Positions 1 to 64,000 of a stretch of DNA of 64,000 nucleotides are shown here, one piece after another. Position numbers and translations under genes: made by a program. The notes under the pieces were generated by a model. That model was not told where the DNA came from and made no database searches. It saw nothing but the letters and a program-made list of their open reading frames with translations. The stretch's first letter is position 1, and every line of letters begins with the position of its first letter. Source of the DNA: Pseudothermotoga elfii DSM 9442 = NBRC 107921 (lineage in GTDB: Bacteria > Thermotogota > Thermotogae > Thermotogales > DSM-5069). The stretch lies in NCBI RefSeq assembly GCF_000504085.1, contig NC_022792.1, positions 682,001 through 746,000 on the forward strand, read 5' to 3'.

Positions 1-1
1 T

Positions 2-454
2 GATCCGGAAATTCAGGTGAAGGTAATTTATGTGGGTACCTGGGATGATCCTTCCAAGGGAAAACAGGCTGCTCTGCAACTTTATGCACAGGGAGCAGAT
101 GTAATTTTTCAAATCGCTGCCCTAACAGGTTTTGGCGTTTTGCAAGCGGCTCAGGAAGTAGGAAAGTATGCAATAGGGGTTGATTCTAATCAGAATCCGT
201 TAGCACCCGGTCATGTGATAACAAGTGATCTAAAAGAAGTCGGAAAGTCGATTCTCATGATCTATGATATGATTGTTAATAATTCTTTTGAAAAAGGGAA
301 GATATACAGCCTCGGCGTAAAAGAGGGAGCTGTTGGGCTGGCAATAGACGAGTATACTCGGAAGATTTTGCCACAGGCAGTGATCGACAGAGTTATCGAT
401 ATTCAGAACAAAGTTGCTTCTGGAGAGATAAAGATAGAACCATATAGGCCCTGA
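2..454 (+). CDS. BMP-family ABC transporter substrate-binding protein, C-terminal part (5' truncated by window edge)
   Basis: The reading frame is open from the window edge, so this is the last 150 residues of a longer protein. The sequence resembles the BMP/PnrA-like periplasmic-binding family: a TWDDPSKGKQAAL stretch, then GADVIFQIAALTGFGVLQAA and a GVDSNQ motif that in this family lies near the ligand site. The family binds purine nucleosides (or ribose-like ligands) outside the membrane and delivers them to an ABC permease. It ends 8 nt before the ABC ATPase gene, and two permeases follow, so the whole importer is encoded here. The signal peptide/lipobox would lie upstream of the window and cannot be judged. 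Confidence 0.85.
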   Translation, partial: DPEIQVKVIYVGTWDDPSKGKQAALQLYAQGADVIFQIAALTGFGVLQAAQEVGKYAIGVDSNQNPLAPGHVITSDLKEVGKSILMIYDMIVNNSFEKGKIYSLGVKEGAVGLAIDEYTRKILPQAVIDRVIDIQNKVASGEIKIEPYRP

Positions 455-462
455 GGAGGATT

Positions 463-1980
463 TTGAAGTTGCCTTATATAGAAATGGTAGGGATATACAA
501 AGTCTATCCTCCAGATGTGGTTGCTCTAAGTGGAGTGGATCTCTCTTTTGAGAGAGGAGAGATCCATTCTATTGTTGGTGAAAATGGTGCGGGTAAATCG
601 ACTTTGATGAAAATCCTTTATGGAATGATTAAACCTTCTGCGGGTATGATAAAGATCAACGGGCAAAAAGTACAAATATCCAATCCTTTAAAAGCAAGAG
701 AACTTGGTATAGGTATGGTTCATCAAGAATTCATGCTGATTCAATCTTTCAAAGTGTATGAAAATGTCATTCTTGGCCAGGAAATGACATTAGCTGGTTT
801 TATAGACCGAAAACATGCCAAACAGCGTGTACAAAAAATTGTTGATAAATATGGATTCAAAATAGATATTGAAGCAGTAACATCGCAACTATCAGTTGCT
901 GCACAGCAGAAAATAGAGATAGTAAAACAACTTTACAGGGAAGCCGAGACCCTGATATTAGATGAACCTACAGCTGTCCTGACACCACAAGAAAGTGAGG
1001 AGCTCTTCGAAGAAATTTTTGAACTTCGCGATCAGGGAAAAACGGTAATATTTATAAGTCACAAATTGGAAGAAGTTTTAAGAATATCGGACAGAATCAC
1101 GGTAATGAGGAAAGGCAAAAAAATAGCAACACTTGAGAATAAGGGTATCAATCCGGAAGATCTCGCAAAAATGATGGTTGGAAAATCAATTGTTTTTCAA
1201 CTTGAAAAATCTCGAATTGAACCGGGAAGAGTTGTTTTGTCTATTGAAGATCTTTCGCTGAAATCAAGAAGATCAGATAGATATGTTCTGAGAAACGTGA
1301 ACATCACTGTCAAATCTGGAGAAATTGTAGGGATAGCAGGTATAGAAGGAAATGGACAATTTGAGTTAGTTCAAACTTTAATTGGTTCCTTAAAACCAAG
1401 CACGGGAAAGATAACAATAGACGGTATTGATGTTACAAATATGACTATTAGAGAGAGAAGAAAATTGATGAGTTATGTCCCGCAGGACAGGAAATTTACA
1501 GGACTGGCTCTTAAAGCGACTATTCTTGAAAATTTGCTGATGACACATCATTTAAAAAAAGAATTTCAAAAGGGAATCTTATCGATAAACTGGAAAAAGG
1601 CTCAGGAATTTAGTAAAAAAGTCGCGCACGAATTCGAGGTTGTTTACAGGAATTTGGACGAATCTCCATCTACACTTTCGGGCGGCAATCAGCAGAAAAT
1701 AGTTGTTGGGAGAGAATTGTCGCTCGGATACAATTTAATTGTGCTTGATCAACCAACGCGTGGTTTAGACGTAGCCTCGGCTGAATATATAAGAAATCTT
1801 ATTATCAAAATGAGAGATGCTGGCAAAGCCGTGCTTCTAATTTCCGCAGATCTTGAAGAACTCATGCAATTATCAGATAGAGTATATGTAATGAGACAGG
1901 GAAAAATCGTGGCATCTCTTGACGAGAAAACTATTGATTTACAAACCATTGGAAATTACATGCTGGGGGTAGTGAATTGA
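463..1980 (+). CDS. Nucleoside/sugar ABC importer ATPase with two ABC domains (YufO/RbsA type)
   Basis: 505 residues with tandem ABC cassettes. Domain 1 has Walker A GENGAGKST near residue 39, signature LSVAAQQ and Walker B LILDEPTAVLTP. Domain 2 has a degenerate P-loop (GIEGNGQ), a canonical LSGGNQQK signature and LIVLDQPTRGLD, where the catalytic Glu is Gln. This asymmetry is normal for ribose/nucleoside importers: one active and one inactive ATP site. The TTG start is preceded by GAGGAGGA at a good distance. The stop overlaps the TTG start of the first permease as TTGA. It energises uptake with the neighbouring binding protein and two permeases; the nucleoside substrate is inferred from the BMP partner. 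Confidence 0.93.
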   Translation: MKLPYIEMVGIYKVYPPDVVALSGVDLSFERGEIHSIVGENGAGKSTLMKILYGMIKPSAGMIKINGQKVQISNPLKARELGIGMVHQEFMLIQSFKVYENVILGQEMTLAGFIDRKHAKQRVQKIVDKYGFKIDIEAVTSQLSVAAQQKIEIVKQLYREAETLILDEPTAVLTPQESEELFEEIFELRDQGKTVIFISHKLEEVLRISDRITVMRKGKKIATLENKGINPEDLAKMMVGKSIVFQLEKSRIEPGRVVLSIEDLSLKSRRSDRYVLRNVNITVKSGEIVGIAGIEGNGQFELVQTLIGSLKPSTGKITIDGIDVTNMTIRERRKLMSYVPQDRKFTGLALKATILENLLMTHHLKKEFQKGILSINWKKAQEFSKKVAHEFEVVYRNLDESPSTLSGGNQQKIVVGRELSLGYNLIVLDQPTRGLDVASAEYIRNLIIKMRDAGKAVLLISADLEELMQLSDRVYVMRQGKIVASLDEKTIDLQTIGNYMLGVVN

Positions 1981-3029
1981 GGAAATTAAAGAGGATAGGT
2001 ATATCACTATTTTCCATTTTTGCCGCTTTTTTAATCAGCGCGATATTCATTGCTATTCAAAACACTTCCCCAGCCAGCGTGTTTAAGGCACTGTATCAAT
2101 ATTCTACCGGATCTTGGTTTTCTTTATCATCCACATTGAACACAGCAACCCCCTTAATTCTCACAGGAATATCAGCAGCAATTGCATTTTCGTCGAATGT
2201 TGTAAATCTTGGGCAACACGGGCAATTATTGGTAGGCGCGGTAACAACAGCCATACTTGGGGTTTATCTTGATTTACCGGGCTGGATCGGAGTACCGGTG
2301 CTGGTAATCCTTGGATCTCTTGCGGGGGCACTTTGGGCAGGTATTTCCGCTCTTTTTAAGAAATATTATAAAATGGATGAATTTATAACAACCCTGATGT
2401 TGAATTTCATAAGCGAGTATCTTACAGTTTATCTGGTCACTTATCCATTTTTGGACAAAAAAGCCTATGTGCCGGCTACAGCAATGATTAAAAAAACGTA
2501 TTTTATGCCAGACGTTTGGGGAATAAACCTGTCTTTCCTCGTGGCGACATTTGTTGCTATGATTTCTTACTGGTTTATTGGAAAAACAAAATTGGGTTAT
2601 GAATTCAGAATGATGGGGCACAATCCAAATTTCGCCAGGGTTGGTGGTTGCCGCACAGAAGAAAACGCCACTCTCGTTTTGCTTTACACTGGTTTTCTCT
2701 CTGGTCTGGCGGGAGCTTTGCTTATCCTGGGCGGAACACAACACAGATTTATGAAAGGTATAGGTGCAAATTTTGGCTGGGATGGTGTGATGCTTGCTAT
2801 AATTGCCAACAACAGTGTTTTGGAAACTTTTTTCTACGGGATTTTCTTTGGTGCTCTCAAAAATGGAGCAATTGGTATGGAATTTGAAACATCTGTTCCC
2901 TCTGAATTCGTAATGTTTTTAGAAGCAGTAATAGTACTTTCTGTAGTTAGTGTAAGAAGTGCGATAGAATACTATGGTCAAAAAATAAACTCGTTAATCA
3001 AATTGAAAAAGGTCGTGACCGGGAAATGA
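1977..3029 (+). CDS. ABC importer permease subunit 1 (BPD_transp_2 family)
   Basis: 350 residues, mostly hydrophobic, with about 8-10 predicted membrane spans beginning at residue 10. GLSGLAGALLILG-like segments and a charged loop with EFRMMGHNPNFARVGG fit the coupling region of branched-chain/ribose/nucleoside permeases. It starts with TTG inside the TTGA overlap with the ATPase gene and ends in an ATGA overlap with the second permease, so the three genes are translationally coupled. Role: one half of the heterodimeric membrane channel of a nucleoside-type importer. Confidence 0.9.
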   Translation: MRKLKRIGISLFSIFAAFLISAIFIAIQNTSPASVFKALYQYSTGSWFSLSSTLNTATPLILTGISAAIAFSSNVVNLGQHGQLLVGAVTTAILGVYLDLPGWIGVPVLVILGSLAGALWAGISALFKKYYKMDEFITTLMLNFISEYLTVYLVTYPFLDKKAYVPATAMIKKTYFMPDVWGINLSFLVATFVAMISYWFIGKTKLGYEFRMMGHNPNFARVGGCRTEENATLVLLYTGFLSGLAGALLILGGTQHRFMKGIGANFGWDGVMLAIIANNSVLETFFYGIFFGALKNGAIGMEFETSVPSEFVMFLEAVIVLSVVSVRSAIEYYGQKINSLIKLKKVVTGK

Positions 3030-3925
3030 GCGATTTGATATTTCATATTTTGAGAGCTACACTGAGCAGTGCAACACCTATTATGCTTGCAGCACTTGGA
3101 GGAATGTTTACATATTATGCCAATGTATTCAATATAGCAATGGAAGGCATGATGTTGATGGGGGCATTTTTTGCGGTATATGGCAGCTATTTTTTTGGAA
3201 GCTGGTTTATTGGAATTGTCTTCGCCTTATTAAGTGGAATTGTTATGGCTCTTTTATTTGCCATGATCGCTGTCTACCTCCGTGCGGACGAGTTTGTAAC
3301 AGGCATCGGACTTAACATGCTTGCTCTGGGCTGGACTACTTATGCATTGAGAAGTACGTTTAACGTTAAAGGAGCATTGATTTCACCTAAAATCATTTCT
3401 TTACCAAAATTGAGCATACCTGGCTTTGAAAATCTTGGGTCTCTGGGCGAAATATTTTCTGGGCACCCTTTTATTTTGTACGTCTCATTTGCTCTGGCCA
3501 TAATTTTTGAATTTTTAATATTTGAAAGTAAATTTGGTATGAGACTTAGAGCAACCGGAGAAGATTCAGAAACCGTAAAGTCTGCTGGGATAAATCCAGC
3601 GAGAATGAAATTGATAAGTACAATCCTATGTGGGTTGTTATCAGCACTTGCAGGAGTTTATCTTTCCCTCGGATATGTCACACTTTTCAGCGAAAACATG
3701 TCTAATGGGAGGGGATGGATATCTCTGGCAATAATCATACTTGTTAAGGGCAGGCCATTATCAATACTGCTGTTATCTCTCATTTTTGGCTTTTTTGAAA
3801 GCCTTGGTTTGATAATGCAGAATTATGACATAGCACCGCAATTCACGTCCATGATTCCATATCTTGCTACACTGTTCGTTCTTTACACATATGCTAAGAA
3901 AAAGATTAGAGGTGAAGGATTTTGA
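3026..3925 (+). CDS. ABC importer permease subunit 2 (BPD_transp_2 family)
   Basis: 299 residues, very hydrophobic, with the family landmarks NIAMEGMMLMGAFFAV near residue 37 and GMRLRATGEDSETVKSAGI (coupling loop). It pairs with the preceding permease, as in YufP/YufQ-type nucleoside systems. The ATG start overlaps the previous stop as ATGA, and the stop overlaps the TTG start of the ADP-ribosylglycohydrolase gene as TTGA. The membrane location is clear; substrate is inferred from the BMP-type binding protein. Confidence 0.9.
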   Translation: MSDLIFHILRATLSSATPIMLAALGGMFTYYANVFNIAMEGMMLMGAFFAVYGSYFFGSWFIGIVFALLSGIVMALLFAMIAVYLRADEFVTGIGLNMLALGWTTYALRSTFNVKGALISPKIISLPKLSIPGFENLGSLGEIFSGHPFILYVSFALAIIFEFLIFESKFGMRLRATGEDSETVKSAGINPARMKLISTILCGLLSALAGVYLSLGYVTLFSENMSNGRGWISLAIIILVKGRPLSILLLSLIFGFFESLGLIMQNYDIAPQFTSMIPYLATLFVLYTYAKKKIRGEGF

Positions 3926-5310
3926 AGGCATGGGAATACGAGGCTTTTTTACGGAAAAACGCCCGACCGTCTGAAGAAATTACGCAGGGTTCGTGGGAAG
4001 ATTCTGCTGATCTGTGGATTTTTCCTGAACAAGTCGTAAAAATGTTCTGGCAAAGTAAGGTACCTGGATCAGGCGCTCCAGAATGTTTGATCGCCGGTGC
4101 TATACAATCTGTAGAAAATATGGGCAGAAATGTTGAAAAAGCGGAAGATTTATTCAAGATAGGATTGGAGCTCTATAAGAATGACAAAATTAGTGAATTG
4201 AGAGCTGTTACAAGTTTGATTTTCGAATCACTGAGAAATGCTCCCATTATAAGTGACCATAATTACCATTGTTATTCAAGACCTGAAAGATGGGAAGACA
4301 TATCGTGCAATTTTCCAAAACAGAGCTGGGCTCTCAGAGGGGATATTTACGATAAAATTCTTGGTGGATGGATAGGACAAATTGCGGGTTCATCTATGGG
4401 AACAAAATTTGAAGGATATTCTGGTTCAAGTTTGGAAACAACTTTTGGCGAAGGGCTTGGTTATTATGTTGGCGATGTGAATACATTAAATGATGATATA
4501 ACATATGAAATAGCCTTTCTGATGGCCGCAAATGAAGATGGAGAATTGACATCGAAAAAGATTGCAACAAAATGGATAGAAATGATACCTTTCGGCTGGA
4601 GCGCAGAATATATTGCTCTTGAAAATCTCAAAATGGGTATTTTCCCACCGGAGTCTGGCATCTTCAATAATCCTTTTCAAGAATGGATAGGTGCGCAAAT
4701 GCGCTGTATGGTTCATGGTTTGTTAATGCCAGGTTTGCCAGAAAAGGCTGCTTATTTAGCCTATATTGATTCTTGTATTTCTCATGCAGGCAATGGTTTA
4801 TATGGGGGTATTCACAGTGCTGTTTTGACATCTCTTGCATTTACAACGGACGATATTCATCGTTTGATAGAACTTTCTTTGGAATATGTCCCAAGAAAAA
4901 GTGAATTTGAGGAAGTACTTCGCAGTGTAGTTCAATGGTGTAAGAATTCAAAATCCTGGCGTGATGTGAGAAATATGATCGAAAACCGCTTCGTCAAATA
5001 CAATTGGATACATGTTTATCCGAATTTATGCTGCGTGATAGCTGCCCTCTGGTATGGCGAAGGAGATTTTGATAGAACTATGTATATAATTTCTGCTTTG
5101 GGATACGATGTTGACTGTAATGCTGGCGAAGCTGGCACTGTTCTTGGGGTTTTGAATGGTGCTAACATGATACCAAAAAAGTGGACAGATCCCCTGGAGA
5201 ATACCTTAAGGACTTATATCGATGGCTGGAAAAGGACGGAGATTACTATGCTTGCGGAAGCAACGTTGGCAATTTCGGAAAAGGTGAAAAAGAAAATAGG
5301 TATTTGTTAG
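3922..5310 (+). CDS. ADP-ribosylglycohydrolase (ARH/DraG) family protein with extra N-terminal region
   Basis: 462 residues. About 140 N-terminal residues are not recognised; the remainder matches the ARH fold: DKILGGWIGQIAGSSMG, a metal motif NDDITYE, HAGNGLYGGI and GYDVDCNAGEAGTVLG, corresponding to the family's GGDTDTNA motif with a Gly-to-Tyr change. The family hydrolyses N- or O-glycosidic bonds of ADP-ribose using two Mg ions. The gene is fused by a TTGA overlap to the importer operon, which suggests a role in splitting an imported ribosyl compound rather than in regulating proteins; that is inference. The Asp residues of both metal motifs are present, so activity is plausible. Confidence 0.85.
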   Translation: MKAWEYEAFLRKNARPSEEITQGSWEDSADLWIFPEQVVKMFWQSKVPGSGAPECLIAGAIQSVENMGRNVEKAEDLFKIGLELYKNDKISELRAVTSLIFESLRNAPIISDHNYHCYSRPERWEDISCNFPKQSWALRGDIYDKILGGWIGQIAGSSMGTKFEGYSGSSLETTFGEGLGYYVGDVNTLNDDITYEIAFLMAANEDGELTSKKIATKWIEMIPFGWSAEYIALENLKMGIFPPESGIFNNPFQEWIGAQMRCMVHGLLMPGLPEKAAYLAYIDSCISHAGNGLYGGIHSAVLTSLAFTTDDIHRLIELSLEYVPRKSEFEEVLRSVVQWCKNSKSWRDVRNMIENRFVKYNWIHVYPNLCCVIAALWYGEGDFDRTMYIISALGYDVDCNAGEAGTVLGVLNGANMIPKKWTDPLENTLRTYIDGWKRTEITMLAEATLAISEKVKKKIGIC

Positions 5311-5320
5311 CGGAAAAGAC

Positions 5321-5351
5321 TTGACAATTTGTTGATGCGATGGTTTATAAT
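5321..5351 (+). promoter_or_regulatory. Promoter of the acyl carrier protein gene
   Basis: A perfect TTGACA (5321-5326) and perfect TATAAT (5346-5351) are separated by 19 nt, 2 nt longer than optimal. Transcription would begin near 5358, giving a leader of about 25 nt that contains AGGAGG just before the ATG. ACP therefore appears separately transcribed from the transporter operon. Confidence 0.7.
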
Positions 5352-5383
5352 TATTCGACTTAAATTTATTAGGAGGGAAACAC

Positions 5384-5671
5384 ATGAACAGGGAAGAACT
5401 TGTAGAACGGATCAGAGAACTGGTTGCTGAGAAACTGGGGCTTGATATTGATGAAGTTACCAATGATGCCGATCTGGTGGAAGACCTGGATGCAGATTCT
5501 CTTGATCTGGTGGATCTCGCCATGGCAATAGAAGACGAATTTGGTATCACGATAGCTGATGAAGAATTAGAAAAAATAAAAACTGTTCAGGACATTATTA
5601 AAAATTTGAGCAGCAAAATAAAATTCGAAGAAGAAGAAAAAGAAGAGGAAGAAGAGGCTGAGGAAGAATAA
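5384..5671 (+). CDS. acpP: Acyl carrier protein with acidic C-terminal tail
   Basis: 95 residues. The phosphopantetheine attachment site is Ser39 in DADSLDLVDL, and the helical ACP core extends to about residue 77. It carries acyl chains as thioesters for fatty-acid synthesis in the cytoplasm. Typical AcpP ends near residue 77-80; here a run of about 15 almost purely Glu/Lys residues follows, encoded by a purine-rich repeat-like stretch. AGGAGGG lies 6 nt before the ATG, and the gene has its own consensus promoter. No fatty-acid synthesis gene is adjacent. Confidence 0.93.
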   Translation: MNREELVERIRELVAEKLGLDIDEVTNDADLVEDLDADSLDLVDLAMAIEDEFGITIADEELEKIKTVQDIIKNLSSKIKFEEEEKEEEEEAEEE

Positions 5672-5677
5672 AAATGA

Positions 5678-5697
5678 CCGCTGGTTCTCGCCAGCGG
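5678..5697. terminator. Hairpin between convergent acpP and manA-like genes
   Basis: CCGCTGG (5678-5684) and CCAGCGG (5691-5697) form a perfect 7-bp stem with a 6-nt loop. On the minus strand it is followed by TCATTTTTATTC, so it can act as an intrinsic terminator for the long minus-strand operon; on the plus strand the T-run is poor. It lies between the two convergent stop codons. Confidence 0.65.
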
Positions 5698-5698
5698 C

Positions 5699-6568
5699 TC
5701 ACTGTTTAGAGTTAGAATACCAAACTTGGCCAGGTTTTATAACCAGTGCATTTCCTTTAATTCTGGTTATTTCCTTTCCCAGCAAGAGGAATGTCTCATA
5801 TTTTGATGTTTTGTGGGAATTGATTTCACCATTGCTCAACATTACGATTATGGAGTTTGACAGGATTTTTGTTGTTCCAGAAACTCGGTATATATGGAAA
5901 TACTGTGATCGGAAACTCTCGAAGTTCTTATAGATCAGGTTATCTATGTTGACATTTTTTGATACAAGAACTGCCTTTTCTATATGTAGATCGCGGCCAC
6001 GTTCCCAGTCGTAAACTCTGTAAGTTAGATCGGAAGATTGTTGAATCTCAATTAACATTGACTCAGGCCCAATCGCGTGCATAGTGCCAGCAGGTATGTA
6101 CAAAAAATCGCCATATTGTGGATGAAGTATTTTCAATCTTTTTTTGATTTTATCCGGTTTTAAAGGTAGCTCATCAGGATTGATTTTTTCAGGGATAAGA
6201 CCTATTGTGCTTTTCTTTAAGAAAAACCAGCACTCTGTTTTTCCCCAAGGCTCCTTTTCAATTTTTCTTGCAAAACTATCATCAGGATGGACCTGGATCG
6301 ATAGCCATTCCTTAGCCGAAATTAATTTCAAAAGTATGGGAAACCTTTCGATGTTCAAATTAAAGGACTCCAGTACAGAATTTATGTGTAGGGTTTTTCC
6401 AGAAAGTGTCTGTACTTCTGTAGTAATTAAAGGATGATCTGATAGAAGCCACACTTCTCCAACCGGTTTTTCAGATTTTGCGCCGAATAATTTGCCTAAC
6501 TCACGATCTCCCCATATCATTTCTCGAATCTTAGGTATTGTTTTGAGTATCAACTGAGTAACCCCCAA
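5699..6568 (-). CDS. manA: Type I mannose-6-phosphate isomerase-like protein
   Basis: 289 residues of the class I phosphomannose isomerase cupin family, which interconverts mannose-6-P and fructose-6-P using Zn. Landmarks: IWGDRELGKLFG near the N terminus, QVHPDDSFA (metal-binding His), GKTECWFFL, PAGTMHAIGPESMLIEIQQ-like segment and YRVYDW. The TTG start at 6568 overlaps fapA by 38 nt; another in-frame TTG at 6553 is possible and would fit the family N terminus as well. It is the last gene of the mnmG-to-manA operon. It probably feeds GDP-mannose or mannose catabolism; nearby genes do not decide which. Confidence 0.85.
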   Translation of the reverse strand: MGVTQLILKTIPKIREMIWGDRELGKLFGAKSEKPVGEVWLLSDHPLITTEVQTLSGKTLHINSVLESFNLNIERFPILLKLISAKEWLSIQVHPDDSFARKIEKEPWGKTECWFFLKKSTIGLIPEKINPDELPLKPDKIKKRLKILHPQYGDFLYIPAGTMHAIGPESMLIEIQQSSDLTYRVYDWERGRDLHIEKAVLVSKNVNIDNLIYKNFESFRSQYFHIYRVSGTTKILSNSIIVMLSNGEINSHKTSKYETFLLLGKEITRIKGNALVIKPGQVWYSNSKQ

Positions 6569-7931
6569 GCCTAACTTCCTGATTTTCGATTAGGACAATT
6601 GCTTTTTCAAAACTTTTATCGGTGTAAAATCTTTTTTCGAAAATCATGATCTCTACACCAGGATGGAGAATCCTTTTCGCTATAACTTTTGCGTGACTGA
6701 ATCTATCTTTAACCTGTTGCTCTATAGTTTGTAACTCTTTTTCGGTTGATTCGATAGAATTTCTTAAATTAATAAGTGTTTGACCGACTTTCCTGTAAAT
6801 CTCCATCTTGTCCGCTGGCAGTTTACCTTCGTTTTTTTCCATCAGTGCTTTTAAAGTTCTATAAATATTGACCAGTTTGCCGAGGTTTTCGCGGTCAAGT
6901 TCCAATTGTCCTCTCAACACTTTGATTCTTTCGCGGACTTCAGGGTCGAATCCAATTTCGATTGTTGTTCTCACCCCTAAGGGTGAACCAATTTCCTCTG
7001 CTTCCAGAACAAAACCTGCTGAAATTGATCCACCTGCAATAATACCTTTCGATCCAGATGCCTTAACTCCCACCCCTGCTTTTATGTGACAGTTTGTCAC
7101 GGGTCCATTTACAATGACATTTTTACCGGCCTCTACAATTGCATTTTCGAGAAATTTTGCTTGAATATCTTCTTTTGCTTTTATAACACCCTTTTCTCTT
7201 CCCTTAACACCGAGAACACTCACAGATCCTTCGAAAGATATTATTGTTGCTGCTTCAACGACGCCAGATATTGAGATATTTCCTTTTGCCTTAACTGTGA
7301 ATCCTGGTTTTACATCACCTGAAATCTGGACTTCGCCGGGAAAATCTATATTTCCAACTGCATAATCAACGTCTCCTTTTACGATCAAAACCTCATTTAC
7401 GTCTATAGATCCATCTGGTTTTGCCAGTAGGATACCGTCTGTGCTAGCAATCACTTTTCTACCGTCCTCCGAGAGTTTCACGTTTTTTCCAAGTTTTACC
7501 TGTGCTGGTTTTCCTGGTTTTGGATTAAGAGTTCTGCCGAAAACATTCCTTCCCTCTATGCCTGGAGTTGGTGGTACTATTTCTGCTATTTCTTGCCCTG
7601 CTTTAACTATGTGTCTCGTGCGGCTGGGGAGCTCTCTTAGATCAATTTTATCTTTTGTAATTTCTGTTTCTTCTTCTTTTCCCAGCTTGAGCATTAATAT
7701 TTGGCCATCTTCTCCATTAATCGGCTCCTTGCCGACAGCTACTAAAACAGGTGTATTAACGATTCTCTGGCTTACAATATCTTCTATTGCCTGGTCAATT
7801 ATTCCAAATACAATGCCATTTTCCCTCAGATGTGAGAGTATTGCGTCTTTTGATAAACTTTCTTCTTCGTCGGTAAAAACTGTTACATATGCCTCGAGTC
7901 CATTATTAGAAACCTTTGACTGTATTTTCAC
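6531..7931 (-). CDS. FapA family protein (DUF342)
   Basis: 466 residues. The centre is rich in short beta repeats (KAKGNISISG, KAGKNVIVNG, GGSISAGFVLEAEEIGS), typical of the right-handed beta-helix of the DUF342/FapA family, followed by a helical coiled-coil of about 80 residues (REERIKVLRGQLELDRENL... to EKELQTIEQQ) and a short C-terminal beta domain. The family is named Flagellar Assembly Protein A, but its biochemical role is poorly understood; proposed roles include polar localisation and cell-surface functions. The GTG start follows GAGGGGGG and overlaps trmFO by 26 nt. Confidence 0.8.
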   Translation of the reverse strand: MKIQSKVSNNGLEAYVTVFTDEEESLSKDAILSHLRENGIVFGIIDQAIEDIVSQRIVNTPVLVAVGKEPINGEDGQILMLKLGKEEETEITKDKIDLRELPSRTRHIVKAGQEIAEIVPPTPGIEGRNVFGRTLNPKPGKPAQVKLGKNVKLSEDGRKVIASTDGILLAKPDGSIDVNEVLIVKGDVDYAVGNIDFPGEVQISGDVKPGFTVKAKGNISISGVVEAATIISFEGSVSVLGVKGREKGVIKAKEDIQAKFLENAIVEAGKNVIVNGPVTNCHIKAGVGVKASGSKGIIAGGSISAGFVLEAEEIGSPLGVRTTIEIGFDPEVRERIKVLRGQLELDRENLGKLVNIYRTLKALMEKNEGKLPADKMEIYRKVGQTLINLRNSIESTEKELQTIEQQVKDRFSHAKVIAKRILHPGVEIMIFEKRFYTDKSFEKAIVLIENQEVRLGGYSVDTQNNT

Positions 7932-9231
7932 GAATGCCCCCCTCTTTCCACTGAGAGTAATTGAGAAAATTTTCGAGATCTCTCAGGGCGGTTTTAGCCA
8001 CCTCCTCGCGATTTTTATTTGCCGGACCCATTAAACCATAATTTGCATACATGGGTTGAAGAGTTGTATCAGTACCTTTCAGTATGTAATTCAGCAAACA
8101 CCCTGTCATCGTGGATTTAGGTAATTCCAAGGGCTCTTGATTTTTTGAGATCCTGTAAACATTCAATGCCACGTACAAACCACTTGCAACTGATTCGAGA
8201 TATCCTTCTACACCTGTGATCTGACCAGCAAAAAAGATTTTTCTGTCATTTTTCAACCTCATAAATGGGTCGAGAACTTTTCTGGAATTTATGTAAATAT
8301 TTTTATGCATAACCCCATAGCGGACTATTTCAGCTTTCTCAAGTCCCGGTATTAATCGTATAATTTTTCGCTGTTCTCCCCATTTCAAACGTGTTTGAAA
8401 ACCAACTATATTGTACAATGTTTCGTCAAGATTTTCCTTTCTAAGTTGCACGACAGCGAAAGGTTGTTTCCCGGTCCGGGGATCTATTATACCTGTGGGT
8501 TTCATAGGTCCAAACAGCAATGATCTCTTACCACTCTTTGCAATGTCTTCGATTGGTTTACAACGTTCAAACAACAAATCTTTTTCAAAGTCTTTCACAG
8601 GTAGCACTTCCGCATTGATGAGCGCCTCGTAAAATCTATCATATTCATATTCATTCATCGGACAATTTAAATAATCCTGATTGCCAATTCCATATCTATC
8701 TGCTCTGAAAACAACAGAGTAATCTATGCTATCAGCAGTTATTATTGGTGATACAGCGTCAAAAAAATACATATTGTGTCCAACTTTTTCTCTTAACCAG
8801 GATGCGAAACTATCGCTCGTCGCGGGTCCAGTTGCAATAATCCATATATCCTCTTTGCTGTCAGGTATGTATCTCAATTCTTCAATTACAATATCGATTC
8901 CAGATTCTCTAATAACGTGAGTTACTTGCTTGGAGAATTCTTCTCGATCCACAGCAAGGGCTTTCCCTGCAGGTACAGCGCAATTTCTGGCAACCCTTAA
9001 TATCAAAGAGCCGAATAACTCAAGTTCTCTTTTAAGCAATCCAGATGCATTTTTTATGCTATCGGACTTCAGAGAATTGCTACAAACAAGCTCTGCAAAA
9101 TAACTTGTTTTATGAACTGGCGTCATCTTTGAAGGGCGCATTTCGTGCAAAATTACTTTTAAACCTCTAATAGCAAGCTGATAAGCAATTTCAGAGCCAG
9201 ACAACCCCGCCCCTACTACGTGTACTTTCAA
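7906..9231 (-). CDS. trmFO: Methylenetetrahydrofolate-tRNA-(uracil-54-C5)-methyltransferase
   Basis: 441 residues. It makes m5U54 (ribothymidine) in the tRNA T-loop with 5,10-CH2-THF as carbon donor and FAD/NADPH as reductant. An N-terminal dinucleotide-binding motif VVGAGLSGSE is followed by the TrmFO-typical LHEMRPSKMTPVHKT, FAELVCSNSLKSD and ATGPATS segments, and the C-terminal part has GQITGVEGYLESVASG. The TTG start overlaps the stop of the RsbW-like gene as TTGA. It is the second folate/FAD tRNA-modifying enzyme in this operon besides MnmG. Confidence 0.95.
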   Translation of the reverse strand: MKVHVVGAGLSGSEIAYQLAIRGLKVILHEMRPSKMTPVHKTSYFAELVCSNSLKSDSIKNASGLLKRELELFGSLILRVARNCAVPAGKALAVDREEFSKQVTHVIRESGIDIVIEELRYIPDSKEDIWIIATGPATSDSFASWLREKVGHNMYFFDAVSPIITADSIDYSVVFRADRYGIGNQDYLNCPMNEYEYDRFYEALINAEVLPVKDFEKDLLFERCKPIEDIAKSGKRSLLFGPMKPTGIIDPRTGKQPFAVVQLRKENLDETLYNIVGFQTRLKWGEQRKIIRLIPGLEKAEIVRYGVMHKNIYINSRKVLDPFMRLKNDRKIFFAGQITGVEGYLESVASGLYVALNVYRISKNQEPLELPKSTMTGCLLNYILKGTDTTLQPMYANYGLMGPANKNREEVAKTALRDLENFLNYSQWKEGGIRENTVKGF

Positions 9232-9656
9232 TTTTCATCACCCGATTGTGCATAAGTTTTTGTGAGGATAAGAAGGTTTCCGTTATCGCGATTTTTTAAT
9301 TTGACAGAATCGAAAATCCTGTTTATCAGATAAAGTCCAAACCCGCCTTCTTTATCGGAAGATGGTGTCTTAGGCTTGATAATCTCTGGATCAACCTGAT
9401 CTCCGAAATCTCTCAACATGATCTCTATTTTTCTCTGAGTATAATCCCATACCAGTGTCATGATTATATATTTCGTTTGGTCACCTTTATAAGTATGCCT
9501 TATTATATTAGTGATAGCCTCATTAACACCAAGTTCTGTATCCCAGATCTCCTCATCAAAGATCCCTTTGTGAGACAAAAATGATCTAATAACTGCTCTT
9601 GCAACCCTTGTATTGATAGTTTTTGACGAAAAAGATATCGTGAGAGTTTCTCTCAT
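9228..9656 (-). CDS. RsbW/SpoIIAB-like ATP-binding protein (HATPase fold)
   Basis: 142 residues from ATG 9656, which overlaps the preceding stop as ATGA; a longer frame to 9707 has no better start. Bergerat-fold motifs are visible: ELGVNEAITNIIRHTY (N box), LRDFGDQVDP (G1) and EGGFGLYLINRIFD (G2). The fold is that of anti-sigma factor/serine kinases that phosphorylate STAS-domain antagonists. No STAS protein or PP2C phosphatase is in the window, so partner and target are unknown. The unknown protein just upstream is the first candidate partner. Confidence 0.8.
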   Translation of the reverse strand: MRETLTISFSSKTINTRVARAVIRSFLSHKGIFDEEIWDTELGVNEAITNIIRHTYKGDQTKYIIMTLVWDYTQRKIEIMLRDFGDQVDPEIIKPKTPSSDKEGGFGLYLINRIFDSVKLKNRDNGNLLILTKTYAQSGDEN

Positions 9657-10450
9657 GTTGACACCCGCCCTTGACTTTCTCTCAATCCACAGGCATACAG
9701 AAAACAATCAACACCTATGTCAAAACGTAGCCAGTACTTGCTCTCAATTAATCTTTCCTGATTGTATGCGCTCTGAACAGAAATTTTTCTTCTCTGACTG
9801 AGCTGAAAAAGATCGGTGGATGAGACTCTGTCAGATATGAAATCGATATCTTTTGGATCTATACGAACATTCACACGGTATTTTGGTATATCCTGATAAT
9901 TGAGAATACCACTCTCAGAGACATACCTATCAACTACGAAAGCCTGCCTTAAAGACTCTATCATATTTTCTGAAGGGGATGACAGGGAAAATTTGGCTGA
10001 TTTGTCTATATTCAAATAATTTGTAGCAAGAACATACAGATCTTTCTCGCCAAGGTTTACAATATTCAATGCAATTTTACTTAATTGTTCTCTATATTTC
10101 AGTCTTGCTTCGTTTTCCTGGGTGAATAAGATACCTACCATTTTTTGTCCTTTCCAGGGTGATATTACACGCGATATTTCGGTTAGTAAATTCCCATATG
10201 GGATAACCTTGAGGCATATCTGGTTTAAGTAATTTTTCAAAAGCTCAACAGGAATAATATCTTTTTCAAAGGCAACTACCGCAGGCCCCAGAAAGGTATC
10301 TACATAAATCAACAGGAGGTTTTTACCGGATAATTTAACCGATACTGGTATTTTTGATTCTATGACTATTTCTGAAAATTTTTTGAGTTCATCTTTTATG
10401 CCCAGCTCGTCAATAATCACTGATTTTTGTGTAATAGCTGTTATTTTCAT
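9653..10450 (-). CDS. Conserved-looking protein of unknown function, coupled to the RsbW-like gene
   Basis: 265 residues from ATG 10450 in an ATGA overlap with queH. I recognise no domain. There is no signal peptide or convincing membrane span; the protein looks like a soluble alpha/beta protein with alternating hydrophobic strands (NLLLIYVDTFLGPAVVAF, KMVGILFTQENEARLKYREQL). The C-terminal part contains VNVRIDPKDIDFISDRVSS. Its stop overlaps the RsbW-like start by ATGA, so the two are made in close stoichiometry and may interact. Function is not assigned. Confidence 0.6.
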   Translation of the reverse strand: MKITAITQKSVIIDELGIKDELKKFSEIVIESKIPVSVKLSGKNLLLIYVDTFLGPAVVAFEKDIIPVELLKNYLNQICLKVIPYGNLLTEISRVISPWKGQKMVGILFTQENEARLKYREQLSKIALNIVNLGEKDLYVLATNYLNIDKSAKFSLSSPSENMIESLRQAFVVDRYVSESGILNYQDIPKYRVNVRIDPKDIDFISDRVSSTDLFQLSQRRKISVQSAYNQERLIESKYWLRFDIGVDCFLYACGLRESQGRVST

Positions 10451-10998
10451 CTGGTAATCATCCCTAATCTTTTCTCCCTCAGTGAATAAATGCAACCGCA
10501 GTAATTTTGCCTGTACAATCCAAACATTTTGCTCAATTCGACACTTCTTTTGAAACCATCTTTTTTTCTGAAATCTCTGCGAATGTATTCTATATTGAAA
10601 TCTTTTGACAATTTTTCGCCTATGCTATGTATCCAGAGGATATTTTTTTTCGGGCTTGTCGTCAATGTTGTGGAAAAGGCTTTAAAGTTGTTCTTTTTTG
10701 CATACCACGCCGCAAATCTGAGACGATATTCAATACACTTGAAGCATCTGATAGATCCTTCACCATAGTCTTTAAATTCCTCTATTTCTTTTTTCCATAA
10801 GTCAACGGGTAGATTTTCTACTATTAACGTAAGGTTCAGGATATCAGAAAGAGTTCTTACAGCTTCCAGGCGTTTCAAGTATTCTTCATCTGGTTGAATG
10901 TTCGGGTTGAAGAATAATAAAACAGGTTCATAACCTTCATCGCGCAACCGCTCAACTGCAGTTGTTGCATCTGGGGCACAGCAAACATGCAAGATCAT
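10447..10998 (-). CDS. queH: Epoxyqueuosine reductase QueH
   Basis: 183 residues. QueH (former DUF208) performs the last step of queuosine synthesis, reducing epoxyqueuosine in tRNA, and is the non-orthologous replacement of QueG. Cysteine pairs expected for its Fe-S cluster and active site are present: HVCCAPD at the N terminus, IRCFKCIEY in the middle and NYCGCIYS near the C terminus. ATG 10998 shares one base with the dtd stop (TGATG); the adjacent in-frame TTG at 11001 is an alternative. It ends in an ATGA overlap with the unknown gene. Confidence 0.93.
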   Translation of the reverse strand: MILHVCCAPDATTAVERLRDEGYEPVLLFFNPNIQPDEEYLKRLEAVRTLSDILNLTLIVENLPVDLWKKEIEEFKDYGEGSIRCFKCIEYRLRFAAWYAKKNNFKAFSTTLTTSPKKNILWIHSIGEKLSKDFNIEYIRRDFRKKDGFKRSVELSKMFGLYRQNYCGCIYSLREKRLGMITR

Positions 10999-11447
10999 CA
11001 AAATCTCCTCTCGCTGTCTAAGAGCAATGTTACAGGTCCATCGTTAATAACTTTTATGTCCATATGGGCTCCGAAAATACCCTCTGATACATTTTGAACT
11101 TTTTCTCTCACCATTTCCACAAATTTTTTGTAGAGATATTTCCCATATTCTGGAGGAGCAGCGTCACTAAAAGAAGGTCTTCTGCCACGCCTGCAATCTC
11201 CATAAAGTGTGAATTGAGATATGATCAAAATGCCTCCCTTGATATTAATAACATTTCGATTCATCTTTCCCGATTCATCTTCAAAAATCCTCAAATTCAA
11301 TATTTTCTCACACATCCACTCTACGTCTTTCTCGCTATCTTTCTTCCCCACTCCAAGGAATACAATCAATCCTTTTTCAATACTTCCAACTACTTCGCCA
11401 CCGACTTTAACCTCTGCACTGTGAACTCTCTGAACAACAGATCTCAG
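10998..11447 (-). CDS. dtd: D-aminoacyl-tRNA deacylase with CTG start codon
   Basis: 149 residues when started at CTG 11447. It removes D-amino acids (and glycine mischarged on tRNA-Ala) from tRNA by an RNA-based mechanism. The N terminus reads (M)[14 protein letters not shown], matching the universal DTD start [25 protein letters not shown] and the GPVTLLLD motif (Gly-cisPro) are intact. No ATG, GTG or TTG occurs in frame before codon 27, where starting would delete the first strands. The CTG overlaps the rel stop as CTGA and is preceded by AAAGGGGG, so coupled initiation at CTG is the best reading. Confidence 0.92.
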
Positions 11448-13582
11448 ACCAGTTTCCCCCTTTCGACAGATATTACGCTATCAAGTGATTCAAGAGAATG
11501 TTTGGCTTCTTCAAGTTGCTTCAAATTATTTACAGCCAAACTCAGAGAAGCAACGGAATAATTCCACTTTGTTGTTACCAGAGAAGCCTTAAGAACAGTT
11601 ATTCCTTTGTTTTCGAGTAATTGCACGAGCTTTCCAATGTCTTTCTTTTCGCGAAGTTCCAATCTAAGGGCTGTTTCGAACCTATCCTGTGAGTTCCCAT
11701 TCCATCGTGCTTCAAATATTTTATCTGAATCTATGTTTTTTATGTTCGGGCAGGAAACATTGTGTACAGTTATGCCCTTTCTACTCACTACTCCGATAAT
11801 TTCATCACCAGGAACTGGACCGCAACATTTTGCCAGATGTATATCTATGTTTTTCAGCCCGGAGATCTCTACAGCTGGCTGTAAATTAAGCAATTTTCGT
11901 TTCTTTTTGACCAATGGCTGATTTTTCTCTGTCAATGGATTTAATAAATTCAGCAAATCCCCATAAGATATCGTTCCCTCGCCTATTCGGCTGTAAAATT
12001 CATCTTCCGTGATACCCTGATTCTGGAGGTATTTTTTTGTTACGATCGATTCCATTATTTCTTCTATAGGTTTGGCCAGTTGTTTGCTAACGCGCCGCAG
12101 GACATCTTTCCCTCTATCAACAAGTTCGCTTTGAAATTGTTCTCGAAAATATTTTCGTATCTTTGCTTTGGTTCTTGGAGATTTTGCGTACTTCAACCAA
12201 TCAAGGCTTGGTCTGGAATTTTTTCCAACGATTATTTCAACTAAATCTCCATTTTTCAACTGATAGCTTATGGGTACCATTTTTCCGTTTACCTTGGCTC
12301 CGGCAAATCTATGACCAATGTCTGTGTGGATCGTATATGCAAAATCTATGGGTGTAGCTCCCAGAGGAAGGTGTTTTACCTCGCCTTTTGGTGTGAAGAC
12401 AAAAACCTCATCCATTTGCAGTTCTTTCTTAAATTCTTCCAAACCTGATAAATCTTTTGTCAACTCCCTTCGCCATTCAAGAAGTTGATTTACCCATTTT
12501 TGCATCGTTCTGACATTGATACCGTCTTTGTATATCCAATGCGCTATTAAACCATATTCAGCTTCCGTGTGCATTTCCTCATCTCTTATTTGTACTTCAA
12601 GGGGTTCACCATATCCGGTGATCACTGTCGTGTGAAGAGATCTATAGCCATTGGATTTTGGAGCAGCTATGTAATCTTTTATTCTACCAGGTAAGGGCTT
12701 CCATATGCTGTGCACTATTCCAAGCACATTGTAGCATGTTGTGACATCTTTAACGATGGCTCTTATTCCAAAAAGATCATAGATTTCATCAAAACTTTTT
12801 CCTTTTCCTTTAAGTTTTTGCCATATACCATAATAATGCTTAAATCGACCTTCTACCCTTGCTACGATGTTGTTATCGGCTAACGCTTTTTGAAGTATTT
12901 CGACATACTCTTTGACTCGCTGTTCTCTCTCTCTTTTCTTTTCTGATACCAGATTTTTAATACGATTGTATTCGTTCCTGTTCAGGACCTTAAAGGCAAG
13001 ATCTTCCAGTTCCCATTTGATGGAATAAATTCCCATTTTATGAGCAATAGGAGCATATATTTCAAGTGTTTCTCTCGCTTTATACAATCTTTTTTGTTCA
13101 TCACGAACAAAATCAATAGTTCTCATATTGTGCAATCTATCTCCAAGTTTGACAAATATTACTCTGATATCTTCAGCCATTGCGAAAAGCATTTTTTGTA
13201 TGGTTTCTATCTTCAATTTTGAATCGCTCATATTGACAGGTGTGTTCAATCTGCTGACCTTTGTCACTCCATCAACAATTCGGCTTATTTCTTTTCCAAA
13301 CTCTCGTTCCACGTCTTCGATTTTTACTTTACCTTCGCTATCTTCAACAGCGTCATGCAGCATGGCGGCTACAAGAGTTTGGATATCCACATTCATCTGT
13401 GCGAGTATCTTGCACACCTCGACAGGGTGAGCTATAAATGGTTCACCTGACTCGCGGTAAAAATTCTCATGAGCATATGAAGCCATGTCATAGGCTTTTG
13501 TAAGTAATTTTTTGTCATCTTCCGAATAAAATTTGCCTTGCAAATCGAGAATTTGCTTTGCAATATCAAGGGAATATACCAT
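11444..13582 (-). CDS. rel: Bifunctional (p)ppGpp synthetase/hydrolase
   Basis: 712 residues. Domains in order: HD hydrolase with HDAVED at 76-81, RelA/SpoT synthetase with [10 protein letters not shown] and [12 protein letters not shown] domain ([22 protein letters not shown]), a helical/zinc-finger-like region with [12 protein letters not shown], and a C-terminal ACT domain. Both hydrolase and synthetase motifs look intact, so this is a Rel-type enzyme that makes and removes the alarmone at the ribosome. It follows mnmG by 31 nt and is coupled to dtd through a CTGA overlap. Confidence 0.95.
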
Positions 13583-13613
13583 TATTCATTCGCCTCTTTA
13601 TAAAAATATTTTA

Positions 13614-15479
13614 TCACTTGAATGATTTGAGATAGGTTATCAACGCAAGAATATCAGCTGGAGTTATTCCTGGTACTCTTGAAACCTGTAGTACATTCCT
13701 CAGCCTGATCTTTTCCAGTTTCTCACGTGCCACCACCGACAGGTTTGGTATTTTGCCGTAATCGATTGCTTCAGGAATAGTAATTTTCTCAAGGTCGTTA
13801 AATACCTTCGTTTCTTCGAGCATTTTTTCTATGTAATCCTCGTATTTTGCCGTCAATTCGATCTGCTCAATAACCTCAGGGCTATCCATTGGTGAAGGAT
13901 CAAGGCTTCTCAGCTGTTCATAGGTAATATCAGGCCTTTTCAATATTTGAAAGAGAGTCGTTGGTTGGCGCAGTGGGTGTGTATTGATTGATGTTAGAAA
14001 ATCGTTAATTTGACCTGTTGGTTTTATACTAACTTGCTTTAATCTTTCAATTTCTGTCTTTATTCTGGACTCAAGCGTGAGAATTTCTTCGTAGAACCAC
14101 TTTGGTATCAAACCAATTTGATATCCTTTCTTGGAAAGGCGTAAATGTGCATTATCGTGTCTTAGCAATAATCTGAACTCAGCTCTCGACGTCAGAATTC
14201 TATATGGTTCATCAACACCCTTCGTAACGATGTCATCAATCATAACCCCGATATAAGCCTCAGATCTGTCCAGCGTAAATTGATTTTCGCCTCTCAATTT
14301 TAGAGCGGCATTGATTCCTGCTATCAATCCCTGACCGGCGGCTTCTTCATAACCACTGGTACCGTTTATCTGGCCGGCTAAAAACAGTCCTTCTACTATC
14401 TTGCTTTCCAGAGTATGATACAATTGTGTTGGATCAGCATAATCGTATTCTATGGCGTATGCAGGTCTTGTGATATGTGCATTTTCTAATCCTGGTATTG
14501 TTCTGATCATTTCAAGTTGAACCTCATAAGGCAGGCTGGTGCTCAATCCGTTCAGGTAATATTCACCGGTTGTTTTTCCTTCCGGTTCGACAAAAATTTG
14601 ATGCATATTTTTTGATGGAAATTTAACCACCTTATCTTCTATAGAAGGGCAATAGCGTGGTCCTTTTCCAACAATGAGTTTTACATCTCCATATAAAGGA
14701 GAAAATCGCAAATTTTTTCTGATTATTTCATGGGTTTTCTCATTTGTATACGTAAGCCAGCAGGGGTAATCCTTTGAAAGAATCACAGGTTTGTCAAAAT
14801 AAGAAAAGCATAAAGGCTCTTTTGAGGTATCCTGCCTGATCATCTTTGAGAAATCGATTGATTTACCAAGAATACGAGCCGGGGTACCTGTTTTAAACCT
14901 TTGAAATCTAATGCCATACTTTTCCAAAGACTCTGTAAGTCCCTTCGATGGAAAATCCCCTAATCTTCCAGCTTCAAATGTTGCATGCCCTATGAAAATT
15001 TTTCCGTTTAAAAAAGTACCCGCTGTTAAAATTATAGCACGAGATTTATATTCAATTCCCAAAGTATCGACTACACTTTTAACCTTTCCTTTTTCAACAA
15101 GGATATCGCACACTTGGGAGTGCCTTAAATAGAGATTCTGAGTTTCTTCAAGTATTCTTTTCATTTTCTGACTGTAAGAAACTTTATCTATTTGGGCTCT
15201 AAGAGCTCTAACAGAAGCTCCTTTACTTGTATTTAGCATTCTGACGTTTATCATGGTTTCGTCGGTTACCTTTGCCATTTCTCCGCCAAGCGCATCGATT
15301 TCACGAACAATGATTCCTTTTGCTGGTCCTCCAATTGCTGGATTACAGGGAGCCCAAGCTACTCTGTCTAAGTTGGATGTTAATAGAGCTGTTTTGAAAC
15401 CAAGCCTTGCAGTGGCCAGAGCTGCTTCCACGCCAGCATGGCCTGCTCCTACAACAACAACATCAAAATATTCTTTCAG
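13614..15479 (-). CDS. mnmG: tRNA uridine-5-carboxymethylaminomethyl modification enzyme MnmG, CTG start
   Basis: 621 residues if started at CTG 15479. With MnmE it installs cmnm5 on U34 of tRNA, using CH2-THF and FAD. The N terminus (M)[21 protein letters not shown] holds the GxGxxG FAD motif; [10 protein letters not shown], the GTFLNG segment and [12 protein letters not shown] are typical. The only conventional in-frame start is GTG 15431, which would remove the FAD motif; an in-frame TGA lies two codons before the CTG. GAGAGGTGA precedes the CTG at good spacing. First gene of the long minus-strand operon; its MnmE partner is not in the window. Confidence 0.94.
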
Positions 15480-15521
15480 ATCTGATCACCTCTCTGGAAG
15501 AACCTTCCTGTTATTATTTAA

Positions 15522-15530
15522 ATTGTAGCA
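15522..15530 (-). promoter_or_regulatory. Extended -10 promoter of the mnmG operon
   Basis: On the minus strand TGC-TACAAT (15530 to 15522) lies about 43 nt before the mnmG CTG. No good -35 is found 16-18 nt upstream, so the TGN extension probably matters. The expected transcript start is near 15515. Confidence 0.5.
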
Positions 15531-15552
15531 CGGCTTGAAAATAATTTCGTTT

Positions 15553-15581
15553 TTTCCAGATATCTACTCATGTGATAAAAT
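15553..15581 (+). promoter_or_regulatory. Promoter of the surE-prfB operon
   Basis: TTTCCA (15553-15558), a 17-nt spacer ending in TGA, then TAAAAT (15576-15581): a weak -35 with an extended -10. Transcription would start near 15588, directly at the Shine-Dalgarno of surE, giving a very short leader. Placement in the mnmG/surE divergent gap supports it. Confidence 0.5.
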
Positions 15582-15598
15582 TTAACTGAGGTGAATTT

Positions 15599-16378
15599 GT
15601 GAAAATCCTTCTCACAAATGATGATGGTGTGACTTCTCAAGGATTGTTAATACTTGCCAAAGTGCTTTCTCAAAAGCACAATATTCTTGTTGTGGCACCC
15701 GAATCAGAACAGAGCGCTACTGGCCATGCAATAACAGTGCGTATGCCTATATGGGTGAAGCGTGTCAGAGTTCTTGAAGAATTTCCTATTTATGCTACTA
15801 CTGGTACACCTGCAGATTGCGTAAAAATAGGTATGGAGGTACTAGCAAATAAACAAATTGATATGGTTATCAGCGGCATAAATATAGGGCATAATCTTGG
15901 AACCGATGTTATATACTCAGGTACAGTTTCAGGTGCTCTTGAGGGAGCTTTGCTTGGAGTACCGTCTATTGCCGTCTCTGCACCCGCAAGAGAAAATTTT
16001 GATTATTACAGTGCATCATTTTTTATAAGCAATTTCATTGAAAACTTTGATTTTTCTATTCTTGAACCTTTTACTGCTCTTAACATAAATTTTCCCGAAG
16101 GTGACATAAAAGGCTGGAAGGCGACAAGACAGAGTATCAGGAGATACGCTGATAGATTCGAAGCCAGGACAGATCCATCGGGGAATACTTATTATTGGAT
16201 GTATGGAGATGTTGTAGAAGATGATTCCGCGACCGATTGCGATTATTGCGTGGTATCTAAAGGCTACGTGTCAGTTACACCGATAACTGTTTTCATGCTC
16301 AACGAAAGAGCATTGTTGCAACTTAAGGAGGTTGAAAATGGTAAAGAAAATAAGACTTCTTGGAGATCCGGTTCTTAG
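15599..16378 (+). CDS. surE: 5'/3'-nucleotidase SurE
   Basis: 259 residues. SurE is a metal-dependent nucleoside monophosphate phosphatase. The N-terminal LLTNDDGVTSQG (metal-binding Asp pair), SEQSATGHAIT and SGINIGHNLGTDVIYSGTVSGA motifs are textbook for the family. The GTG start follows GAGGTG. Its 3' end overlaps def by 41 nt. It is the first gene of the translation/secretion operon and likely recycles nucleotides or supports stress survival. Confidence 0.95.
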   Translation: MKILLTNDDGVTSQGLLILAKVLSQKHNILVVAPESEQSATGHAITVRMPIWVKRVRVLEEFPIYATTGTPADCVKIGMEVLANKQIDMVISGINIGHNLGTDVIYSGTVSGALEGALLGVPSIAVSAPARENFDYYSASFFISNFIENFDFSILEPFTALNINFPEGDIKGWKATRQSIRRYADRFEARTDPSGNTYYWMYGDVVEDDSATDCDYCVVSKGYVSVTPITVFMLNERALLQLKEVENGKENKTSWRSGS

Positions 16379-16853
16379 AAAGAAATCAAAGAATGTTGAA
16401 AGAGTAGATGAGACAACCATTTCTTTAATCAAAGACCTGTTTGAAACTATGTATGCAACAGATGGAATAGGGCTCGCCGCACCACAGATAGGTGTTTCTT
16501 TGAGAATCTTCGTTATGGACGATGGCAAACCAAGAGTATTTATAAACCCGGAGATTATCTACAAAAGCGAAGAAAAAGAGATTGCAGAAGAAGGATGTTT
16601 GAGTGTTCCGGAGGTATTCGAAGATGTTGAAAGAAGCAAAGAGGTGACTGTAAGGTACATGAACGAACATGGAGAAGAAGTGGAAGAAAGCTTTGTTGAT
16701 TACAGCGCTCGCGTTGTTCAACACGAATATGATCACCTTCAAGGTGTACTTTTCATAGATTTGATACCTTCTTCAAGACGGTTTGCCATTCGAAAAAAAC
16801 TCATAGAGATAGTACGACAGTCCCAGAAAACTGATTACGCTGAAAGGCCATGA
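16338..16853 (+). CDS. def: Peptide deformylase
   Basis: 171 residues. It removes the formyl group from nascent N-terminal methionine. The three motifs are intact: GIGLAAPQIG, EGCLSVP (metal Cys) and QHEYDHLQG (metal His pair and catalytic Glu). ATG 16338 is preceded by AAGGAGG at ideal distance; an in-frame TTG six bases earlier is too close to that site. It is coupled by ATGA to fmt, which adds the formyl group: a classic def-fmt pair. Confidence 0.96.
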   Translation: MVKKIRLLGDPVLRKKSKNVERVDETTISLIKDLFETMYATDGIGLAAPQIGVSLRIFVMDDGKPRVFINPEIIYKSEEKEIAEEGCLSVPEVFEDVERSKEVTVRYMNEHGEEVEESFVDYSARVVQHEYDHLQGVLFIDLIPSSRRFAIRKKLIEIVRQSQKTDYAERP

Positions 16854-17758
16854 AGATACTTTTTCTCGGGACCCCTTTGTATGCCTCAAGACATCTTGAG
16901 GCGCTGTTGAGTGCTGGTCACATGGTAATAGGCGTAATCACTCAACCAGACAAACCTGCAGGAAGAGGTTTGCGTATGGTGCACTCTCCTGTAAAAGACC
17001 TGGCGTTGAAAAACAAAATACCTGTTTTTGAAAGTCTCAAGGATTTTCCATTTGACAGACTAACACCTGATATCGGGATTGTTGTGGCTTATGGAGGTTT
17101 AATAAAGAAGAAGTTCCTTGATCTCATTCCTTTCGGGTACTATAATATTCATCCGTCTTTGCTGCCGAAGTACAGGGGGGCAGCACCGATAAACAGAGCT
17201 CTTGAGAATGGGGAGAAAATGACGGGAGTTAGCCTGTTCAAGTTGACCGAAAAACTTGACGCTGGCCCGATTGTTTTGCAAGTTGAGATCTCTGTCGATT
17301 GCTTTGAAACTTTCGATAGCCTTGAAAACAGAATGATCGAGGCTGGCAAAAAAATTCTCTGTGATTTTCTCAAAAATCCAGAATCTTTTGAATTGCGTGA
17401 GCAAGATCATTCCCAGGCTAGTTATGCACCAAAAATTACGCCGGCGGATCTTTTTGTTGACTTTCGTAAAGATAGTGAAGCTGTTAAAAACAAGATAAGG
17501 GCTTATGATTCTCGACCAGGTGCCAGAACATTTTTTCACGGTGAACAGGTCAAATTATTTGGAGCAGTGGCTATAGAGAAGTGCCATAGCGGTGAGCCAG
17601 GAACAATTGTACATATTGACGATAAAGGGGCGTATGTAACTACGAGCGATGGTATAATCGTTATTTCACAAATCCAGTTTCCTTCAAAAAAGAAAATGTC
17701 CTTTCTTTCTGCTTTGAATGGCAGAATGCTAAGAGTAAAAGATAGATTTCAAAGTTAA
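16850..17758 (+). CDS. fmt: Methionyl-tRNA formyltransferase
   Basis: 302 residues. It formylates initiator Met-tRNA with 10-formyl-THF. N-terminal MKILFLGTPLYASRHL, the catalytic region YNIHPSLLPKYRGAAPINRA (Asn/His) with a downstream Asp in TEKLDAGPI, and a C-terminal OB-like domain are visible. It starts in an ATGA overlap with def; the RNase P RNA begins only about 2 nt after its stop codon. Confidence 0.96.
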   Translation: MKILFLGTPLYASRHLEALLSAGHMVIGVITQPDKPAGRGLRMVHSPVKDLALKNKIPVFESLKDFPFDRLTPDIGIVVAYGGLIKKKFLDLIPFGYYNIHPSLLPKYRGAAPINRALENGEKMTGVSLFKLTEKLDAGPIVLQVEISVDCFETFDSLENRMIEAGKKILCDFLKNPESFELREQDHSQASYAPKITPADLFVDFRKDSEAVKNKIRAYDSRPGARTFFHGEQVKLFGAVAIEKCHSGEPGTIVHIDDKGAYVTTSDGIIVISQIQFPSKKKMSFLSALNGRMLRVKDRFQS

Positions 17759-17760
17759 TT

Positions 17761-18087
17761 CGGAGAGAGGCGGGTGGTCGCAGGCGCTGCCTGAGGAAAG
17801 TCCGGACTCCACAGGGCAGGACGCTGGGTAATACCCAGGAGGAGCGATCCTCGGACAGGGCCATAGAGACTTCAAACCGCCTTGAAAGGCAAGGGTGGAA
17901 AGGTGAGGTAAGAGCTCACCAGCATCGGGGTGACCCGATGGCTCGGTAACCCCCGTTCGGAGCAAGGCCAAGCAGGGGTTGGGTGGTCCCGCCCGATAAC
18001 CCCGGGTAGGCCGCTTGAGGAGGGTGGTAACACCCTTCCAAGATAGATGACCACCTGAGACAGAATCCGGCTTACGGCCTCTCTCCG
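17761..18087 (+). ncRNA. rnpB: RNase P RNA, bacterial type A
   Basis: The catalytic RNA of RNase P, which matures tRNA 5' ends. The 5' CGGAGAGAGG pairs with 3' CCTCTCTCCG (18078-18087) to make P1. The conserved core is present: GAGGAAAGTCCGGACTCC near 17793-17810 and ACAGAATCCGGCTTACGGCC near 18060-18079, which together form P4 and flanking strands. Many GC-rich stems fit a thermophile. It sits between fmt and truA on the same strand, immediately after the fmt stop, and I see no clear separate promoter, so it may be processed from the operon transcript. Ends are inferred from P1 pairing. Confidence 0.95.
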
Positions 18088-18115
18088 ATTTAAAAATAAG
18101 GGGTGTAAGTAAGGC

Positions 18116-18853
18116 ATGAAGAGATTTATGGCAATAGTTTCATACGATGGAACCAATTTCTGTGGGTTTCAAGTTCAAAAAGACGTGAGAACAGTTCAGG
18201 GCATGTTCGAGCAGGCTCTCGAGAGAATTTTAAAGCAGAGGGTGATAACAATTGCTGCTGGTAGAACAGACACAGGTGTACATGCAAATGGACAAATTGT
18301 ATGTTTCGACTGTTATCTCGATATAGATGAGGAGAGCATGAAAAATGCTATGAATGCAAATCTCCCGGATGACATTTACGTTCGAAAAGTTGTCGAAGTC
18401 GATAAAAATTTTCATCCAAGATTTGACGCAAAAAGAAGAATTTATCATTATCTCATATACAATTCCCAGGAACCAAATTTGTTTATCAGAAATTACGCGT
18501 GGTGGTTTCCTTATAAATTGAACATCTGTAAAATGAGAGAGGCAGCGAAATTTTTTGAAGGGGAGCATGATTTCAGATCATTTATGAAGAGTGGAGATCA
18601 CCGGGAAAATACAGTGAGGACAATTTATCGAGTCAGAGTTTTACAGTTACGTGGGGGAATCATTCTTATAAGAGTGGAAGGACGTTCTTTTTTGAGAAGG
18701 ATGGTTAGAAATATGGTTGGTGCACTTGTCAAAGTGGGGGTAGGCGAATGGAAACCAGAAGATATTTCGAGAGTTCTGGAGTTGAAAGATCGGTCAAAAG
18801 CAGCCGTTACTGCACCGCCACATGGTTTGTACTTATATGCAGTGGACTTCTAA
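18116..18853 (+). CDS. truA: tRNA pseudouridine(38-40) synthase TruA
   Basis: 245 residues. It makes pseudouridine at positions 38-40 of the anticodon arm. The catalytic motif AAGRTDTGVHANGQ (Asp nucleophile), YDGTNFCGFQVQ near the N terminus and the C-terminal GRSFLRRMVRNMVGALV segment are all present. Its last 106 nt overlap, in another frame, the start of the next gene. Start ATG 18116 lies 28 nt after the RNase P RNA. Confidence 0.95.
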   Translation: MKRFMAIVSYDGTNFCGFQVQKDVRTVQGMFEQALERILKQRVITIAAGRTDTGVHANGQIVCFDCYLDIDEESMKNAMNANLPDDIYVRKVVEVDKNFHPRFDAKRRIYHYLIYNSQEPNLFIRNYAWWFPYKLNICKMREAAKFFEGEHDFRSFMKSGDHRENTVRTIYRVRVLQLRGGIILIRVEGRSFLRRMVRNMVGALVKVGVGEWKPEDISRVLELKDRSKAAVTAPPHGLYLYAVDF

Positions 18854-20157
18854 TTGCTGGAACTGTGAGTCAAATATGGATTCTGGATCAACCTGTATAT
18901 ATTTATGAACAGTCCGGGGTGCTGTATTATGCTGGTTTTACTGAGCCGGCATCGAGCGATTTTGATCTGATTGCATCGTGGACAAAATTACCTGTTGTTC
19001 AGCTTTTCTATGATGGACCAGATCAGTTACGAAAAATGGTAGAAGAAATCCTTTGTGAGATAGGGATTCAAATAGGTTTGGGAGATTTTCTTTTAATTAA
19101 GTTACGTGTACAGGATGAACTTTGCCACGTTGAGGTTAAATATAGAGATTTCTCTTATGAAGAAAATGCAGGGGCAAGTCAAATTCGGGAAGTTTTATCA
19201 AGTAGTTTGAGAGGAATTTTCCCTATTTTAGAAAAGCCGTCTGATGGGTATCTTGTTGAAATAAGGGATGATGTGGAGATTAAAAGAACGCATAATGCAA
19301 TCAAACCTGTGAGTTTTTTGATTCCTGAGAAACTCTATGAAGTTGCCATAAAAGGCGAAACGCGGTTGCTCCCAGAGGGTTTTTACAACTTTTTTGGGCA
19401 GATAGTTTACTTAAACAAAAACATGAAAATAGAAGATTCGGCATTTTTTATAGAAGGAGCGCAGATGGTTTATAAACTTAAAAATGAATTTTTGGTGTAT
19501 AGAGATGGGAAATTGCTGTATCCTGATGGCCAATTTTTGGTAATTGATGAACCTTATGATGTCCTTGAAGAAAAGATCTTGCCGAAACTTGTCGCTGTGA
19601 AGGCAGAAGGAGGAATGCAGATTAATTCCGCAATTCTCGGAAAATATAGGGAATTTCTCGTCTTAGCAAGCGGCATGATTGTTCCACTCGATTTTTCCTG
19701 GGTCATGAAAATATCGAACCCGTTGATTGAGTGGTGTGCTAAGGGAGATGAATTATATGTTTTGGATCTTTCTTCTTTCGTAAAAGCGGTAGATTTGAAA
19801 AGAAAGAAAATTCTTTGGGAAAAACATATTCCAGGTGCCTGGGGAATCTCATGCTTTGACGATTATATTTATGTTGGAGTTGGTCAGAAAGTACTGAAAT
19901 TAGATCGAAATGGAAATGTTCTTTCTGAGGAAAATTGCAATGATTTTGGATCCTGGAGAGAGGGTATAATCATCCTGAAAAGCGAAGAGGAAGGTTTTAT
20001 TGTTAGGAATAACAAAGGTTTTGTGGTGATGAAAAATAGCCAGGCAACTTTGTACATGGACGAGCCAAGAGTTTTCGATAACGTCCTCAGGGTAAAATTT
20101 TTTGATTGGGGGACAGTCGTTCAAACAGAAACTGGTTGCTGGGTGGTGGAGAATTGA
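18748..20157 (+). CDS. Putative exported protein with beta-propeller-like C-terminal repeats
   Basis: 469 residues from ATG 18748, which lies 106 nt inside truA and is preceded by GGGGGTAGG. The N terminus has basic residues followed by a hydrophobic stretch (TWFVLICSGLLIAGTV), consistent with a signal peptide or anchor encoded largely in the overlap; the next in-frame start (GTG 18865) would lack it. The C-terminal 150 residues show PQQ/WD-like strands (YVLDLSSFVKAVDLKRKKI, YIYVGVGQKVLKLDRNG). I cannot assign a function. It is coupled to tlyA by a TTGA overlap. Confidence 0.65.
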   Translation: METRRYFESSGVERSVKSSRYCTATWFVLICSGLLIAGTVSQIWILDQPVYIYEQSGVLYYAGFTEPASSDFDLIASWTKLPVVQLFYDGPDQLRKMVEEILCEIGIQIGLGDFLLIKLRVQDELCHVEVKYRDFSYEENAGASQIREVLSSSLRGIFPILEKPSDGYLVEIRDDVEIKRTHNAIKPVSFLIPEKLYEVAIKGETRLLPEGFYNFFGQIVYLNKNMKIEDSAFFIEGAQMVYKLKNEFLVYRDGKLLYPDGQFLVIDEPYDVLEEKILPKLVAVKAEGGMQINSAILGKYREFLVLASGMIVPLDFSWVMKISNPLIEWCAKGDELYVLDLSSFVKAVDLKRKKILWEKHIPGAWGISCFDDYIYVGVGQKVLKLDRNGNVLSEENCNDFGSWREGIIILKSEEEGFIVRNNKGFVVMKNSQATLYMDEPRVFDNVLRVKFFDWGTVVQTETGCWVVEN

Positions 20158-20951
20158 AAAAAAGGCTCGATTTGATTGTTACTGAGAGAAAACTTGCTGC
20201 AAGTAGATCTCAGGCCAGAGATCTGATTAAATTGGGACGAGTGGTAGTGAATGGTAAAATATGCAGAAAGCCTGGCACCATCTGTTTTGAAGAAGATGAG
20301 ATCAAGCTTTGCGAACCAAGACAGTATGTCAGCCGTGGAGGAGAAAAGCTTGAAAAAGCTTATCTGTCCTTTGGCTTGAAGTTTGCAGAAAAAATTGTCT
20401 GCGACATAGGTGCCTCTACAGGGGGTTTCACCCAATTTGCCCTTAAACATGGTGCAAAAAGGGTTTATGCTATAGATGTAGGAAAAAATCAACTTGCAGA
20501 TATATTGCGAAAAGATGAAAGAGTTGTTTGCATGGAAAATTTCAACGCAAGGAATTTGAGGTTAAGAGATATTGGTGAACATGTAGATATAGTTTTGTGT
20601 GACGTTTCATTTATCTCCATCATATATTTGCTTGATCCAATTGGCTTAATTTTGAAAGATAGTGGGGAAGCTGTTTTATTAATAAAACCGCAATTTGAAA
20701 TAGGAAAAAATCAATCTCATTCTGTAGAATCTCATTTAGAGGTAATTCAGAGGATTTTTAAAAAAGCGATTGATTCTGGGCTTTTTCCCGTTGATCTGAT
20801 ATACTCTCCTATAACCGGTTCAAAAGGCAATATTGAATATTTTGCACATATGGTTAGGGCGGATACGAACAAATGTATATTTGACAGGGTCATAAATATT
20901 GTAGAAGAAGCCTGGGATTTTTTCAGGGGTGGAAAGTTGTGCGGACAGTAA
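20154..20951 (+). CDS. tlyA: TlyA-family rRNA (cytidine-2'-O)-methyltransferase
   Basis: 265 residues from TTG 20154 in a TTGA overlap with the preceding gene. An N-terminal S4 RNA-binding domain (KRLDLIVTERKLAASRSQARDLI) is followed by an FtsJ-like Rossmann methyltransferase with the SAM motif CDIGASTGGFTQFAL and CDVSFISI. Homologues methylate 16S C1409 and/or 23S C1920 at the 2'-OH and confer capreomycin sensitivity. The longer frame to 20106 is not needed. Its end overlaps the next gene by 13 nt. Confidence 0.92.
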   Translation: MKKRLDLIVTERKLAASRSQARDLIKLGRVVVNGKICRKPGTICFEEDEIKLCEPRQYVSRGGEKLEKAYLSFGLKFAEKIVCDIGASTGGFTQFALKHGAKRVYAIDVGKNQLADILRKDERVVCMENFNARNLRLRDIGEHVDIVLCDVSFISIIYLLDPIGLILKDSGEAVLLIKPQFEIGKNQSHSVESHLEVIQRIFKKAIDSGLFPVDLIYSPITGSKGNIEYFAHMVRADTNKCIFDRVINIVEEAWDFFRGGKLCGQ

Positions 20952-22333
20952 TTTTACTTTTAATACTTTTTTCTTTGCCAATTTTTATTATGGGTGAGTT
21001 AATTGATTTTGTACCTGCAGATTACGATTTTTTCCTGCTTTTCAAAGAAGGATCTCTGTATTATCCTATGATTAAGTCGATTCCGTTTTTTAATTTTTTA
21101 CTTGGTGAAGAAGGGCTTGGTTTAGAGTATGTTGCAAAATCACTGCTTGAGAATGTGAGCTATAATACCCGTGTTTCTCAAGATCTTCTTTATGAAGTTT
21201 TGGGAAGAGATGTACTTTTTGCGGCTCGTGGAATGATTTTTGAAATCCAGTCATTATTCTCACTTGATTTGAATTATTATGTAGAGGCTTTACGCAATAT
21301 CGGAACAAACTCAATTCTTGTATTTGAAACTGACAAACCAGAACAGTTCATCAAATTTATAGCTGGTATAACAAATCTGAAGCTTTCATACAATGAACAG
21401 ACCTGGATACTTCAGGATACAGATGTGGCTATATTTTCAAGGTATCATAGAGGTTACCTTGTTTTCAGTGGTAGTAAAATTGCTCTGGAAAAAGCGATAG
21501 ATACCTACGACAGGCCTGAATCTCAGATGAGAAATCATCCGGCTGTTCAAAGGTTGCTTAACCAACCGACCTGGATTTGTGGGTTCTTTAAAGGTAATTC
21601 CTTTGGCATAGATTTTCCCGGTATTAACAGTAATTCTTATGATACAGATTACTTTACCGTTCTGGGGTTGCCAAATGGAGAGTCACTGCAAATAATCGTA
21701 AGACAGTACTTGAATGAATCTGATGATCTTGATAAATACCTTTCGAATTCTTCAAATATGAGGAATATGCCACTTATAGGTGATTTGGCTTTTTCTGCTA
21801 CTGCATCCGGGCCGTCTGATATAGCTCACGAGATTTCGCTGTGGTTTCAGGGAGTGGAAGAGGAAATAAAGAAGATATATGATGTTGTTTCTTATATTTT
21901 AAATTTGAGCGAGGGTAGAGTCTATCTAACCAGTGATTTGTCTGGTGAGCAGATCAGGTTTGCGGCTATTTTTGATTTGACGGAGAAATTTGATAATAGT
22001 ATCCTTGTCAAATATGGTGCACGAAATTTTGGTGAGGAATATCGCTTACCGATTTTGAATGGTTTTGTCTCGTTTTTTGAGCAGGGGAGAAATTTGATTA
22101 TGACGAATATGTCCAAGGATGAATATGACAGAATATCTAGTAGAAAAAGACTCAGAGATGATGCTGCTTATCAGTATCTTTCTAAAGAACTTCCCGAGAA
22201 AGATATAATGAGAATTTATGTGGATTTGGGAAAGATAGTGGAATCTCTACTTGGCATGAAAGCCAGAGGAAGGGTTATGATTTGTGAGTATCTTGAAAAT
22301 GGAATCCTCATCTACAAAGTGGAGGTAATGTGA
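20939..22333 (+). CDS. Predicted secreted/anchored protein of unknown function
   Basis: 464 residues starting at GTG 20939. A clear signal sequence ([17 protein letters not shown]) is followed by a large, mostly beta extracytoplasmic domain beginning [13 protein letters not shown] do not recognise the family. Position between tlyA and secA is probably only operon membership. Its stop is 1 nt before the GTG start of secA; the secA Shine-Dalgarno lies in its last codons. Confidence 0.65.
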
Positions 22334-22334
22334 T

Positions 22335-24929
22335 GTGAAGATACCGTTTTTCGATAGAAACAAGATGTTGTTGAAAAAATATTCTAAGATTGTTGAAAAA
22401 ATAAAGCGGCGTGAAGAGCGTTTTTCAAAGATGAGTAACCAAGAGCTCATTAATGTTGCTCTCGAGTTCAGAAAAATTTCTGATCCTCAAAATCACATAG
22501 AGGATATTTTCGCGATGGTGAGGGTTGCAGCAAAGAGAACACTGGGTATGTATCCTTTTGACGTTCAATTAATAGGTGCACTGGTTTTAAATGATGGCAA
22601 AATCGCAGAGATGAAAACGGGTGAAGGAAAGACTTTGGTTGCAACTATGCCGCTTTTTTTTAATGCGTTGTTTGGCAAAGGTGTTCATCTTGTAACTGTA
22701 AACGATTATTTGGCACGCCGTGATGCTCTTTGGATGGGACCTCTGTACCTTTTTCTGGGCATGAGGGTCGGCGTGATAAACCAGCTTGGCAAATCGTATG
22801 AAGTTGTCTGGAAGAATCAGGAACTCTATGAAAAAGCGATTTCAGATAATCTTTCTATCTGGCCTGAAGATTATAAGAATGAGTTTCTCAAAGAATCGGC
22901 AAAGGACAGAAAAGCGGTCGAAGCATTTGAAGTAGAGTTGATTGAGATAACTCGAAAAGAAGCCTATGTATGTGACATAACCTACGGTACCAACAATGAA
23001 TTTGGTTTTGATTACCTGCGGGATAATCTGGTCTTTCAATTCGATGATAAAGTTCAAAGGGGTCATTTTTACGCGATTGTTGACGAGGTAGACAGTATAT
23101 TGATAGACGAAGCCCGAACTCCTCTGATAATATCAGGTCCATCACGTGAGGGAGCATCTGTGTACAGGCGTTTTGCAAGTATAGCAAAAAAAATGTCTAA
23201 GGACATCGATTTCACGGTCGATGAAAAATCCAGAACGATTATCCTGACTGATAAGGGTATAGAAAAATCGGAGAAACTTCTGCAAGTTGACAACCTTTAT
23301 GATCCATCGAATGTGAGCAGTGTGTATCACCTTCTAAACGCCTTGAAAGCTTTGCATCTGTTTAAAAAAGATGTTGATTATGTTGTCATGAATCAGGAAG
23401 TTGTCATAGTTGATGAGTTTACTGGCAGGTTATTGCCTGGCAGGAGGTACAGTGGCGGCCTTCATCAAGCGATAGAAGCAAAAGAAGGTGTCCCGGTAAA
23501 AGAGGAGTCGGTAACTTACGCAACAATAACTTTTCAAAATTACTTCAAAATGTATGAGAAGCTTGCCGGCATGACTGGAACAGCTAAAACTGAAGAAGAG
23601 GAATTCAAACAACTTTATGATCTGGAAGTTGTGGTTATTCCCACACACAAACCTATGATCAGAAAAGATCACGATGATTTAATATACAGGACTCAGGCTG
23701 AAAAATATACTGCGGTGGTGAATGATGTTGTTGAAAGGTACAAAAAAGGCCAACCGGTCTTAATAGGGACTACATCTATAGAAAAAAGTGAACTTCTGAG
23801 CACTATGCTCAAAAAAGCGGGCATACCGCATCAGGTTTTAAATGCCAAATACCATGAGAAAGAAGCGGAAATCATAGCGCAGGCCGGCCAAAAGGGTGCA
23901 GTAACCATTGCGACTAATATGGCTGGTAGAGGAACTGATATAAAGCTTGGTGAAGGCGTTGCCGATTTGGGAGGATTGTGCATTATAGGAACCGAGCGGC
24001 ACGAGAGCAGGCGTATAGATAACCAGTTAAGAGGAAGATCTGGTAGGCAGGGAGATCCCGGAGAATCCAGATTCTATCTGTCTCTTGAAGACGATTTACT
24101 GAGAATATTCGGGGCAGATCAGCTTGAAAAAGTTATGAACGTTCTTAAGATCAAACCAGGAGAACCTATAGAGCATCCTCTTTTGACGAAGCTTGTCGAA
24201 ACAGTTCAGAAAAGAGTTGAAGGGATCAATTTTTCAATTAGAAAGCATCTTATGGAAATGGATACAGTGCTGGACGTTCAAAGAAACTCAATTTATTCTT
24301 ACAGAGACTGGATTTTATCAGGTAAAGTAAGCCAGTATATAGATGAAGCCATAGAGGATTTTGTTGAGAGAAGAATTGAAGAATTCTGCGATGGAAGTGA
24401 ATGGAATCTTGAAGGTTTAAAAAATTCACTATCTGTTTTACCGAAAGATGTGGTATCTATAGATAGCCAAAAATTTGATTCGGAAGGTCAGATGAAAGAT
24501 TTTCTGATTAGATCTATAAAGGATGCTTATGAAAGAAAAAGGCAGGAAATAGGGGACGAGTACGATCAGTTTTTGAAATTTCTTATTCTTCGCATCATAG
24601 ATGATAACTGGAGGCAATATCTTGAAGAAGTAGATCACGTGAAAGAAGCGGTGAATCTCAGAGTTTACGGTCAAAGAGATCCGATGATTGAATTTAAAAA
24701 AGAAACTTTTGCACTGTTTGACGAAATGATAGCAAGAATAAATGAGATTGTTGTTAGCTGGATGCTTCGTGTTGTGAAAGTAGATAGTAAAAAAGCCGAG
24801 CAAGAAGCAAAAAGCGGGCTTTCAAATCTGCAGCTTGTCCATGAAGAGTTCAACATTGTAAACAGATCCGAGAGAAGAAAGTTACACAAAAATGAGAAAA
24901 TAAAAAAGAGGTTTAAAGTAAAGAGGTGA
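22335..24929 (+). CDS. secA: Preprotein translocase ATPase SecA
   Basis: 864 residues. SecA drives unfolded preproteins through SecYEG. Walker A is MKTGEGKT (GEGKT at 96-100), Walker B region [20 protein letters not shown], then preprotein cross-linking domain, second RecA-like domain with [26 protein letters not shown], and the helical wing/scaffold ([19 protein letters not shown]). The usual C-terminal CxCxnC zinc/SecB-binding tail is absent; the protein ends in a Lys/Arg-rich tail. GTG start with GGAGGT 8 nt upstream. Confidence 0.96.
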
Positions 24930-24938
24930 AAAATTTTT

Positions 24939-26042
24939 ATGATAACTTATGAAACACGCGTTAAAATAGATGAGCTCAGGGAAAAATACCTTAATTTTGT
25001 TAAACTTATTGATCCAGACAAACTTAACATGGAACTGAAGAAGATGGAAAGCGAAATGTCAGATCCGGAGATCTGGAAAGATCAAAGAAAGGCAGGAGAG
25101 ATTTCTAAAAAAGTCAGGCGCATAAAAGAGCTACTCTCTGATATATCTGAGATAGAAAGGAATTTTGAAGATATTGATGTCGGGATTGAGCTTTCCGAAG
25201 AAGACCCAGGCATAGCGCAAGATATTGAGAAAATTGTTCAGGAAGTTGAGAAAAATATACGTCGGTTCCAACTTGAACTGATATTGAACGATCCACTCGA
25301 TCAGAATAATGCGTATCTTTCGATACATCCAGGTGCAGGTGGAACAGAGTCCCATGATTGGGCACAAATGTTACTTAGAATGTACATGAGATGGGCCGAA
25401 AGAAAAGGTTTTATCGTAGAATTGCTCGATTTCCAGCCAGGAGAGGAAGCTGGGCTGAAGAGCGCTACGATTCTCGTAAAAGGTGAGTACGCTTATGGAT
25501 ATTTGAAACACGAGCGCGGTGTACACAGGCTTGTTAGAATATCTCCATTTGATGCTGCAAAAAGAAGACATACCTCATTTGCTTCAGTCAATGTTGTTCC
25601 GGAGATTTCTGATGATATAGATGTGGAAATCAAACCGGAAGATATAAGAATTGATACATTCAGGGCATCTGGTCACGGGGGACAATACGTCAACAGAACA
25701 GATTCAGCTGTCAGAATAACGCATTTGCCAACAGGAATAGTGGTTTCCTGCCAGAGTGAGAGATCACAGCATCAAAACAAGGCGCTTGCCATGAAAGTTC
25801 TTAAAGCAAAACTCTATCAACTGGAGCTTGCAAAAAGGAGAGAGCAGCTTGATGAGATTCAGGGTGAACTTAAAGAAATTTCCTGGGGAAACCAGATAAG
25901 ATCTTATATTTTGCAACCATACACGCTTGTCAAAGACCACAGAACAGATATTGAAACTGGTAATTTCGATGCTGTACTTGATGGGGAACTTGACCAGTTT
26001 ATTGAAGCTGAGCTTTTATATTTTGCTGATTATAAAATTTAG
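24939..26042 (+). CDS. prfB: Peptide chain release factor 2, no programmed frameshift
   Basis: 367 residues. RF2 recognises UAA/UGA through the SPF tripeptide, seen in RISPFDAAKRRHTSF, and hydrolyses peptidyl-tRNA through GGQ in SGHGGQYVNRTDSA. The N-terminal region KYLNFVKLIDPDKLNMELKK runs in a single frame, so the autoregulatory +1 frameshift found in many prfB genes is not present. Its TAG stop overlaps the opposite-strand stop of the next gene (TTAG), leaving no room for a conventional terminator. Confidence 0.95.
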   Translation: MITYETRVKIDELREKYLNFVKLIDPDKLNMELKKMESEMSDPEIWKDQRKAGEISKKVRRIKELLSDISEIERNFEDIDVGIELSEEDPGIAQDIEKIVQEVEKNIRRFQLELILNDPLDQNNAYLSIHPGAGGTESHDWAQMLLRMYMRWAERKGFIVELLDFQPGEEAGLKSATILVKGEYAYGYLKHERGVHRLVRISPFDAAKRRHTSFASVNVVPEISDDIDVEIKPEDIRIDTFRASGHGGQYVNRTDSAVRITHLPTGIVVSCQSERSQHQNKALAMKVLKAKLYQLELAKRREQLDEIQGELKEISWGNQIRSYILQPYTLVKDHRTDIETGNFDAVLDGELDQFIEAELLYFADYKI

Positions 26043-26977
26043 TGTCTGTGTATTCCATACTTTTTCATTTTGTAGCAAAACGTTTTATAATTAACACCTA
26101 TCATTGTTGCTGCTTTTTTTCTGTTCCATGCTGCTTTTTCGAGGGCATTGTATATAAATTGTTTTTCAAGTTTGGCAACGATGTTGTCTATGTAATTTTT
26201 CATTCGAGATGGTGAAAAGTCTTTCTTTGCCACGCTGGTTTCTATCAATTTACCTATTATATCTTGCCCGGAAGCATATTTATAGATCATATTTATTAGC
26301 TCTTCAGTATTTCCAGGCCAGTCGTAGCTTAAAAGCGCGTTCATTGTCTGTTCATCAGGAAATTTGACAGGTAGATGCTTATGTTTTTGATGCAGTAAAG
26401 ACAGCAAATGATCTACCATGTAAGGAATGTCTTCTTTGCGATTTCTGAGTGGTGGGATTTCGATCGCTGCAGAATTTTTTGATTCACAGTATTCTACGAC
26501 AATATCTATTTCCTTTTCATCTATCGTGCCTGTGTATCGATTTGTTTCTTTTTCGCTATAATTTCCATCCGTAAGGTATTCTATATACGCTTCCACTTTT
26601 ACACCTTTCTCAATTTTCAAAGTTATTTGGTCAACATTTTTTGATTTGAGTCTCTGTAATTTCCTGAGAGTTTTCAGAATTTTGCAACCTTGAAGTTCAA
26701 CGGAATTATTCATAATGTCGCACCTTTTTTTCAACCTTTCGAGGGAGTTTTTTGCCTCCAGGTACTTGAGGGCTATTAAAAATGAGTCTTCATTATCCAC
26801 GAAGATGGTGTTGTTGAACTTATCCATTTTTTCGCCATAGATTATATCCCAGAATTCTTCAATTAATTTTTTTTCGTAATCTTGATTATCTTCATAAGTT
26901 TGTAAATAGATTTTTTCGTCCAGGGCTGGTATGCGTATTTTGCTAATGAATCTGGCAGGAATTAATATCTTTAGCAT
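26039..26977 (-). CDS. Degenerate NtrC-like protein: AAA+ remnant plus Fis-type HTH
   Basis: 312 residues. The C-terminal half matches the end of sigma-54 activator AAA+ domains (IPPLRNRKEDIPYMVDHLLSL, sensor II-like SYDWPGNTEELINMIY) followed by a Fis-type helix-turn-helix (NALEKAAWNRKKAATMIGVNYKTFCYKMKKYGI). The N-terminal half shows no Walker A, no Walker B and no GAFTGA loop, so it is unlikely to remodel sigma-54 polymerase. It may be a DNA-binding regulator derived from such an activator. It is the last gene of the operon with DppA and the phosphotransacylase-like gene, 10 nt after the latter. Confidence 0.75.
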   Translation of the reverse strand: MLKILIPARFISKIRIPALDEKIYLQTYEDNQDYEKKLIEEFWDIIYGEKMDKFNNTIFVDNEDSFLIALKYLEAKNSLERLKKRCDIMNNSVELQGCKILKTLRKLQRLKSKNVDQITLKIEKGVKVEAYIEYLTDGNYSEKETNRYTGTIDEKEIDIVVEYCESKNSAAIEIPPLRNRKEDIPYMVDHLLSLLHQKHKHLPVKFPDEQTMNALLSYDWPGNTEELINMIYKYASGQDIIGKLIETSVAKKDFSPSRMKNYIDNIVAKLEKQFIYNALEKAAWNRKKAATMIGVNYKTFCYKMKKYGIHRH

Positions 26978-26987
26978 ACTCTCACCT

Positions 26988-27869
26988 TCATCCTGCTGAA
27001 ATTGCTAAAGCTATTGACAGTAGCTTCGATTCAGCACTATCAGCTCTTGATACAACTACAATAGGAGCATTAGCTCCCACTATTAATCCAGCTATTTTTC
27101 CTTTTGCAAAATACACAGCCGATTTACCAAGAAAATTTCCAGAATGGATATCAGGAACAACTAAAATATCTGCCTGCCCTGCAACTGGACTTTTTACCCC
27201 CTTGATTTCCGCTGCTTTGTGGCAAAGTGCGTTATCCAAACCAAGCGGGCCATCAACAAGGCAACCCTTTATTTCCCCGCGCTGCGCCATTTTGGTTATC
27301 ACTGCTGCTTCAGTTGTTTCAGGCATATCGTTATTCACCGTTTCAACAGCGCAAATCAAAGCTACCTTTGGTGTCTCATAACCTAATTTTCTAAGGAAAT
27401 CAACAGCATTTTTTATAACTAAGATTTTCTGTTCAATATTTGGTTTAATCACCATACCACCATCTGTGATAAAAATGACTCTTTCCACTCCCGGGACTTC
27501 TATCCCGGCAAGATGGCTCAATAGGCCACTTCCCCGAAGCCCCCATTCTTTATTCAGTACAGCTTTTAAAAGGGTAGAAGTCTTGACAAGACCTTTGATC
27601 ACCACGTCGGCTAATCCAGATGAAACGATTTTCACACCCGTTTCTGCTGCTTCACGTTCTGTGTGAGCATGTATTACTTTAGCTTCGCCCGAATAAGATA
27701 TACTGGAACTATTTCCAACCAGAAAAATTTCCTCGACGATGCCTATTTCTTTCGCTTTGAAAACTGCTTTGACTGCTTCTTTATCTTCAGCGCCAACAAC
27801 GACGACCCTTTTTTTTCTGGATGATTTTGCTTTTTCAATTAAATCTGACAGTGTCTTCACGCCTATCAC
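26988..27869 (-). CDS. Phosphate acetyl/butyryltransferase family protein
   Basis: 293 residues of the PTA/PTB family, which exchanges CoA thioesters with acyl phosphates. Family-like segments: KRVVVVGAEDKEAVKAV, GLADVVIKGLVKTSTLLKAVLN, VIFITDGGM, DGPLGLDNALC and VPDIHSGNFLGKSAVYF. Length suits phosphate butyryltransferase. GTG start overlaps the dppA stop as GTGA. A kinase partner (acetate/butyrate kinase) is not adjacent. Coupled to a D-aminopeptidase, it may process acids made from amino-acid fermentation; that is inference. Confidence 0.82.
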   Translation of the reverse strand: MIGVKTLSDLIEKAKSSRKKRVVVVGAEDKEAVKAVFKAKEIGIVEEIFLVGNSSSISYSGEAKVIHAHTEREAAETGVKIVSSGLADVVIKGLVKTSTLLKAVLNKEWGLRGSGLLSHLAGIEVPGVERVIFITDGGMVIKPNIEQKILVIKNAVDFLRKLGYETPKVALICAVETVNNDMPETTEAAVITKMAQRGEIKGCLVDGPLGLDNALCHKAAEIKGVKSPVAGQADILVVPDIHSGNFLGKSAVYFAKGKIAGLIVGANAPIVVVSRADSAESKLLSIALAISAG

Positions 27870-28705
27870 CTCGCATTTCTTATCGAAGAAGCAATATATA
27901 TCATTGCCATCAGCGCATTAAAGACAACTGGATATTGGTCATGAGATAGCGAAACTGTCCTACCGTCGATTCTCTCAACTCCAGGCATCAGCTCAACCGC
28001 ATCTGCATAAGATGTATCTTTAAACTCTACTCTTAATTCAACGGGATTGGCGAAATTGATTAACGGCAGTTGATGTCTTTCTATCTCAACAGCCTTCTTA
28101 ACTGCCTGTTTGATTTCACTCATAACTGAGGTTATTGGTTTCATAATGGCAGCATACCTGCTTATACCTTCTTTAGTCACAACGTATTCGTATTTTCCCA
28201 TGAAGAGATCCTTTAATTCTCTCTTCAACATCTCATCGCCCACGATTAGTGCCACCGGAACTCCGTGATATCCAGCAAAAGCCGCGTTTATAACTGCTTC
28301 ATTCATCCTTTTTCCATTTATCCAGATGTTGTGAACCAGCGAACTGGAGTACGTATGATCCATAATTCCATTTTGACAGCCAATGCCAGCATGGTACCCT
28401 ATAAAAAATACTCTATCGAAGCTTTCGTTTAGCCCACTCATCATGAAATCTTTTCTTAATGATCCGTGGACAATCTTGACTCTATCGTATTGTTTTGTTA
28501 TTCCATAAGGAATGTTATCACCGCGACTGTGGGAATCTGAGATGACAACTTCACTGATATCGGCGCCAGAATCAAATAAGCCATCTAAAACAGCCTTCAA
28601 GTGTTCCTGCAACAGATCAATAGATTGTTTGTTCCCTGGATCCACTTCCTGCCACATCGATATTCCAGCCAAGCCTTCCATATCAACTGAGATGTAAATT
28701 TTCAT
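27866..28705 (-). CDS. dppA: M55 family D-aminopeptidase
   Basis: 279 residues. The M55 family cleaves short D-amino-acid peptides with a di-zinc centre. Metal-binding Asp8/Glu10 lie in SVDMEGLAGI, and further ligands are in ISDSHSRGDN, FIGYHAG and FAGYHGVPVALIVGDE. Homologue DppA of Bacillus is a self-compartmentalised decamer with D-Ala specificity. Starts in an ATGA overlap with the GGDEF gene and ends in GTGA with the phosphotransacylase-like gene. It could salvage cell-wall D-Ala peptides. Confidence 0.92.
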   Translation of the reverse strand: MKIYISVDMEGLAGISMWQEVDPGNKQSIDLLQEHLKAVLDGLFDSGADISEVVISDSHSRGDNIPYGITKQYDRVKIVHGSLRKDFMMSGLNESFDRVFFIGYHAGIGCQNGIMDHTYSSSLVHNIWINGKRMNEAVINAAFAGYHGVPVALIVGDEMLKRELKDLFMGKYEYVVTKEGISRYAAIMKPITSVMSEIKQAVKKAVEIERHQLPLINFANPVELRVEFKDTSYADAVELMPGVERIDGRTVSLSHDQYPVVFNALMAMIYIASSIRNAR

Positions 28706-30309
28706 CTTGCGCCCCTCCTTTTCTGCTTATACATTGTTCTATCTGCAATTTTCAAGACATCTTCAAGTGATTTTGAGCCGTCATAAACAGATATACCAAA
28801 ACTTATTGTAATCTGTTCGTCAAGTTCAGGTATAATTATCTCTGAAACTCTTTTTGCAAGCCTATTTGCAATTCTTTTTGCCTTTGATTTGTCTGTGTCT
28901 GAAAGCATTATTAGAAATTCGTCTCCCCCGTACCTGACAACCAGATCCATTTTCCTGACACATTTTGTTAGAGTTTGCCCAATTTCCCGCAGTACTTTAT
29001 CGCCAACTATGTGTCCATATTTGTCGTTTATGGTCTTGAAACGGTCAACATCTATCATGATAAGGGAAATTGTCCCACCTTTTCTTTCTATAATACCTTG
29101 GAACCTGTCAAAATATTCTGTAAAGTAATACCTTGTATAGCAACCAGTTAATGGATCAGTAATCGCAATTTTTCTGTACTTGTTTCTCTCGTTATCAAGT
29201 TCGTCAAAAAGCATCTTCACTTTAAGACCGACACTTATTTCCTTTGCAACTAATTCAAAGACAGCAAGATGAGATTCAGAAAACGCATTTATGGATTTTT
29301 TTTGGAAACTTACTGCTCCAACAATCTGCCCATCGACATTCAAAGGTATTCCCACATAGCTCCATATGTATTTCGTTTCACCTTTAATCAAAGATTTTGG
29401 TTTGTAGGGGTCTATCCGGACGGTTTTTGAATTTGGTATGTAGATCATCTCTTTTTTATCTATAACGTAATTTGAAAAACCACGATAACCACGGCTAATC
29501 TTTAAACCGCTTATTTCTTTTTCTTGGTTGATCCCATATTCAATATTCAATTCTTCTCCTTCAATTAGGATTAGATAGAAAGTATCTATCGGTATTATCT
29601 CGTTGACTTTCTCATATATAACCTTCCCTATCTTTTTCAGGTCAGTTTTTTCACGACCAAGAATGTCTACAATTTCCTCTAATAGAGAGAGCCGGGTTCC
29701 CATCGTTTTAAGTTCTTTGTATCTCTTTTCAGCCATCACTTCAGCTGTTATTTCTCTGAGAACTACAACAGCATCGTTGTTCATAGGTATTGCGATAACT
29801 CTAAGGGTTTTTCCATCCACCTCTACTTCTCCTTGATTTGTTGATTGACTTAGAAAAGCCTTTTCAATAATGCTCGCCAGTTTTTTCCAGAATTCTGAGT
29901 TACTTTCGTTAGCTTTGATAATGTGTGGTTTGTTGCAAAACAGTATTTCCATTTTCTGATTCACAATAATAATTGGTGATATTGCCTGGTTTTTGAGAAT
30001 TATGTCAACATATTTGACAAGAACTTGGTTCGGAGCAAAGATCAATAAAGAGTATATTGATCCTTTTGATTTTACCGATAAACAACTTAGATTTTTCCAG
30101 ATACCACATTTTGTCAACGGGACAGATATAGTTTTTTCAAGATTATTTATACTCTCTTTTACCAGATCTGACAGAATTGTTTGAAAGTCGGTGCTTTTCT
30201 TTATAGTTTGATCTATAAACAACTGGTTAGCTTGAACCTGCGAGCCATTGATGAAAACAGCTGAAGGAACTATGTTTCTTTCGCAAAACCATTCAAAAAA
30301 ATCTTTCAT
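28702..30309 (-). CDS. GAF-GGDEF diguanylate cyclase
   Basis: 535 residues. A PAS-like N-terminal region (ISPIIIVNQKMEILFCN) precedes a GAF domain at about residues 205-360 (DTFYLILIEGEELNIEYG ... VGAVSFQKKS) and a C-terminal GGDEF domain. The active-site GGDEF is intact at 461-465, and RKMD five residues before it is an intact inhibitory I-site, so an active, product-inhibited c-di-GMP synthase is expected. No signal peptide or transmembrane span, so a cytoplasmic sensor. GAGGTGG precedes the ATG. First gene of the operon with dppA. Confidence 0.9.
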   Translation of the reverse strand: MKDFFEWFCERNIVPSAVFINGSQVQANQLFIDQTIKKSTDFQTILSDLVKESINNLEKTISVPLTKCGIWKNLSCLSVKSKGSIYSLLIFAPNQVLVKYVDIILKNQAISPIIIVNQKMEILFCNKPHIIKANESNSEFWKKLASIIEKAFLSQSTNQGEVEVDGKTLRVIAIPMNNDAVVVLREITAEVMAEKRYKELKTMGTRLSLLEEIVDILGREKTDLKKIGKVIYEKVNEIIPIDTFYLILIEGEELNIEYGINQEKEISGLKISRGYRGFSNYVIDKKEMIYIPNSKTVRIDPYKPKSLIKGETKYIWSYVGIPLNVDGQIVGAVSFQKKSINAFSESHLAVFELVAKEISVGLKVKMLFDELDNERNKYRKIAITDPLTGCYTRYYFTEYFDRFQGIIERKGGTISLIMIDVDRFKTINDKYGHIVGDKVLREIGQTLTKCVRKMDLVVRYGGDEFLIMLSDTDKSKAKRIANRLAKRVSEIIIPELDEQITISFGISVYDGSKSLEDVLKIADRTMYKQKRRGAR

Positions 30310-30328
30310 TGGTCCACCTCAAATGTCA

Positions 30329-30337
30329 ATGATACCA
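30329..30337 (-). promoter_or_regulatory. Extended -10 promoter of the GGDEF-dppA operon
   Basis: Minus-strand TGG-TATCAT (30337 to 30329) lies 20 nt before the GGDEF ATG; no good -35 is visible. The same TGG-TATCAT element is found in the tRNA-Leu promoter of this window. The leader would be about 13 nt. Confidence 0.45.
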
Positions 30338-30340
30338 TTT

Positions 30341-30368
30341 TTGAATTTCATCGGTATGGTGATATGAT
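30341..30368 (+). promoter_or_regulatory. Promoter of the radical SAM/methylmalonyl-CoA mutase operon
   Basis: TTGAAT (30341-30346), 16-nt spacer, TATGAT (30363-30368). It starts only a few bases from the divergent GGDEF -10, so the two promoters are back to back. If used, transcription begins near 30375, which places ATG 30364 inside the -10 and favours ATG 30385 as the start of the radical SAM gene. Confidence 0.5.
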
Positions 30369-30384
30369 CAATCTTGGTGATGCT

Positions 30385-31155
30385 ATGATATTGGTGGATC
30401 CACAGTTTACTGTACCTGTCTCAGTAACTGGAGAATGGTGCGCACTGAACTGCCTCCATTGTGGCAAACATTATCTGAGGAGCATGAAGCAGATAGGTGA
30501 AATGGAAAATTATGCCAAGATGGGTTACAGATCTTTTCTTATAACAGGAGGATTGAATCTTAAAGGGGAGATACCTTACAATGGTGTTTTGAAGAAGCTA
30601 AAACAGATTAAAGAACGGTATGGCCTTGTTTACAATTTTCATATAGGTTTTCCGGAAATAAATCTGAGCTTTCTGAAAGATATTGCAGATGTCGTCAGTT
30701 TTGATTTCTTTGCTGATAAAAGACTGATGAAAAAAATATATGGTTTGCAGAGAGACATCGATTTACAAATAGAGACAGCCATGTCGTCTGGCGTAACCTG
30801 TGTTCCACACCTGACAGTAGGGATTGATTGCGGAAAGATCTCCCACGAATTTGAAGCACTTGAGGTTCTTGCAAAATATTTTCAATCTATTGTTCTAAAT
30901 ATTTTTGTACCAACACGCGGAACTGCCTTCGAGTTGTGCAACCCTCCAAGCATAGAAGATGCCAAAAATGTATTTTTTCACGCAAGGAAGTTTTTTAAAA
31001 AAATAGCTCTTGGCTGTATGCAACCTCGTGGAAATTACAGACTTCTGCTCCAAAATGAATTATCAGAAGTGGTTGATGTTATCGTTAAACCAGTGAAAAA
31101 AAGCTCAAATTATTTTCGGGGATGCTGTGCTTTTGCATTAAAAAGCGAGTTTTAG
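30385..31155 (+). CDS. Radical SAM protein (biotin synthase-like, uncharacterised group)
   Basis: 256 residues from ATG 30385, preceded by GGTGAT; an in-frame ATG at 30364 lies within the likely -10. The Fe-S/SAM motif is CALNCLHC (CX3CX2C), with a GGLNLKGEI segment corresponding to the SAM-contacting glycines. It resembles uncharacterised homologues of biotin/lipoyl synthase (COG1856-like, from memory). There are further Cys residues near the C terminus (GCMQPRG, RGCCAF) that might bind a second cluster. It is 11 nt upstream of methylmalonyl-CoA mutase, so a role linked to that pathway or its cofactor is possible but unproven. Confidence 0.8.
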
Positions 31156-31166
31156 GAGGTGTTTTT

Positions 31167-32846
31167 GTGTACGAAAAAGAATTTTTAAAAATGCTCTCAA
31201 GATCATTTGAAGAGTGGGAGGAAGATCTTTCGAAAGACCTTCAAAAATACCCGGAGAGGCAAGAAGGGTTCTTTTCTCAGGCTGGATATGAATTAAAGCG
31301 AGTTTATACACCTCTTGATATAGCAGACCTGAATTACTTTGAAGAAATCGGCTTTCCGGGGGATTATCCCTACACAAGAGGTGTTCAGAGAACTATGTAC
31401 AGAGGAAGATTGTGGACAATGCGTCAATATGCTGGTTTTGGAACGGCTGAGGAAACGAATGAAAGGTTCAAATATCTGCTTCAACAAGGGCAAACAGGTT
31501 TGTCGGTTGCTTTTGACTTACCGACCCAGGTGGGGTATGATTCGGACCATCCTCTGGCCGAGGGTGAAGTGGGCCGGGTTGGGGTCGCAGTCGATTCGCT
31601 TAAAGATATAGAAATTCTTTTTGATGGAATACCTTTAAAAAGTGTAAGTACTTCTATGACTATTAACTCAACTGCGGCTATTTTGCTCGCAATGTATGCG
31701 ATCACAGCACAGAAACAGGGAGCCAAAATAAGCGAATTACGTGGGACAATACAAAACGATATACTCAAAGAATATATAGCAAGGGGAACTTATATTTTTC
31801 CTCCTCAACCGTCTATGAAGATAATTACAGATATTTTTGAATTTTGCGCAAAAAATATGCCGCGCTGGAACACAATAAGTATAAGCGGGTATCATATAAG
31901 AGAAGCTGGTGCAAATGCTGTTCAGGAACTCGCATTTACTTTTTGCGATGCTATTGCTTATGTTGAAGCAGCTATAAACTCTGGACTTGATCCAAATGTA
32001 TTTGGTAAACAGATATCTTTCTTTTTTGCGGCACATAACAATTTTTTGGAGGAAATAGCAAAGTTCAGAGCAGCAAGGCGCATATGGGCAAAACTCATGA
32101 AAAGAAGATTCAATGTCACAAACCCCGACGCAATGAAATTGCGTTTTCATACTCAAACAGGTGGATCAACTTTGACTGCTCAGCAACCTTTGAACAATAT
32201 AGTGAGAGTTGCTCTTCAAGCGCTTGCGGCTGTCCTTGGAGGGACACAGTCTTTGCACACGAATTCTTATGATGAGGCACTGGGATTACCGACAGAAGAA
32301 TCAGTGCGTGTGGCGTTGAGAACGCAACAAATAATTGCCTATGAATCAGGTGTAGCTGATACAGTAGATCCACTGGCAGGCTCATTTGCCATAGAGACAC
32401 TGACCAAAAATATTGAAGAGGCTGTGTGGCAATACATAGAAAAAATAGACTCACTTGGTGGTATGGTCAGAGCAATTGAATCTGGATTTGTTCAAAAAGA
32501 GATTCACAATAGCGCGTATAGGCAACAAATTGCTGTGGAGAAAGGTGAACAAATAGTGGTTGGTGTCAATGCCTTTCAGGCAGATCAAGAACACCAGGTC
32601 AAAAATGTATTGAAAGTTGATCCGGCTCTGGAGAAAAAACAGATAAATGCATTGAGGCAACTGAAAAATCAGCGTGACAATGAAACAGTCCGCAGATCTC
32701 TACGCAACCTGAGAGATGCTGCTAAGAAAGGTGAAAATATAATTCCATACGTCTTTGAGGCAGTTTCATGTTACGCTACATTGGGAGAAATTTCAGATGT
32801 TCTGAGAGAAGTTTACGGTGAATACACTGAGTCAACCATACTGTGA
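31167..32846 (+). CDS. Methylmalonyl-CoA mutase, large (catalytic) subunit
   Basis: 559 residues from GTG 31167, preceded by AGGAGGT; the frame is open further to 31122 without a better start. It is the TIM-barrel part of the adenosylcobalamin-dependent mutase (succinyl-CoA to (R)-methylmalonyl-CoA). Landmarks: [55 protein letters not shown] (substrate/CoA site) and [17 protein letters not shown]. The B12-binding domain is a separate gene directly downstream, as in archaeal-type split mutases. An epimerase is not in the window. Confidence 0.95.
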
Positions 32847-32858
32847 GGGGTGGTAACT

Positions 32859-33275
32859 GTGAAGATGTTCAGAATCCTTATTGCAAAACCGGGTCTCGAT
32901 GGTCATGATCGTGGTGCCAAAGTTGTTGCCCATGCACTTCGCGATGCAGGTTTTGAGGTTATATATACTGGATTAAGGCAAACTCCTGAACAAATAGTCA
33001 GAACGGCTATACAGGAAGATGTCGATTTGATAGGTCTTTCGATTTTATCGGGCGCCCATTTGCAGCTTTCGCGAAAGGTAATTGATTTGATGAAAAAGGA
33101 AGGAATCGATCACATACCGTTGTTTGTTGGCGGCATTATACCTGCTGATGATGTTGATGAACTTCTTCGAATAGGTGTAAAGAAGGTCTTTGGACCAGGT
33201 ACGCCGCTGTCTGAAATTGTTCAACAAGTGAAAATTCTCTTAAGCGGAGGAGTGACTAATACCAGTGAATCATAA
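32859..33275 (+). CDS. Methylmalonyl-CoA mutase, small cobalamin-binding subunit
   Basis: 138 residues from GTG 32859, preceded by GAGGGG; another GTG at 32850 lies in that Shine-Dalgarno. The DxHxxG cobalamin motif is present as GLDGHDRGA, followed by LSILSGAH and GGIIPADD loops. It provides the base-off/His-on B12-binding domain that completes the mutase with the upstream gene. It overlaps the GTPase gene by 11 nt. Confidence 0.95.
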   Translation: MKMFRILIAKPGLDGHDRGAKVVAHALRDAGFEVIYTGLRQTPEQIVRTAIQEDVDLIGLSILSGAHLQLSRKVIDLMKKEGIDHIPLFVGGIIPADDVDELLRIGVKKVFGPGTPLSEIVQQVKILLSGGVTNTSES

Positions 33276-34149
33276 GTTACTTGCCAGATTAATCAGCAAA
33301 ATTGAGAATAATCCGGATCAGACTCCGGAGATTTTGAAGGATTTTCAGCCAGGATATTCAAAAATTATAGGTTTTACAGGAAGTCCCGGAGTGGGAAAGA
33401 GCACTTTGTTGAACCAAATTATCAAAGAGGTTCGAAAAGAGAATTTTACTGCGGCTGTTGTGGCTGTTGATCCATCAAGCCCTTTTTCAAAAGGAGCATT
33501 CCTTGGAGATAGGATTAGAATGAGAGATCATTTTCTCGATGATGGGGTTTTCATAAGGAGTCTTGCTTCCAGAGGAGCTCTCGGGGGATTAAGCGATTCT
33601 ACTTTTGATGTGGTCAATTTGCTGGAAGCTGCAGGTTTTGATTATATATTTATTGAAACGGTTGGGATTGGGCAGGCCGAGGTCGAAATTTCGAATTTAG
33701 CAGACATAGTGGTTTTGGTTCTCTCTCCCGGTTTGGGTGACGATGTACAAATGATGAAAGCAGGGGTTATGGAAATAGCAGACTTATACGTTATCAACAA
33801 AGCGGACCTTTCTGAAAGCGATACTCTTTGTAGTCAGCTTTTATCGTTTCTTTCACTTTCAAACGAACAAAAAGATGAATCGCGAGTTATAAAAACAAGT
33901 GCGTCAAATGGTGAAGGTATTTCGGAGCTGTTTAGCAGAATGAACAAATTATGGGAGATCTATAAAAAAGAAGAAGTTCTCAACTCAAGGAGAAGAAGCC
34001 GTACAAGGCATCATGCTGAGAATATTCTGAGACGTATGATCCAGCAGGCCGTAGAAGGCGTAGATGGCGAAAATCCGTATGCTATTGTAGAAAAAGCTTT
34101 TGAAAAAATATGCGTGTCAAAAAAATATGGTCAGGGGGGAGGGATTTGA
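33265..34149 (+). CDS. meaB: MeaB/ArgK-type G3E GTPase, methylmalonyl-CoA mutase chaperone
   Basis: 294 residues. MeaB gates delivery of adenosylcobalamin to the mutase and protects it from inactivation. P-loop GSPGVGKSTLLNQ, AVDPSSPFSKGAFLGDRIRM, the ETVGIGQAEVE switch and NKAD (guanine specificity) are visible. GTG start overlaps the small subunit gene. The C-terminal residues YGQGGGI are encoded by the antisense strand of a tRNA-Pro gene, with the TGA stop inside the tRNA. The family normally ends near residue 300-330, so the end may have been reshaped by the tRNA gene. Confidence 0.93.
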   Translation: MNHKLLARLISKIENNPDQTPEILKDFQPGYSKIIGFTGSPGVGKSTLLNQIIKEVRKENFTAAVVAVDPSSPFSKGAFLGDRIRMRDHFLDDGVFIRSLASRGALGGLSDSTFDVVNLLEAAGFDYIFIETVGIGQAEVEISNLADIVVLVLSPGLGDDVQMMKAGVMEIADLYVINKADLSESDTLCSQLLSFLSLSNEQKDESRVIKTSASNGEGISELFSRMNKLWEIYKKEEVLNSRRRSRTRHHAENILRRMIQQAVEGVDGENPYAIVEKAFEKICVSKKYGQGGGI

Positions 34150-34203
34150 ACCCTCGGCCTCCGGACCCCGATTCCGGCGTTCTTCCTTCTGAACTACCCC
34201 CTG
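34128..34203 (-). tRNA. tRNA-Pro, anticodon CGG
   Basis: 76 nt including encoded CCA. Acceptor CAGGGGG pairs with CCCCCTG, discriminator A. D stem GTTC/GAAC, anticodon stem CCGGA/TCCGG with 7-nt loop ATCGGGG, placing CGG at positions 34-36, T arm GAGGG-TTCAAAT-CCCTC. C1-G72 and A73 agree with proline identity. Its 3' 22 nt overlap the end of meaB on the opposite strand. Confidence 0.95.
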
Positions 34204-34220
34204 AACTTTCTCAACATTCA

Positions 34221-34249
34221 AATATACCACAAATCTCAAAACCTGGCAA
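34221..34249 (-). promoter_or_regulatory. Promoter of tRNA-Pro
   Basis: On the minus strand TTGCCA (34249-34244), a 17-nt spacer ending in TGG, and TATATT (34226-34221). Transcription would begin about 34214, 11 nt before the tRNA. This is one of the best promoter matches in the window. Confidence 0.7.
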
Positions 34250-34320
34250 CGATGAGTAAGCCATTTGCAGAAGTGGGAACTTCTTTTGCTAATTGTGTTA
34301 AAATTGCTCGGGGTGATATT

Positions 34321-34980
34321 TTGCTTGCTGTTGTGGGTATTCTGCCAAAAGAAGTTGAACTGCTTGTTAATGCTCTGAAGCCTAAATTAGAGGTATTCGA
34401 AGTCATGAAACGTCCAGCCTGGAGAGGCTTAATAGGAGATAATGAGATATTAATTTCGTGTGGTTGTGTTGGGAAAGTTGAAACAGCTTGCCTTGCCCAG
34501 AAATTAATAGATCAGTTCAAAATAAGTGGTTTGATCCTAATTGGTGCCGCAGGTGCACTGAAAGATGATATAACATTTGGTACTTTAATAGCTGGCACAG
34601 AGTACATAGAATATGATTTTACCCCTCGAATTAATGTTGATTTGATACTTCAGCCATCTCAGGTTTGTTTCACACAGTTTATGGAGAGTGACGATTTTGT
34701 TTATGGAACGATTGCATCCGGTGATCGATTTGTGTCTTCTGAAGCTATGGCTAAGGAAATTTACGAATCCACATCAGCGATATGCGTTGATATGGATTCA
34801 GCTGCTGCCGCAAAAGTTTGTGTGGAAAATGGCAAAGATTTTCTTGCTTTAAAGGTAATTGTAGATGTTGTCGGTTCAAAAGCCGTCGAGCAGTATATTG
34901 AAAATCATCCGAAATTCGGGATGAAACCTGCAATGGTGTTAGCGGAGTTTTTGACGAACAACTTTATGTTTTGTGGGTGA
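34321..34980 (+). CDS. MTA/SAH nucleosidase-like nucleoside phosphorylase family protein
   Basis: 219 residues if started at TTG 34321, preceded by CGGGGTGAT and matching the usual family N terminus (LAVVGILPKEVELL); the open frame back to ATG 34252 would add 23 residues overlapping the tRNA-Pro promoter region. LIGAAGALKDDITFGTLIAG and VDMDSAAAAKVC match the purine-nucleoside-phosphorylase fold of MtnN, and the catalytic Asp is in LKVIVDVVG. Likely hydrolyses 5'-methylthioadenosine and/or S-adenosylhomocysteine. The VDMDSAA variant replaces the usual VEMEGAA, so specificity is uncertain. 3 nt before ligA. Confidence 0.78.
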   Translation: MLAVVGILPKEVELLVNALKPKLEVFEVMKRPAWRGLIGDNEILISCGCVGKVETACLAQKLIDQFKISGLILIGAAGALKDDITFGTLIAGTEYIEYDFTPRINVDLILQPSQVCFTQFMESDDFVYGTIASGDRFVSSEAMAKEIYESTSAICVDMDSAAAAKVCVENGKDFLALKVIVDVVGSKAVEQYIENHPKFGMKPAMVLAEFLTNNFMFCG

Positions 34981-37627
<2,647 letters not shown>

Positions 37628-37630
37628 TAT

Positions 37631-39022
37631 TCACCACTCCGTCATGATTTTATAAAAAAGCTGAGCATAAATCCTTGCTACGAGTAAAAGATCGTCCAAT
37701 GCAATTCTCTCATCGGGTTGATGTTCTGTTTCTAATCTTCCAGGAAGCAGCGGGCCAAATGCAACACCACACGGGACAGCTCTCGCATAAGTTCCTCCTC
37801 CTGTCGTAAGAAGCTCTGCTTTCTGCCCGGTTACATCGGTGTAGATTTCACTTAAGATTTTTATCAGCTCACTATCTGGAGAAACAAAAAGAGGGGCAAG
37901 ATGATTTTGAGGTTCAACTTGAAGAGGCTTGAGTGCTTCTTTTATTTGCTTGGTGAGCATCGTTTCAGAATAAAATACAGGATATCTTATATTAATAACG
38001 GCAGTTATTTTTTCAGGATCCATCCTCAGTGTTCCGAGATTAACAGTTAAAGGTCCTGCAATGCAATCTGTACCGGCAATTCTTAATGAAGTTCCATCGG
38101 TTTCATACCCAATTTTTGCAAAAATGGTTCGCAGAAACGTTGATAGGTCCTCGCAATTGATATCGATAGTCCTTAGAAAGTCCAGCAAAGCTGATATTGC
38201 GTTAACGCCAGTTTGTGGTTTAGACCCGTGGGCAGATTTACCTGTTATTTTTATTTTTAATTCATCTCCGTCAATATTCCAGAACACTTTAGCACCATTC
38301 TGGGGAGTGAATTCTTTCAATTTTTCAAGGATTTCTTCTCTAACGGGTTTTAATACAGCCAGAGCTTCTTGAGGTACCATATTTGAGGCCTCTCCGCCCT
38401 TGAGCAGGACGACCTGAGTGTCTTTATTTTTATGCAGGTGTTGAGTTATTGTATAGTTTATTATTCCTTTTTCAGCATATATAATTGGAAAATTCGCATC
38501 AGGTGTAACTGCGTATATCGGAATTTCTTCCTTTTCAAAATAATGTTTAACACCTTCCCAGCCAGATTCTTCATCGCAACCAAGGATGATTCTAATACGA
38601 TTTTTCGGATTAATCCTGGACTCTTTAACAGCTTTTAAAGCAAAGATGGCTGCTACAGTTGGACCTTTATCGTCTGAAGACCCTCTTCCCCATAAATAGC
38701 CATCTTTTATAATCCCTCCGTATGGATCTACCGTCCATCCGTCACCTTCTGGTACCACATCCAGATGTCCAAGGACCGCGAATAACTTACCTTTAGTTCC
38801 ATATTCGATGTGTCCTGCGTACCCATCAATGTTTTTCACATTGAAGCCCCATTGCTTGCCCATATTCAAAGCTGCCTCAAGAGCCTTTGCGATTCCTTCT
38901 CCAAAAGGTTTACCATCTCCAGCGGGTTGGGATTTAACTGATTTGATCTTAACGAGGTTTGAAGCTGCATCAAACAATTTATTGCTGTTTACAAGCACGA
39001 ATTCGTCGACCGTTTTGTTCAC
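37631..39022 (-). CDS. pepV: PepV-type M20 dipeptidase
   Basis: 463 residues from GTG 39022, which has GGAGG 8 nt upstream; the frame continues to 39052 but the Shine-Dalgarno lies within that extension. M20 di-zinc landmarks: AVLGHLDVVPEGDGW, GRGSSDDKGPTVAA, GCDEESGWEGVKHYF and VTPDANFPI. The family releases the N-terminal residue from di- and some tripeptides, including D-amino-acid or beta-Ala dipeptides. Position suggests general peptide use; it is followed by a secreted protein gene. Confidence 0.9.
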   Translation of the reverse strand: MNKTVDEFVLVNSNKLFDAASNLVKIKSVKSQPAGDGKPFGEGIAKALEAALNMGKQWGFNVKNIDGYAGHIEYGTKGKLFAVLGHLDVVPEGDGWTVDPYGGIIKDGYLWGRGSSDDKGPTVAAIFALKAVKESRINPKNRIRIILGCDEESGWEGVKHYFEKEEIPIYAVTPDANFPIIYAEKGIINYTITQHLHKNKDTQVVLLKGGEASNMVPQEALAVLKPVREEILEKLKEFTPQNGAKVFWNIDGDELKIKITGKSAHGSKPQTGVNAISALLDFLRTIDINCEDLSTFLRTIFAKIGYETDGTSLRIAGTDCIAGPLTVNLGTLRMDPEKITAVINIRYPVFYSETMLTKQIKEALKPLQVEPQNHLAPLFVSPDSELIKILSEIYTDVTGQKAELLTTGGGTYARAVPCGVAFGPLLPGRLETEHQPDERIALDDLLLVARIYAQLFYKIMTEW

Positions 39023-39045
39023 AAAATTCACCTCCATAACAAAAT

Positions 39046-39054
39046 GATACAATA
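39046..39054 (+). promoter_or_regulatory. Extended -10 for the secreted-protein/phosphoesterase pair
   Basis: TGA-TACAAT at 39046-39054, with transcription expected near 39061 and a leader of about 14 nt before ATG 39075. No clear -35. It lies in the 52-nt gap divergent from pepV. Confidence 0.4.
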
Positions 39055-39074
39055 AATATGGTGGTGTTGAAAGA

Positions 39075-39611
39075 ATGAGATTTTCGGTAATGATTTTTTT
39101 GTTTTTTTCAGTATTTATTTTCGGGAATGTGCTTTACAGCGATTACTTTGGCTATTCTTTATTTGATTCACGAGCATGCTTGATCTGGTCTCCAGAGGAA
39201 ATGACGTTTATGCTTTCGCCAATTGAGAATATTACCGTAATTACTGGAAAAGAGTTTGCAGTTTTAGCGAATATACTCAGGTATTCCAGAATTGAAGTTT
39301 CTGCGAAATTTTCAAAAATGGGCACAACTTTTTACATTCAGGACAGGAAGCCGTTTATTTCGTTTAATCACTTTACTATTGGCTTTGATTTTTCGAAAAA
39401 AAAGAGTGTATTTTTCTCGTCCATACTTGATACATATGGTGTCCTTCCAGATCAGTTTGTGAATCTTGGTACATCATTGAGAATATACGAAGATGGATCG
39501 AGAATTTTAAGATTGATCGCACAAATTAGATTCTGGCGCAGCGGAATAATTGCATCTATTTATTACGGTGGTGATAGGCTTTGCGATGTATCGTTTTATT
39601 TTTCCTTTTAA
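39075..39611 (+). CDS. Small predicted secreted protein, unknown function
   Basis: 178 residues with an N-terminal signal peptide (RFSVMIFLFFSVFIFGNVLYS). The mature part is rich in aromatic, strand-forming segments (FNHFTIGFDFSKKKSVFF, LRLIAQIRFWRSGIIASIYY), as in the secreted protein on the other side of pepV, but I cannot show homology. Its last 31 nt overlap the phosphoesterase gene. Confidence 0.6.
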   Translation: MRFSVMIFLFFSVFIFGNVLYSDYFGYSLFDSRACLIWSPEEMTFMLSPIENITVITGKEFAVLANILRYSRIEVSAKFSKMGTTFYIQDRKPFISFNHFTIGFDFSKKKSVFFSSILDTYGVLPDQFVNLGTSLRIYEDGSRILRLIAQIRFWRSGIIASIYYGGDRLCDVSFYFSF

Positions 39612-40435
39612 TGTTTTTGACTATCTTCGGCAGTAATTTTCAAATAATCTTTACCTCCGATTTGCATGAGACGCTGTTTAAAAATGGTTATGGACCTGCT
39701 GGTCTTGCAGAATATCTGGAAAAAAACGGCAGGGAGAATTTACTTATTCTTGATGCAGGAGATCTGTTTGATTCAAAACTTCAACTGCCATTTTTTGGTG
39801 ATCACAGAAATCATACACTTGATTATATAAAAAAAGTAAAATACGATGCAATGGTACTCGGAAATCACGAGTTCTATTTTTCACGTGAATGGCTCGAAAA
39901 TTACAAGAAAACCAATAAATCTCTCTTAGGTGCAAATGTGAAAGGGCTAAAACCATACGAAATTTTTGTACTCGGTGATCTGAGGATAGCTGTGATCGGG
40001 TTAACCACACCCCAGCATGTAGCCAATCAGGTGGAGCATTATGGCATGTTACCCGAAGATCCGTTAAAGGCCCTGCGAAGAATTGTCAATGATCTTCCAG
40101 AAGTTGATTTCATAATATGCTTGGCTCATTTACAGCATGAACTGGATCGAAAAATAATTGAGTCTTTTCCACAGATCGATTTATTGTTGAGCGGGCATGA
40201 TCACAGAGGACCTGAGCTTGTAAAGATCAATGACAGTTATATTTTTGAGGGCAAGTCACGTGCAGATTCAATCTACACACTAAATGTCAACACTGAAGAA
40301 AAACTCATCACTTATGAACAACTCAAGATACCCACAGCCGATCGTATAACATATGATGATGTGAAAACGGCAGCAGTTATTTCCATAATAATTGGAATTC
40401 TTTCGATGGCGTGGCTTACCTTTAACCCAGAATGA
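39581..40435 (+). CDS. Exported, C-terminally anchored metallophosphoesterase (5'-nucleotidase-like)
   Basis: 284 residues from TTG 39581, preceded by GGTGGTGAT. An N-terminal signal sequence (CIVLFFLLMFLTIFG), then all calcineurin-like metal motifs: FTSDLHE, DAGDLFD, LGNHEF, CLAHLQHE and LSGHDHRG. A hydrophobic segment near the C terminus (AAVISIIIGILSMAWL) should anchor it outside the cytoplasm. It resembles the N-terminal catalytic half of 5'-nucleotidase/UshA without the substrate-specificity domain, so the substrate is unknown. Its stop overlaps the ZIP gene tail to tail by 14 nt. Confidence 0.85.
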   Translation: MRCIVLFFLLMFLTIFGSNFQIIFTSDLHETLFKNGYGPAGLAEYLEKNGRENLLILDAGDLFDSKLQLPFFGDHRNHTLDYIKKVKYDAMVLGNHEFYFSREWLENYKKTNKSLLGANVKGLKPYEIFVLGDLRIAVIGLTTPQHVANQVEHYGMLPEDPLKALRRIVNDLPEVDFIICLAHLQHELDRKIIESFPQIDLLLSGHDHRGPELVKINDSYIFEGKSRADSIYTLNVNTEEKLITYEQLKIPTADRITYDDVKTAAVISIIIGILSMAWLTFNPE

Positions 40436-41162
40436 GGTCAAGTACGGCCATACAACTGAAGCCAATAAGTATCCAGTATGTTACCATTCTTTCCCGACCG
40501 CGGAGATGAGTCTCTGGTATTACCTCGTCGCTTATTACAAAAATCATTGCACCCGCAGCCGTTGCCATGAGATATGGCATCAGTTTCGATGAAATTCCAC
40601 TCAAAATAGCACCAGTTGCTCCACCAAAAATTTCAACCAAGCCTGTGAGAAAACTTACCAGAAACGCTTTCAAAGGTTTATAGCCAGCATTGATCAAAGA
40701 CGCCGCCACTGCTGCACCTTCTGGTATATTCTGTATTCCTATCGCTACAGCTATTGAAAGTGCATGAGGTGTATATCCACCGACGCCAACTGCCATACCT
40801 TCGGGAAAATTGTGTATTGTTATAGCTATGACAAACAACCAGATTGCTTTCAATCTCCTCGTTTCGATACCTTCGTGGCCTTTCATAAAGTGTTCATGGG
40901 GAACTATTTTGTCAATGAGATCAACGATCAAACCACCAATTAAAAAACCAATAACGAATCTGAGAGGTCCTCCAAGTTCCATTGATGGGATTACCAAGCT
41001 AAAAGCGCTTGCTGCTAACATAACCCCAGCAGCAAACCCAAGAGATCCATTTATGAATTTCTCGCTAGCACCTTTTCTAAAAAATAAAAATGGTAATGCT
41101 CCAAGGCCGGTTGAAGCACCTGCCAGAGCACTGTAGATGATTCCTTTCAGAAGTTCACTCAT
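40422..41162 (-). CDS. ZIP-family metal transporter
   Basis: 246 residues with about eight membrane spans. The metal-binding spans contain HNFPEGMAVGVGGY and QNIPEGAAVAASL, and a His-rich loop PHEHFMKGHEG connects spans 3 and 4, as in ZupT/ZIP uptake systems for Zn, Fe or other divalent metals. Starts at ATG 41162 (TTG 41168 also possible) inside the 3' end of the IscU-like gene. As the last gene of the Fe-S assembly operon it may supply iron; that is inference. Confidence 0.88.
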   Translation of the reverse strand: MSELLKGIIYSALAGASTGLGALPFLFFRKGASEKFINGSLGFAAGVMLAASAFSLVIPSMELGGPLRFVIGFLIGGLIVDLIDKIVPHEHFMKGHEGIETRRLKAIWLFVIAITIHNFPEGMAVGVGGYTPHALSIAVAIGIQNIPEGAAVAASLINAGYKPLKAFLVSFLTGLVEIFGGATGAILSGISSKLMPYLMATAAGAMIFVISDEVIPETHLRGRERMVTYWILIGFSCMAVLDLILG

Positions 41163-41514
41163 TTTCAAGTTTTGATAAAGCTTTTTTCAAAGCTTCGACG
41201 GGGGCCATTATGCATTTAAATTCTTTATCGTGAAAATCCATTTCTTGTCTGATGTGCTCCTCATTGATCTCGAGTGCGATATTGATATTCTTGCCGTTGA
41301 CAAGTCTGCAAAGTGCCTCAGAGGCTGCAATAACTCTTGGGCACCCTATGGCTTTGAATGATATATCTTTTATTAGAAAATTTTCCAGTTTTACAAATAT
41401 TCTCACTCTGTCACCATGTTCAGGATACACAACTTCTGCTGTGTGAGTGTAATCTATTTGATTTGCATGCGCTGGGTACATAAAAAGTTGTTTAAATTTT
41501 TCAGAGTAAGTCAT
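41155..41514 (-). CDS. IscU-like protein with first ligand Cys replaced by His
   Basis: 119 residues from ATG 41514, preceded by AGGAG. It aligns by eye with IscU: VVYPEHGDRVRIFVKL corresponds to the scaffold's ACGD loop but has His33 in place of Cys (Asp35 retained), GCPRVIAASEAL matches GCAANIA... with Cys58, and EFKCIMAPVEAL matches the KxHC motif with Cys101 but no His. It may be a divergent scaffold, a carrier or a regulator. The canonical IscU is two genes upstream, with a desulfurase between. Confidence 0.75.
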   Translation of the reverse strand: MTYSEKFKQLFMYPAHANQIDYTHTAEVVYPEHGDRVRIFVKLENFLIKDISFKAIGCPRVIAASEALCRLVNGKNINIALEINEEHIRQEMDFHDKEFKCIMAPVEALKKALSKLENE

Positions 41515-41518
41515 GCTA

Positions 41519-42652
41519 TCACTCCTGTAATTTTCTGAGGCGCTCAACTTCCTCAAGAAGTACCTGGTTGAAATAGTCTATCTCTTCTTCTTCATTGTCG
41601 TAACCCAGTGTTATTCTAACAGCTCCGGTGACTATCCATTCATCCAGCTCCATTGCTTTCAAAACATACGATTGGCTTGAACCATGATGCGAGGAGCATG
41701 CAGATGCTGTTGATACAGATATACCTCTCATATCCAGTGCGGTTGCGAGAGTTTCACCATTAATACCTTTAAAAGAAACATTAATATGTGAGACTATGGT
41801 ATTTTCTCCATTTATGTGATGATTCGGAATTTTTTCTATTGTTTGAAGTATTTTTTCTCTAAATTTTAGCATCTTTTTTTGCCAGAGGTCGTAATTTTTC
41901 TCTATAATTTGTAAAGCTGTTGCCATTCCATGAGCTCCAGGAACATTTTCCGTGCCGCTTCTCAGACCTCTTTCATGGCCTCCACCAAACATTATGGGAT
42001 GAATTTTGATTGATTTGTTTACATACAAAAACCCTGTTCCTTTAGGAGCATAAAATTTGTGACCTGATGCCGATAACATATCAACCAAAGTAGCATCGAT
42101 TTTCAATTTCCCAAGAGCCTGGACGGCATCACTATGAAAAACTATACCATGCTCTCTTGCAATTTTTGAAATTTCATCTATAGGTTGTATGACACCAGTT
42201 TCGTTGTTGACCCACATTATTGATGCCAGGACAGTATTTTTTTTAATTGCTTTTTTAAAATCACTTGCTTTGATATAACCTTCAGAAGATGGTTTCAAGT
42301 ATGTGACCGAATAACCGAGCTTTTCAAGATACTTCATAACTTCGAGAACGGCGGGGTGTTCTATCTCCGTTGTTATCAAGTCACCGCCTTCTGGGAAGTT
42401 TGCTCTCAAAAATCCTATGATTGCTATATTGTCTGCTTCTGTTCCGCCAGATGTGAAGAAAATTTCTTCCGGCAGAACATTTATATGCTTTGCTATTTTT
42501 GAACGTGCACTTTCATAAATCTGCTTTGCCTGCTCACCGTGGGAATGTAAACTTGAAGCATTGCCAAATTGCTCCGTAAAAACCTTGATGACTTCCCGAG
42601 CTACCTCATCGAATACACGTGTGGTTGCTGCATGATCAAGGTAAACTTGCAC
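41519..42652 (-). CDS. Cysteine desulfurase (NifS/IscS family), copy 2
   Basis: 377 residues. PLP enzyme that moves sulfur from cysteine to an active-site Cys persulfide. N-terminal YLDHAATTRVFDEV, TSGGTEADN, PLP-lysine in SASGHKFYAPKG, catalytic Cys loop STASACSSHHGSSQSYVL, where HHGSSQ replaces the usual TSxxLEP. Begins 5 nt after iscU and ends 4 nt before the IscU-like gene start. Together with the other copy it gives two desulfurases in a single operon. Confidence 0.92.
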   Translation of the reverse strand: MQVYLDHAATTRVFDEVAREVIKVFTEQFGNASSLHSHGEQAKQIYESARSKIAKHINVLPEEIFFTSGGTEADNIAIIGFLRANFPEGGDLITTEIEHPAVLEVMKYLEKLGYSVTYLKPSSEGYIKASDFKKAIKKNTVLASIMWVNNETGVIQPIDEISKIAREHGIVFHSDAVQALGKLKIDATLVDMLSASGHKFYAPKGTGFLYVNKSIKIHPIMFGGGHERGLRSGTENVPGAHGMATALQIIEKNYDLWQKKMLKFREKILQTIEKIPNHHINGENTIVSHINVSFKGINGETLATALDMRGISVSTASACSSHHGSSQSYVLKAMELDEWIVTGAVRITLGYDNEEEEIDYFNQVLLEEVERLRKLQE

Positions 42653-42657
42653 TTAAA

Positions 42658-43038
42658 TCACTTCCTTGCAAGTGATTCTTCATATTCTTTTATAGCCTTT
42701 CTCAGAGTGTCCACCGCAAGGTTGCTGCAATGATATTTTACTTGGGGCAAACCGCCAAGTCTTTCAACAATTTCCTTCCAGTTCAACTTTTTGGCTTCTT
42801 CGAGTGTCAAACCTTTGACAACTTCTGTCATCATTGAAGCGGTAGCTATATTCGCCGCGCATCCGTACGATTCAAATTTTATATCTGTAATGCGATCGTC
42901 TTCAACTTTCAGATAAACTGTCATCATATCACCGCATGCAATACTTCCTTCTGTGGCTTCTGCATCGGCATTCTCTATTTTTCCAAGGTTTCTTGGATTT
43001 TTAAAGTGATCCAGTACAAGTTCGGTGTATTTGAGCAT
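42658..43038 (-). CDS. iscU: Fe-S cluster scaffold IscU
   Basis: 126 residues. The three ligand cysteines are at 35 (IACGD), 60 (YGCAANIA) and 104 (KYHCSN), with Asp37 and His103 also present, so it is a fully equipped scaffold on which a [2Fe-2S] cluster is built. ATG start with an AGGAGGTGAT-like site upstream. Located between the two desulfurase genes. Confidence 0.95.
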   Translation of the reverse strand: MLKYTELVLDHFKNPRNLGKIENADAEATEGSIACGDMMTVYLKVEDDRITDIKFESYGCAANIATASMMTEVVKGLTLEEAKKLNWKEIVERLGGLPQVKYHCSNLAVDTLRKAIKEYEESLARK

Positions 43039-43053
43039 ATTATCACCTCCTGA

Positions 43054-44226
43054 TTAAGTATGGCTTTTAATTGGACTTATTTTTCGGAGCCATGATACTA
43101 CCGATTTGAGCTTCTCAACTGTGTAATCTATCTGCTCTTGAGTTGTGAACCTGTCAAATGTAAATCTTATCGACCCGTGGGCCCTTTCATGATCTCCACC
43201 AATTGCCAGGATCGCATAATTCGGTTCGAGTTTTTCTGAGGCACATGCCGAACCTGTGGCAACCTCAACTCCTTCCATACTAAGCCCTAAACTTATCGCT
43301 TCGCCTTCTATGAATGAGAAGCTGAAATTGACATTGTAAGGTGTTCTCGTTTCACCTCTCGGCCCATTCAAAATTACATGATCGATTTCTCTTTCTACCC
43401 TGTTTATAAAATATTCCTGAAGCCTTCTTAACTCTTTTAATGCTTTTTCCATGTTCAAAAAGGAAAGTTCTGCGGCTTTTTTCATTCCCATAATTGCTGG
43501 AATATTTTCTCCCCCAGGTCGTCTTTTATCGAAAGACTCTGCTCCATACATTACAGGCTGGATCTTCGTTCCCTTTTTAATGTATAAAAAACCAACGCCT
43601 TTTGGACCGTGAAATTTATGACCGCTGACACTCATCAAATCACAATTTATTTTTTTAACATCTACAGGAAGTTTGGCATACATTTCTGCTGCATCGGTAT
43701 GAAAATATATTTTATGATCCTGAGATTTTACTATTTTTCCAATTTCTTCAAGCGGCATAATAGAACCGACGAAATGTCCAACAGATATGACACTTATCAT
43801 TATTGTGGAAGGTCTTATAGATTTTTTGAGCTCGTCAAGTTTGACGAATCCCTCTTTGTCAACGGGTATTACGGTAACCTCAAAACCTTCTTTTTTTAGA
43901 GCATCTGCTATGCTCATGATCGAACCGTGTTCCAGTGCGGAAATCACTATGTGATTACCATTTTTTTTGTTTGCCCGTGCTATTCCAAGAAGAGATAAAT
44001 TGTTTGCTTCAGTAGCGCCTGATGTGAAAACTATTTCCTCAGGCGAATCTGCATTGATCGATTTTGCAAAAAACTCTCTTGCGCTAACAAGATCGTCGTA
44101 AATTTCCTCTGCTGATTCATATAATCCATCAGGTCTCGCAAATTTATCGACCATGTACTGTTGTACGACTGCAGCTACCTCTGGCAAAACTCTCGTGGTT
44201 CTGCAATTATCTAAGAAAACCTTCAT
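43054..44226 (-). CDS. Cysteine desulfurase (NifS/IscS family), copy 1
   Basis: 390 residues from ATG 44226 with GAGGAGGTG upstream; the longer frame to 44241 is not needed. PLP-lysine motif SVSGHKFHGPKGVGF and catalytic loop ATGSACASEKLEPNYAI are canonical. Unusually, the N-terminal DNAATT motif reads DNCRTT (Cys8-Arg9). It likely supplies sulfur to iscU directly downstream. Starts 18 nt after the purine nucleoside phosphorylase gene. Confidence 0.92.
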   Translation of the reverse strand: MKVFLDNCRTTRVLPEVAAVVQQYMVDKFARPDGLYESAEEIYDDLVSAREFFAKSINADSPEEIVFTSGATEANNLSLLGIARANKKNGNHIVISALEHGSIMSIADALKKEGFEVTVIPVDKEGFVKLDELKKSIRPSTIMISVISVGHFVGSIMPLEEIGKIVKSQDHKIYFHTDAAEMYAKLPVDVKKINCDLMSVSGHKFHGPKGVGFLYIKKGTKIQPVMYGAESFDKRRPGGENIPAIMGMKKAAELSFLNMEKALKELRRLQEYFINRVEREIDHVILNGPRGETRTPYNVNFSFSFIEGEAISLGLSMEGVEVATGSACASEKLEPNYAILAIGGDHERAHGSIRFTFDRFTTQEQIDYTVEKLKSVVSWLRKISPIKSHT

Positions 44227-44244
44227 TTCACACCTCCTCAATCT

Positions 44245-45066
44245 TCAGAGCTGACGCAGCACACCCATAATAATGCGTGCCATTTTTTCGCCAGCTTTTT
44301 CAGCAACTTCAAGAACTTCCTGAGCTGTTATCGGCCTCAGGTCTTCTGGTACAGCGCGGTCCGTTATTGCTGACAATCCAAGAATCTTGATACCTCCATG
44401 TTTTGCTACTATGACTTCAGGGACAGTAGACATACCAACAGCATCTGCTCCCATGTTTCTAAGCATTTTAAGCTCAGCGGGAGTTTCAAAATTAGGACCG
44501 GCAACTGCTACATACACGCCTTCGTAAAAATCTACTTTTTCTTCCTTAGCTATTTTTTTTGCCAGCTTTATAAGATTTCTGTCGTATGGTTCACTCATAT
44601 CTGGGAACCTTGGTCCCCATTCGTCTATATTCAGACCTCTGAGTGGATTGTCCCCCATCAGGTTGATATGATCACTTATTATCATGGGTTTGCCTATTTC
44701 AAAAATAGGATTCAAACCTCCTGCCGCATTTGTGACAATCAAATATTTCACACCAAGCAACTGCATTACTCTTATAGGAAAAGTCACATCCTTCATTGAA
44801 TATCCCTCGTAATAATGAAATCTTCCATTCATGAGCATAACGCTTTTCTCTTCAAGTTTTCCAAAGAGTAGTTCTCCTTTATGACCAGGAGCTGTTGAAA
44901 TCGGAAAACCAGGAATTTCGGAATAGTTGATTTTGACAGGATTTTGCAGTGCTTCTGAAATTTTTCCAAGCCCGGAACCAAGGATTATTCCAGCTTCAGG
45001 AAGAATTCTTACTTTCTGCCTCAAAAACTCAGCGGCTCTCTCAACTCTCTCAACATATTCCTTCAT
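44245..45066 (-). CDS. punA: Purine nucleoside phosphorylase (trimeric type)
   Basis: 273 residues. It splits inosine/guanosine with phosphate to base plus ribose-1-P. Trimeric-PNP landmarks: GIILGSGLG, PGHKGELLFG (phosphate His), NGRFHYYEGYS, TNAAGGLNP, GPNFETPAELKMLRNMGADAVGMSTVPE and the ITDRAV segment. Oddly placed between sufB and a cysteine desulfurase in the Fe-S operon; it could act with the nucleoside importer at the start of this window. Confidence 0.94.
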   Translation of the reverse strand: MKEYVERVERAAEFLRQKVRILPEAGIILGSGLGKISEALQNPVKINYSEIPGFPISTAPGHKGELLFGKLEEKSVMLMNGRFHYYEGYSMKDVTFPIRVMQLLGVKYLIVTNAAGGLNPIFEIGKPMIISDHINLMGDNPLRGLNIDEWGPRFPDMSEPYDRNLIKLAKKIAKEEKVDFYEGVYVAVAGPNFETPAELKMLRNMGADAVGMSTVPEVIVAKHGGIKILGLSAITDRAVPEDLRPITAQEVLEVAEKAGEKMARIIMGVLRQL

Positions 45067-45083
45067 TACATATACCCCCTTAA

Positions 45084-46043
45084 TTATTTGAGCAATCCGC
45101 TAATAATAAGATCAGTTGCTTCTTCTTCAGAAAGACCCTTACTCATCAGAGTTTGAAGTTGAGCAGCGTTTACACGACCTATTGACGCTTCGTGTGTTAG
45201 TTCAGAAAGATCGTTCAATACCTTCAAGATGGGTACAGTACTTACATCGACATCTTCACCTTTTGTTACCTCGTCACATCTTATATGTGCTTTTGAGTAG
45301 CTACCTATTCCATAGGCTTCATTTACAACTCTAACTTTTGCTTTGTCCAGGGCGACCACTGTGGTTTTGGCAATACCATTTGAATATTTTCCCAACAACC
45401 TCAATTTTTCTCTGATTGCAACTTGGTCATTCTCAATTGCTCTCACTTTTGCCGTGAGATCAGCTGTGGATTGATCGTCAAGTTCAGCTTCCGCATCGAG
45501 AATAAGCTTTCCAACCCGAGTTTTTGTAAGCGTGAAATTGTTTACAAAAAGTCCTTTTTCGGCAATTTTTGCACGTGTAGTAGTTTTAAGGGTAATTGAA
45601 CCGGTATTAGAATGATAATGCTCGTCTGAGTAATACATCTTTGCATTCCTTCCTATTGAAACAATTGAGAGGGCGTCATGTGTAAATTTTTCCGCCCATG
45701 GAAAAGTACAGTGTGCAACAAATTTAACCTGTGAATTCTCCTGAATCTCTATCTCAAAAATAACTCTCTGAATACCTTGTTTTTCCAAATATCCTGTACA
45801 AATGTGAATAGGTGTTTCAAGGACGGTATCTTTTTTCACAACAATTTTTGCTCTGACGCCGTCACTTAACTCCTCTGGAAATATTTCAACCCCTTTTACT
45901 CCATTAAGACCCACTATCTTCCTTCCACTTATTATGAGTGATGCAACCCGTTTGTCTAAAAACTTCGAAACATTTCCTCCTGCTTTTTCATAAGCTTTCA
46001 TCAACATTTCAAACTCTTTTTGTTGTTTTATAGCAGTGCTCAT
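45084..46043 (-). CDS. Minimal SufB/SufD-type Fe-S assembly protein
   Basis: 319 residues from ATG 46043, coupled by ATGA to the SufC-like gene, with GAGGAGGCG upstream. The core SufBD beta-helix is present: FVAHCTFPWAEKFTHDAL, RNAKMYYSDEHYHSN, and the C-terminal RCDEVTKGEDVDVS plus LTHEASIGRVNAAQLQTLMSKGLSEEEA helices. It is shorter than SufB of E. coli (about 495 aa) and no second SufB/D paralogue exists here, so a homodimer with SufC is likely. It matches the short SufB of a two-gene minimal SUF-like system known from Thermotogae and archaea. Confidence 0.88.
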   Translation of the reverse strand: MSTAIKQQKEFEMLMKAYEKAGGNVSKFLDKRVASLIISGRKIVGLNGVKGVEIFPEELSDGVRAKIVVKKDTVLETPIHICTGYLEKQGIQRVIFEIEIQENSQVKFVAHCTFPWAEKFTHDALSIVSIGRNAKMYYSDEHYHSNTGSITLKTTTRAKIAEKGLFVNNFTLTKTRVGKLILDAEAELDDQSTADLTAKVRAIENDQVAIREKLRLLGKYSNGIAKTTVVALDKAKVRVVNEAYGIGSYSKAHIRCDEVTKGEDVDVSTVPILKVLNDLSELTHEASIGRVNAAQLQTLMSKGLSEEEATDLIISGLLK

Positions 46044-46777
46044 AATTGCGCCTCCTCTATGGAGGGTATATTTACATGCATGCATTCGTCACACCTGCTT
46101 TTATAGTAATGAATAACCTTCACAGGATCTCCCTTTGTAAAGACTGTACCATTACATAGCAAATAGGCCTCATCTGCTATCCTGGCAATTTCTTCACGAT
46201 GGGTTATCAATATTACCGTACCTCCATTTTTCGTAATTCGGTGCGCAATTTTTTCAATCATGCCAAGCGACATAATATCAATTCCAGAATCTGGTTCGTC
46301 GAGTATGGCGTATTTCGGATTCAACAACAAAATTGACGCAAGTTCTACTCTTTTTCTCTCGCCACCACTCAAAAGATTATCAACAAATCTGTTGATATAA
46401 AGTTCTGGAGACAGGCCTGTAAGTGTCATTACTTCTTCGAGGTCTTTTGTGCTGATTTTTAATTTTCCACCGAGTGTAAGATATTGTTTTACTGTAAGGC
46501 CCTGGAACCTCACCGGTTCCTGCCAAAGCAGAGTGATACCTTTCGTAGCTCTTTCGCTAATTGAAGAGTTTGTTATGTCCTCGCCGTTAAGCTTTATCTT
46601 GCCAGAAGTGGGTTTATACCCCTCGAGTCCCATTATTGTATATGCCAGGGAAGATTTTCCAACTCCGTTGGATCCAAGAACAGCGTAGATTTTAACCCGA
46701 TCAAATTTTGCATTTATGTTCTTGAGTATGTATTTGCCGTTCTTTTCAAGGCTTACATCTTCAAGCACAAGCATCAT
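46040..46777 (-). CDS. SufC-like ABC ATPase of the Fe-S assembly system
   Basis: 245 residues. Walker A GSNGVGKSS, signature LSGGERKRVELAS, Walker B YAILDEPDSGID with SufC's DSGID. It powers conformational change of the SufB partner. The C terminus carries a C-x2-C pair (Cys229, Cys232 in RCDECMH) not found in E. coli SufC. Two tandem ATGs at 46777 and 46774 follow GGGAGA. First gene of the operon running to the ZIP transporter. Confidence 0.9.
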   Translation of the reverse strand: MMLVLEDVSLEKNGKYILKNINAKFDRVKIYAVLGSNGVGKSSLAYTIMGLEGYKPTSGKIKLNGEDITNSSISERATKGITLLWQEPVRFQGLTVKQYLTLGGKLKISTKDLEEVMTLTGLSPELYINRFVDNLLSGGERKRVELASILLLNPKYAILDEPDSGIDIMSLGMIEKIAHRITKNGGTVILITHREEIARIADEAYLLCNGTVFTKGDPVKVIHYYKSRCDECMHVNIPSIEEAQL

Positions 46778-46831
46778 TATCGTCTCCCAAAGTAATTTTA
46801 CACGGCAAGGATTACATTTATATTAGATCTT

Positions 46832-46852
46832 TTAAGTCTAATTTGTTTCATA
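46832..46852. promoter_or_regulatory. Inverted repeat upstream of the Fe-S operon, operator candidate
   Basis: ATTAGA and TCTAAT are separated by 9 nt (46832-46837 / 46847-46852), giving a 21-bp dyad 55-75 nt before the sufC start and just after the stop of the upstream epimerase gene. It is AT-rich with no T-run, which argues against a terminator. No Rrf2/IscR gene is in the window to test the idea. Confidence 0.4.
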
Positions 46853-46854
46853 GG

Positions 46855-47883
46855 CTATTCCAGGATTATGAATGGACCATCCTGTACAAAATCTCCCCTG
46901 AAGCTCTCTTCTTTCAGCGACAGATGTGAATCCAGATCGTGATATAAAAAAGCCCCTGTTCCAGCGGCAAAGTGGATGCTTTGCCTTATACCTATGCTAC
47001 TTTCGCCCATGCACCCAATCATCAATCCTATATTTGCGGCCTGGGCAATATGAACTATTGACATAGCATCGCTCAAGCCCGATTTCATTAATTTTATATT
47101 TATGAAATCGACGGCATCTTCCCTGACCAACTTTAAAGCGTCGTATTTTGTGAAAACACTTTCATCAGCTGCAACAGGATAAGGGCTGTTAAATCGAACA
47201 AATCTCATTCCTTCTATATTGTAGCGGTTTACTGGTTGTTCAAAAATCACAACATCAACCTTTTCAGCGTAAAGCGCCTTTGCAAACTCAACAGCCTCCT
47301 TGGGAGTAAAGCCCTGATTTGCATCTACTATAAAGCTTGCTTGAGGAGAAACTTCTTTTGATTTGACAACTCTTTCTATGTCATTTTTGACATCTCTACC
47401 AACTTTTATTTTTATTTTTCTGAATCCCTCGTCGTAGATACGCTTGACTTTTTTGATAGTGTTCTCTAAGTTTTCAATACCAACAGTTTTGTCAGTCTCT
47501 AAGGTGTTTTTGCTGCCGCCAAAAAATTGATATGGTTTCATATTGAATTGTTTACAGAAGGCATCCACAATAGCAAACTCTATGGCAGCTTTTATTGCAG
47601 GGGTTGCTCTCAAAGTTTGAAGATCATGAAATAAATTTGCGTAACTTTCCACATCTTTACCAATCAGAATGTCTTCAACAGTTTGATGGAGTTTTTCCAG
47701 CATAGCAGCTGTTTCACCTGAGATTACAAATAAGGATGATGCTTCACCATAACCCTCTATTCCGTTTTTGAGTTTCACACAAACTTCAACATTTTCTTGT
47801 TCTTCGTGACTTCCTAAGGAAATTGTGAACGGTTCAAAGTAGCTATAGAGTGTCTTTTTGAAACTAATAGATGTAATCTTCAC
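46855..47883 (-). CDS. Enolase-superfamily epimerase (L-Ala-D/L-Glu epimerase or N-acetyl-D-glutamate racemase DgcA)
   Basis: 342 residues. Muconate-lactonising subgroup: catalytic KxK at Lys158/Lys160, metal ligands Asp187 (FIVDANQG), Glu215 (VIFEQP) and Asp240 (VAADES), and Lys264 as second base. Thermotoga homologues epimerise L-Ala-D/L-Glu dipeptides; the same family also contains DgcA, which racemises N-acetyl-D-glutamate. Coupled by GTGA to a DUF1611 gene, the partner expected for DgcA (DgcN). Both substrates come from murein, and the sequence alone does not separate them. Confidence 0.87.
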   Translation of the reverse strand: MKITSISFKKTLYSYFEPFTISLGSHEEQENVEVCVKLKNGIEGYGEASSLFVISGETAAMLEKLHQTVEDILIGKDVESYANLFHDLQTLRATPAIKAAIEFAIVDAFCKQFNMKPYQFFGGSKNTLETDKTVGIENLENTIKKVKRIYDEGFRKIKIKVGRDVKNDIERVVKSKEVSPQASFIVDANQGFTPKEAVEFAKALYAEKVDVVIFEQPVNRYNIEGMRFVRFNSPYPVAADESVFTKYDALKLVREDAVDFINIKLMKSGLSDAMSIVHIAQAANIGLMIGCMGESSIGIRQSIHFAAGTGAFLYHDLDSHLSLKEESFRGDFVQDGPFIILE

Positions 47884-48899
47884 AACGCCACCTCCAGTTT
47901 AGATATTATCTTCATAATCTGACTGGCATTGAAGGGATTAAATACTTCGTAATCATCCAAACAATAGCTATTTAAACATGATATACCGAGAATTTCTGTG
48001 TTGATAAAATTTTTTATCAGGGCTATTTCTTTAAACAAATCTGGTGAAACTGGGATCTGGTCAAAATATTCAAAATTTTTTCTTGCTGGGTCATGTGACA
48101 ATACGATATATTGTGGCATGCATCCATACAGCAATCCAAGGGCAACCTGGCCATAAGCAGGATGCCTGAGTGCTCCCTGACCTTCAATAAAAATCAGGCG
48201 TTTTTCATTTTTTTCGAGCCTCAATATGAGGTTTTCAATCGTACCTGGTATAAAATCCGATGCTATCGCATCTATAACTACTCCTTCATCTGCGCCTATC
48301 ATTATACCAGTCTGACCTGTTGCCAGAAAGGCTGCAGGTAATTTTCTTTCCAGTGCAGCCTGCCATAACTGGATTGCAGTTGTTCTTTTTCCAACAGCGC
48401 AATCTGTCCCAAGAACGCAGACTCTTATTGTTTTTGATTTGTAAATCTGACCGCTAAAGATTTTCAGTTCCTCTTTTAGATGTCGAACATCTATTATTCT
48501 GCTACCTGTCTTTTTTGCTGCAGTAGAAAACGGTTCTGTTTCACTCATTTTTAGATGAAATCCAGAAACTATATCCAGACCATATTTTATAGCTTTGAGG
48601 ACATGATCAACGAGTTCTTGTGGGAGGAATCCCCCCACATTTGCTATTCCGATCAAAAGAGTTTTTGCCCCAAGATGTACAGCTTTATCAACACTATTAA
48701 CCACTGGTACGTTGAATTTAAAATGGCTCATAAAATCGGCTGTCCATTTTCCTTCCTGCTCTGCAATCACGCATACGGGAATAAAAATTCTGCTGTGCCT
48801 CAGCAGACCATAAGTGGTTTTTGCCAGTGTAGTTCCAAGTTGACCCCATGATAAAATTGCTGCTGGTGTGCCGGGCTCGAAAAAGCTGTCTATTCGCAA
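47880..48899 (-). CDS. DUF1611 family P-loop protein, candidate D-glutamate N-acetyltransferase (DgcN)
   Basis: 339 residues. N-terminal Rossmann-like half (residues 1-145) and a C-terminal P-loop half with GTDCAVGKRTT at 164-174, then ATGQTGIMIGADEGVVIDAI and FIEGQGALRHPAYG, all typical of DUF1611. Members named DgcN transfer acetyl to D-Glu; the older annotation is NAD-dependent epimerase/ATPase-like. TTG start with AAGGAGG upstream. Stop overlaps the epimerase start as GTGA. Confidence 0.82.
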   Translation of the reverse strand: MRIDSFFEPGTPAAILSWGQLGTTLAKTTYGLLRHSRIFIPVCVIAEQEGKWTADFMSHFKFNVPVVNSVDKAVHLGAKTLLIGIANVGGFLPQELVDHVLKAIKYGLDIVSGFHLKMSETEPFSTAAKKTGSRIIDVRHLKEELKIFSGQIYKSKTIRVCVLGTDCAVGKRTTAIQLWQAALERKLPAAFLATGQTGIMIGADEGVVIDAIASDFIPGTIENLILRLEKNEKRLIFIEGQGALRHPAYGQVALGLLYGCMPQYIVLSHDPARKNFEYFDQIPVSPDLFKEIALIKNFINTEILGISCLNSYCLDDYEVFNPFNASQIMKIISKLEVAL

Positions 48900-48921
48900 T
48901 TTAACGCCTCCTTATGGATTA

Positions 48922-48930
48922 ATCATATCA
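48922..48930 (-). promoter_or_regulatory. Extended -10 promoter of the DUF1611-epimerase pair
   Basis: Minus-strand TGA-TATGAT (48930 to 48922), about 23 nt before the TTG start; no convincing -35. The leader would hold only the Shine-Dalgarno. Confidence 0.4.
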
Positions 48931-48983
48931 TTTTGATGTTTATTTGCCGGTATATTTTCCGATAATAATTCTGGAGGGTTTGT

Positions 48984-49649
48984 ATGCAAGGCGTAGTTAT
49001 TGAACGTATGGGAAAGTTCGTGAAGATCAAAACACATGATGGTGAAACAGTTGTCAAGATGAGAAAGAAATTACCGGAGCTCGGTGAGATGGTTAGAATC
49101 ACTGATCGACCGGTTTCACAGAAAGTTTATGTTGCAGAGAAGATTACTGAAGCTCCCGAAGCATTGCCGCCTCTGAATGAATTAAAGCCTCTTTTGAAGA
49201 CGATTAAAAAACCCAGAACGAGCTTTGATATACAGTTTTTATCACAGTTAGTTGATATGATTAAAATGCGTGTAGGTTCTCTACCACAAGATTTTTACGC
49301 AAATCTCGGTATGTACTATGAGAATGGTGAAGTTGATGAAAAGATGAAATCTCTCGGTTTCTGGCTCCTGACACTCTCGCATCCTTACGTTTTCAAAAGC
49401 ATCCCGTCCAAGAAAGGTCCCATTCACATTTTTATGAATAGAAAGAAAAGATCTTTTAGTGTGTCTTTTGTTAAGAATTCATCTATTGTTTGTGTCAAAG
49501 GCACTGTTCAGGAAGATTACATATTTGTTGATTTTATAAATTTCTCTCCGGATAGAGAAGCACTGGAAAAGCTTAAAGATAATTTGCTTGGATACTTTAG
49601 AAATGTATTTTTCAAGGTTGGTGATTTGAAAAATGGATTATACGCGTAA
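48984..49649 (+). CDS. Unknown protein upstream of an FlhB C-terminal homologue
   Basis: 221 residues, TTTGGAGGGTTTG-like site upstream (GGAGGG) and ATG start. An N-terminal beta-rich part (VVIERMGKFVKIKTHDGETVVKM) precedes a linker with Pro (EALPPLNELKPLL) and a C-terminal alpha/beta part. No family is recognised. Its 3' end overlaps the FlhB-like gene by 17 nt. In Bacillus the corresponding ylqH gene follows ylqG, which is related to flagellar hook-length control; this protein could be a remote functional counterpart, but sequence evidence is lacking. Confidence 0.6.
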   Translation: MQGVVIERMGKFVKIKTHDGETVVKMRKKLPELGEMVRITDRPVSQKVYVAEKITEAPEALPPLNELKPLLKTIKKPRTSFDIQFLSQLVDMIKMRVGSLPQDFYANLGMYYENGEVDEKMKSLGFWLLTLSHPYVFKSIPSKKGPIHIFMNRKKRSFSVSFVKNSSIVCVKGTVQEDYIFVDFINFSPDREALEKLKDNLLGYFRNVFFKVGDLKNGLYA

Positions 49650-49884
49650 ACTGGCTGTCGCACTCGGTTATGATCCAGATGTATTCGATGCCCCGTTTGT
49701 GATAGCCAAAGGTAAAGAGGAAATTGCTGAGAGAATAATAAAACAAGCCCTGGAAGCGAAGGTGCCGGTAGTTTCTTCACCAGAACTTGTAAGAAAACTC
49801 TATAGACTGGAGGTGCTTGAAGAAATCCCAGATGACCTTTATTTTGCAGTAGCAGAGATACTGGTTTTTGTTCAAAACCTATGA
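49633..49884 (+). CDS. Stand-alone FlhB/YscU C-terminal domain homologue (YlqH-like)
   Basis: 83 residues. It matches the cytoplasmic C-terminal part of the export-switch protein FlhB: KLAVALGYDPD, PFVIAKGKEEIAERI, AKVPVVSSPELVRKLYRLEVLEEIPDDLYFAVAEILVFV. The autocleavage NPTH motif and membrane part are absent, as in Bacillus YlqH. Such proteins can partly replace the FlhB C domain in some bacteria. Coupled to the preceding unknown gene; overlaps the opposite gene tail to tail by 6 nt. Confidence 0.85.
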   Translation: MDYTRKLAVALGYDPDVFDAPFVIAKGKEEIAERIIKQALEAKVPVVSSPELVRKLYRLEVLEEIPDDLYFAVAEILVFVQNL

Positions 49885-50598
49885 TCGCTTCTCGTTTAGT
49901 TTCTTGAGAATTTCCTTCAGCCTTTGAAGTTCGCTGGCAGCTTTTTGAAGTAGTTGCTCTCTGCTTCTTACTGTCTGATTAATTTTTTCTATCAGCCGTC
50001 TGACTGTTTTATTTTCTGTTTTCAAATCTGTTGCTGGACTATCAATCGCTTTGCTTATTGCTACTGTGATCATATGAATCTTTCTTTTGTAAATACTTAT
50101 TAACAGCGTGATTATTGTTCCAAAAGCGACACACACAACTATCATTGAAGGATAGTACCAACTGTGGCTGTAAAGTGGAATCATGACAAGTATTGAGAAA
50201 TTGAATCTATCGTTTTTCTTTAGAAGTGCCCAAAAATTTTTCCCTTTGTATTTTACCTTTGTTATTTCATCTTTTTTGTTGATATTGACTGTTCCATGTA
50301 ATTCCTTTCCTCTGGCAGCTGATTCTGAGGACATAGTAATCTTTCCCATTTGATCGATTACAAAATAAACAACAGATAGATCTTTTGAAAAAGGCAGGTT
50401 TAATGAAGTGTATACACCAGGTTCGGATTGTATCTCCTCTATCAATTTATTCAAGTGTTCCGCAGTTATTGACAAGACAGCAGTGTTCACTTTTTTTATG
50501 GTGTTTTCATTTTCATATTTGTTGATGAAATACATTGAAAAACCTATGCTTAGAAAGATCCCGCAAAAAATAATCAAATACCTTGCTCTTATAGCCAC
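49879..50598 (-). CDS. Membrane protein with extracytoplasmic sensor-like domain and coiled coil
   Basis: 239 residues: an N-terminal span (LIIFCGIFLSIGFSMYF), an outside domain of about 110 residues resembling a small single-Cache/PAS fold (VVYFVIDQMGKITMSS), a second span (YPSMIVVCVAFGTIITLLISIY), then a cytoplasmic HAMP-like/coiled-coil tail ending without kinase, GGDEF or MCP domain. It may signal through a partner or be a truncated receptor. GTG start overlaps the acetyltransferase by 10 nt. Confidence 0.7.
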   Translation of the reverse strand: MAIRARYLIIFCGIFLSIGFSMYFINKYENENTIKKVNTAVLSITAEHLNKLIEEIQSEPGVYTSLNLPFSKDLSVVYFVIDQMGKITMSSESAARGKELHGTVNINKKDEITKVKYKGKNFWALLKKNDRFNFSILVMIPLYSHSWYYPSMIVVCVAFGTIITLLISIYKRKIHMITVAISKAIDSPATDLKTENKTVRRLIEKINQTVRSREQLLQKAASELQRLKEILKKLNEKRS

Positions 50599-51092
50599 TT
50601 TCCCATCACCAGTAAATCAAAATATTGCTCATCTATTAAGACGGCTTTTTTCTTTATTCCTTCAATTTCAAAGCCGAATTTTTTGTAAAGCGAGATAGCT
50701 CTGTGATTATCTGCTATCACCTCAAGTTGTATTTTTTTGAATCCCCTTTCCTTAGCTACTCCCAGGCACTCTCTCATCAAGGCACTCCCGATTCCTTTGC
50801 CCCAAAAAGGTTTTCTGACACTTATCCCGAGCTCACCTTTGTGGAGAATTTTTCTTCTGAAAGAACCGGATAGGGTTACTACACCAATTATTTCATCCAT
50901 ATACTCAGCTACCAGAAATATTTTTCTGTTATCAGACAGGTATAGAGTTATAATTCTCTTTTGATCATATATGCTCTCAACTTCATCGGGATATGTCAGA
51001 AGAAATTTTGATTCACTCGTCACAGCTTTCTTAAAAGATACTAACTTAGCAGAGTCAGATAATCTGACTGGACGTATGATAACATTTTCCAT
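50589..51092 (-). CDS. GNAT-family N-acetyltransferase
   Basis: 167 residues from ATG 51092, preceded by AAAGGA at the mutL end. Acetyl-CoA loop is in VRKPFWGKGIGSALMRE, and the C-terminal NHRAISLYKKFGFEIEG is standard GNAT motif B. Resembles ribosomal-protein/other small-substrate acetyltransferases; the substrate is not predictable. Starts 4 nt after the mutL stop. Confidence 0.88.
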   Translation of the reverse strand: MENVIIRPVRLSDSAKLVSFKKAVTSESKFLLTYPDEVESIYDQKRIITLYLSDNRKIFLVAEYMDEIIGVVTLSGSFRRKILHKGELGISVRKPFWGKGIGSALMRECLGVAKERGFKKIQLEVIADNHRAISLYKKFGFEIEGIKKKAVLIDEQYFDLLVMGKWL

Positions 51093-51096
51093 GATC

Positions 51097-52746
51097 TCAT
51101 ATCCTTTCAAAAAAGCTGTCAAGTTCTTTAAAATTGATAGAATACATTACGGGTCTACCATGAGGGCATGTGCTGATTTTGTTTGCAAAGATTTCTCTGA
51201 CAAGATATTTTGCCTGAGATAAATCAAGTCTGTCTCTTGTCCTCAAAGCACTCTTACAGGAAATATCTGCAATGATTTTTTTCATCACCTCTTCCAATCC
51301 ATAGATATCTATTAACTTTATTTCGTCAATACTATCGATTATGAAACGCTTAACATCACTCTGGTCAAGCCACGTAGGTATTTTTTTCACGATAAGTTGA
51401 TTTTTTATTATTTCATAATCAAATCCAATTTGCTTTAGAACATTGTTTTTTTCGATGAGAGCCAGTTCACTTTCTCTCAGTTCGATTTGAACTGGTATCA
51501 GCAGATCTGTGCCGTCATTTTGATTAAGAGAAGAAAGCATTCTGTTATATATCAATCTCTCATGCGCAGCATGAAAATCCACTATAAAAAGCTCATCTTT
51601 CGTTTCCACTATTATGTATCTTCCCCTGACAATCCCGATAATTTTGAAATCCTCTGGAGGAATCAGCATTTCTTCAGATGTAGTGGTAAATTTCGCATTT
51701 GGGCTTTTATACTCCACCTGGCGTTCCTGAACTTTTGCCGGTGTATTTCTCGATATGTGGTGTATAATTGGAATCTTCAGTTGGGATTTTATAGAATCAC
51801 GCACGAACCGAAATACTTCCTCATCACGGGAGAATTTCACCTCTATTTTTTGTGGATGGACATTAACGTCTATATCTTTTGGGGGAAGAAAGAGGTTAAC
51901 AATCACTACGGGATGTTCCTTTTGGTGCAAAAAATCTGCATAAGCTGAATAAATGGCACTTTGAAGAAGTTGATTTACCACAAATCTATCATTGACAAAC
52001 GTGAAAATGGCTTTTTTCCTTCTTAAATTAGCAGGGCTAACCGCACAACCGTGCAATTCCATATCTTTCCACTGTGATTGTATTGCCTTCAAAGAATCCA
52101 TTGGAATATCCGGAAATAACGCTTTGATGCGTTGAATTAAAGTCGTTGCTGGTAGATTGTAAATAACCTGCTGATCTTTTGTGAGAATAAGGTTTATGTG
52201 CGGATGGGACAAGCAGAATCTTTCAAAGACCTCTACTGCCATTCTTGCCTCAACAGCATTTGATTTTAGAAATTTTCTTCTCGCCGGGACATTGAAAAAC
52301 AGATCTCTAACGATAACAGTTGTACCTTTTTCAATTTGAACCGGTTTTTCATAAACCAGATGACCAGCAACTACTTCAATTTCATGACCAAGGTTAGATG
52401 ATGCCGTTTTGGAAAATATCGTTGTCTTGCTTATCTGACATATGGAATATAAAGCTTCTCCTCTAAAACCAAAAGAATTCAGTGTGTATATATCCTGAAA
52501 TGAATCAATTTTGCTGGTTGTATGAGATTCATAACACACAAGCAAATCGTCTTTTTCCATACCTTCGCCGTTATCCTGGACTTTGATTTCACTTTTTCCG
52601 CCATTAATAAGTTCTACAACTATTCTGTCAGCGCCTGCATCAATGGAGTTTTCTATAAGTTCTTTCACGACCGAGTAAACACCAGTGATAACTTCCCCAG
52701 CAGCTATTCTTGAAACAATGGATTTATCAAGCCTTTTAATTTTCAT
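51097..52746 (-). CDS. mutL: DNA mismatch repair protein MutL
   Basis: 549 residues. GHKL ATPase N-terminal domain with VKELIENSIDAGA, DNGEGM, SFGFRGEAL; C-terminal dimerisation/endonuclease domain with DFHAAHERLIYN and CPHGRP. The endonuclease motif normally reads DQHAxxExxxxE; here Gln is Phe and the last Glu is Asn, while the CPHGRP zinc motif is intact. It acts with MutS, which is not in the window. GAGGTG precedes the ATG. Confidence 0.94.
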   Translation of the reverse strand: MKIKRLDKSIVSRIAAGEVITGVYSVVKELIENSIDAGADRIVVELINGGKSEIKVQDNGEGMEKDDLLVCYESHTTSKIDSFQDIYTLNSFGFRGEALYSICQISKTTIFSKTASSNLGHEIEVVAGHLVYEKPVQIEKGTTVIVRDLFFNVPARRKFLKSNAVEARMAVEVFERFCLSHPHINLILTKDQQVIYNLPATTLIQRIKALFPDIPMDSLKAIQSQWKDMELHGCAVSPANLRRKKAIFTFVNDRFVVNQLLQSAIYSAYADFLHQKEHPVVIVNLFLPPKDIDVNVHPQKIEVKFSRDEEVFRFVRDSIKSQLKIPIIHHISRNTPAKVQERQVEYKSPNAKFTTTSEEMLIPPEDFKIIGIVRGRYIIVETKDELFIVDFHAAHERLIYNRMLSSLNQNDGTDLLIPVQIELRESELALIEKNNVLKQIGFDYEIIKNQLIVKKIPTWLDQSDVKRFIIDSIDEIKLIDIYGLEEVMKKIIADISCKSALRTRDRLDLSQAKYLVREIFANKISTCPHGRPVMYSINFKELDSFFERI

Positions 52747-52825
52747 TTACAGACACCTCACAGATAATAATAACTCATCAGAGTTTTATAAACACAAGAA
52801 TAAAATAATCTGGGAGGTGACAATT

Positions 52826-53995
52826 TTGGGAAAAAAGACTAAACGTGCCCTGGCATTTATTGTTTTGATGGGGTTTGTCAGTCTTTTTTCGGATATTGTA
52901 TATGAAGGTGCTCGGAGTATCTCTGGACCATTCTTGGGATTGCTTGGAGCAAGTGCAACTGTCGTCGCATTCACAGCAGGACTTGGAGAGTTTATTGGAT
53001 ACGCTCTCAGGCTTGTTACAGGTTATCTTGCAGGCAAGACAAAGCGATACTGGCTTTTTACCTTTGTTGGTTATTTTATGAATTTGTTTGCCGTTCCTGC
53101 CCTTGCTCTTGCAGGAAATTGGCAGTTAGCGGTTCTGCTTTTGCTTTCGGAACGCTTTGGCAAGGCGATTAGAAAACCATCGCGTGACACAATGATGTCT
53201 TATGCTGCTAAACAGGTTGGAACGGGTTTTGGTTTCGGTCTGGAGGAAGCTCTTGACCAAGTGGGTGCAATCAGTGGACCTGTAATACTTTCTTTGGTTC
53301 TTTCATTAAAAGCGGGAGAAGAGTTTGCAAAATACAAGCTTGCATTTTCTGTGCTATTTTTTCCAGCGTTGATTGCTATTATTCTTTTAATATGTGGAAG
53401 AATCTTTTTTCCAGAGCCAGGCGAATTTGAGGAAAAATCAACCCCGGGTGGAAAGATTACAGCCAATGGTTTTGCCCTCTATATGGTAGCTATTTCTCTG
53501 ATTGCAGCTGGCTTTTCTGATTTCCCACTTATTTCTTTTCACTTTGCAAAAAATCATATATTGAGTTCTTCAACAATTCCACTGTTTTACTCAATAGCAA
53601 TGGCAGTTGATGCCGTAGCGGCTCTTTTCTTCGGAAAACTTTTTGACAAAAAAGGTATCATGGTTTTGATAATATCATCTGCCCTGAGTGCACTATTTGC
53701 TCCCCTTGTCTTTCTGACAAAAAACATTTTCCTCATCTCAGTTGGGGTGTCGCTCTGGGGAATTGGAATGGGTGCACAAGAATCCATTCTCAAAGCAGTT
53801 GTGGCAAATCTGGTATCGCGTGAAAAGAGAGCATTTGCTTATGGAATCTTCAATACAGTTTTTGGATTGTTTTGGTTTCTCGGTAGCCTCTTTATGGGGA
53901 TTCTTTACGAGAAATCTTTATTATTACTTGTGATTTTTTCTGTTGTGAGCGAATTATCATCAGTATTTGTATTGCTTGGCCTGAGAAAGCACTAA
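52826..53995 (+). CDS. MFS transporter
   Basis: 389 residues from TTG 52826, preceded by GGGAGGTGA; the open frame upstream to 52685 lies antisense to mutL and is rejected. About 11-12 hydrophobic spans. MFS signatures: GYLAGKTKRYWLF in the loop after span 2 and GKLFDKKGIMVL in the second half. The DRLGKAIRKPSRDTMM-like segment (ERFGKAIRKPSRDT) occurs in uncharacterised bacterial MFS members. Substrate unknown. Overlaps the glycosyltransferase gene tail to tail by 36 nt. Confidence 0.86.
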   Translation: MGKKTKRALAFIVLMGFVSLFSDIVYEGARSISGPFLGLLGASATVVAFTAGLGEFIGYALRLVTGYLAGKTKRYWLFTFVGYFMNLFAVPALALAGNWQLAVLLLLSERFGKAIRKPSRDTMMSYAAKQVGTGFGFGLEEALDQVGAISGPVILSLVLSLKAGEEFAKYKLAFSVLFFPALIAIILLICGRIFFPEPGEFEEKSTPGGKITANGFALYMVAISLIAAGFSDFPLISFHFAKNHILSSSTIPLFYSIAMAVDAVAALFFGKLFDKKGIMVLIISSALSALFAPLVFLTKNIFLISVGVSLWGIGMGAQESILKAVVANLVSREKRAFAYGIFNTVFGLFWFLGSLFMGILYEKSLLLLVIFSVVSELSSVFVLLGLRKH

Positions 53996-54685
53996 TCCGA
54001 TAAATTTTGATATATCCTTGGGAACGTTCTTTTTTTCCAGTGGGGACTGAAGAAATCTGTAAAGCCATTCCAAACGCGCTCTTTGAATAAAATTTGGAGC
54101 GCGTTTCTTGATCCCTGAAATTACATCAAATGAACCCCCGACTCCCATAGCTAATTTTGCCGTTGTCTTTCTGAAATTTTCGTAAATCCAGATTTCTTGC
54201 TTAGGAACTCCCATGCCAACAAATATAAGATCAGGTTTGGCTTGTTTTATTTGTTCTAAGGGGCCTTCTTTTTCAAAATATCCATGGTGATAACCGCAGA
54301 CAATATTTCCAAATTTCTCGGTTAAATTTCTGGCGGCTTTTTCAACAACATCAATTTTTGCACCGAGCAAATAAATTTTCCAACCAGAAGCACGCGCTTT
54401 ATCACACAAAGCCATCATTGTATCTATTCCTGTAACTCTGACAGCCTTTCGCCTGTAAATTTTTTTCAGCGCCCATATGACTCCTATACCATCCGGGACT
54501 ATTATATCTGCATTTTGAACAGCAAATTTATATCGTTCGTCCTCTGTTGTTTTAACTATTATTGATGCATTGGCTGTTACAACAAAGGTTTTTTCGTTGT
54601 TCGATATTCTTCTGGATAATATCTCGACCAATTCAATTAATGTTGGAGTACTTATTGTCAGGTCAAACAATGTGAATTTTTCCAA
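53960..54685 (-). CDS. WecG/TagA/CpsF family glycosyltransferase
   Basis: 241 residues from TTG 54685, with CTGGAGG 8-9 nt upstream. The longer frame (to 54859) translates the tRNA-Leu gene and is an artefact. Family landmarks: TANASIIVKT, ADIIVPDGIGVIWA, RVTGIDTM, LLGAKIDVVEKAA, FVGMGVPKQEIWI and GVGGSFDVISGIKKRAP. The GT26 family transfers ManNAc or similar sugars to lipid-linked intermediates of surface polymers. Downstream of the tRNA terminator; no other glycan gene is adjacent. Confidence 0.92.
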   Translation of the reverse strand: MEKFTLFDLTISTPTLIELVEILSRRISNNEKTFVVTANASIIVKTTEDERYKFAVQNADIIVPDGIGVIWALKKIYRRKAVRVTGIDTMMALCDKARASGWKIYLLGAKIDVVEKAARNLTEKFGNIVCGYHHGYFEKEGPLEQIKQAKPDLIFVGMGVPKQEIWIYENFRKTTAKLAMGVGGSFDVISGIKKRAPNFIQRARLEWLYRFLQSPLEKKNVPKDISKFIGLVLSQAKQYKY

Positions 54686-54704
54686 AGAAGTTGCCTCCAG
54701 GATA

Positions 54705-54729
54705 AAGATAAGGCCGGATATATCCGGCC
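54705..54729 (-). terminator. Intrinsic terminator after tRNA-Leu
   Basis: GGCCGGATATATCCGGCC (54729-54712) is a perfect palindrome followed on the minus strand by TTATCTTTATC. It begins 2 nt after the tRNA 3' end and separates the tRNA from the glycosyltransferase gene, whose Shine-Dalgarno lies directly downstream. Confidence 0.8.
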
Positions 54730-54731
54730 CG

Positions 54732-54818
54732 TGGTGCCGAGGGCGGGACTTGAACCCGCACGGGTGTAAACCCACATGATCCTGAGTCATGCGCGTCTGC
54801 CAATTCCGCCACCTCGGC
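54732..54818 (-). tRNA. tRNA-Leu, anticodon CAG
   Basis: 87 nt with encoded CCA and a long variable arm. Acceptor GCCGAGG/CCTCGGC with discriminator A, D-arm TGGCGGAATTGGCAGACG, anticodon stem CATGA/TCATG with loop CTCAGGA placing CAG at 34-36, variable arm GTGGGTTTACACCCGT, T-arm GCGGG-TTCAAGT-CCCGC. Class II layout and A73 agree with leucine. Confidence 0.97.
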
Positions 54819-54830
54819 ATTTCATCCAGT

Positions 54831-54859
54831 ATGATACCATAACTTAAAAATGCTTTCAA
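54831..54859 (-). promoter_or_regulatory. Promoter of tRNA-Leu
   Basis: Minus-strand TTGAAA (54859-54854), 17-nt spacer ending in TGG, TATCAT (54836-54831). Transcription starts near 54824, 6 nt before the tRNA. It lies just after the lysC stop, so the tRNA need not depend on the dapA promoter. Confidence 0.7.
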
Positions 54860-54869
54860 GCTGCAACCG

Positions 54870-56066
54870 TCATAGTCCGAAAACTTGACAGAGTTCTTTC
54901 AACAAATCTTCTGCTTTATCTTCATGTACAAGGCATGATATCTTTATTTCAGAAGTTGTTATCATTTCTGGCTCTATGTTTTTCTTTCTCAAAACTTCAA
55001 AAAATTTTGCTGCAACACCTCGTTGATATTTCATTCCTAAACCTATTATTGATACCTTAGAAAACCCCCCTGTGATCTTAATTTCACAATCAAGATCTCT
55101 CATTGCCTTCTGTACGTCAACCGAGTTACTTTCAACAATTGTGAAAGATAGATTAATGTCTCCTGAGTTACTCACCAACGATATCATATCAACGTTAAAG
55201 CCTTTTTCAGCGAGTTCTCTAAATACGTCGGCGGTTGCTTTAGAATTTTTCAAGCTATAAACGCTGACCTTTACCTGATTTTTCTCTATCGTCGCGCCTG
55301 TAACAACGGGTCGCTCAAGCCATTCCGGAAGTTTTCCCATCACCCACGTTCCCTCCTCATTTGAAAACGAAGAAGCGCAATAAATTGGTACGCTGTATTT
55401 TTTTGCTATCTCAACACTTCGAGAATGTAGAACCCTGGCACCAAGTGCGGAGAATTCCAACATTTCATCGTATGTAATATAAGACAGTTTTTTTGCCTGG
55501 GGAAAGATCCTGGGATCTGTTGTATATATGCCAGCGACGTCGCTGTATATTTCGCAGATTGTTCCAAGTTTTGCGGCAATAGCAACAGCAGAAGTATCTG
55601 ATCCTCCTCTTCCAAGAGTTGTCAGTTCATCGTTTTCGTTTATTCCCTGAAACCCTGTAACAAGTAAAACATCGTTATGAAAAGCCAGCGATCTTAATTT
55701 TCGGTCATCTATATCTTTTATCCTTGCCGAATTAAAATCGCTGGTTGTCAGAATCCGAGCCTGAAACGCATTCAAAGATACAGCTTTCATACCTATTCTG
55801 TCAAGGTATATGGATAGCAAAGCAGCGGATATTTGTTCGCCACAGGATAACAACATATCCAGTTCTCTTGGATTGGGTTTTTCAGACAGCCTTCTTGCAA
55901 GAAAAACCAATTTGTCTGTTGTTTTTCCCATTGCAGAGACAACAACGATTAACTTTTTCCCATTTTTTACTGTTTTCACTATTTTCTCGGTAATTTTTTT
56001 GATTCTTTCTATGCTGGCAAGCGATGAGCCACCATATTTTTGTACAACAAGTTTCAGAAAAATCAC
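54870..56066 (-). CDS. lysC: Aspartate kinase
   Basis: 398 residues. First enzyme of the aspartate family: Asp + ATP to aspartyl-phosphate. VVQKYGGSSLAS (ATP/Asp site), VVVSAMGKTTD, LGRGGSDTSAVAIAA are in the kinase domain (1-245), followed by two ACT domains (NQVKVSVYSLKNSKA..., KVSIIGLGM), which usually bind lysine and/or threonine. Start is uncertain: GTG 56066 overlaps the dapB stop as GTGA but has a poor Shine-Dalgarno; CTG 56057 sits 6 nt after AGAGGTG, like the CTG start of mnmG. Confidence 0.95.
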   Translation of the reverse strand: MIFLKLVVQKYGGSSLASIERIKKITEKIVKTVKNGKKLIVVVSAMGKTTDKLVFLARRLSEKPNPRELDMLLSCGEQISAALLSIYLDRIGMKAVSLNAFQARILTTSDFNSARIKDIDDRKLRSLAFHNDVLLVTGFQGINENDELTTLGRGGSDTSAVAIAAKLGTICEIYSDVAGIYTTDPRIFPQAKKLSYITYDEMLEFSALGARVLHSRSVEIAKKYSVPIYCASSFSNEEGTWVMGKLPEWLERPVVTGATIEKNQVKVSVYSLKNSKATADVFRELAEKGFNVDMISLVSNSGDINLSFTIVESNSVDVQKAMRDLDCEIKITGGFSKVSIIGLGMKYQRGVAAKFFEVLRKKNIEPEMITTSEIKISCLVHEDKAEDLLKELCQVFGL

Positions 56067-56710
56067 CTCTTTTTGGATAAAACATCACGAAATGTGTAGA
56101 ACGAAGCTTTAGTACTGATAGCAAATTCAGCTGCTTTCAACGCACCGAGTGCAAAGATTTTTCTTGACATTGCCCTGTGAGATAATTCGATTACCTCGCC
56201 TTCATTTGCAAATAAAATTTTGTGATCGCCGAATATTCCTCCGGCGCGGATTGAGTGAATGGGGACATTTCCGAGGCTTTCACTCAAAAATAGAGCTGTG
56301 CCGGAAGGAGCGTCTTTCTTTTTCCTATGATGAAACTCAATGATTTCGATATCCCATTCAGAAAACTCCAGTTTGAAACTTTCCAGGATATTCTTTATCA
56401 CGTTTATTCCCACAGAAAAATTACTTGAATATACAACCGGAACCAGAGCAGACAATTCATTGAGCATCGATATGTCTTGTTCTTTCAAATTGGTTGTTCC
56501 AATAACTGCAGGGCATAGAAATTTTTTCGATAACTCCACGGTTTCTTTCAAAGCTTCTGGTGAAGAGAAGTCTAATATGATATCTGGTTTTTCTTGTACT
56601 TCTCTATGTGTTCTGTCAAATTTTGCCACTAATTGGTGGCAGTACTCGCTAAAAACCTCGATAATTTCCTTTCCCATTTTTCCTGAAAATCCAACGAGTC
56701 CATATTTCAT
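56063..56710 (-). CDS. dapB: 4-hydroxy-tetrahydrodipicolinate reductase
   Basis: 215 residues from ATG 56710, which shares one base with the dapA stop (TGATG) and has AAAGGA 8 nt upstream. NAD(P)H-binding GLVGFSGKMGKEI at the N terminus; substrate/catalytic region EFHHRKKKDAPSGTAL. Shorter than E. coli DapB (273 aa), as usual in Thermotogae. Second step of the lysine branch encoded here. Confidence 0.95.
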   Translation of the reverse strand: MKYGLVGFSGKMGKEIIEVFSEYCHQLVAKFDRTHREVQEKPDIILDFSSPEALKETVELSKKFLCPAVIGTTNLKEQDISMLNELSALVPVVYSSNFSVGINVIKNILESFKLEFSEWDIEIIEFHHRKKKDAPSGTALFLSESLGNVPIHSIRAGGIFGDHKILFANEGEVIELSHRAMSRKIFALGALKAAEFAISTKASFYTFRDVLSKKR

Positions 56711-57588
56711 CAGCACCATCCTTTCTTTGCCAGTAGATCTCTTAATGTTTCTATTGTGGATCTCGACGCACCGGTCATAGGTAACCTCAATTCATTTTTT
56801 ATTTTTCCCATCAACCATAGAGCAGCTTTAATAGGTACGGGGTTGGTTTCTATAAATAAAGATTTCATTAATTCAAGGTTTTCAAAGTGTGTTTTTCTTG
56901 CTAATTCGTAATTTTTGTCCAGCATTGCTCCAGTCAATCGAACCATGTTTTCCGGTGATATGTTCGAGAAAACCGATATAACACCAGCTGCTCCAACTGA
57001 CATTAAATGAATAGTTCTATCATCATTTCCTGACCATACATAAAAATCTTTTCTGCTAATGAGCCTTATTATTTCGTCTGCTTGAGAAACGTCTGTATTA
57101 GCTTCTTTTATGCCTATTATGTTTTTACAACGATCAGCCAGATATGCTACTGTTTCAGGGTTTATATTTACTCCGGTTCTCGATGGGACATTATAAATTA
57201 TCAATGGTATATTCAATCTTTCAGATAGGTACTTATAATGCTCAATTAAACCCTTCTGGGTTGGTTTGTTATAATAAGGACTGACAACCAAAACTGCATC
57301 AGCACCGTTTTTGCTTGCCAGATGGGACAGATGCAATGTTTTTTCTGTATCGTTTGTACCTGTTCCGACAATTACCTTAGCCCTGTCAGAACACATCTCC
57401 TTAGTTATGCTTGTGAGTTTCTCCCTTTCCTTATCTGTTAAAGTTGCCCCTTCTCCTGTAGTTCCTGCGACAACTATTGCTTGAATTTTCTCCGCAAGCT
57501 GCCATTTCACTAAATTTCTGTACGCACTATAATCGATTCTTCCGTTTTTGAACGGCGTGACGATCGCTGTACCAACACCTTTAAACAT
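56710..57588 (-). CDS. dapA: 4-hydroxy-tetrahydrodipicolinate synthase
   Basis: 292 residues from ATG 57588, with GGAGGGGGAAG upstream; the longer frame to 57609 enters the Shine-Dalgarno. It condenses pyruvate and aspartate semialdehyde. Schiff-base lysine in GIKEANTD, catalytic Tyr in IIYNVPSRTG, GTTGEGATL at the active site. First structural gene of the lysine operon, immediately downstream of an intrinsic terminator that can act as attenuator. Confidence 0.96.
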   Translation of the reverse strand: MFKGVGTAIVTPFKNGRIDYSAYRNLVKWQLAEKIQAIVVAGTTGEGATLTDKEREKLTSITKEMCSDRAKVIVGTGTNDTEKTLHLSHLASKNGADAVLVVSPYYNKPTQKGLIEHYKYLSERLNIPLIIYNVPSRTGVNINPETVAYLADRCKNIIGIKEANTDVSQADEIIRLISRKDFYVWSGNDDRTIHLMSVGAAGVISVFSNISPENMVRLTGAMLDKNYELARKTHFENLELMKSLFIETNPVPIKAALWLMGKIKNELRLPMTGASRSTIETLRDLLAKKGWC

Positions 57589-57610
57589 TTCTTCCCCCTC
57601 CTTTTTCAAT

Positions 57611-57641
57611 AAAAAAGCGGGCTACTTCTGGTAGCCCGCTT
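57611..57641 (-). terminator. Intrinsic terminator/attenuator before dapA
   Basis: Minus strand: AGCGGGCTAC (57640-57631), loop CAGAA, GTAGCCCGCT (57625-57616), a perfect 10-bp stem followed by TTTTTT. It lies after the leader peptide and 23 nt before the dapA ATG, so transcripts must escape it for dapA to be expressed. Confidence 0.88.
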
Positions 57642-57660
57642 CTCACACAGTGGTCGTGCT

Positions 57661-57756
57661 CTAAAAAAGCAAACACAACCACACCGCAAAAAGCGGGCAG
57701 TTGTGCTTGGTCTTCTTTATTATGCTGGCATTCACAGAATTCAGAGAATTCATCAT
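57661..57756 (-). CDS. Putative leader peptide of the dapA operon, with Lys-Lys-Thr-Lys
   Basis: A 31-codon frame from ATG 57756 (a second ATG follows at 57753) to TAG at 57661, preceded by GGGGGA with a 7-nt spacing. Codons 12-17 read Ile-Ile-Lys-Lys-Thr-Lys (ATA ATA AAG AAG ACC AAG), placed just before the first leader hairpin; the C terminus is hydrophobic (CPLFAVWLCLLF). The position between promoter and terminator of a lysine-biosynthesis operon is what a ribosome-stalling attenuator requires. A small membrane peptide is an alternative reading. Confidence 0.7.
   Translation of the reverse strand: MMNSLNSVNASIIKKTKHNCPLFAVWLCLLF
57674..57705 (-). promoter_or_regulatory. Leader hairpin holding the antiterminator strand
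   Basis: CACAAC (57705-57700) pairs with GTTGTG (57679-57674) and, inside, CCGC (57696-57693) with GCGG (57687-57684). The same region contains GCCCGCTT (57698-57691), fully complementary to AAGCGGGC (57641-57634), the 5' arm of the terminator. The two pairings exclude each other, giving a two-state switch. It overlaps codons 18-28 of the leader peptide. Confidence 0.65.
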
Positions 57757-57783
57757 TATTATATCCCCCAAGAGTTTTAAGTG

Positions 57784-57792
57784 ATTATATCA
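57784..57792 (-). promoter_or_regulatory. Extended -10 promoter of the dapA leader and operon
   Basis: Minus-strand TGA-TATAAT (57792 to 57784), a consensus extended -10; the -35 region is AT-rich without a good match. Transcription would begin near 57777, giving a 21-nt untranslated region before the leader ATG. Confidence 0.65.
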
Positions 57793-57993
57793 AGCAAGTT
57801 TGGGATTATTTATTAACATTTCATTACTGAAAGTTTACTTCAATATAGTGATACTTGAAGAAATCTGAGATTTTCTCTGCAAAACAGAATTCGGTTTAAG
57901 CTGGTAAAAAAGGTTTCGTTGATCAACAGTATTCTGAGTAATCATATAGTAACTTTTATGTCATTTTTCCATAACGTATTTTTTTATTTTAGT
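57793..57993. other. Rest of the intergenic region between the divergent dapA and ytr-like operons
   Basis: About 200 nt of AT-rich DNA without an ORF of note, tRNA or recognisable riboswitch. I see no lysine-riboswitch or T-box core. Plus-strand promoter elements for the downstream operon are not clear, apart from the palindrome described next. Confidence 0.5.
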
Positions 57994-58011
57994 GTTCTAA
58001 TAATATAGAAC
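57994..58011. promoter_or_regulatory. Palindrome GTTCTAATAATATAGAAC, likely GntR operator
   Basis: Perfect 6-bp arms (GTTCTA/TAGAAC) around 6 AT base pairs, 26 nt before the start of the operon that encodes a YtrA-type GntR regulator. Location between the probable -10 area and the Shine-Dalgarno suits autoregulation by that protein. Confidence 0.5.
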
Positions 58012-58036
58012 AATATATATCTATGGAGGTGGTACA

Positions 58037-58981
58037 ATGCGGGAACTTTTTTCTTTGAAAAGCTTTCAGGTTTTAGTTGTGCTTTCAGTCATGGGGCTGA
58101 TTGGCTGGTTCGTACCTTTTGCTCCTTTAAAGATCATATTGGTTTTCACAAGCATTATATTTTTGGCGTTTACTCTGAAAACCTTTACGGGAAAGATGGC
58201 TGGTTTCATAGTCTTATCTCTTTTGCTTTTTTTCATACCTGCCTCAATCGGATATTATGGTTCGACACATAGCTTTTCATGGTTCAATTTTGAACCTTTC
58301 ATTAAGGGTTTTCTGAATCAGGTTCCATCAAATAAAATCACAACTGTTTTTCCAGACACGCTTGTTCAAAGTGAATCTGTAATACAGATCAATTTGACAA
58401 ATGTTGAAGTTCAATTCACTGATTCTGACAGAATAATGGTTCCCGGTGAATTATCGGTTAGGAGTGCACCATCTGGATTGATCATCGAAGGTGGAAGCCA
58501 TTTAAAGAAATATATTCTGGAGATTGGAAAAGCGGATCTGAAAGATTTGCAGATACGTGCAACAACCGTTTCACTCACTGGAAGTGCAAATTTGAGAAAT
58601 CTCAGATTGAATTCAACGAGTATTAATATTTCAGGAACAATTGAAGCTCAAGAAATGTTTGCTGACGGGACAGGTATCAATTTGAATGGGAATTTCTCCG
58701 GAAAAGATTTAATTTTAAACGGCACAGGGGTGAGTTTATCTGGTTCGTACGAATTTCAAGATATCCTCATCGACTGTACTGGGATTTCACTGCACATGGA
58801 TTTATCAAACTGCAATCATCTATCTATTGATACAACAGGGATCAACGGGACAATTAATTATTCAGGCGATACAGATCTCTATGTTCAGATAGATGGTACA
58901 GGAGGAAAACTGAAACTGGTGAACAAATCAAATGCAGATGTCTTCATAGATAGTTCCGGTGTTAAAGTGGCGAGAGAGTGA
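58037..58981 (+). CDS. Membrane protein with repetitive beta-helix domain (DUF4097-like)
   Basis: 314 residues from ATG with GGAGGTGG upstream. Three hydrophobic spans in the first 75 residues, then an outside domain of repeating short strands (ATTVSLTGSANL, STSINISGTIEA, GTGINLNGNFSG, GTGVSLSGSYEF, CTGISLHMDLSN) resembling the DUF4097/putative adhesin beta-helix. Function unknown; domains like this accompany cell-envelope stress regulators in other bacteria. First gene of the operon; its stop overlaps the GntR start as GTGA. Confidence 0.7.
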   Translation: MRELFSLKSFQVLVVLSVMGLIGWFVPFAPLKIILVFTSIIFLAFTLKTFTGKMAGFIVLSLLLFFIPASIGYYGSTHSFSWFNFEPFIKGFLNQVPSNKITTVFPDTLVQSESVIQINLTNVEVQFTDSDRIMVPGELSVRSAPSGLIIEGGSHLKKYILEIGKADLKDLQIRATTVSLTGSANLRNLRLNSTSINISGTIEAQEMFADGTGINLNGNFSGKDLILNGTGVSLSGSYEFQDILIDCTGISLHMDLSNCNHLSIDTTGINGTINYSGDTDLYVQIDGTGGKLKLVNKSNADVFIDSSGVKVARE

Positions 58982-59349
58982 TAACTGTGCTTAGAAAAAT
59001 CGACAAACATAGTGGTATACCAGTATATTTGCAGATTGTTAATCAGATAAAGGCTGAAATATTCCTCGGAAATTTGAAGGCGGGTGATCAGATACCTCCT
59101 GTAAGAGAGCTTGAGCAAGTCTTTGATGTGAATGTGAACACCGTTTTGAAAGCACTTGATAAGCTTAAGATGGAAGGATTTCTCGTTTCCGAGCATGGTG
59201 TTGGTTATTTTGTATCGAAAGATGTATCTATTAGCTCTGAAATCTTACACGAAGTCAAAAAAGCCGTCAGTATATTGAAAAATAGCGGCATAGATATTTA
59301 TACATCTTTGCTGATTATAGAGGAGGTGTGGAAAAGTGAGGATTTTTGA
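58978..59349 (+). CDS. YtrA-subfamily GntR transcriptional regulator
   Basis: 123 residues. Winged HTH with PVYLQIVNQIKAEIFLG, LKAGDQIPPVRELEQVFDVNVNTVLKALDKL and GFLVSEHGVGYFV, and only a short helical C-terminal tail for dimerisation, as in YtrA. These repress adjacent ABC exporter operons and respond to envelope-active compounds. GTG start in a GTGA overlap; the downstream permease gene overlaps its end by 14 nt. The palindrome at 57994-58011 is the likely binding site. Confidence 0.9.
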   Translation: MITVLRKIDKHSGIPVYLQIVNQIKAEIFLGNLKAGDQIPPVRELEQVFDVNVNTVLKALDKLKMEGFLVSEHGVGYFVSKDVSISSEILHEVKKAVSILKNSGIDIYTSLLIIEEVWKSEDF

Positions 59350-59908
59350 AGCTTATGTAAAAAAACAACTTGTTGAAAAAATAGGTGCCATGCTCTTTTT
59401 TCTTGTGGTAATGTTGTATCCAAATTTTGTGGCCAGGGCTTTTGGCATCTTTTTTATAATACTTTTTGGACTCACATCTGATTTAAGACAGAAAAGGCTC
59501 GATCCACTTATGAGTTTGCCTTTCAGCAGACCACAAATTTTCTGGTTTGAGTACAGTTTCTTATTTTTGATCGTCACAGTAACTTTTTTAATCGGATTAC
59601 CTTTTAGCACTCTCACCATAACCACTTGGATTGAATTTCTCAGATCAGTTACGTTTATGACAGCTTTCTACAGTGTGGTTTTGATGGCAACTTGTTCTGG
59701 ATTTGATAATTATGGTGCTGCATTTTTGTTTCTTTTGGCGGATTTGATTTTAGCAGGTATAGGGACTACTGAATTTGGCCCACGGCTTAACCCGTATAAA
59801 TTTATAAGTCCTACACATCAAGGGAATGTATTTATGGCTTTCGCTTTTTCCATTTTTCTGCTGTTTTCCGCCTATATTATTTTCACAAAAAGAGGTGGTG
59901 AAAGATGA
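59336..59908 (+). CDS. ABC transporter membrane subunit
   Basis: 190 residues from GTG 59336, with about five to six hydrophobic spans and a short charged loop (SDLRQKRLDPLMSLPFSRPQIFW) typical of ABC-2 type permeases in which the SLPFSR region contacts the ATPase. Forms an exporter with the next gene. Starts inside the GntR gene and ends in an ATGA overlap with the ATPase gene. Confidence 0.8.
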   Translation: MRIFEAYVKKQLVEKIGAMLFFLVVMLYPNFVARAFGIFFIILFGLTSDLRQKRLDPLMSLPFSRPQIFWFEYSFLFLIVTVTFLIGLPFSTLTITTWIEFLRSVTFMTAFYSVVLMATCSGFDNYGAAFLFLLADLILAGIGTTEFGPRLNPYKFISPTHQGNVFMAFAFSIFLLFSAYIIFTKRGGER

Positions 59909-60717
59909 TTAAAATAAGCAATTTAAGAAAACAATTCTCCGGCAATCAGGTCTTGAGTGATGTTTCGTTTTCTATAGATACTGGAAGTATATTTGCACTG
60001 ATTGGCCCAAATGGTGCTGGTAAAACAACCACGATCAGATGTATTTTGAGGGCTATAGAACCCGATGAAGGAATTATAGAGCTGTTTGGCGAACCATTTC
60101 GCTGGGAAATGAAGAAAAAAATAGCAGTTGTTAATGAGGACAGAGCCGTATTTCGAAATTTCACCGCCAGGGATTATGCCCAGATATGGTCCTGTTTGTA
60201 TCCATCATGGAATGACAGAATCTTTTCAAATTTCATATCGAAGTACAATTTGAATCTTCTACAAAAAGTTGAATCTTATTCCATAGGTATGAAAACACTG
60301 TTTTTCGTTGGGCTTTGCGTTTCAAGCCAGGCAGATATATTGATTCTCGATGAACCAACAGAACACCTTGACCCAACGATCAGGCTCGAAATAATGAGTA
60401 TATTGAAAAAATATGCTGATCTTGGAAAGACCATTTTAATATCTTCTCATGAGATTTATGAAATAGAGGAATACGCTACCCACTTTGGAATAATGAAAGA
60501 AGGAAGAATTGTTTATACCGATTCAATCGATACGGCCAAAGAAATCCACAGGGTGGTTGAGAAGGGTGAATCGGTTGGTGATGGAAAAATAATAGGTGTT
60601 GTTGGATCAAGTTTACTTATCAAAACCAGCAAAGATGTCGGCAGATTTCCTAAGCTCAACGATATAGTGATTGGATATTTAACTGGCAGAACTGAATCAA
60701 CAAATTTGTTCAGTTGA
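59905..60717 (+). CDS. ABC transporter ATPase (YtrB-like)
   Basis: 270 residues. Walker A GPNGAGKTT, Walker B ILILDEPTEHLD, H-loop ISSHE. The signature motif is weak: YSIGMK in place of LSGGQ, as in the LSxGMK variants of YtrB-like exporters but further reduced. A C-terminal extension of about 60 residues follows the cassette. Works with the upstream membrane subunit under the GntR regulator. Confidence 0.9.
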   Translation: MIKISNLRKQFSGNQVLSDVSFSIDTGSIFALIGPNGAGKTTTIRCILRAIEPDEGIIELFGEPFRWEMKKKIAVVNEDRAVFRNFTARDYAQIWSCLYPSWNDRIFSNFISKYNLNLLQKVESYSIGMKTLFFVGLCVSSQADILILDEPTEHLDPTIRLEIMSILKKYADLGKTILISSHEIYEIEEYATHFGIMKEGRIVYTDSIDTAKEIHRVVEKGESVGDGKIIGVVGSSLLIKTSKDVGRFPKLNDIVIGYLTGRTESTNLFS

Positions 60718-60718
60718 G

Positions 60719-60738
60719 AAGCGGGCAATTGCCCGCTT
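60719..60738. terminator. Palindromic hairpin between convergent ABC and permease genes
   Basis: AAGCGGGCAATTGCCCGCTT, a perfect 20-nt palindrome able to form an 8-bp stem with a 4-nt loop, lies between the two stop codons. T-runs on either side are short (TT), so termination efficiency is uncertain, but the position suits a shared terminator. Confidence 0.6.
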
Positions 60739-62071
60739 ACTCTCTCAAGAGAATCAGATAGAGCACGAATAATATTGCCAGAAGCCACGTAAACCAGTGT
60801 ACGTCTCTTCCTTTACCACTGAATAATTTCACTACTGGATAAGTAACAATCCCGAGAGCGATTCCATTGGCAATAGAATAAGTCATAGGCATCATTATGA
60901 GAGTAATGAATGCCGGGACAGCCTCTGTAATATCATCCCAGTTGATTTTTTTCAGAGTTTTGATCATCAGAACACCCACAAAGATCAATGCAGGAGCTGT
61001 CGCAGCTGATGGAATTGTCATGGCAAGCGGTGAAAAGAATAACATACAAAGCATGAGGATGGCTACTACCACCGATGTTAATCCTGTTCTGCCACCTTCT
61101 GCTATTCCAGCACTGCTTTCGATATACGTTGTTACTGTTGATGTTCCGAACATTGCTCCTACAGATGTACCAATTGCGTCAGCGAGATAAGCTCTTGATG
61201 CCCTTGGAAGGTCGCCATTTTTCATGAAACCGGCTGATTCAGCGAGTCCAGTGAGAGTCCCAAGAGTATCGAAAAAGTCAACAAAGAAAAAAGTAAAGAC
61301 AATCATCCAGAAAGTTCCAGTTGCAAGTGACTGAAAATTGAGGTTCATCTTCATGAACGTTGCGGATATATCTGGTACCTTTCCTATTATTCCTTGAAAG
61401 CTGGTGATTTTGAAAACAGGTAAAGCTCCTATAAAAGTGCTTGCAAGTATTCCAATGAGTATTGCACCTGGTACTGAGAGCGAAAAAAGTACAGCTATTA
61501 TGAAGAAACCTATAATCGCAACAACGACATTTGGATCTGCCAGATTTCCGAGGGCTACAAAAGTCGCTGGGTCACTTGTTACAATTCCCGCACTTTTCAA
61601 ACCAATGAAAGCGATGAAAAGTCCTATACCAGCTCCTGTTGCAAGTTTAACTGAGGCTGGAATAGCCTTTACCACAAAAGATCTTGCCCCGCTGACGGTT
61701 AATAGGATAAAAATTAACCCTTCGACAAAAACAGCAGCTAAAGCAACCTTCCAGTCAACCCCCATCTTTAAGCACACTGTATATGTGAAATATGCGTTGA
61801 GTCCCATACCAGGTGCAAGTGCAAACGGGTAATTTGCAATCAGTCCCATAACAAGAGTAGCTGTGACAGAGCCAAGTATGGTTGCAACCATGAAGGCACC
61901 GAAAAACTGAGAGTAAAGGTCAGTTCCAGGATTTGCACCGGGGATGACATTGATGAGTATTGATGGATTGACGAAAACAATGTAAGCCATAGTCAGAAAT
62001 GTTGTTATACCTGCTACGACTTCTTTTCGCACAGAAGTACCATTCTCCTTCAAACGAAAGAGTTTCTCCAC
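60737..62071 (-). CDS. AzgA-type NCS2 purine (guanine/hypoxanthine) permease
   Basis: 444 residues from GTG 62071, preceded by GGGAGGG; the frame to 62104 extends beyond it. About 12-14 hydrophobic spans. Family motifs: TTFLTMAYIVFVNP, ALAPGMGLNAYFTYTV, FFFVDFFDTLGTLTGLAE, GTSTVTTYIESSAGIAEGGRTGL. Members import adenine, guanine or hypoxanthine with protons. No purine riboswitch is visible upstream. Confidence 0.93.
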   Translation of the reverse strand: MEKLFRLKENGTSVRKEVVAGITTFLTMAYIVFVNPSILINVIPGANPGTDLYSQFFGAFMVATILGSVTATLVMGLIANYPFALAPGMGLNAYFTYTVCLKMGVDWKVALAAVFVEGLIFILLTVSGARSFVVKAIPASVKLATGAGIGLFIAFIGLKSAGIVTSDPATFVALGNLADPNVVVAIIGFFIIAVLFSLSVPGAILIGILASTFIGALPVFKITSFQGIIGKVPDISATFMKMNLNFQSLATGTFWMIVFTFFFVDFFDTLGTLTGLAESAGFMKNGDLPRASRAYLADAIGTSVGAMFGTSTVTTYIESSAGIAEGGRTGLTSVVVAILMLCMLFFSPLAMTIPSAATAPALIFVGVLMIKTLKKINWDDITEAVPAFITLIMMPMTYSIANGIALGIVTYPVVKLFSGKGRDVHWFTWLLAILFVLYLILLRE

Positions 62072-62141
62072 TTTTCTCCCTCCCACGAGAAAAATAAAAA
62101 ACACAACAAATTCTACACATAAACTTTTAATAAGACGGTTT

Positions 62142-63131
62142 CTAAATGAAACGATTTTCTGAAAACCTTGTTTTAAGTAAACAATTTTTATTGAGAAAAG
62201 TTATCAGATCATCAAGTATTTTCAGTGTAAAATTATCTTTGAAAGTAAATTCAAATCCATGATCCCCAAATGGGTGAATTCTCAAAGTAGACTCAGCTTT
62301 CTTTTTGCTTTCCATGTGGAATTTTATTGAAGATTTAACAGGCACAACAGTATCCCTCAAGCCATGCGCCAAGAAAACAGGGGGTTGTTTTTCGTTAATC
62401 CAATTTGTTGGAGAGTAAAGACGGTATAGATCAATGTGCTTCGAGGGTAATGTTTTGATTGTCATGATAGTTGAAAACCTTGCGAAAATTGATGTAGATT
62501 CGTAATCCCATAAATCGAGCAGATCAGTTGGCGGATAAAAGGCTACAATTCCTCTTAGCCATGAAATTTTGCCTTTTTTATATGATTCGTAGCAGGCATA
62601 ATAAAGAGACAGATGACCCCCTGCAGATAGACCCATCAGAAAAATATTCTCAGGGTCCAGATAGAGATTTTCAGCATTTTCATGAATAAACTCGACAGCT
62701 TCTGTATAGTTATCAATGATTTCATCAATTTTTGCAGACAATCTTCTTCTATAATCAATGCTTGCAACCGCAAATCCATGGTGATTAAGAAATTTGTACC
62801 AGGATAAATTATTGGGTTGCCTCTTGAAGCCGGTAATCCAGCCGCCACCATGGGCGAAGATGACAACAGGACAAGGTACTTGCCGATCTGGGTAATAAAG
62901 ATCGAGTTTCAGTGAATCTTTATAAACATAACTGAAAGGTCCCTTTGAGCAATGTTTGTCGATCTTTACTGGCAATCTCCCAAAAATAGATTTCTTTATA
63001 ACATTAAAATTAGCTATCAAAAACAACAAAAGACCAAGTGCAAAATTAAAAAACGTGGTGAAAAATATGGCAAATAAAAGAATAATTTTCAAAAATCTCA
63101 CAATTGATGGTTTTAGAGATTTCATTTTCAT
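62142..63131 (-). CDS. Membrane-anchored alpha/beta hydrolase (esterase/lipase-like)
   Basis: 329 residues. An N-terminal hydrophobic stretch of about 30 residues (FLKIILLFAIFFTTFFNF...) precedes a BD-FAE/carboxylesterase domain with the oxyanion motif FAHGGGWITG, nucleophile elbow GLSAGGH (Ser), Asp in HGLRDTVVP and His in FGDHGFEF. The catalytic triad is complete. Substrate unknown. Starts in an ATGA overlap with the DUF6512 gene. Confidence 0.85.
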   Translation of the reverse strand: MKMKSLKPSIVRFLKIILLFAIFFTTFFNFALGLLLFLIANFNVIKKSIFGRLPVKIDKHCSKGPFSYVYKDSLKLDLYYPDRQVPCPVVIFAHGGGWITGFKRQPNNLSWYKFLNHHGFAVASIDYRRRLSAKIDEIIDNYTEAVEFIHENAENLYLDPENIFLMGLSAGGHLSLYYACYESYKKGKISWLRGIVAFYPPTDLLDLWDYESTSIFARFSTIMTIKTLPSKHIDLYRLYSPTNWINEKQPPVFLAHGLRDTVVPVKSSIKFHMESKKKAESTLRIHPFGDHGFEFTFKDNFTLKILDDLITFLNKNCLLKTRFSENRFI

Positions 63132-63640
63132 ATTGTGTGTGGATCTATAAATACATCAATCCAGGGTTTGGAAAAAGAAAATCTGACGAAAAAGAAAACA
63201 CACACCAGAAAAACGATCAAAACAGTGATCTGTGCAGTCATTCTTGGTTTAGCTTGCTCGACGGTTTTTTCAAAGGTTATACCAAAAAACGCTGAAAGAA
63301 AGACAACAAAGAATGCCCATATTAATTCAATGGCAACGGATTCAATTTTCCCGAAGATAGCAGGTAAAATATACCATATTGTGAGTATCAACCATGGTAT
63401 TGAAATGTTAGAGAGTATTCGAGAAAACCAGAAATTCCCCCCTTTGTTTTTCTTTTTGATCAAAAAATATTCGAATGTACTGGTTAAAAAATAAGAAAAA
63501 AACCCCATTTTCAGATGTTCAAAGACCGATTCATCCACACCAAAAAATGGTATCAGTGCAGCCCATCCTGTAAGTTCATAACCAAAGTGCAGAAGCGAAA
63601 AGACCCCAACGTAAAAAAGTATCTTCCAGGTAAATCCCAT
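63128..63640 (-). CDS. DUF6512-like integral membrane protein
   Basis: 170 residues with about five spans. FLLHFGYELTG-like start (SLLHFGYELTGW), PFFGVDESVFEHLKMGFF after span 1 and a final span near the C terminus match a family I recall as DUF6512; function unknown. GGAGGGAT precedes the ATG. Coupled with the hydrolase gene. Confidence 0.72.
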   Translation of the reverse strand: MGFTWKILFYVGVFSLLHFGYELTGWAALIPFFGVDESVFEHLKMGFFSYFLTSTFEYFLIKKKNKGGNFWFSRILSNISIPWLILTIWYILPAIFGKIESVAIELIWAFFVVFLSAFFGITFEKTVEQAKPRMTAQITVLIVFLVCVFFFVRFSFSKPWIDVFIDPHTI

Positions 63641-63716
63641 GATTATCCCTCCTCAGTAATATTTCTAACATATTTACTGCGGATATTTTTCTCCATGATG
63701 AGGGAAAATCATTTAG

Positions 63717-63733
63717 ATTACAAAATTTGTAAT
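63717..63733. promoter_or_regulatory. Perfect palindrome ATTACAAAATTTGTAAT
   Basis: 17-nt perfect dyad, 8-bp arms around one central base, in the 120-nt gap upstream of the DUF6512-hydrolase pair. On the minus strand it lies 77-93 nt before the ATG. No strong T-run follows, so an operator is more likely than a terminator. Confidence 0.4.
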
Positions 63734-63760
63734 TGACTAAAAAGCAGTTTTTGCTGCGTG

Positions 63761-64000
63761 CTAATTAAAATACTTTTCCAAACCTATTTTGTCTTTGAAC
63801 AATATGCCTTCTTTAAAAACGGCCGAGATTTTTGAATGATCCATAAGTATTTTTACATTGCTTAAAGTATTGTCCTCGACAATTAGCAGATCTGCCAGCT
63901 TTCCCTTATCTATCGACCCGACAAGTTGGCTCAATCCAGCGGCTTCGGCAGCCACTTTTGTTGCAGACAGCAGTGCCTGTTCAGGTTTCATACCAATTTT
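63761..64000 (-). CDS. Amidohydrolase, C-terminal part (5' end beyond window)
   Basis: The last 79 residues of a protein reading in from beyond the window. KPEQALLSATKVAAEAAG and IGSIDKGKLADLLIVEDN-like (VGSIDKGKLADLLIVED) are the classic C-terminal end of imidazolonepropionase/prolidase-type amidohydrolases. Substrate cannot be told from this fragment. The catalytic metal site is outside the window. Confidence 0.88.
   Translation of the reverse strand, partial: KIGMKPEQALLSATKVAAEAAGLSQLVGSIDKGKLADLLIVEDNTLSNVKILMDHSKISAVFKEGILFKDKIGLEKYFN

Follow-up and report, generated by a model that had tools for sequence, protein, structure and literature searches.

A Cys-to-His substitution in an IscU paralogue has already been published. 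The IscU3 protein of Methanosarcina acetivorans (MA3265) carries His32, Asp34, Cys57 and Cys101, is encoded in its own iscS-iscU pair, and is regarded by its authors as possibly non-functional or acting in another role (PMC7585200). The isc3 gene pair is also present in M. barkeri and M. mazei, with the His stated for M. acetivorans only, and the same study gives LPPVK as the chaperone motif of IscU (PMC7585200). In human ISCU2, the C69S, H137A and C130S variants (the last outside the site) gave 70-101% persulfidation, and D71A, C95S and C138S left persulfidation at background; the reaction required Fe (PMC11021402). On its own, ISCU2 depends on Cys69 for binding of Fe or Zn, and its N-terminal Tyr has been linked to dimerisation of [1Fe-1S] units (PMC11021402).

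We sought to characterize an IscU-like gene of Pseudothermotoga elfii DSM 9442, referred to here as PARA, which lies in a window of 64,000 nucleotides (the whole stretch of DNA analyzed; contig NC_022792.1, positions 682,001 to 746,000) to which all coordinates below refer. A preliminary description had proposed an IscU paralogue with His at the first cluster ligand, a Cys2His site that could bind a different cluster or Zn, and possible regulation of the canonical IscU encoded nearby. Our examination confirmed that PARA is real and conserved, an IscU paralogue poor in ligands and linked to a second cysteine desulfurase.

Gene organization and predicted fold

PARA lies on the minus strand, where the genes follow in the order SufC, short SufBD-like, phosphorylase-like, NifS1, canonical IscU, NifS2, PARA and ZIP, with the canonical IscU and PARA genes flanking NifS2. 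The features of the region are as follows.

46040-46777, minus strand: SufC-like ATPase, from family matches
45084-46085, minus strand: short SufBD-like protein (SUFBD_core, 66.9 bits; SmsB model, 70.7 bits against a cut-off of 650)
44245-45066, minus strand: purine-nucleoside phosphorylase-like gene in the operon, named from sequence reading only
43054-44241, minus strand: NifS1 cysteine desulfurase, partner of the canonical IscU
42658-43038, minus strand: canonical IscU with the motifs ACGD, GCAAN and HC (reads IACGD ... HC)
41519-42652, minus strand: NifS2 cysteine desulfurase adjoining PARA, stop at 41519-41521
41696-41698, minus strand: catalytic Cys codon of NifS2, followed by Ser-Ser-His-His (His codons 41684-41689)
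41522-41526, minus strand: Shine-Dalgarno-like AGGAG, 7 nt upstream of the PARA ATG and within the last NifS2 codons
41155-41514, minus strand: PARA, IscU-like paralogue of 119 aa, start ATG at 41514 (NifU_N match, orthologue alignment, AF2 model)
41416-41418, minus strand: His33 codon CAT, replacing ligand-1 Cys37 of IscU, read from the sequence
41410-41412, minus strand: Asp35 codon (IscU Asp39), invariant in 15/15 orthologues
41341-41343, minus strand: Cys58 codon (IscU Cys63) within the GCPR motif, invariant in 15/15
41212-41214, minus strand: Cys101 codon (IscU Cys106), invariant in 15/15 and preceded by Lys100 where canonical IscU has His
40422-41168, minus strand: ZIP metal transporter, probably starting at ATG 41162, which overlaps PARA at its 3' end
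39581-40435: metallophosphoesterase-like gene beside ZIP, UshA-like by reading only

The assignment to the IscU family made in the preliminary description was borne out by a Pfam NifU_N match over residues 3-116 (67.2 bits; cut-off 22) and by the predicted structure. The AF2 model (9 sequences) had a pLDDT of 91.7 and a pTM of 0.86, Foldseek ranked IscU entries first, and in VIA-align the model matched A. fulgidus IscU from the IscS complex (4eb5_C) with Z 20.1 and rmsd 1.6 over 117 aligned residues. The corresponding scores were Z 16.0 to B. subtilis SufU and Z 7.3 to 8.7 to SufE/CsdE. By prediction, PARA has the IscU fold. The sequence also agreed with the ligand pattern first described, with a Cys-to-His change at the first ligand, the Asp kept, Cys58 and Cys101 as the second and third ligands, and no His before the last Cys.

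Genome searches found two NifU_N genes in the whole genome, the canonical IscU and PARA, which share 27% identity over 85 aa, and a single SufBD match, the weakly scored short SufBD-like protein. It was also noted that the phosphorylase-like gene stands just ahead of NifS1 in every family locus covering this spot; in one genome of the same family (G057) no SufBD match was found, and the phosphorylase gene is present without an adjoining SufC or SufB. The metallophosphoesterase-like gene occurs in the 4 same-genus loci and is absent from the 6 other-genus family loci covering the spot.

Conservation and ligand pattern in Thermotogota

Orthologues were surveyed in 103 Thermotogota genomes, 11 of which form the family of the window itself (f1). 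A PARA orthologue with His at position 33 was found in 11/11 f1 genomes, by alignment and by codons, and the other 10 f1 orthologues share 63-71% identity with PARA; identities to the orthologues of two Pseudothermotoga MAGs are 69 and 71%. Three loci from the latter comparison seem to coincide with three of the 11 f1 loci and are counted once. Deeper orthologues at 34-41% identity were found in four further Thermotogota genomes (G002, G003, G004 and G006), and in a fifth (G007) the PARA start is visible after NifS2 in a gene that runs into the contig end.

The ligand-1 Cys was absent from all 15 full orthologues, with His in the 11 f1 sequences and Asp in all four deeper ones; the codons for these residues (CAT/CAC and GAT/GAC) lie one base apart. 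Asp35, Cys58 and Cys101 were kept in 15/15, and the GCPR motif was common to all. An N-terminal Tyr was also retained throughout (15/15), as it is in SufU-type rows. The residue before the last Cys was K, D, E, T or V, never His (15/15), and the LPPVK chaperone motif before that Cys was absent from 15/15. Altogether, 17 columns were invariant across the 15 full sequences (Y3, S4, F11, P14, Y22, D35, G57, C58, P59, R60, I62, A63, L71, E85, D96, C101 and P105).

The invariance of His33 across Thermotogales, suggested as a check in the preliminary description, held within f1 (11/11) and broke down in the deeper Thermotogota orthologues (0/4). Judged from these alignments, His33 is not the defining feature of the PARA group, and a His-ligated cluster as the hallmark of the group was rejected. 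Because the deeper orthologues have Asp, a special cluster at a Cys2His site cannot be the function of the whole group; such a site may still hold in f1.

In the phylogenetic tree, the PARA sequences fell on one side of a branch (support 100/99) with a long stem of 1.75 changes per column. The Asp-bearing G002 grouped beside f1 (96/86), and with the ligand columns left out these two branches had support of 98/89 and 100/90; the tree program warned of long branches (G002, G006) and few columns, which makes the places of G002 and G006 unsure. Since PARA forms one branch with G002 beside f1, His33 would most simply have arisen from Asp on the stem leading to f1, a direction that we infer from the tree. 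A second, better-scoring NifU_N gene was found in 15/15 PARA carriers. In the 13 carriers aligned (all but G060 and G062), this gene has both the ligand-1 Cys and the His before the last Cys; the scaffold function is therefore covered.

Pairing with NifS2 and the SUF background

The distance from the NifS2 stop to the PARA start ranged from -11 to +13 nt in 14/14 genomes showing both genes, and the G003 sequence begins at a contig edge. The NifS1 and NifS2 rows were cleanly split on the desulfurase tree (100/99 and 100/98). An N-terminal motif with Arg (DNCRTT and similar) was noted in 16/16 NifS1 rows, where NifS2 has DHAATT or DHGATT, and Arg at this position was not found among the most common motifs of other desulfurase groups. 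It is possible that this Arg affects the PLP or substrate site of NifS1.

We then compared the occurrence of PARA with that of SufBD. Among the 16 PARA genomes (the 15 with full orthologues and G007), SufBD matching was limited to one weak hit in 11 (best E 4.8e-27) and absent in 5, while 77 of the other 87 Thermotogota genomes had a SufBD match with E < 1e-60. The 10 exceptions without such a match were G001, G005, G013, G018, G030, G031, G032, G054, G073 and G098, several of which are incomplete. PARA goes with the absence of a strong SufB match, and this is an association by lineage among related genomes, not 103 independent cases.

Ligand-poor IscU proteins outside Thermotogota

A PARA profile was scanned against 390 genomes and viral contigs, and a plasmid collection was also searched. 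No PARA orthologue outside Thermotogota was found in the 390 genomes, where members scored 157-204 bits and the next match 93.1. A GCPR DNA pattern occurred at 71 places in these genomes, 15 of them PARA genes; 30 of the other 56 were examined and gave no PARA-profile match. The plasmid collection yielded 8 records at 28-34% identity (7 annotated NifU or IscU), and the viral contigs scanned with the profile gave no match. With canonical IscU as the query, SufU-like genes were noted near the ends of IMG/VR viral contigs (L119-L123), possibly host flank.

A further 55 profile hits were checked, comprising 15 of the best non-members and 40 picked from the list and hence not a random sample, and 54 of them have CGD. 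The exception was L155, from genome G263. In the phylum of G263, 54 genomes were searched with the L155 protein, of which 46 matched, and the 30 better-matching loci were examined. At 15 of these loci we found an IscU-like protein without the ligand-1 Cys (gap, n = 10; Lys, n = 2; Ser, Gly and Asp, n = 1 each), here called the second lineage. All 15 had lost the following Asp and the last-Cys His and kept the other two Cys, and 14/15 had GCP. A desulfurase lay directly upstream in 12/15, with none in the flank examined for G398, G401 and G402. A second, longer NifU_N match was encountered within about 2.5 kb in 8/15 genomes; in the remaining genomes it lay on a different contig, was about 42 kb distant (G398) or was not found. 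The G263 locus, the only one covered over a longer stretch, carries in turn a desulfurase, the ligand-poor IscU, another desulfurase and a long canonical IscU. Outside this phylum, G335 carries a ligand-poor gene just ahead of a desulfurase-IscU pair, and no second desulfurase was found within 9 kb.

Among 47 further loci, 5 NifU_N proteins lacked CGD (L195, L222, L238, L239 and L241). L195 is the G263 gene again, L222 is ligand-poor, and L238, L239 and L241 keep C-x-D and are of other kinds. Two of these (L239:4561-4935 and L241:4621-4998) are IscU-like proteins without the last Cys (HS or HA in place of HC), and the L239 gene lies directly after a desulfurase-IscU pair. Proteins without ligand-1 Cys and Asp, having GCP or ACP and two Cys, were also observed in further lineages (L164, L170, L175, L222 and others). 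It was additionally noted that some CGD IscUs of deep Thermotogota and of another lineage (L049:2988-3638, L048:3833-4483 and L194:6855-7514) measure about 216-219 aa and are about 90 residues longer C-terminally; M. acetivorans IscU1 is also large, at 24.2 kDa (PMC7585200).

One clade of PARA and the 15 ligand-poor IscUs had an AU p of 0.682, and the same arrangement of their desulfurases an AU p of 0.507. The NifS1-type desulfurases of both lineages grouped with an SH-aLRT of 90, below the program's mark for firm support. Because one clade was neither supported nor rejected for the IscU-like proteins or for the desulfurases, the trees neither show nor reject a common origin of PARA and the second lineage, and the ligand-1 Cys may have been lost once early or repeatedly.

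Candidate roles of PARA

When PARA was compared with human ISCU2, the residues essential for persulfidation aligned with Asp35, Cys58 and Cys101 (kept in 15/15), and the dispensable site residues aligned with positions 33 and 100 (changed in 15/15). Given this agreement, the linkage to NifS2, the missing LPPVK motif and the separate canonical IscU, the best reading is that PARA is a former IscU that acts as a dedicated sulfur acceptor (persulfide carrier) partner of NifS2 and not as a cluster-building scaffold, to which we assign a probability of roughly 0.5. PARA would dock on NifS2 as IscU does on IscS, with a single Fe2+ or Zn2+ bound by Asp35 and Cys58 (and His33 in f1). Cys101 would accept the persulfide of the NifS2 loop Cys, and the sulfur would then be handed on to the canonical IscU or another acceptor.

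Several points weigh against the acceptor role. The ISCU2 data come from the human protein in assays with frataxin, and the Cys residues may be used otherwise in the IscU of bacteria or archaea. In addition, His33 is invariant in f1, which would be unneeded in a mere relic, and PARA keeps the dimerisation-linked N-terminal Tyr in 15/15. Because metal binding by free ISCU2 depends on Cys69, free PARA may carry no metal; alternatively, His33 may stand in for the Cys as a ligand, which could explain the invariance of His33 in f1.

A possible, if rather doubtful, alternative is that PARA is still a scaffold or carrier, holding a [2Fe-2S] or other cluster on His33, Cys58, Cys101 and Asp35 for special clients or low-iron storage, with metal supplied by the adjoining ZIP importer. 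On paper, the two Cys, the Asp and the His would suffice as ligands, His33 is invariant in 11/11 f1 genomes, and M. acetivorans has an IscU paralogue in which His replaces Cys (PMC7585200). The ZIP gene also follows PARA in 10/11 f1 loci (not G056). However, the four deeper orthologues have Asp for His and lack the ZIP neighbor (0/4), and the last-Cys His and the LPPVK motif were lost as well. ZIP-linked metal uptake as a trait of the whole group was rejected, the gene being absent beside PARA in the four deeper loci and G056.

It appears unlikely that PARA is a regulator or decoy that tunes cluster synthesis, either by heterodimerising with the canonical IscU or by occupying NifS1 or NifS2. 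The regulation of canonical IscU raised in the preliminary description would fit the 10/11 f1 genomes in which both genes share a gene cluster (in G056 they are split over contigs), but the gene order points to NifS2, which adjoins PARA in 14/14 genomes. In the G002 draft (about 100 contigs), NifS1-IscU and NifS2-PARA are on different contigs, IscU being followed by opposite-strand genes and NifS2 beginning about 150 nt from the contig end. Moreover, Asp35, Cys58 and Cys101 are retained in 15/15 orthologues, which would not be required of a decoy.

Somewhat less probable again is a SufU-like, Zn-dependent activator of NifS2, with the NifS2 loop His at Cys+3 entering the metal site. This residue was His in 15/15 readable NifS2 sequences (16 rows) and in 0/16 NifS1, 0/32 readable background desulfurases (33 rows), 0/14 from further loci and 0/1 from G018, and, in SufS-SufU, a His from SufS takes the place of one SufU Cys at the Zn (PMC10216065). 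However, the SufS His lies at a helix end, and the SufU acceptor Cys is the one that PARA lacks (PMC10216065). In the second lineage, the Cys+3 His was found in 4/11 desulfurases partnering canonical IscU, as opposed to 0/12 partners of ligand-poor IscU (and 0/5 readable of 8 NifS1-type rows). The NifS2 His is a lineage mark and no proof of a composite metal site; we rejected such a site as a specific feature and kept it as a rival explanation only.

The dN/dS of PARA was 0.026-0.089 (median 0.061; 7/45 pairs usable, from 10 of the 11 f1 genomes), the median lying close to that of NifS2 (0.062; 12/45 pairs usable) and above that of IscU (0.033; 5/28 pairs usable). A decaying, redundant duplicate without function is thus very improbable given these values, the open frame in 11/11 f1 genomes and the 17 invariant columns over 15 sequences, even though the long stem branch, the ligand loss and the view of the M. 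acetivorans authors that IscU3 could be non-functional (PMC7585200) would agree with it.

Implications

An intriguing question is why a minimal Fe-S system needs two desulfurases and two IscU-fold proteins. No publication describing such an IscU paralogue in Thermotogota was found in the open-licence literature; what is new here is a conserved pair of desulfurase and ligand-poor IscU in genomes without a strong SufB match. PARA represents a natural combination mutant in which the two ISCU2-dispensable residues were lost and the three essential ones kept. It therefore bears on whether sulfur acceptance and cluster scaffolding are naturally separable and on the origin of SufU and SufE, and it points to a possible function for further ligand-poor paralogues of IscU, Methanosarcina IscU3 among them.

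We tentatively put forward, as a wider idea that is clearly less probable than the acceptor role itself, that minimal SUF-poor Fe-S systems contain a "second-arm" module in which a separate desulfurase is paired, beside NifS1-IscU, with an IscU stripped of scaffold ligands that serves as a sulfur carrier. The module would have arisen once, in ancient times, for Thermotogota and one or more further bacterial lineages. If true, this module would show a route from scaffold to SufU/SufE-like sulfur acceptor. Its odds are lowered because 3/15 second-lineage ligand-poor genes have no adjoining desulfurase; for the same reason, and because Asp was lost in 15/15, the three-residue logic and the strict pairing do not extend to the second lineage.

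Comparison with known systems

PARA resembles IscU/MisU scaffolds in its predicted fold, its near full-length NifU_N match, its Asp and two Cys ligands and the desulfurase upstream, and differs in the absence of the ligand-1 Cys, the last-Cys His and LPPVK. Against the NCBIfam IscU equivalog TIGR01999, PARA scored 44.7 (cut-off 192.4), and the canonical IscU of the genome also fell short (119.3), so that this score discriminates poorly. Because two defining site residues are missing, PARA is not classed here as a scaffold IscU, and by its sequence it would not qualify as a SufU either. Like SufU, it has the IscU fold without a His before the last Cys, and it would work with a desulfurase and use a scaffold fold for sulfur transfer. 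In contrast, SufU has an insert of 21-23 aa between Cys 2 and Cys 3 and uses the ligand-1 Cys as acceptor (PMC10216065), neither of which PARA has. Its score against NCBIfam SUF_scaf_2 was below the cut-off (35.6 versus 92.5 bits). The likeness to SufE/CsdE consists of a distantly similar fold and the proposed sulfur-acceptor role; the Pfam and NCBIfam hits of PARA, taken to an E value of 1, included no SufE family. SufE is without the IscU metal site.

M. acetivorans IscU3 shares with PARA its status as an IscU paralogue, its own desulfurase pair beside other iscSU pairs and the same Cys-to-His change. IscU3 differs in being 50% identical to E. coli IscU and in keeping LPPGK (PMC7585200), where PARA has no such motif and has GCPR. 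Since IscU3 is closer to E. coli IscU with LPPGK kept and PARA is divergent with GCPR, the two Cys-to-His changes are probably independent, IscU3 being compared by its published description only. Finally, the NifS1-IscU pair, in genomes without a strong SufB match, looks like the minimal IscS-IscU pair of the MIS type (PMC12442378, PMC12192291), which lacks other ISC genes; its neighbors and the weak or absent SufBD would fit such a system. The difference from MIS is that here a second desulfurase and a ligand-poor IscU have been added alongside.

Follow-up and report, generated by a model that had tools for sequence, protein, structure and literature searches.

A likely lysine-specific, ribosome-mediated attenuator in the dapA leader of Pseudothermotoga elfii and its relatives

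The leader upstream of dapA in Pseudothermotoga elfii is likely a ribosome-mediated transcription attenuator of the classical thr/trp type, specific for lysine. The parts of the element, their conservation and covariation, and the geometry of ribosome stalling are shown here by computation, while the mechanism itself is inferred, with no transcript, ribosome or expression data. The window that was analysed is a stretch of 64,000 nucleotides (G000:C1:682001-746000) from the P. elfii genome (G000), which consists of a single contig of 2,169,860 bp.

All elements of the leader lie on the minus strand. An extended -10 sequence, TGA-TATAAT (57784..57792), predicts a transcription start near 57777 and is followed by a Shine-Dalgarno-like GGGGG (57765..57769) located 8 nt 5′ of the leader ATG. 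The leader ORF (57661..57756, with ATG at 57756 and TAG at 57663-57661) was taken from an ORF listing, has a frame that is kept open across 22 leaders, and encodes a peptide of 31 codons, MMNSLNSVNASIIKKTKHNCPLFAVWLCLLF. Codons 12-17 (57723-57706) read Ile-Ile-Lys-Lys-Thr-Lys, and the last four of these, AAG AAG ACC AAG (Lys-Lys-Thr-Lys, 57706..57717), were assigned as the control codons from the enrichment of Lys at the same place in relatives and from the last Lys being the last permissive codon (see below). Folding places an intrinsic terminator at 57611..57644, with a stem, GCGGGCTAC/GTAGCCCGC, that is kept in 12 aligned leaders and is followed by a U-tract. The gene order 3′ of the leader is dapA-dapB-lysC, comprising dapA (4-hydroxy-tetrahydrodipicolinate synthase, 56710..57588, ATG at 57588; NCBIfam TIGR00674, 328 bits), dapB (4-hydroxy-tetrahydrodipicolinate reductase, 56063..56719; TIGR00036, 180 bits) and lysC (aspartate kinase, 54870..56066; NF005154, 520 bits), all of which passed the NCBIfam equivalog cut-offs. 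The window promoter was not flagged by a simple sigma-70 scan, because there is no -35 match there; in relatives, TTGACA...TATAAT is found upstream of the leader. A preliminary description, made from sequence alone, had named the extended -10, the Shine-Dalgarno, the 31-codon ORF with its run at codons 12-17, the terminator and the dapA-dapB-lysC order, and all of these held at the positions it gave. Its "10-bp GC-rich terminator" held only in part, as the GC-rich core measures 9 bp and is lengthened by five A-U/G-U pairs; the six T residues of the tract were confirmed.

The leader RNA folds with -60.8 kcal/mol, compared to -38.0 kcal/mol for dinucleotide shuffles (z -6.0), and none of 200 shuffles was as stable. 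Region 1 (57698..57709, from folding and covariation), the 5′ arm of the protector hairpin, overlaps the last (third) Lys codon and pairs with region 2c (57670..57681, from folding), so that the 1:2 hairpin (57709-57698 with 57681-57670) spans the Lys codons. Region 2c can pair with either region 1 or region 3a (57651..57661); these two share 2c as a partner, which is why 3a is a near-repeat of region 1. When region 1 is covered, region 2a/2b (GCCCGCTTTTTGCG, 57685..57698) pairs with region 3b/3c (57634..57647) and 2c pairs with 3a, giving a 25-bp antiterminator with one internal loop, whose apical loop contains the 3′ end of the leader ORF. The end of region 3b/3c, GCGGGC, doubles as the 5′ arm of the terminator. 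Regions 2a/2b, 3a and 3b/3c were defined by alternative-fold analysis. The layout of his, thr and trp attenuators that the preliminary description had recognized is upheld, with a 1:2 hairpin, a 2:3 antiterminator and a 3:4 terminator that it had not detailed.

All 12 aligned leaders have 1:2, 2:3 and 3:4 helices that exclude one another, with a U-tract at 3:4. The sequence of the antiterminator varies by lineage while its complementarity is kept, for example as a 14-bp block in G007 and as about 18 bp in G047. In the latter (L143 2890-3095), the most divergent member of the group, these nearly perfect base pairs are also read as leader codons. Across the 1:2 and 3:4 helices of the 12 leaders, 98.2% of the cells are paired and seven pairs have changed on both sides (12 such cells), values that are reached by zero to one of 500 shuffles; pairing drops below 43% when the alignment is shifted by 1-3 columns. 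The last Lys codon itself covaries, reading AAA opposite U in Fervidobacterium-like genomes and AAG opposite C in G006 and G007, and Lys is always kept. The alignment of dapA upstream regions that the preliminary description had proposed thus shows the leader ORF and Lys run to be kept in close relatives, and compensatory changes were found in both helices.

A covariance model (R1) was built from the 12 leaders and used to find further copies. In 20 of the 61 relatives searched, lysine genes have the same anatomy in front of them, with strong matches to R1; these relatives belong to Pseudothermotoga-like genomes, Fervidobacterium-like genomes and one further family (these names and "Thermosipho-like" are inferred lineage labels, which we take to describe the relatives). 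Within family f1, a close dapA was found only in G006 and G007, from two other genera, each with a leader 5′ of the gene (MFEKYLDKGVSATKLNTIIIIKKRNRPPVEWWLRFFA and MAIFLRFVRQFALNSIENKKAKRSHPLVDGWPALSSFCTS, respectively) and each with a dapH leader besides. Of the ten other f1 genomes, nine have a leader before dapH and aminotransferase genes (..KKDKKCNRPV.CGGV..), the lone exception being G004, which is 71% complete. Fervidobacterium-like genomes (f3, g6 and g14) and G047 (f6) contain the operon asd-dapF-dapA-dapB-dapH-lysC-aminotransferase, with the leader (..NKKAKRSCPL.GGQLAFG.. or similar) 5′ of asd. That the element extends through the order and into one more family, and that one relative has a threonine version (see below), goes beyond the preliminary description.

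Several loci lie at the margin of this distribution. P. elfii itself carries a weaker copy 5′ of dapF-dapH with a single Lys codon (..NIKRYCPV..; L182, G000:C1:2060273-2060386), which may be weakened or differently tuned. Seven genomes (G001-G003, G005 and G008-G010) have a dapH leader but only distant DapA paralogues, none close to the DapA of the window, so that their lysine pathway is either incomplete or served by another DapA; a search of contigs for DapA returned mostly distant DapA of other phyla. Weak R1 matches in G032, G070, G045 and G047b (E 1e-4 to 1e-3) were rejected as terminators or leaders lacking a codon run. The one in G045 (L199, G045:C24:21185-21282), located 5′ of an ABC transporter substrate-binding gene, has a short ORF without a codon run and is possibly another attenuator-like terminator.

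In 22 leaders (769 codons), no stop codon occurs in the leader frame, compared to 80 and 57 in the other two frames. Lys accounts for 55 of 88 codons in the control window, defined as the control Lys and the three codons before it, versus 33 of 703 elsewhere, a 13-fold concentration at one place, and the Lys positions switch between AAA and AAG. These counts are not independent, since the leaders are related by descent. For leader pairs, in-frame dN/dS is about 0.17-0.52 among the dapH leaders and gives no information for the Fervidobacterium-like and transporter leaders; purifying selection on the peptide is clear only in the dapH leaders. Translation of the leader is inferred from the presence of its frame, start and Shine-Dalgarno alone, without ribosome data.

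In the proposed mechanism, RNA polymerase would start near 57777 and a ribosome would translate the 31-codon leader. With ample Lys-tRNA, the ribosome would pass the Lys codons onto region 2, no antiterminator would form, and the 3:4 terminator would halt transcription before dapA. With scarce Lys-tRNA, the ribosome would stall at AAG AAG ACC AAG, leaving region 1 covered and region 2 free; region 2 would then pair with region 3 ahead of the synthesis of region 4, letting polymerase continue into dapA-dapB-lysC. The stall upon Lys-tRNA shortage had been suggested in the preliminary description and is supported by the comparative tests and the stall geometry. Leader translation, termination, the lysine response, readthrough, transcript ends and kinetic control remain inferences.

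Stall geometry was calculated in silico with the ribosome edge set at +10, +12 or +14 nt past the start of the A-site codon, and the 2:3 pairing was scored before region 4 appears. At edges of +10 and +12, the furthest codon where stalling still permits the antiterminator is a Lys codon in all 21 correctly read lysine leaders, a count restricted to those with the correct start codon (the starts of the G009 leader and of the G000 dapF leader were misassigned in that calculation). At the same edges, the last permissive codon of the Thr leader before hom-thrC-thrB is Thr. If the edge is set at +14, the boundary falls one codon earlier, often on an Ala or Thr that lies amid the Lys codons. Among the Escherichia coli controls, the antiterminator is lost just past the last Thr codons in thrL and past Trp-Trp-Arg-Thr in trpL; hisL shows no clear pattern under this footprint metric.

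Equilibrium folding of the complete RNA cannot show the switch, because the terminator wins in nearly all leaders at every ribosome position, as it likewise does in E. coli thrL, trpL and hisL; control is therefore inferred to be kinetic. Before the terminator is made, the 2:3 pairing is favoured at equilibrium even with no ribosome or with a ribosome stalled upstream. Termination under these two conditions, and thus the selectivity for Lys over earlier codons, would therefore depend on the 1:2 hairpin forming first; kinetic folding was not simulated.

Two further leaders share the skeleton. A threonine version in G006 (L183, G006:C1:390992-391110), with the leader MCEVFVVAQLNSGTTTTSNCPPAERRLLVVV (..GTTTTSNCPP..), lies 5′ of homoserine dehydrogenase, followed by threonine synthase-like and homoserine kinase-like genes, both named from their sequences. 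No further Thr leader was found upstream of hom in the other relatives. In P. elfii, a leader reading ..MIKHYNRGSPV.. (L181 2932-3103; G000:C1:507485-507602) precedes an amino-acid ABC transporter whose best NCBIfam match, below cut-off, is a lysine/arginine/ornithine substrate-binding protein, with ..EIKHHAKYSPV.. or a similar sequence at this position in G001-G003. The transporter leader might sense Lys/His or other basic residues.

The preliminary description had seen no lysine riboswitch and had named this riboswitch as the usual control in Thermotoga and Firmicutes. The absence held, and the statement on usual control is correct for the sister lineages, which strengthens the attenuator reading. 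RF00168 has no match in the window or in the whole G000 genome; it was found in 26 of the 61 relatives, none of which is among the 20 attenuator genomes, and sister lineages carry it before the same operon. The sole overlap of riboswitch and attenuator among the 61 genomes, in G032, is spurious and results from an R1 match on a terminator. In genomes that carry it, the riboswitch is located about 1.8 kb 5′ of dapA, with asd and dapF filling that space. An unrelated cobalamin riboswitch was noted in G012 (L132 13746-13928). In a DapA tree, 12 of 13 attenuator-associated DapAs group in one clade (SH-aLRT 97), with G047 separate. This clade mixes Pseudothermotoga-like and Fervidobacterium-like sequences and leaves out the riboswitch-bearing f3 genomes (Thermosipho-like), which belong to the same family as Fervidobacterium. 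Transfer of the operon together with its leader fits this pattern and is possible, but unproven, as it rests on one quick gene tree without a species-tree test. A bolder joint reading is that a Thermotogae-specific attenuator family replaced the lysine riboswitch on the same operon, moves with the operon between lineages, and, with its RNA skeleton kept, exchanged its control codons so that Lys specificity gave way to Thr (hom-thrC-thrB) and to basic residues (the amino-acid ABC transporter); we would as soon expect this reading to fail as to hold.

Three other explanations of the leader were considered. It could be a ligand- or protein-binding structured RNA, such as an unknown riboswitch, a diverged lysine riboswitch, a T-box or an L20-leader-like element, with an incidental ORF. 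The strong conserved structure speaks for this, as do sub-threshold matches to the Rfam L20_leader model (27.7 and 26.0 bits, where 58.7 is required). However, RF00168 is absent genome-wide, no T-box was detected at the gathering threshold, nor on the leader up to E 10, and the L20_leader identity fails on both its unmet gathering score and the non-ribosomal genes downstream (dapA). Also against it are a frame that is open in every leader with Lys concentrated at one place, the AAA/AAG swaps, and the replacement of the Lys run by Thr before threonine genes on the same RNA skeleton. We consider this explanation very unlikely. A plain terminator with a chance small ORF and no regulation is all but excluded. 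Intrinsic terminators occur frequently and chance yields small ORFs, of which the ORF list of the window has many, but the element recurs 5′ of lysine genes in 20 genomes and at several places in them, its helices covary and its codons match the pathway, all of which already contradict this explanation.

It is also conceivable, though unlikely, that the leader is multivalent for the aspartate family and responds to Ile and Thr besides Lys; E. coli thrL likewise responds to both Thr and Ile. In the window leader, the Lys run is preceded by Ile-Ile and interrupted by Thr, and G006 has four Ile ahead of Lys-Lys; lysC is also known to feed several pathways. Against this, Ile and Thr are mostly missing at these places in G007, in the Fervidobacterium-like leaders and in the dapH leaders, with Lys as the constant residue, and a ribosome stalled at the upstream Ile codons would be expected to leave region 1 exposed. 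An attenuator specific for lysine remains the preferred reading.

A lysine attenuator in Thermotogae was not found in the openly licensed literature searched, a scope that excludes the broad attenuation survey of Lopatovskaya et al. (2010). Since the search was limited in this way, priority of the lysine specificity, which the preliminary description had supposed to be new, is not certain. Published attenuator specificities include His, Leu, Thr and Trp, plus Ile/Val and Phe, with an origin thought to be gamma-proteobacterial (PMC3766115). The same study places the lysine riboswitch in most Thermotogales, and a list of Thermotogae with lysine riboswitches does not mention Fervidobacterium (PMC5584792). 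Control of lysine genes by RNA is known through the riboswitch, and an attenuator in a thermophile phylum would add a specificity, suggest that translation-coupled attenuation works at high temperature, and give a reason for the lack of the riboswitch in these genera.

No Rfam family matches the leader at threshold, including the Thr, Trp, His and Leu leader families; it is inferred to work like these leaders without being a member by sequence. It shares with E. coli thrL (Rfam Thr_leader) runs of the regulated amino acid, a competing antiterminator and terminator, and loss of the antiterminator just past the control codons, but thrL has Thr/Ile specificity, its Rfam model does not match the window leader, and the latter extends its antiterminator by region 3a, the near-repeat of region 1. 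With E. coli trpL it shares the 1:2, 2:3, 3:4 logic and an antiterminator that is available at the control-codon stall and lost past it; trpL differs in its Trp codons, genes and sequence, and its antiterminator is less favoured with the ribosome far upstream. The Sinorhizobium SEP5 candidate (PMC10117765) likewise has Lys codons in a small ORF upstream of an aspartate-family gene and was proposed as a leader peptide, but contains six Thr and three Lys codons and precedes another gene in another phylum. The lysine riboswitch (L-box, RF00168) serves the same lysine operon and occupies the same place, upstream of asd-dapF-dapA, in sister Thermotogae (PMC5584792), but its aptamer senses free lysine without any need for translation, and it is missing from every attenuator genome. 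The phylogenetic pattern of the attenuator complements that of the riboswitch and, because the two precede the same operon in neighbouring lineages, they offer a natural comparison of sensing free lysine versus charged tRNA-Lys.

Follow-up and report, generated by a model that had tools for sequence, protein, structure and literature searches.

The window, by which we mean the whole 64,000-nucleotide stretch analysed here, carries three genes of lysine biosynthesis on its minus strand, and the RNA ahead of them raises the question of how their transcription is controlled. The regulated gene, dapA (4-hydroxy-tetrahydrodipicolinate synthase, 56710–57588; TIGR00674, 328 bits with the cut-off at 206), is followed by dapB (4-hydroxy-tetrahydrodipicolinate reductase, 56063–56719; TIGR00036, above cut-off) and lysC (aspartate kinase, 54870–56066; NF005154, 522 bits with the cut-off at 376). 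It is very probable that a transcription attenuator of the ribosome-mediated kind, sensing charged tRNA-Lys, controls dapA-dapB-lysC. The elements that characterize such an attenuator are found in the leader: an ORF with a ribosome-binding site, clustered cognate codons, mutually exclusive helices and, in silico, a fold that depends on the ribosome.

The window belongs to a genome of 2,169,860 bp. We take the genera of this genome and its relatives to be Pseudothermotoga, Fervidobacterium and other Thermotogota; the placement in the Thermotogota agrees with an Rfam control and with two named Thermosipho contigs. Elsewhere in the window, a bacterial class A RNase P RNA is located at 17762–18090 (286 bits).

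Anatomy of the dapA leader

All of the elements described here lie on the minus strand. A candidate extended -10 promoter element, TGATATAAT, is found at 57784–57792 by resemblance to the consensus, and the transcript probably starts near 57777. The Shine-Dalgarno sequence GGGGGA (57764–57769) is positioned 7 nt 5' of the ATG of a leader ORF of 31 codons, MMNSLNSVNASIIKKTKHNCPLFAVWLCLLF (57661–57756), which has counterparts in 22 other genomes. The control codons of this ORF, AAG AAG ACC AAG (codons 14–17, 57706–57717), place lysine at codons 14, 15 and 17, which precede segment 2 by 19, 16 and 10 nt, respectively, and the same spacing is seen in many relatives. All three Lys codons are AAG; in four proteins of the window, AAA and AAG are used 75 and 23 times, respectively. 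The ORF spans all of segment 2 and ends at a stop codon at 57663–57661.

The leader can form three alternative structures. Segment 1, CAAGCACAAC (57700–57709), is the 5' arm of a pre-emptor (1:2) hairpin, for which compensatory changes are seen in relatives and whose 3' arm, GTTGTGTTTG (57670–57679), was located by folding; this hairpin also pairs CCGC (57696–57693) with GCGG, and the Lys codons pair with a U-run at its base. The antiterminator (2:3) consists of two helices. In the outer helix, GCCCGCTTTT of segment 2 (57689–57698) pairs with AGAAGCGGGC of segment 3 (57634–57643), which overlaps the 5' arm of the terminator. The initial annotation of this DNA had described GCCCGCTT (57698–57691) as perfectly complementary to AAGCGGGC (57641–57634); this holds, coordinates included, and the outer helix is an extension of that pairing which includes one G-U. 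The inner helix, formed by GTGGTTGTG of segment 2 (57674–57682) and CACGACCAC of segment 3 (57650–57658), was absent from the annotation and is the part that is truly exclusive with the 1:2 hairpin. Its segment 2 strand overlaps the 3' arm of that hairpin, which gives the classical exclusive set of 1:2, 2:3 and 3:4. The intrinsic terminator (57611–57641), recognized from sequence and folding, is made up of a 5' arm, AAGCGGGCTAC, a 3' arm, GTAGCCCGCTT (57625–57615), and a U-run (57616–57611), and lies 22 bp upstream of the dapA start codon (57588).

The complementarity between segments 2 and 3 is well beyond that seen by chance. The duplex of the 117-nt leader with segment 3 (57657–57634) has an energy of -34.9 kcal/mol. 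When the leader was dinucleotide-shuffled 10,000 times (mean -15.5 ± 2.7 kcal/mol), this value was not reached once, and GCCCGCTT alone appears in 12 of 10,000 such shuffles. The same duplex test was applied to 118 terminator-like stems of the fetched loci: z ≤ -3 was obtained for 35, all of which match leader attenuators of this type by position, and this threshold was not reached by ordinary terminators or opposite-strand stems in the set. One leader (G058), flagged by no other method, was picked up blind by this test.

Ribosome position and the folding of the leader

In the mechanism that we propose, scarcity of Lys-tRNA would cause the first ribosome to stall with AAG codon 14 or 15 in its A site. 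The front of a ribosome lies about 13 nt beyond the A site; taken together with the codon spacing, a stall at the control codons would therefore leave segment 2 free. The leading edge of the stalled ribosome would reach approximately 57704–57701, disrupting the 1:2 hairpin and releasing segment 2 (57698–57674), which would pair with segment 3 (57658–57634) as the latter is transcribed, ahead of the 3' arm of the terminator, so that RNA polymerase would continue into dapA. With plentiful Lys-tRNA, the ribosome would translate across segment 2 to the stop codon, leaving segment 3 unpaired and allowing the terminator to form. A stall at codons 14–15 had been suggested from the beginning, and it is now backed by the spacing of the Lys codons, by the complementarity across lineages and by control codons that match their target genes.

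The leader was folded with the ribosome at different positions at 37–70 °C, both as the full-length RNA and as a transcript ending at 57634. On the truncated transcript, a ribosome with codon 14 or 15 in the A site gives a probability of 0.96–1.00 for the antiterminator over this temperature range, confirming that the antiterminator is able to compete. With the ribosome at codon 17 the probability of the outer antiterminator helix is approximately 0.5, and the antiterminator falls to 0 once the A site holds the stop codon. The initial annotation had left it undecided whether a ribosome at the stop codon covers the antiterminator strand or releases it; since the ORF spans segment 2, a non-starved ribosome covers it. 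Similar switching with ribosome position is seen in truncated transcripts of 12 relatives. A probability of 0.66 for the antiterminator, obtained on a longer RNA, is an artefact of 19 extra 3' bases that pair with the 3' arm of the terminator, and was discarded.

On the full-length RNA the terminator dominates at equilibrium at 37–70 °C (probability 0.91–1.00) for any ribosome position, stalled included, and it also dominates in the full-length RNA of relatives. Equilibrium folding of the full-length RNA thus samples the wrong ensemble for a test of the switch, and truncated transcripts were used instead. With a ribosome at codon 14 or 15, the proposed antitermination pairing is the dominant fold as long as the transcript is truncated, but loses to the terminator once the RNA is complete. 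Consequently, these models indicate that the switch would have to be kinetic, which means that 2:3 would have to form before the 3' arm of the terminator is made. The hairpin said to cage the antiterminator strand exists; however, it can cage that strand only through the order of folding, because the truncated RNA without a ribosome prefers 2:3 over 1:2, and the 1:2 hairpin would therefore act only by forming first. For the same reason, basal termination in the absence of translation is predicted not to be tight.

Related leaders, covariation and control codons

The same architecture precedes lysine genes (dapA, asd-dapF-dapA, dapD, lysC and dapF) in 22 other Thermotogota genomes. With the window's genome included, the lysine set covers 23 genomes, with 25 tabulated leaders and the G058 leader in addition. 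Leaders of dapA with the same layout and different helix sequences occur in two more genera belonging to the family (L003 in G007 and L006 in G006), and the layout also precedes asd-dapF-dapA in Fervidobacterium-like genomes and in G047. A covariance model (R1), built from ten leaders and searched over the order and the phylum, added the dapD leaders of nine genomes within the family and, from the genome of the window itself, a dapF leader; the latter (L174, G000:C1:2060269-2060378, minus strand) precedes dapF-dapD and is the second lysine-pathway attenuator of this genome. Leaders were also found before lysC in G046 and G065 and before dapF in G058. Those of G046, located by synteny, and G058 are independent of R1, with which most of the others were collected; this mode of collection biases the conserved core and hardly affects the variable part. 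Nine weak matches to R1 (L186, L201, L202, L206, L209, L213, L215, L218 and L219) have no cognate leader ORF and are probably ordinary terminators. A search of the genome contigs with DapA yielded distant relatives that were of little use for the leader.

Covariation in homologous leaders, named in the initial annotation as a way to refute the pairings, is present. Outside the core GCCCGN/NCGGGC, segment 2 of each of 12 lineage representatives was paired with foreign segments 3: the antiterminators' own pairs sum to -144.9 kcal/mol compared with -70.1 ± 11.9 for the permuted ones, and none of 5000 permutations was as good. The variable part of the window's leader is by itself unexceptional, being equalled by 23% of foreign pairings, but the set as a whole is exceptional. 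The core also changes on both sides (GCCCGC/GCGGGC, GCCCGG/CCGGGC, GCCCTC/GAGGGC), and in the 1:2 and terminator helices seven pairs are changed on both sides, compared with 0 of 500 shuffles. In the leader ORFs an excess of substitutions at codon position 3 was looked for and none was seen; with no synonymous bias, translation of the leaders is supported instead by conservation of frame and length, the ORF lengths being identical in sister species despite drift of the sequence.

The cognate codons of the tabulated leaders fall in a narrow range, mostly from -22 to -10 nt relative to segment 2. Lys codons precede dapA, asd, dapD, dapF and lysC, where they lie at -22 to -8, and also an amino-acid permease. 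There are exceptions: the dapA leader of G006 has Lys at -13 and -10 only, and the dapF leader of the window's genome (L174) has a single Lys, at -10, in which it differs from all other lysine leaders.

Leaders with other control codons were also observed. In G006, the leader of hom (homoserine dehydrogenase; L175, G006:C1:390988-391107, minus strand), MCEVFVVAQLNSGTTTTSNCPPAERRLLVVV, has the Thr codons ACA-ACA-ACT-ACA. It strongly resembles the dapA leader of the same genome, with Thr replacing Lys at the control positions, and the comparison of the two sequences suggests a duplicated element in which the control codons were swapped. In the window's genome, a TGG-TGG (Trp) leader, ..AYAYWWFRGMPSS.. 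(L173, G000:C1:1347519-1347669, minus strand), precedes a gene for a TrpX-type tryptophan ABC transporter; similar aromatic leaders occur in G051 and G057, and a TGG-TGG-TGG (WWW) leader ahead of an unnamed gene in G047. An ATG-ATG-ATG leader (L205, G086:C1:2938-3052, plus strand) precedes a metQ-like binding protein, a name given by eye to an 80-residue fragment with no NCBIfam match; its complementarity is weak (p = 0.048), and it is possibly a methionine-sensing leader peptide. Attenuator-like leaders with mixed Lys, His and Arg codons (L172, G000:C1:507484-507606, plus strand, as well as L185, L188, L189 and L203) have ABC binding proteins of the lysine/arginine/ornithine type downstream, and which amino acid they sense is uncertain. 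Finally, an attenuator-like leader, ..NNQPEPKVW.., lies upstream of citrate synthase in G089 (L204) and G087 (L214), where the control codons might be those for Gln, Pro or Glu. The attenuators named here for the window's genome, found through searches and in individual stretches, are at least those that it has.

These codon patterns bear on whether the dapA leader might sense general translation, or the basic amino acids jointly, and not lysine specifically. Leaders of basic amino-acid transporters do mix Lys, His and Arg, and dapA leaders too have His or Arg at -7; however, it is Lys that recurs at -22 to -10 in the lysine biosynthetic leaders, and the hom leader of G006, so like the dapA leader of that genome, has Thr at those very positions. 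We therefore regard such a broad specificity as unlikely.

A different possibility is that the same terminator is governed by a ligand- or protein-binding RNA (a riboswitch, a T-box or a protein-dependent attenuator), the short ORF being incidental. Riboswitches and T-boxes share the layout of a terminator with an alternative pairing, and Rfam gives a sub-threshold likeness to the L20 leader, which scores 27.7 bits where the cut-off is 58.7. No Rfam family is above cut-off at the leader or its relatives, and there is no T-box match at the leader, in the window or in the relatives. Conservation resides in the codon content and in the distance of the codons from segment 2, and not in an aptamer; with an unchanged fold, specificity tracks the codons (Lys, Thr, Trp, Met). 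This arrangement makes a binding RNA distinctly unlikely. A constitutive terminator with chance pairings, serving as mere insulation against upstream transcription, is extremely improbable: the strong intrinsic terminator just 5' of dapA would suit it, but the complementarity is unmatched in the shuffles and kept across the phylum, and the closest long ORF upstream of the leader (58037–58981, plus strand) is divergent, which leaves no obvious read-through that would need insulation. A leader in which ribosome stalling reports on Lys-tRNA accounts for the data best.

Proposed exchange with the lysine riboswitch and comparison with known systems

The lysine riboswitch (L box, RF00168) controls the same pathway and is present in 57 of 103 Thermotogota genomes; none of these 57 has a Lys attenuator. 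It is absent from the leader, the window and the whole genome to which the window belongs, as well as from the family of that genome. In Thermotoga- and Thermosipho-like relatives, RF00168 matches are located a few kb or less upstream of dapA, on the strand of that gene, and within one family (f3) the Fervidobacterium-like genera have the attenuator and the Thermosipho-like genera the riboswitch. No p-value is given for this exclusion because genomes are not independent points. The two sensors differ in that the riboswitch aptamer senses free lysine and does not need translation. We consider it rather more probable than otherwise that the Thermotogota have a modular family of attenuators, in which control codons (Lys, Thr, Trp, Met, Lys/His/Arg) are swapped and the chassis is kept, and that the Lys versions replace the riboswitch in several lineages, including within a single family. 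Lysine biosynthesis is the textbook case of riboswitch control, and these bacteria appear to gauge lysine through translation instead; this would be a natural swap of RNA sensors for the same pathway in related genera. A chassis that recurs with swapped codons also opens the evolution of attenuator specificity to direct tests.

An exchange of sensors at the same gene has been described by Naville and Gautheret in 2010 (PMC2965389), where, in Bacilli, hisS/hisZ has a histidine leader peptide in place of the other RNA sensor of its relatives, an exchange like the one proposed here; the amino acid, the phylum and the gene are all different from the dapA case, and the text mentions neither Thermotoga, Fervidobacterium nor lysine. 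According to the same paper, leader-peptide systems were then known only in Proteobacteria, Actinobacteria, the Firmicutes example of the authors themselves and the atypical ermC. Lysine has been placed under L-box control, with attenuators for His, Thr and Phe (PMC1262725). We found no earlier lysine leader-peptide attenuator in the open literature, and no report there of leader-peptide attenuation in thermophiles; a comparative survey published by Lopatovskaya et al. in 2010, cited in PMC4833913, might predict a lysine attenuator.

As far as could be checked, the lysine specificity and the Thermotogota host are new, and the mechanism is classical. To our knowledge, the lysine and methionine specificities are both new for leader-peptide attenuation. 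The dapA leader shares with the trp, his, thr, ilv, leu and phe attenuators of Proteobacteria and Actinobacteria a leader ORF with tandem control codons ahead of the cognate biosynthetic operon, and the same succession of 1:2 hairpin, 2:3 antiterminator and 3:4 intrinsic terminator. In contrast with those systems, it is lysine-specific and belongs to the Thermotogota, its ORF runs through segment 2, and its antiterminator helix is built in two parts.
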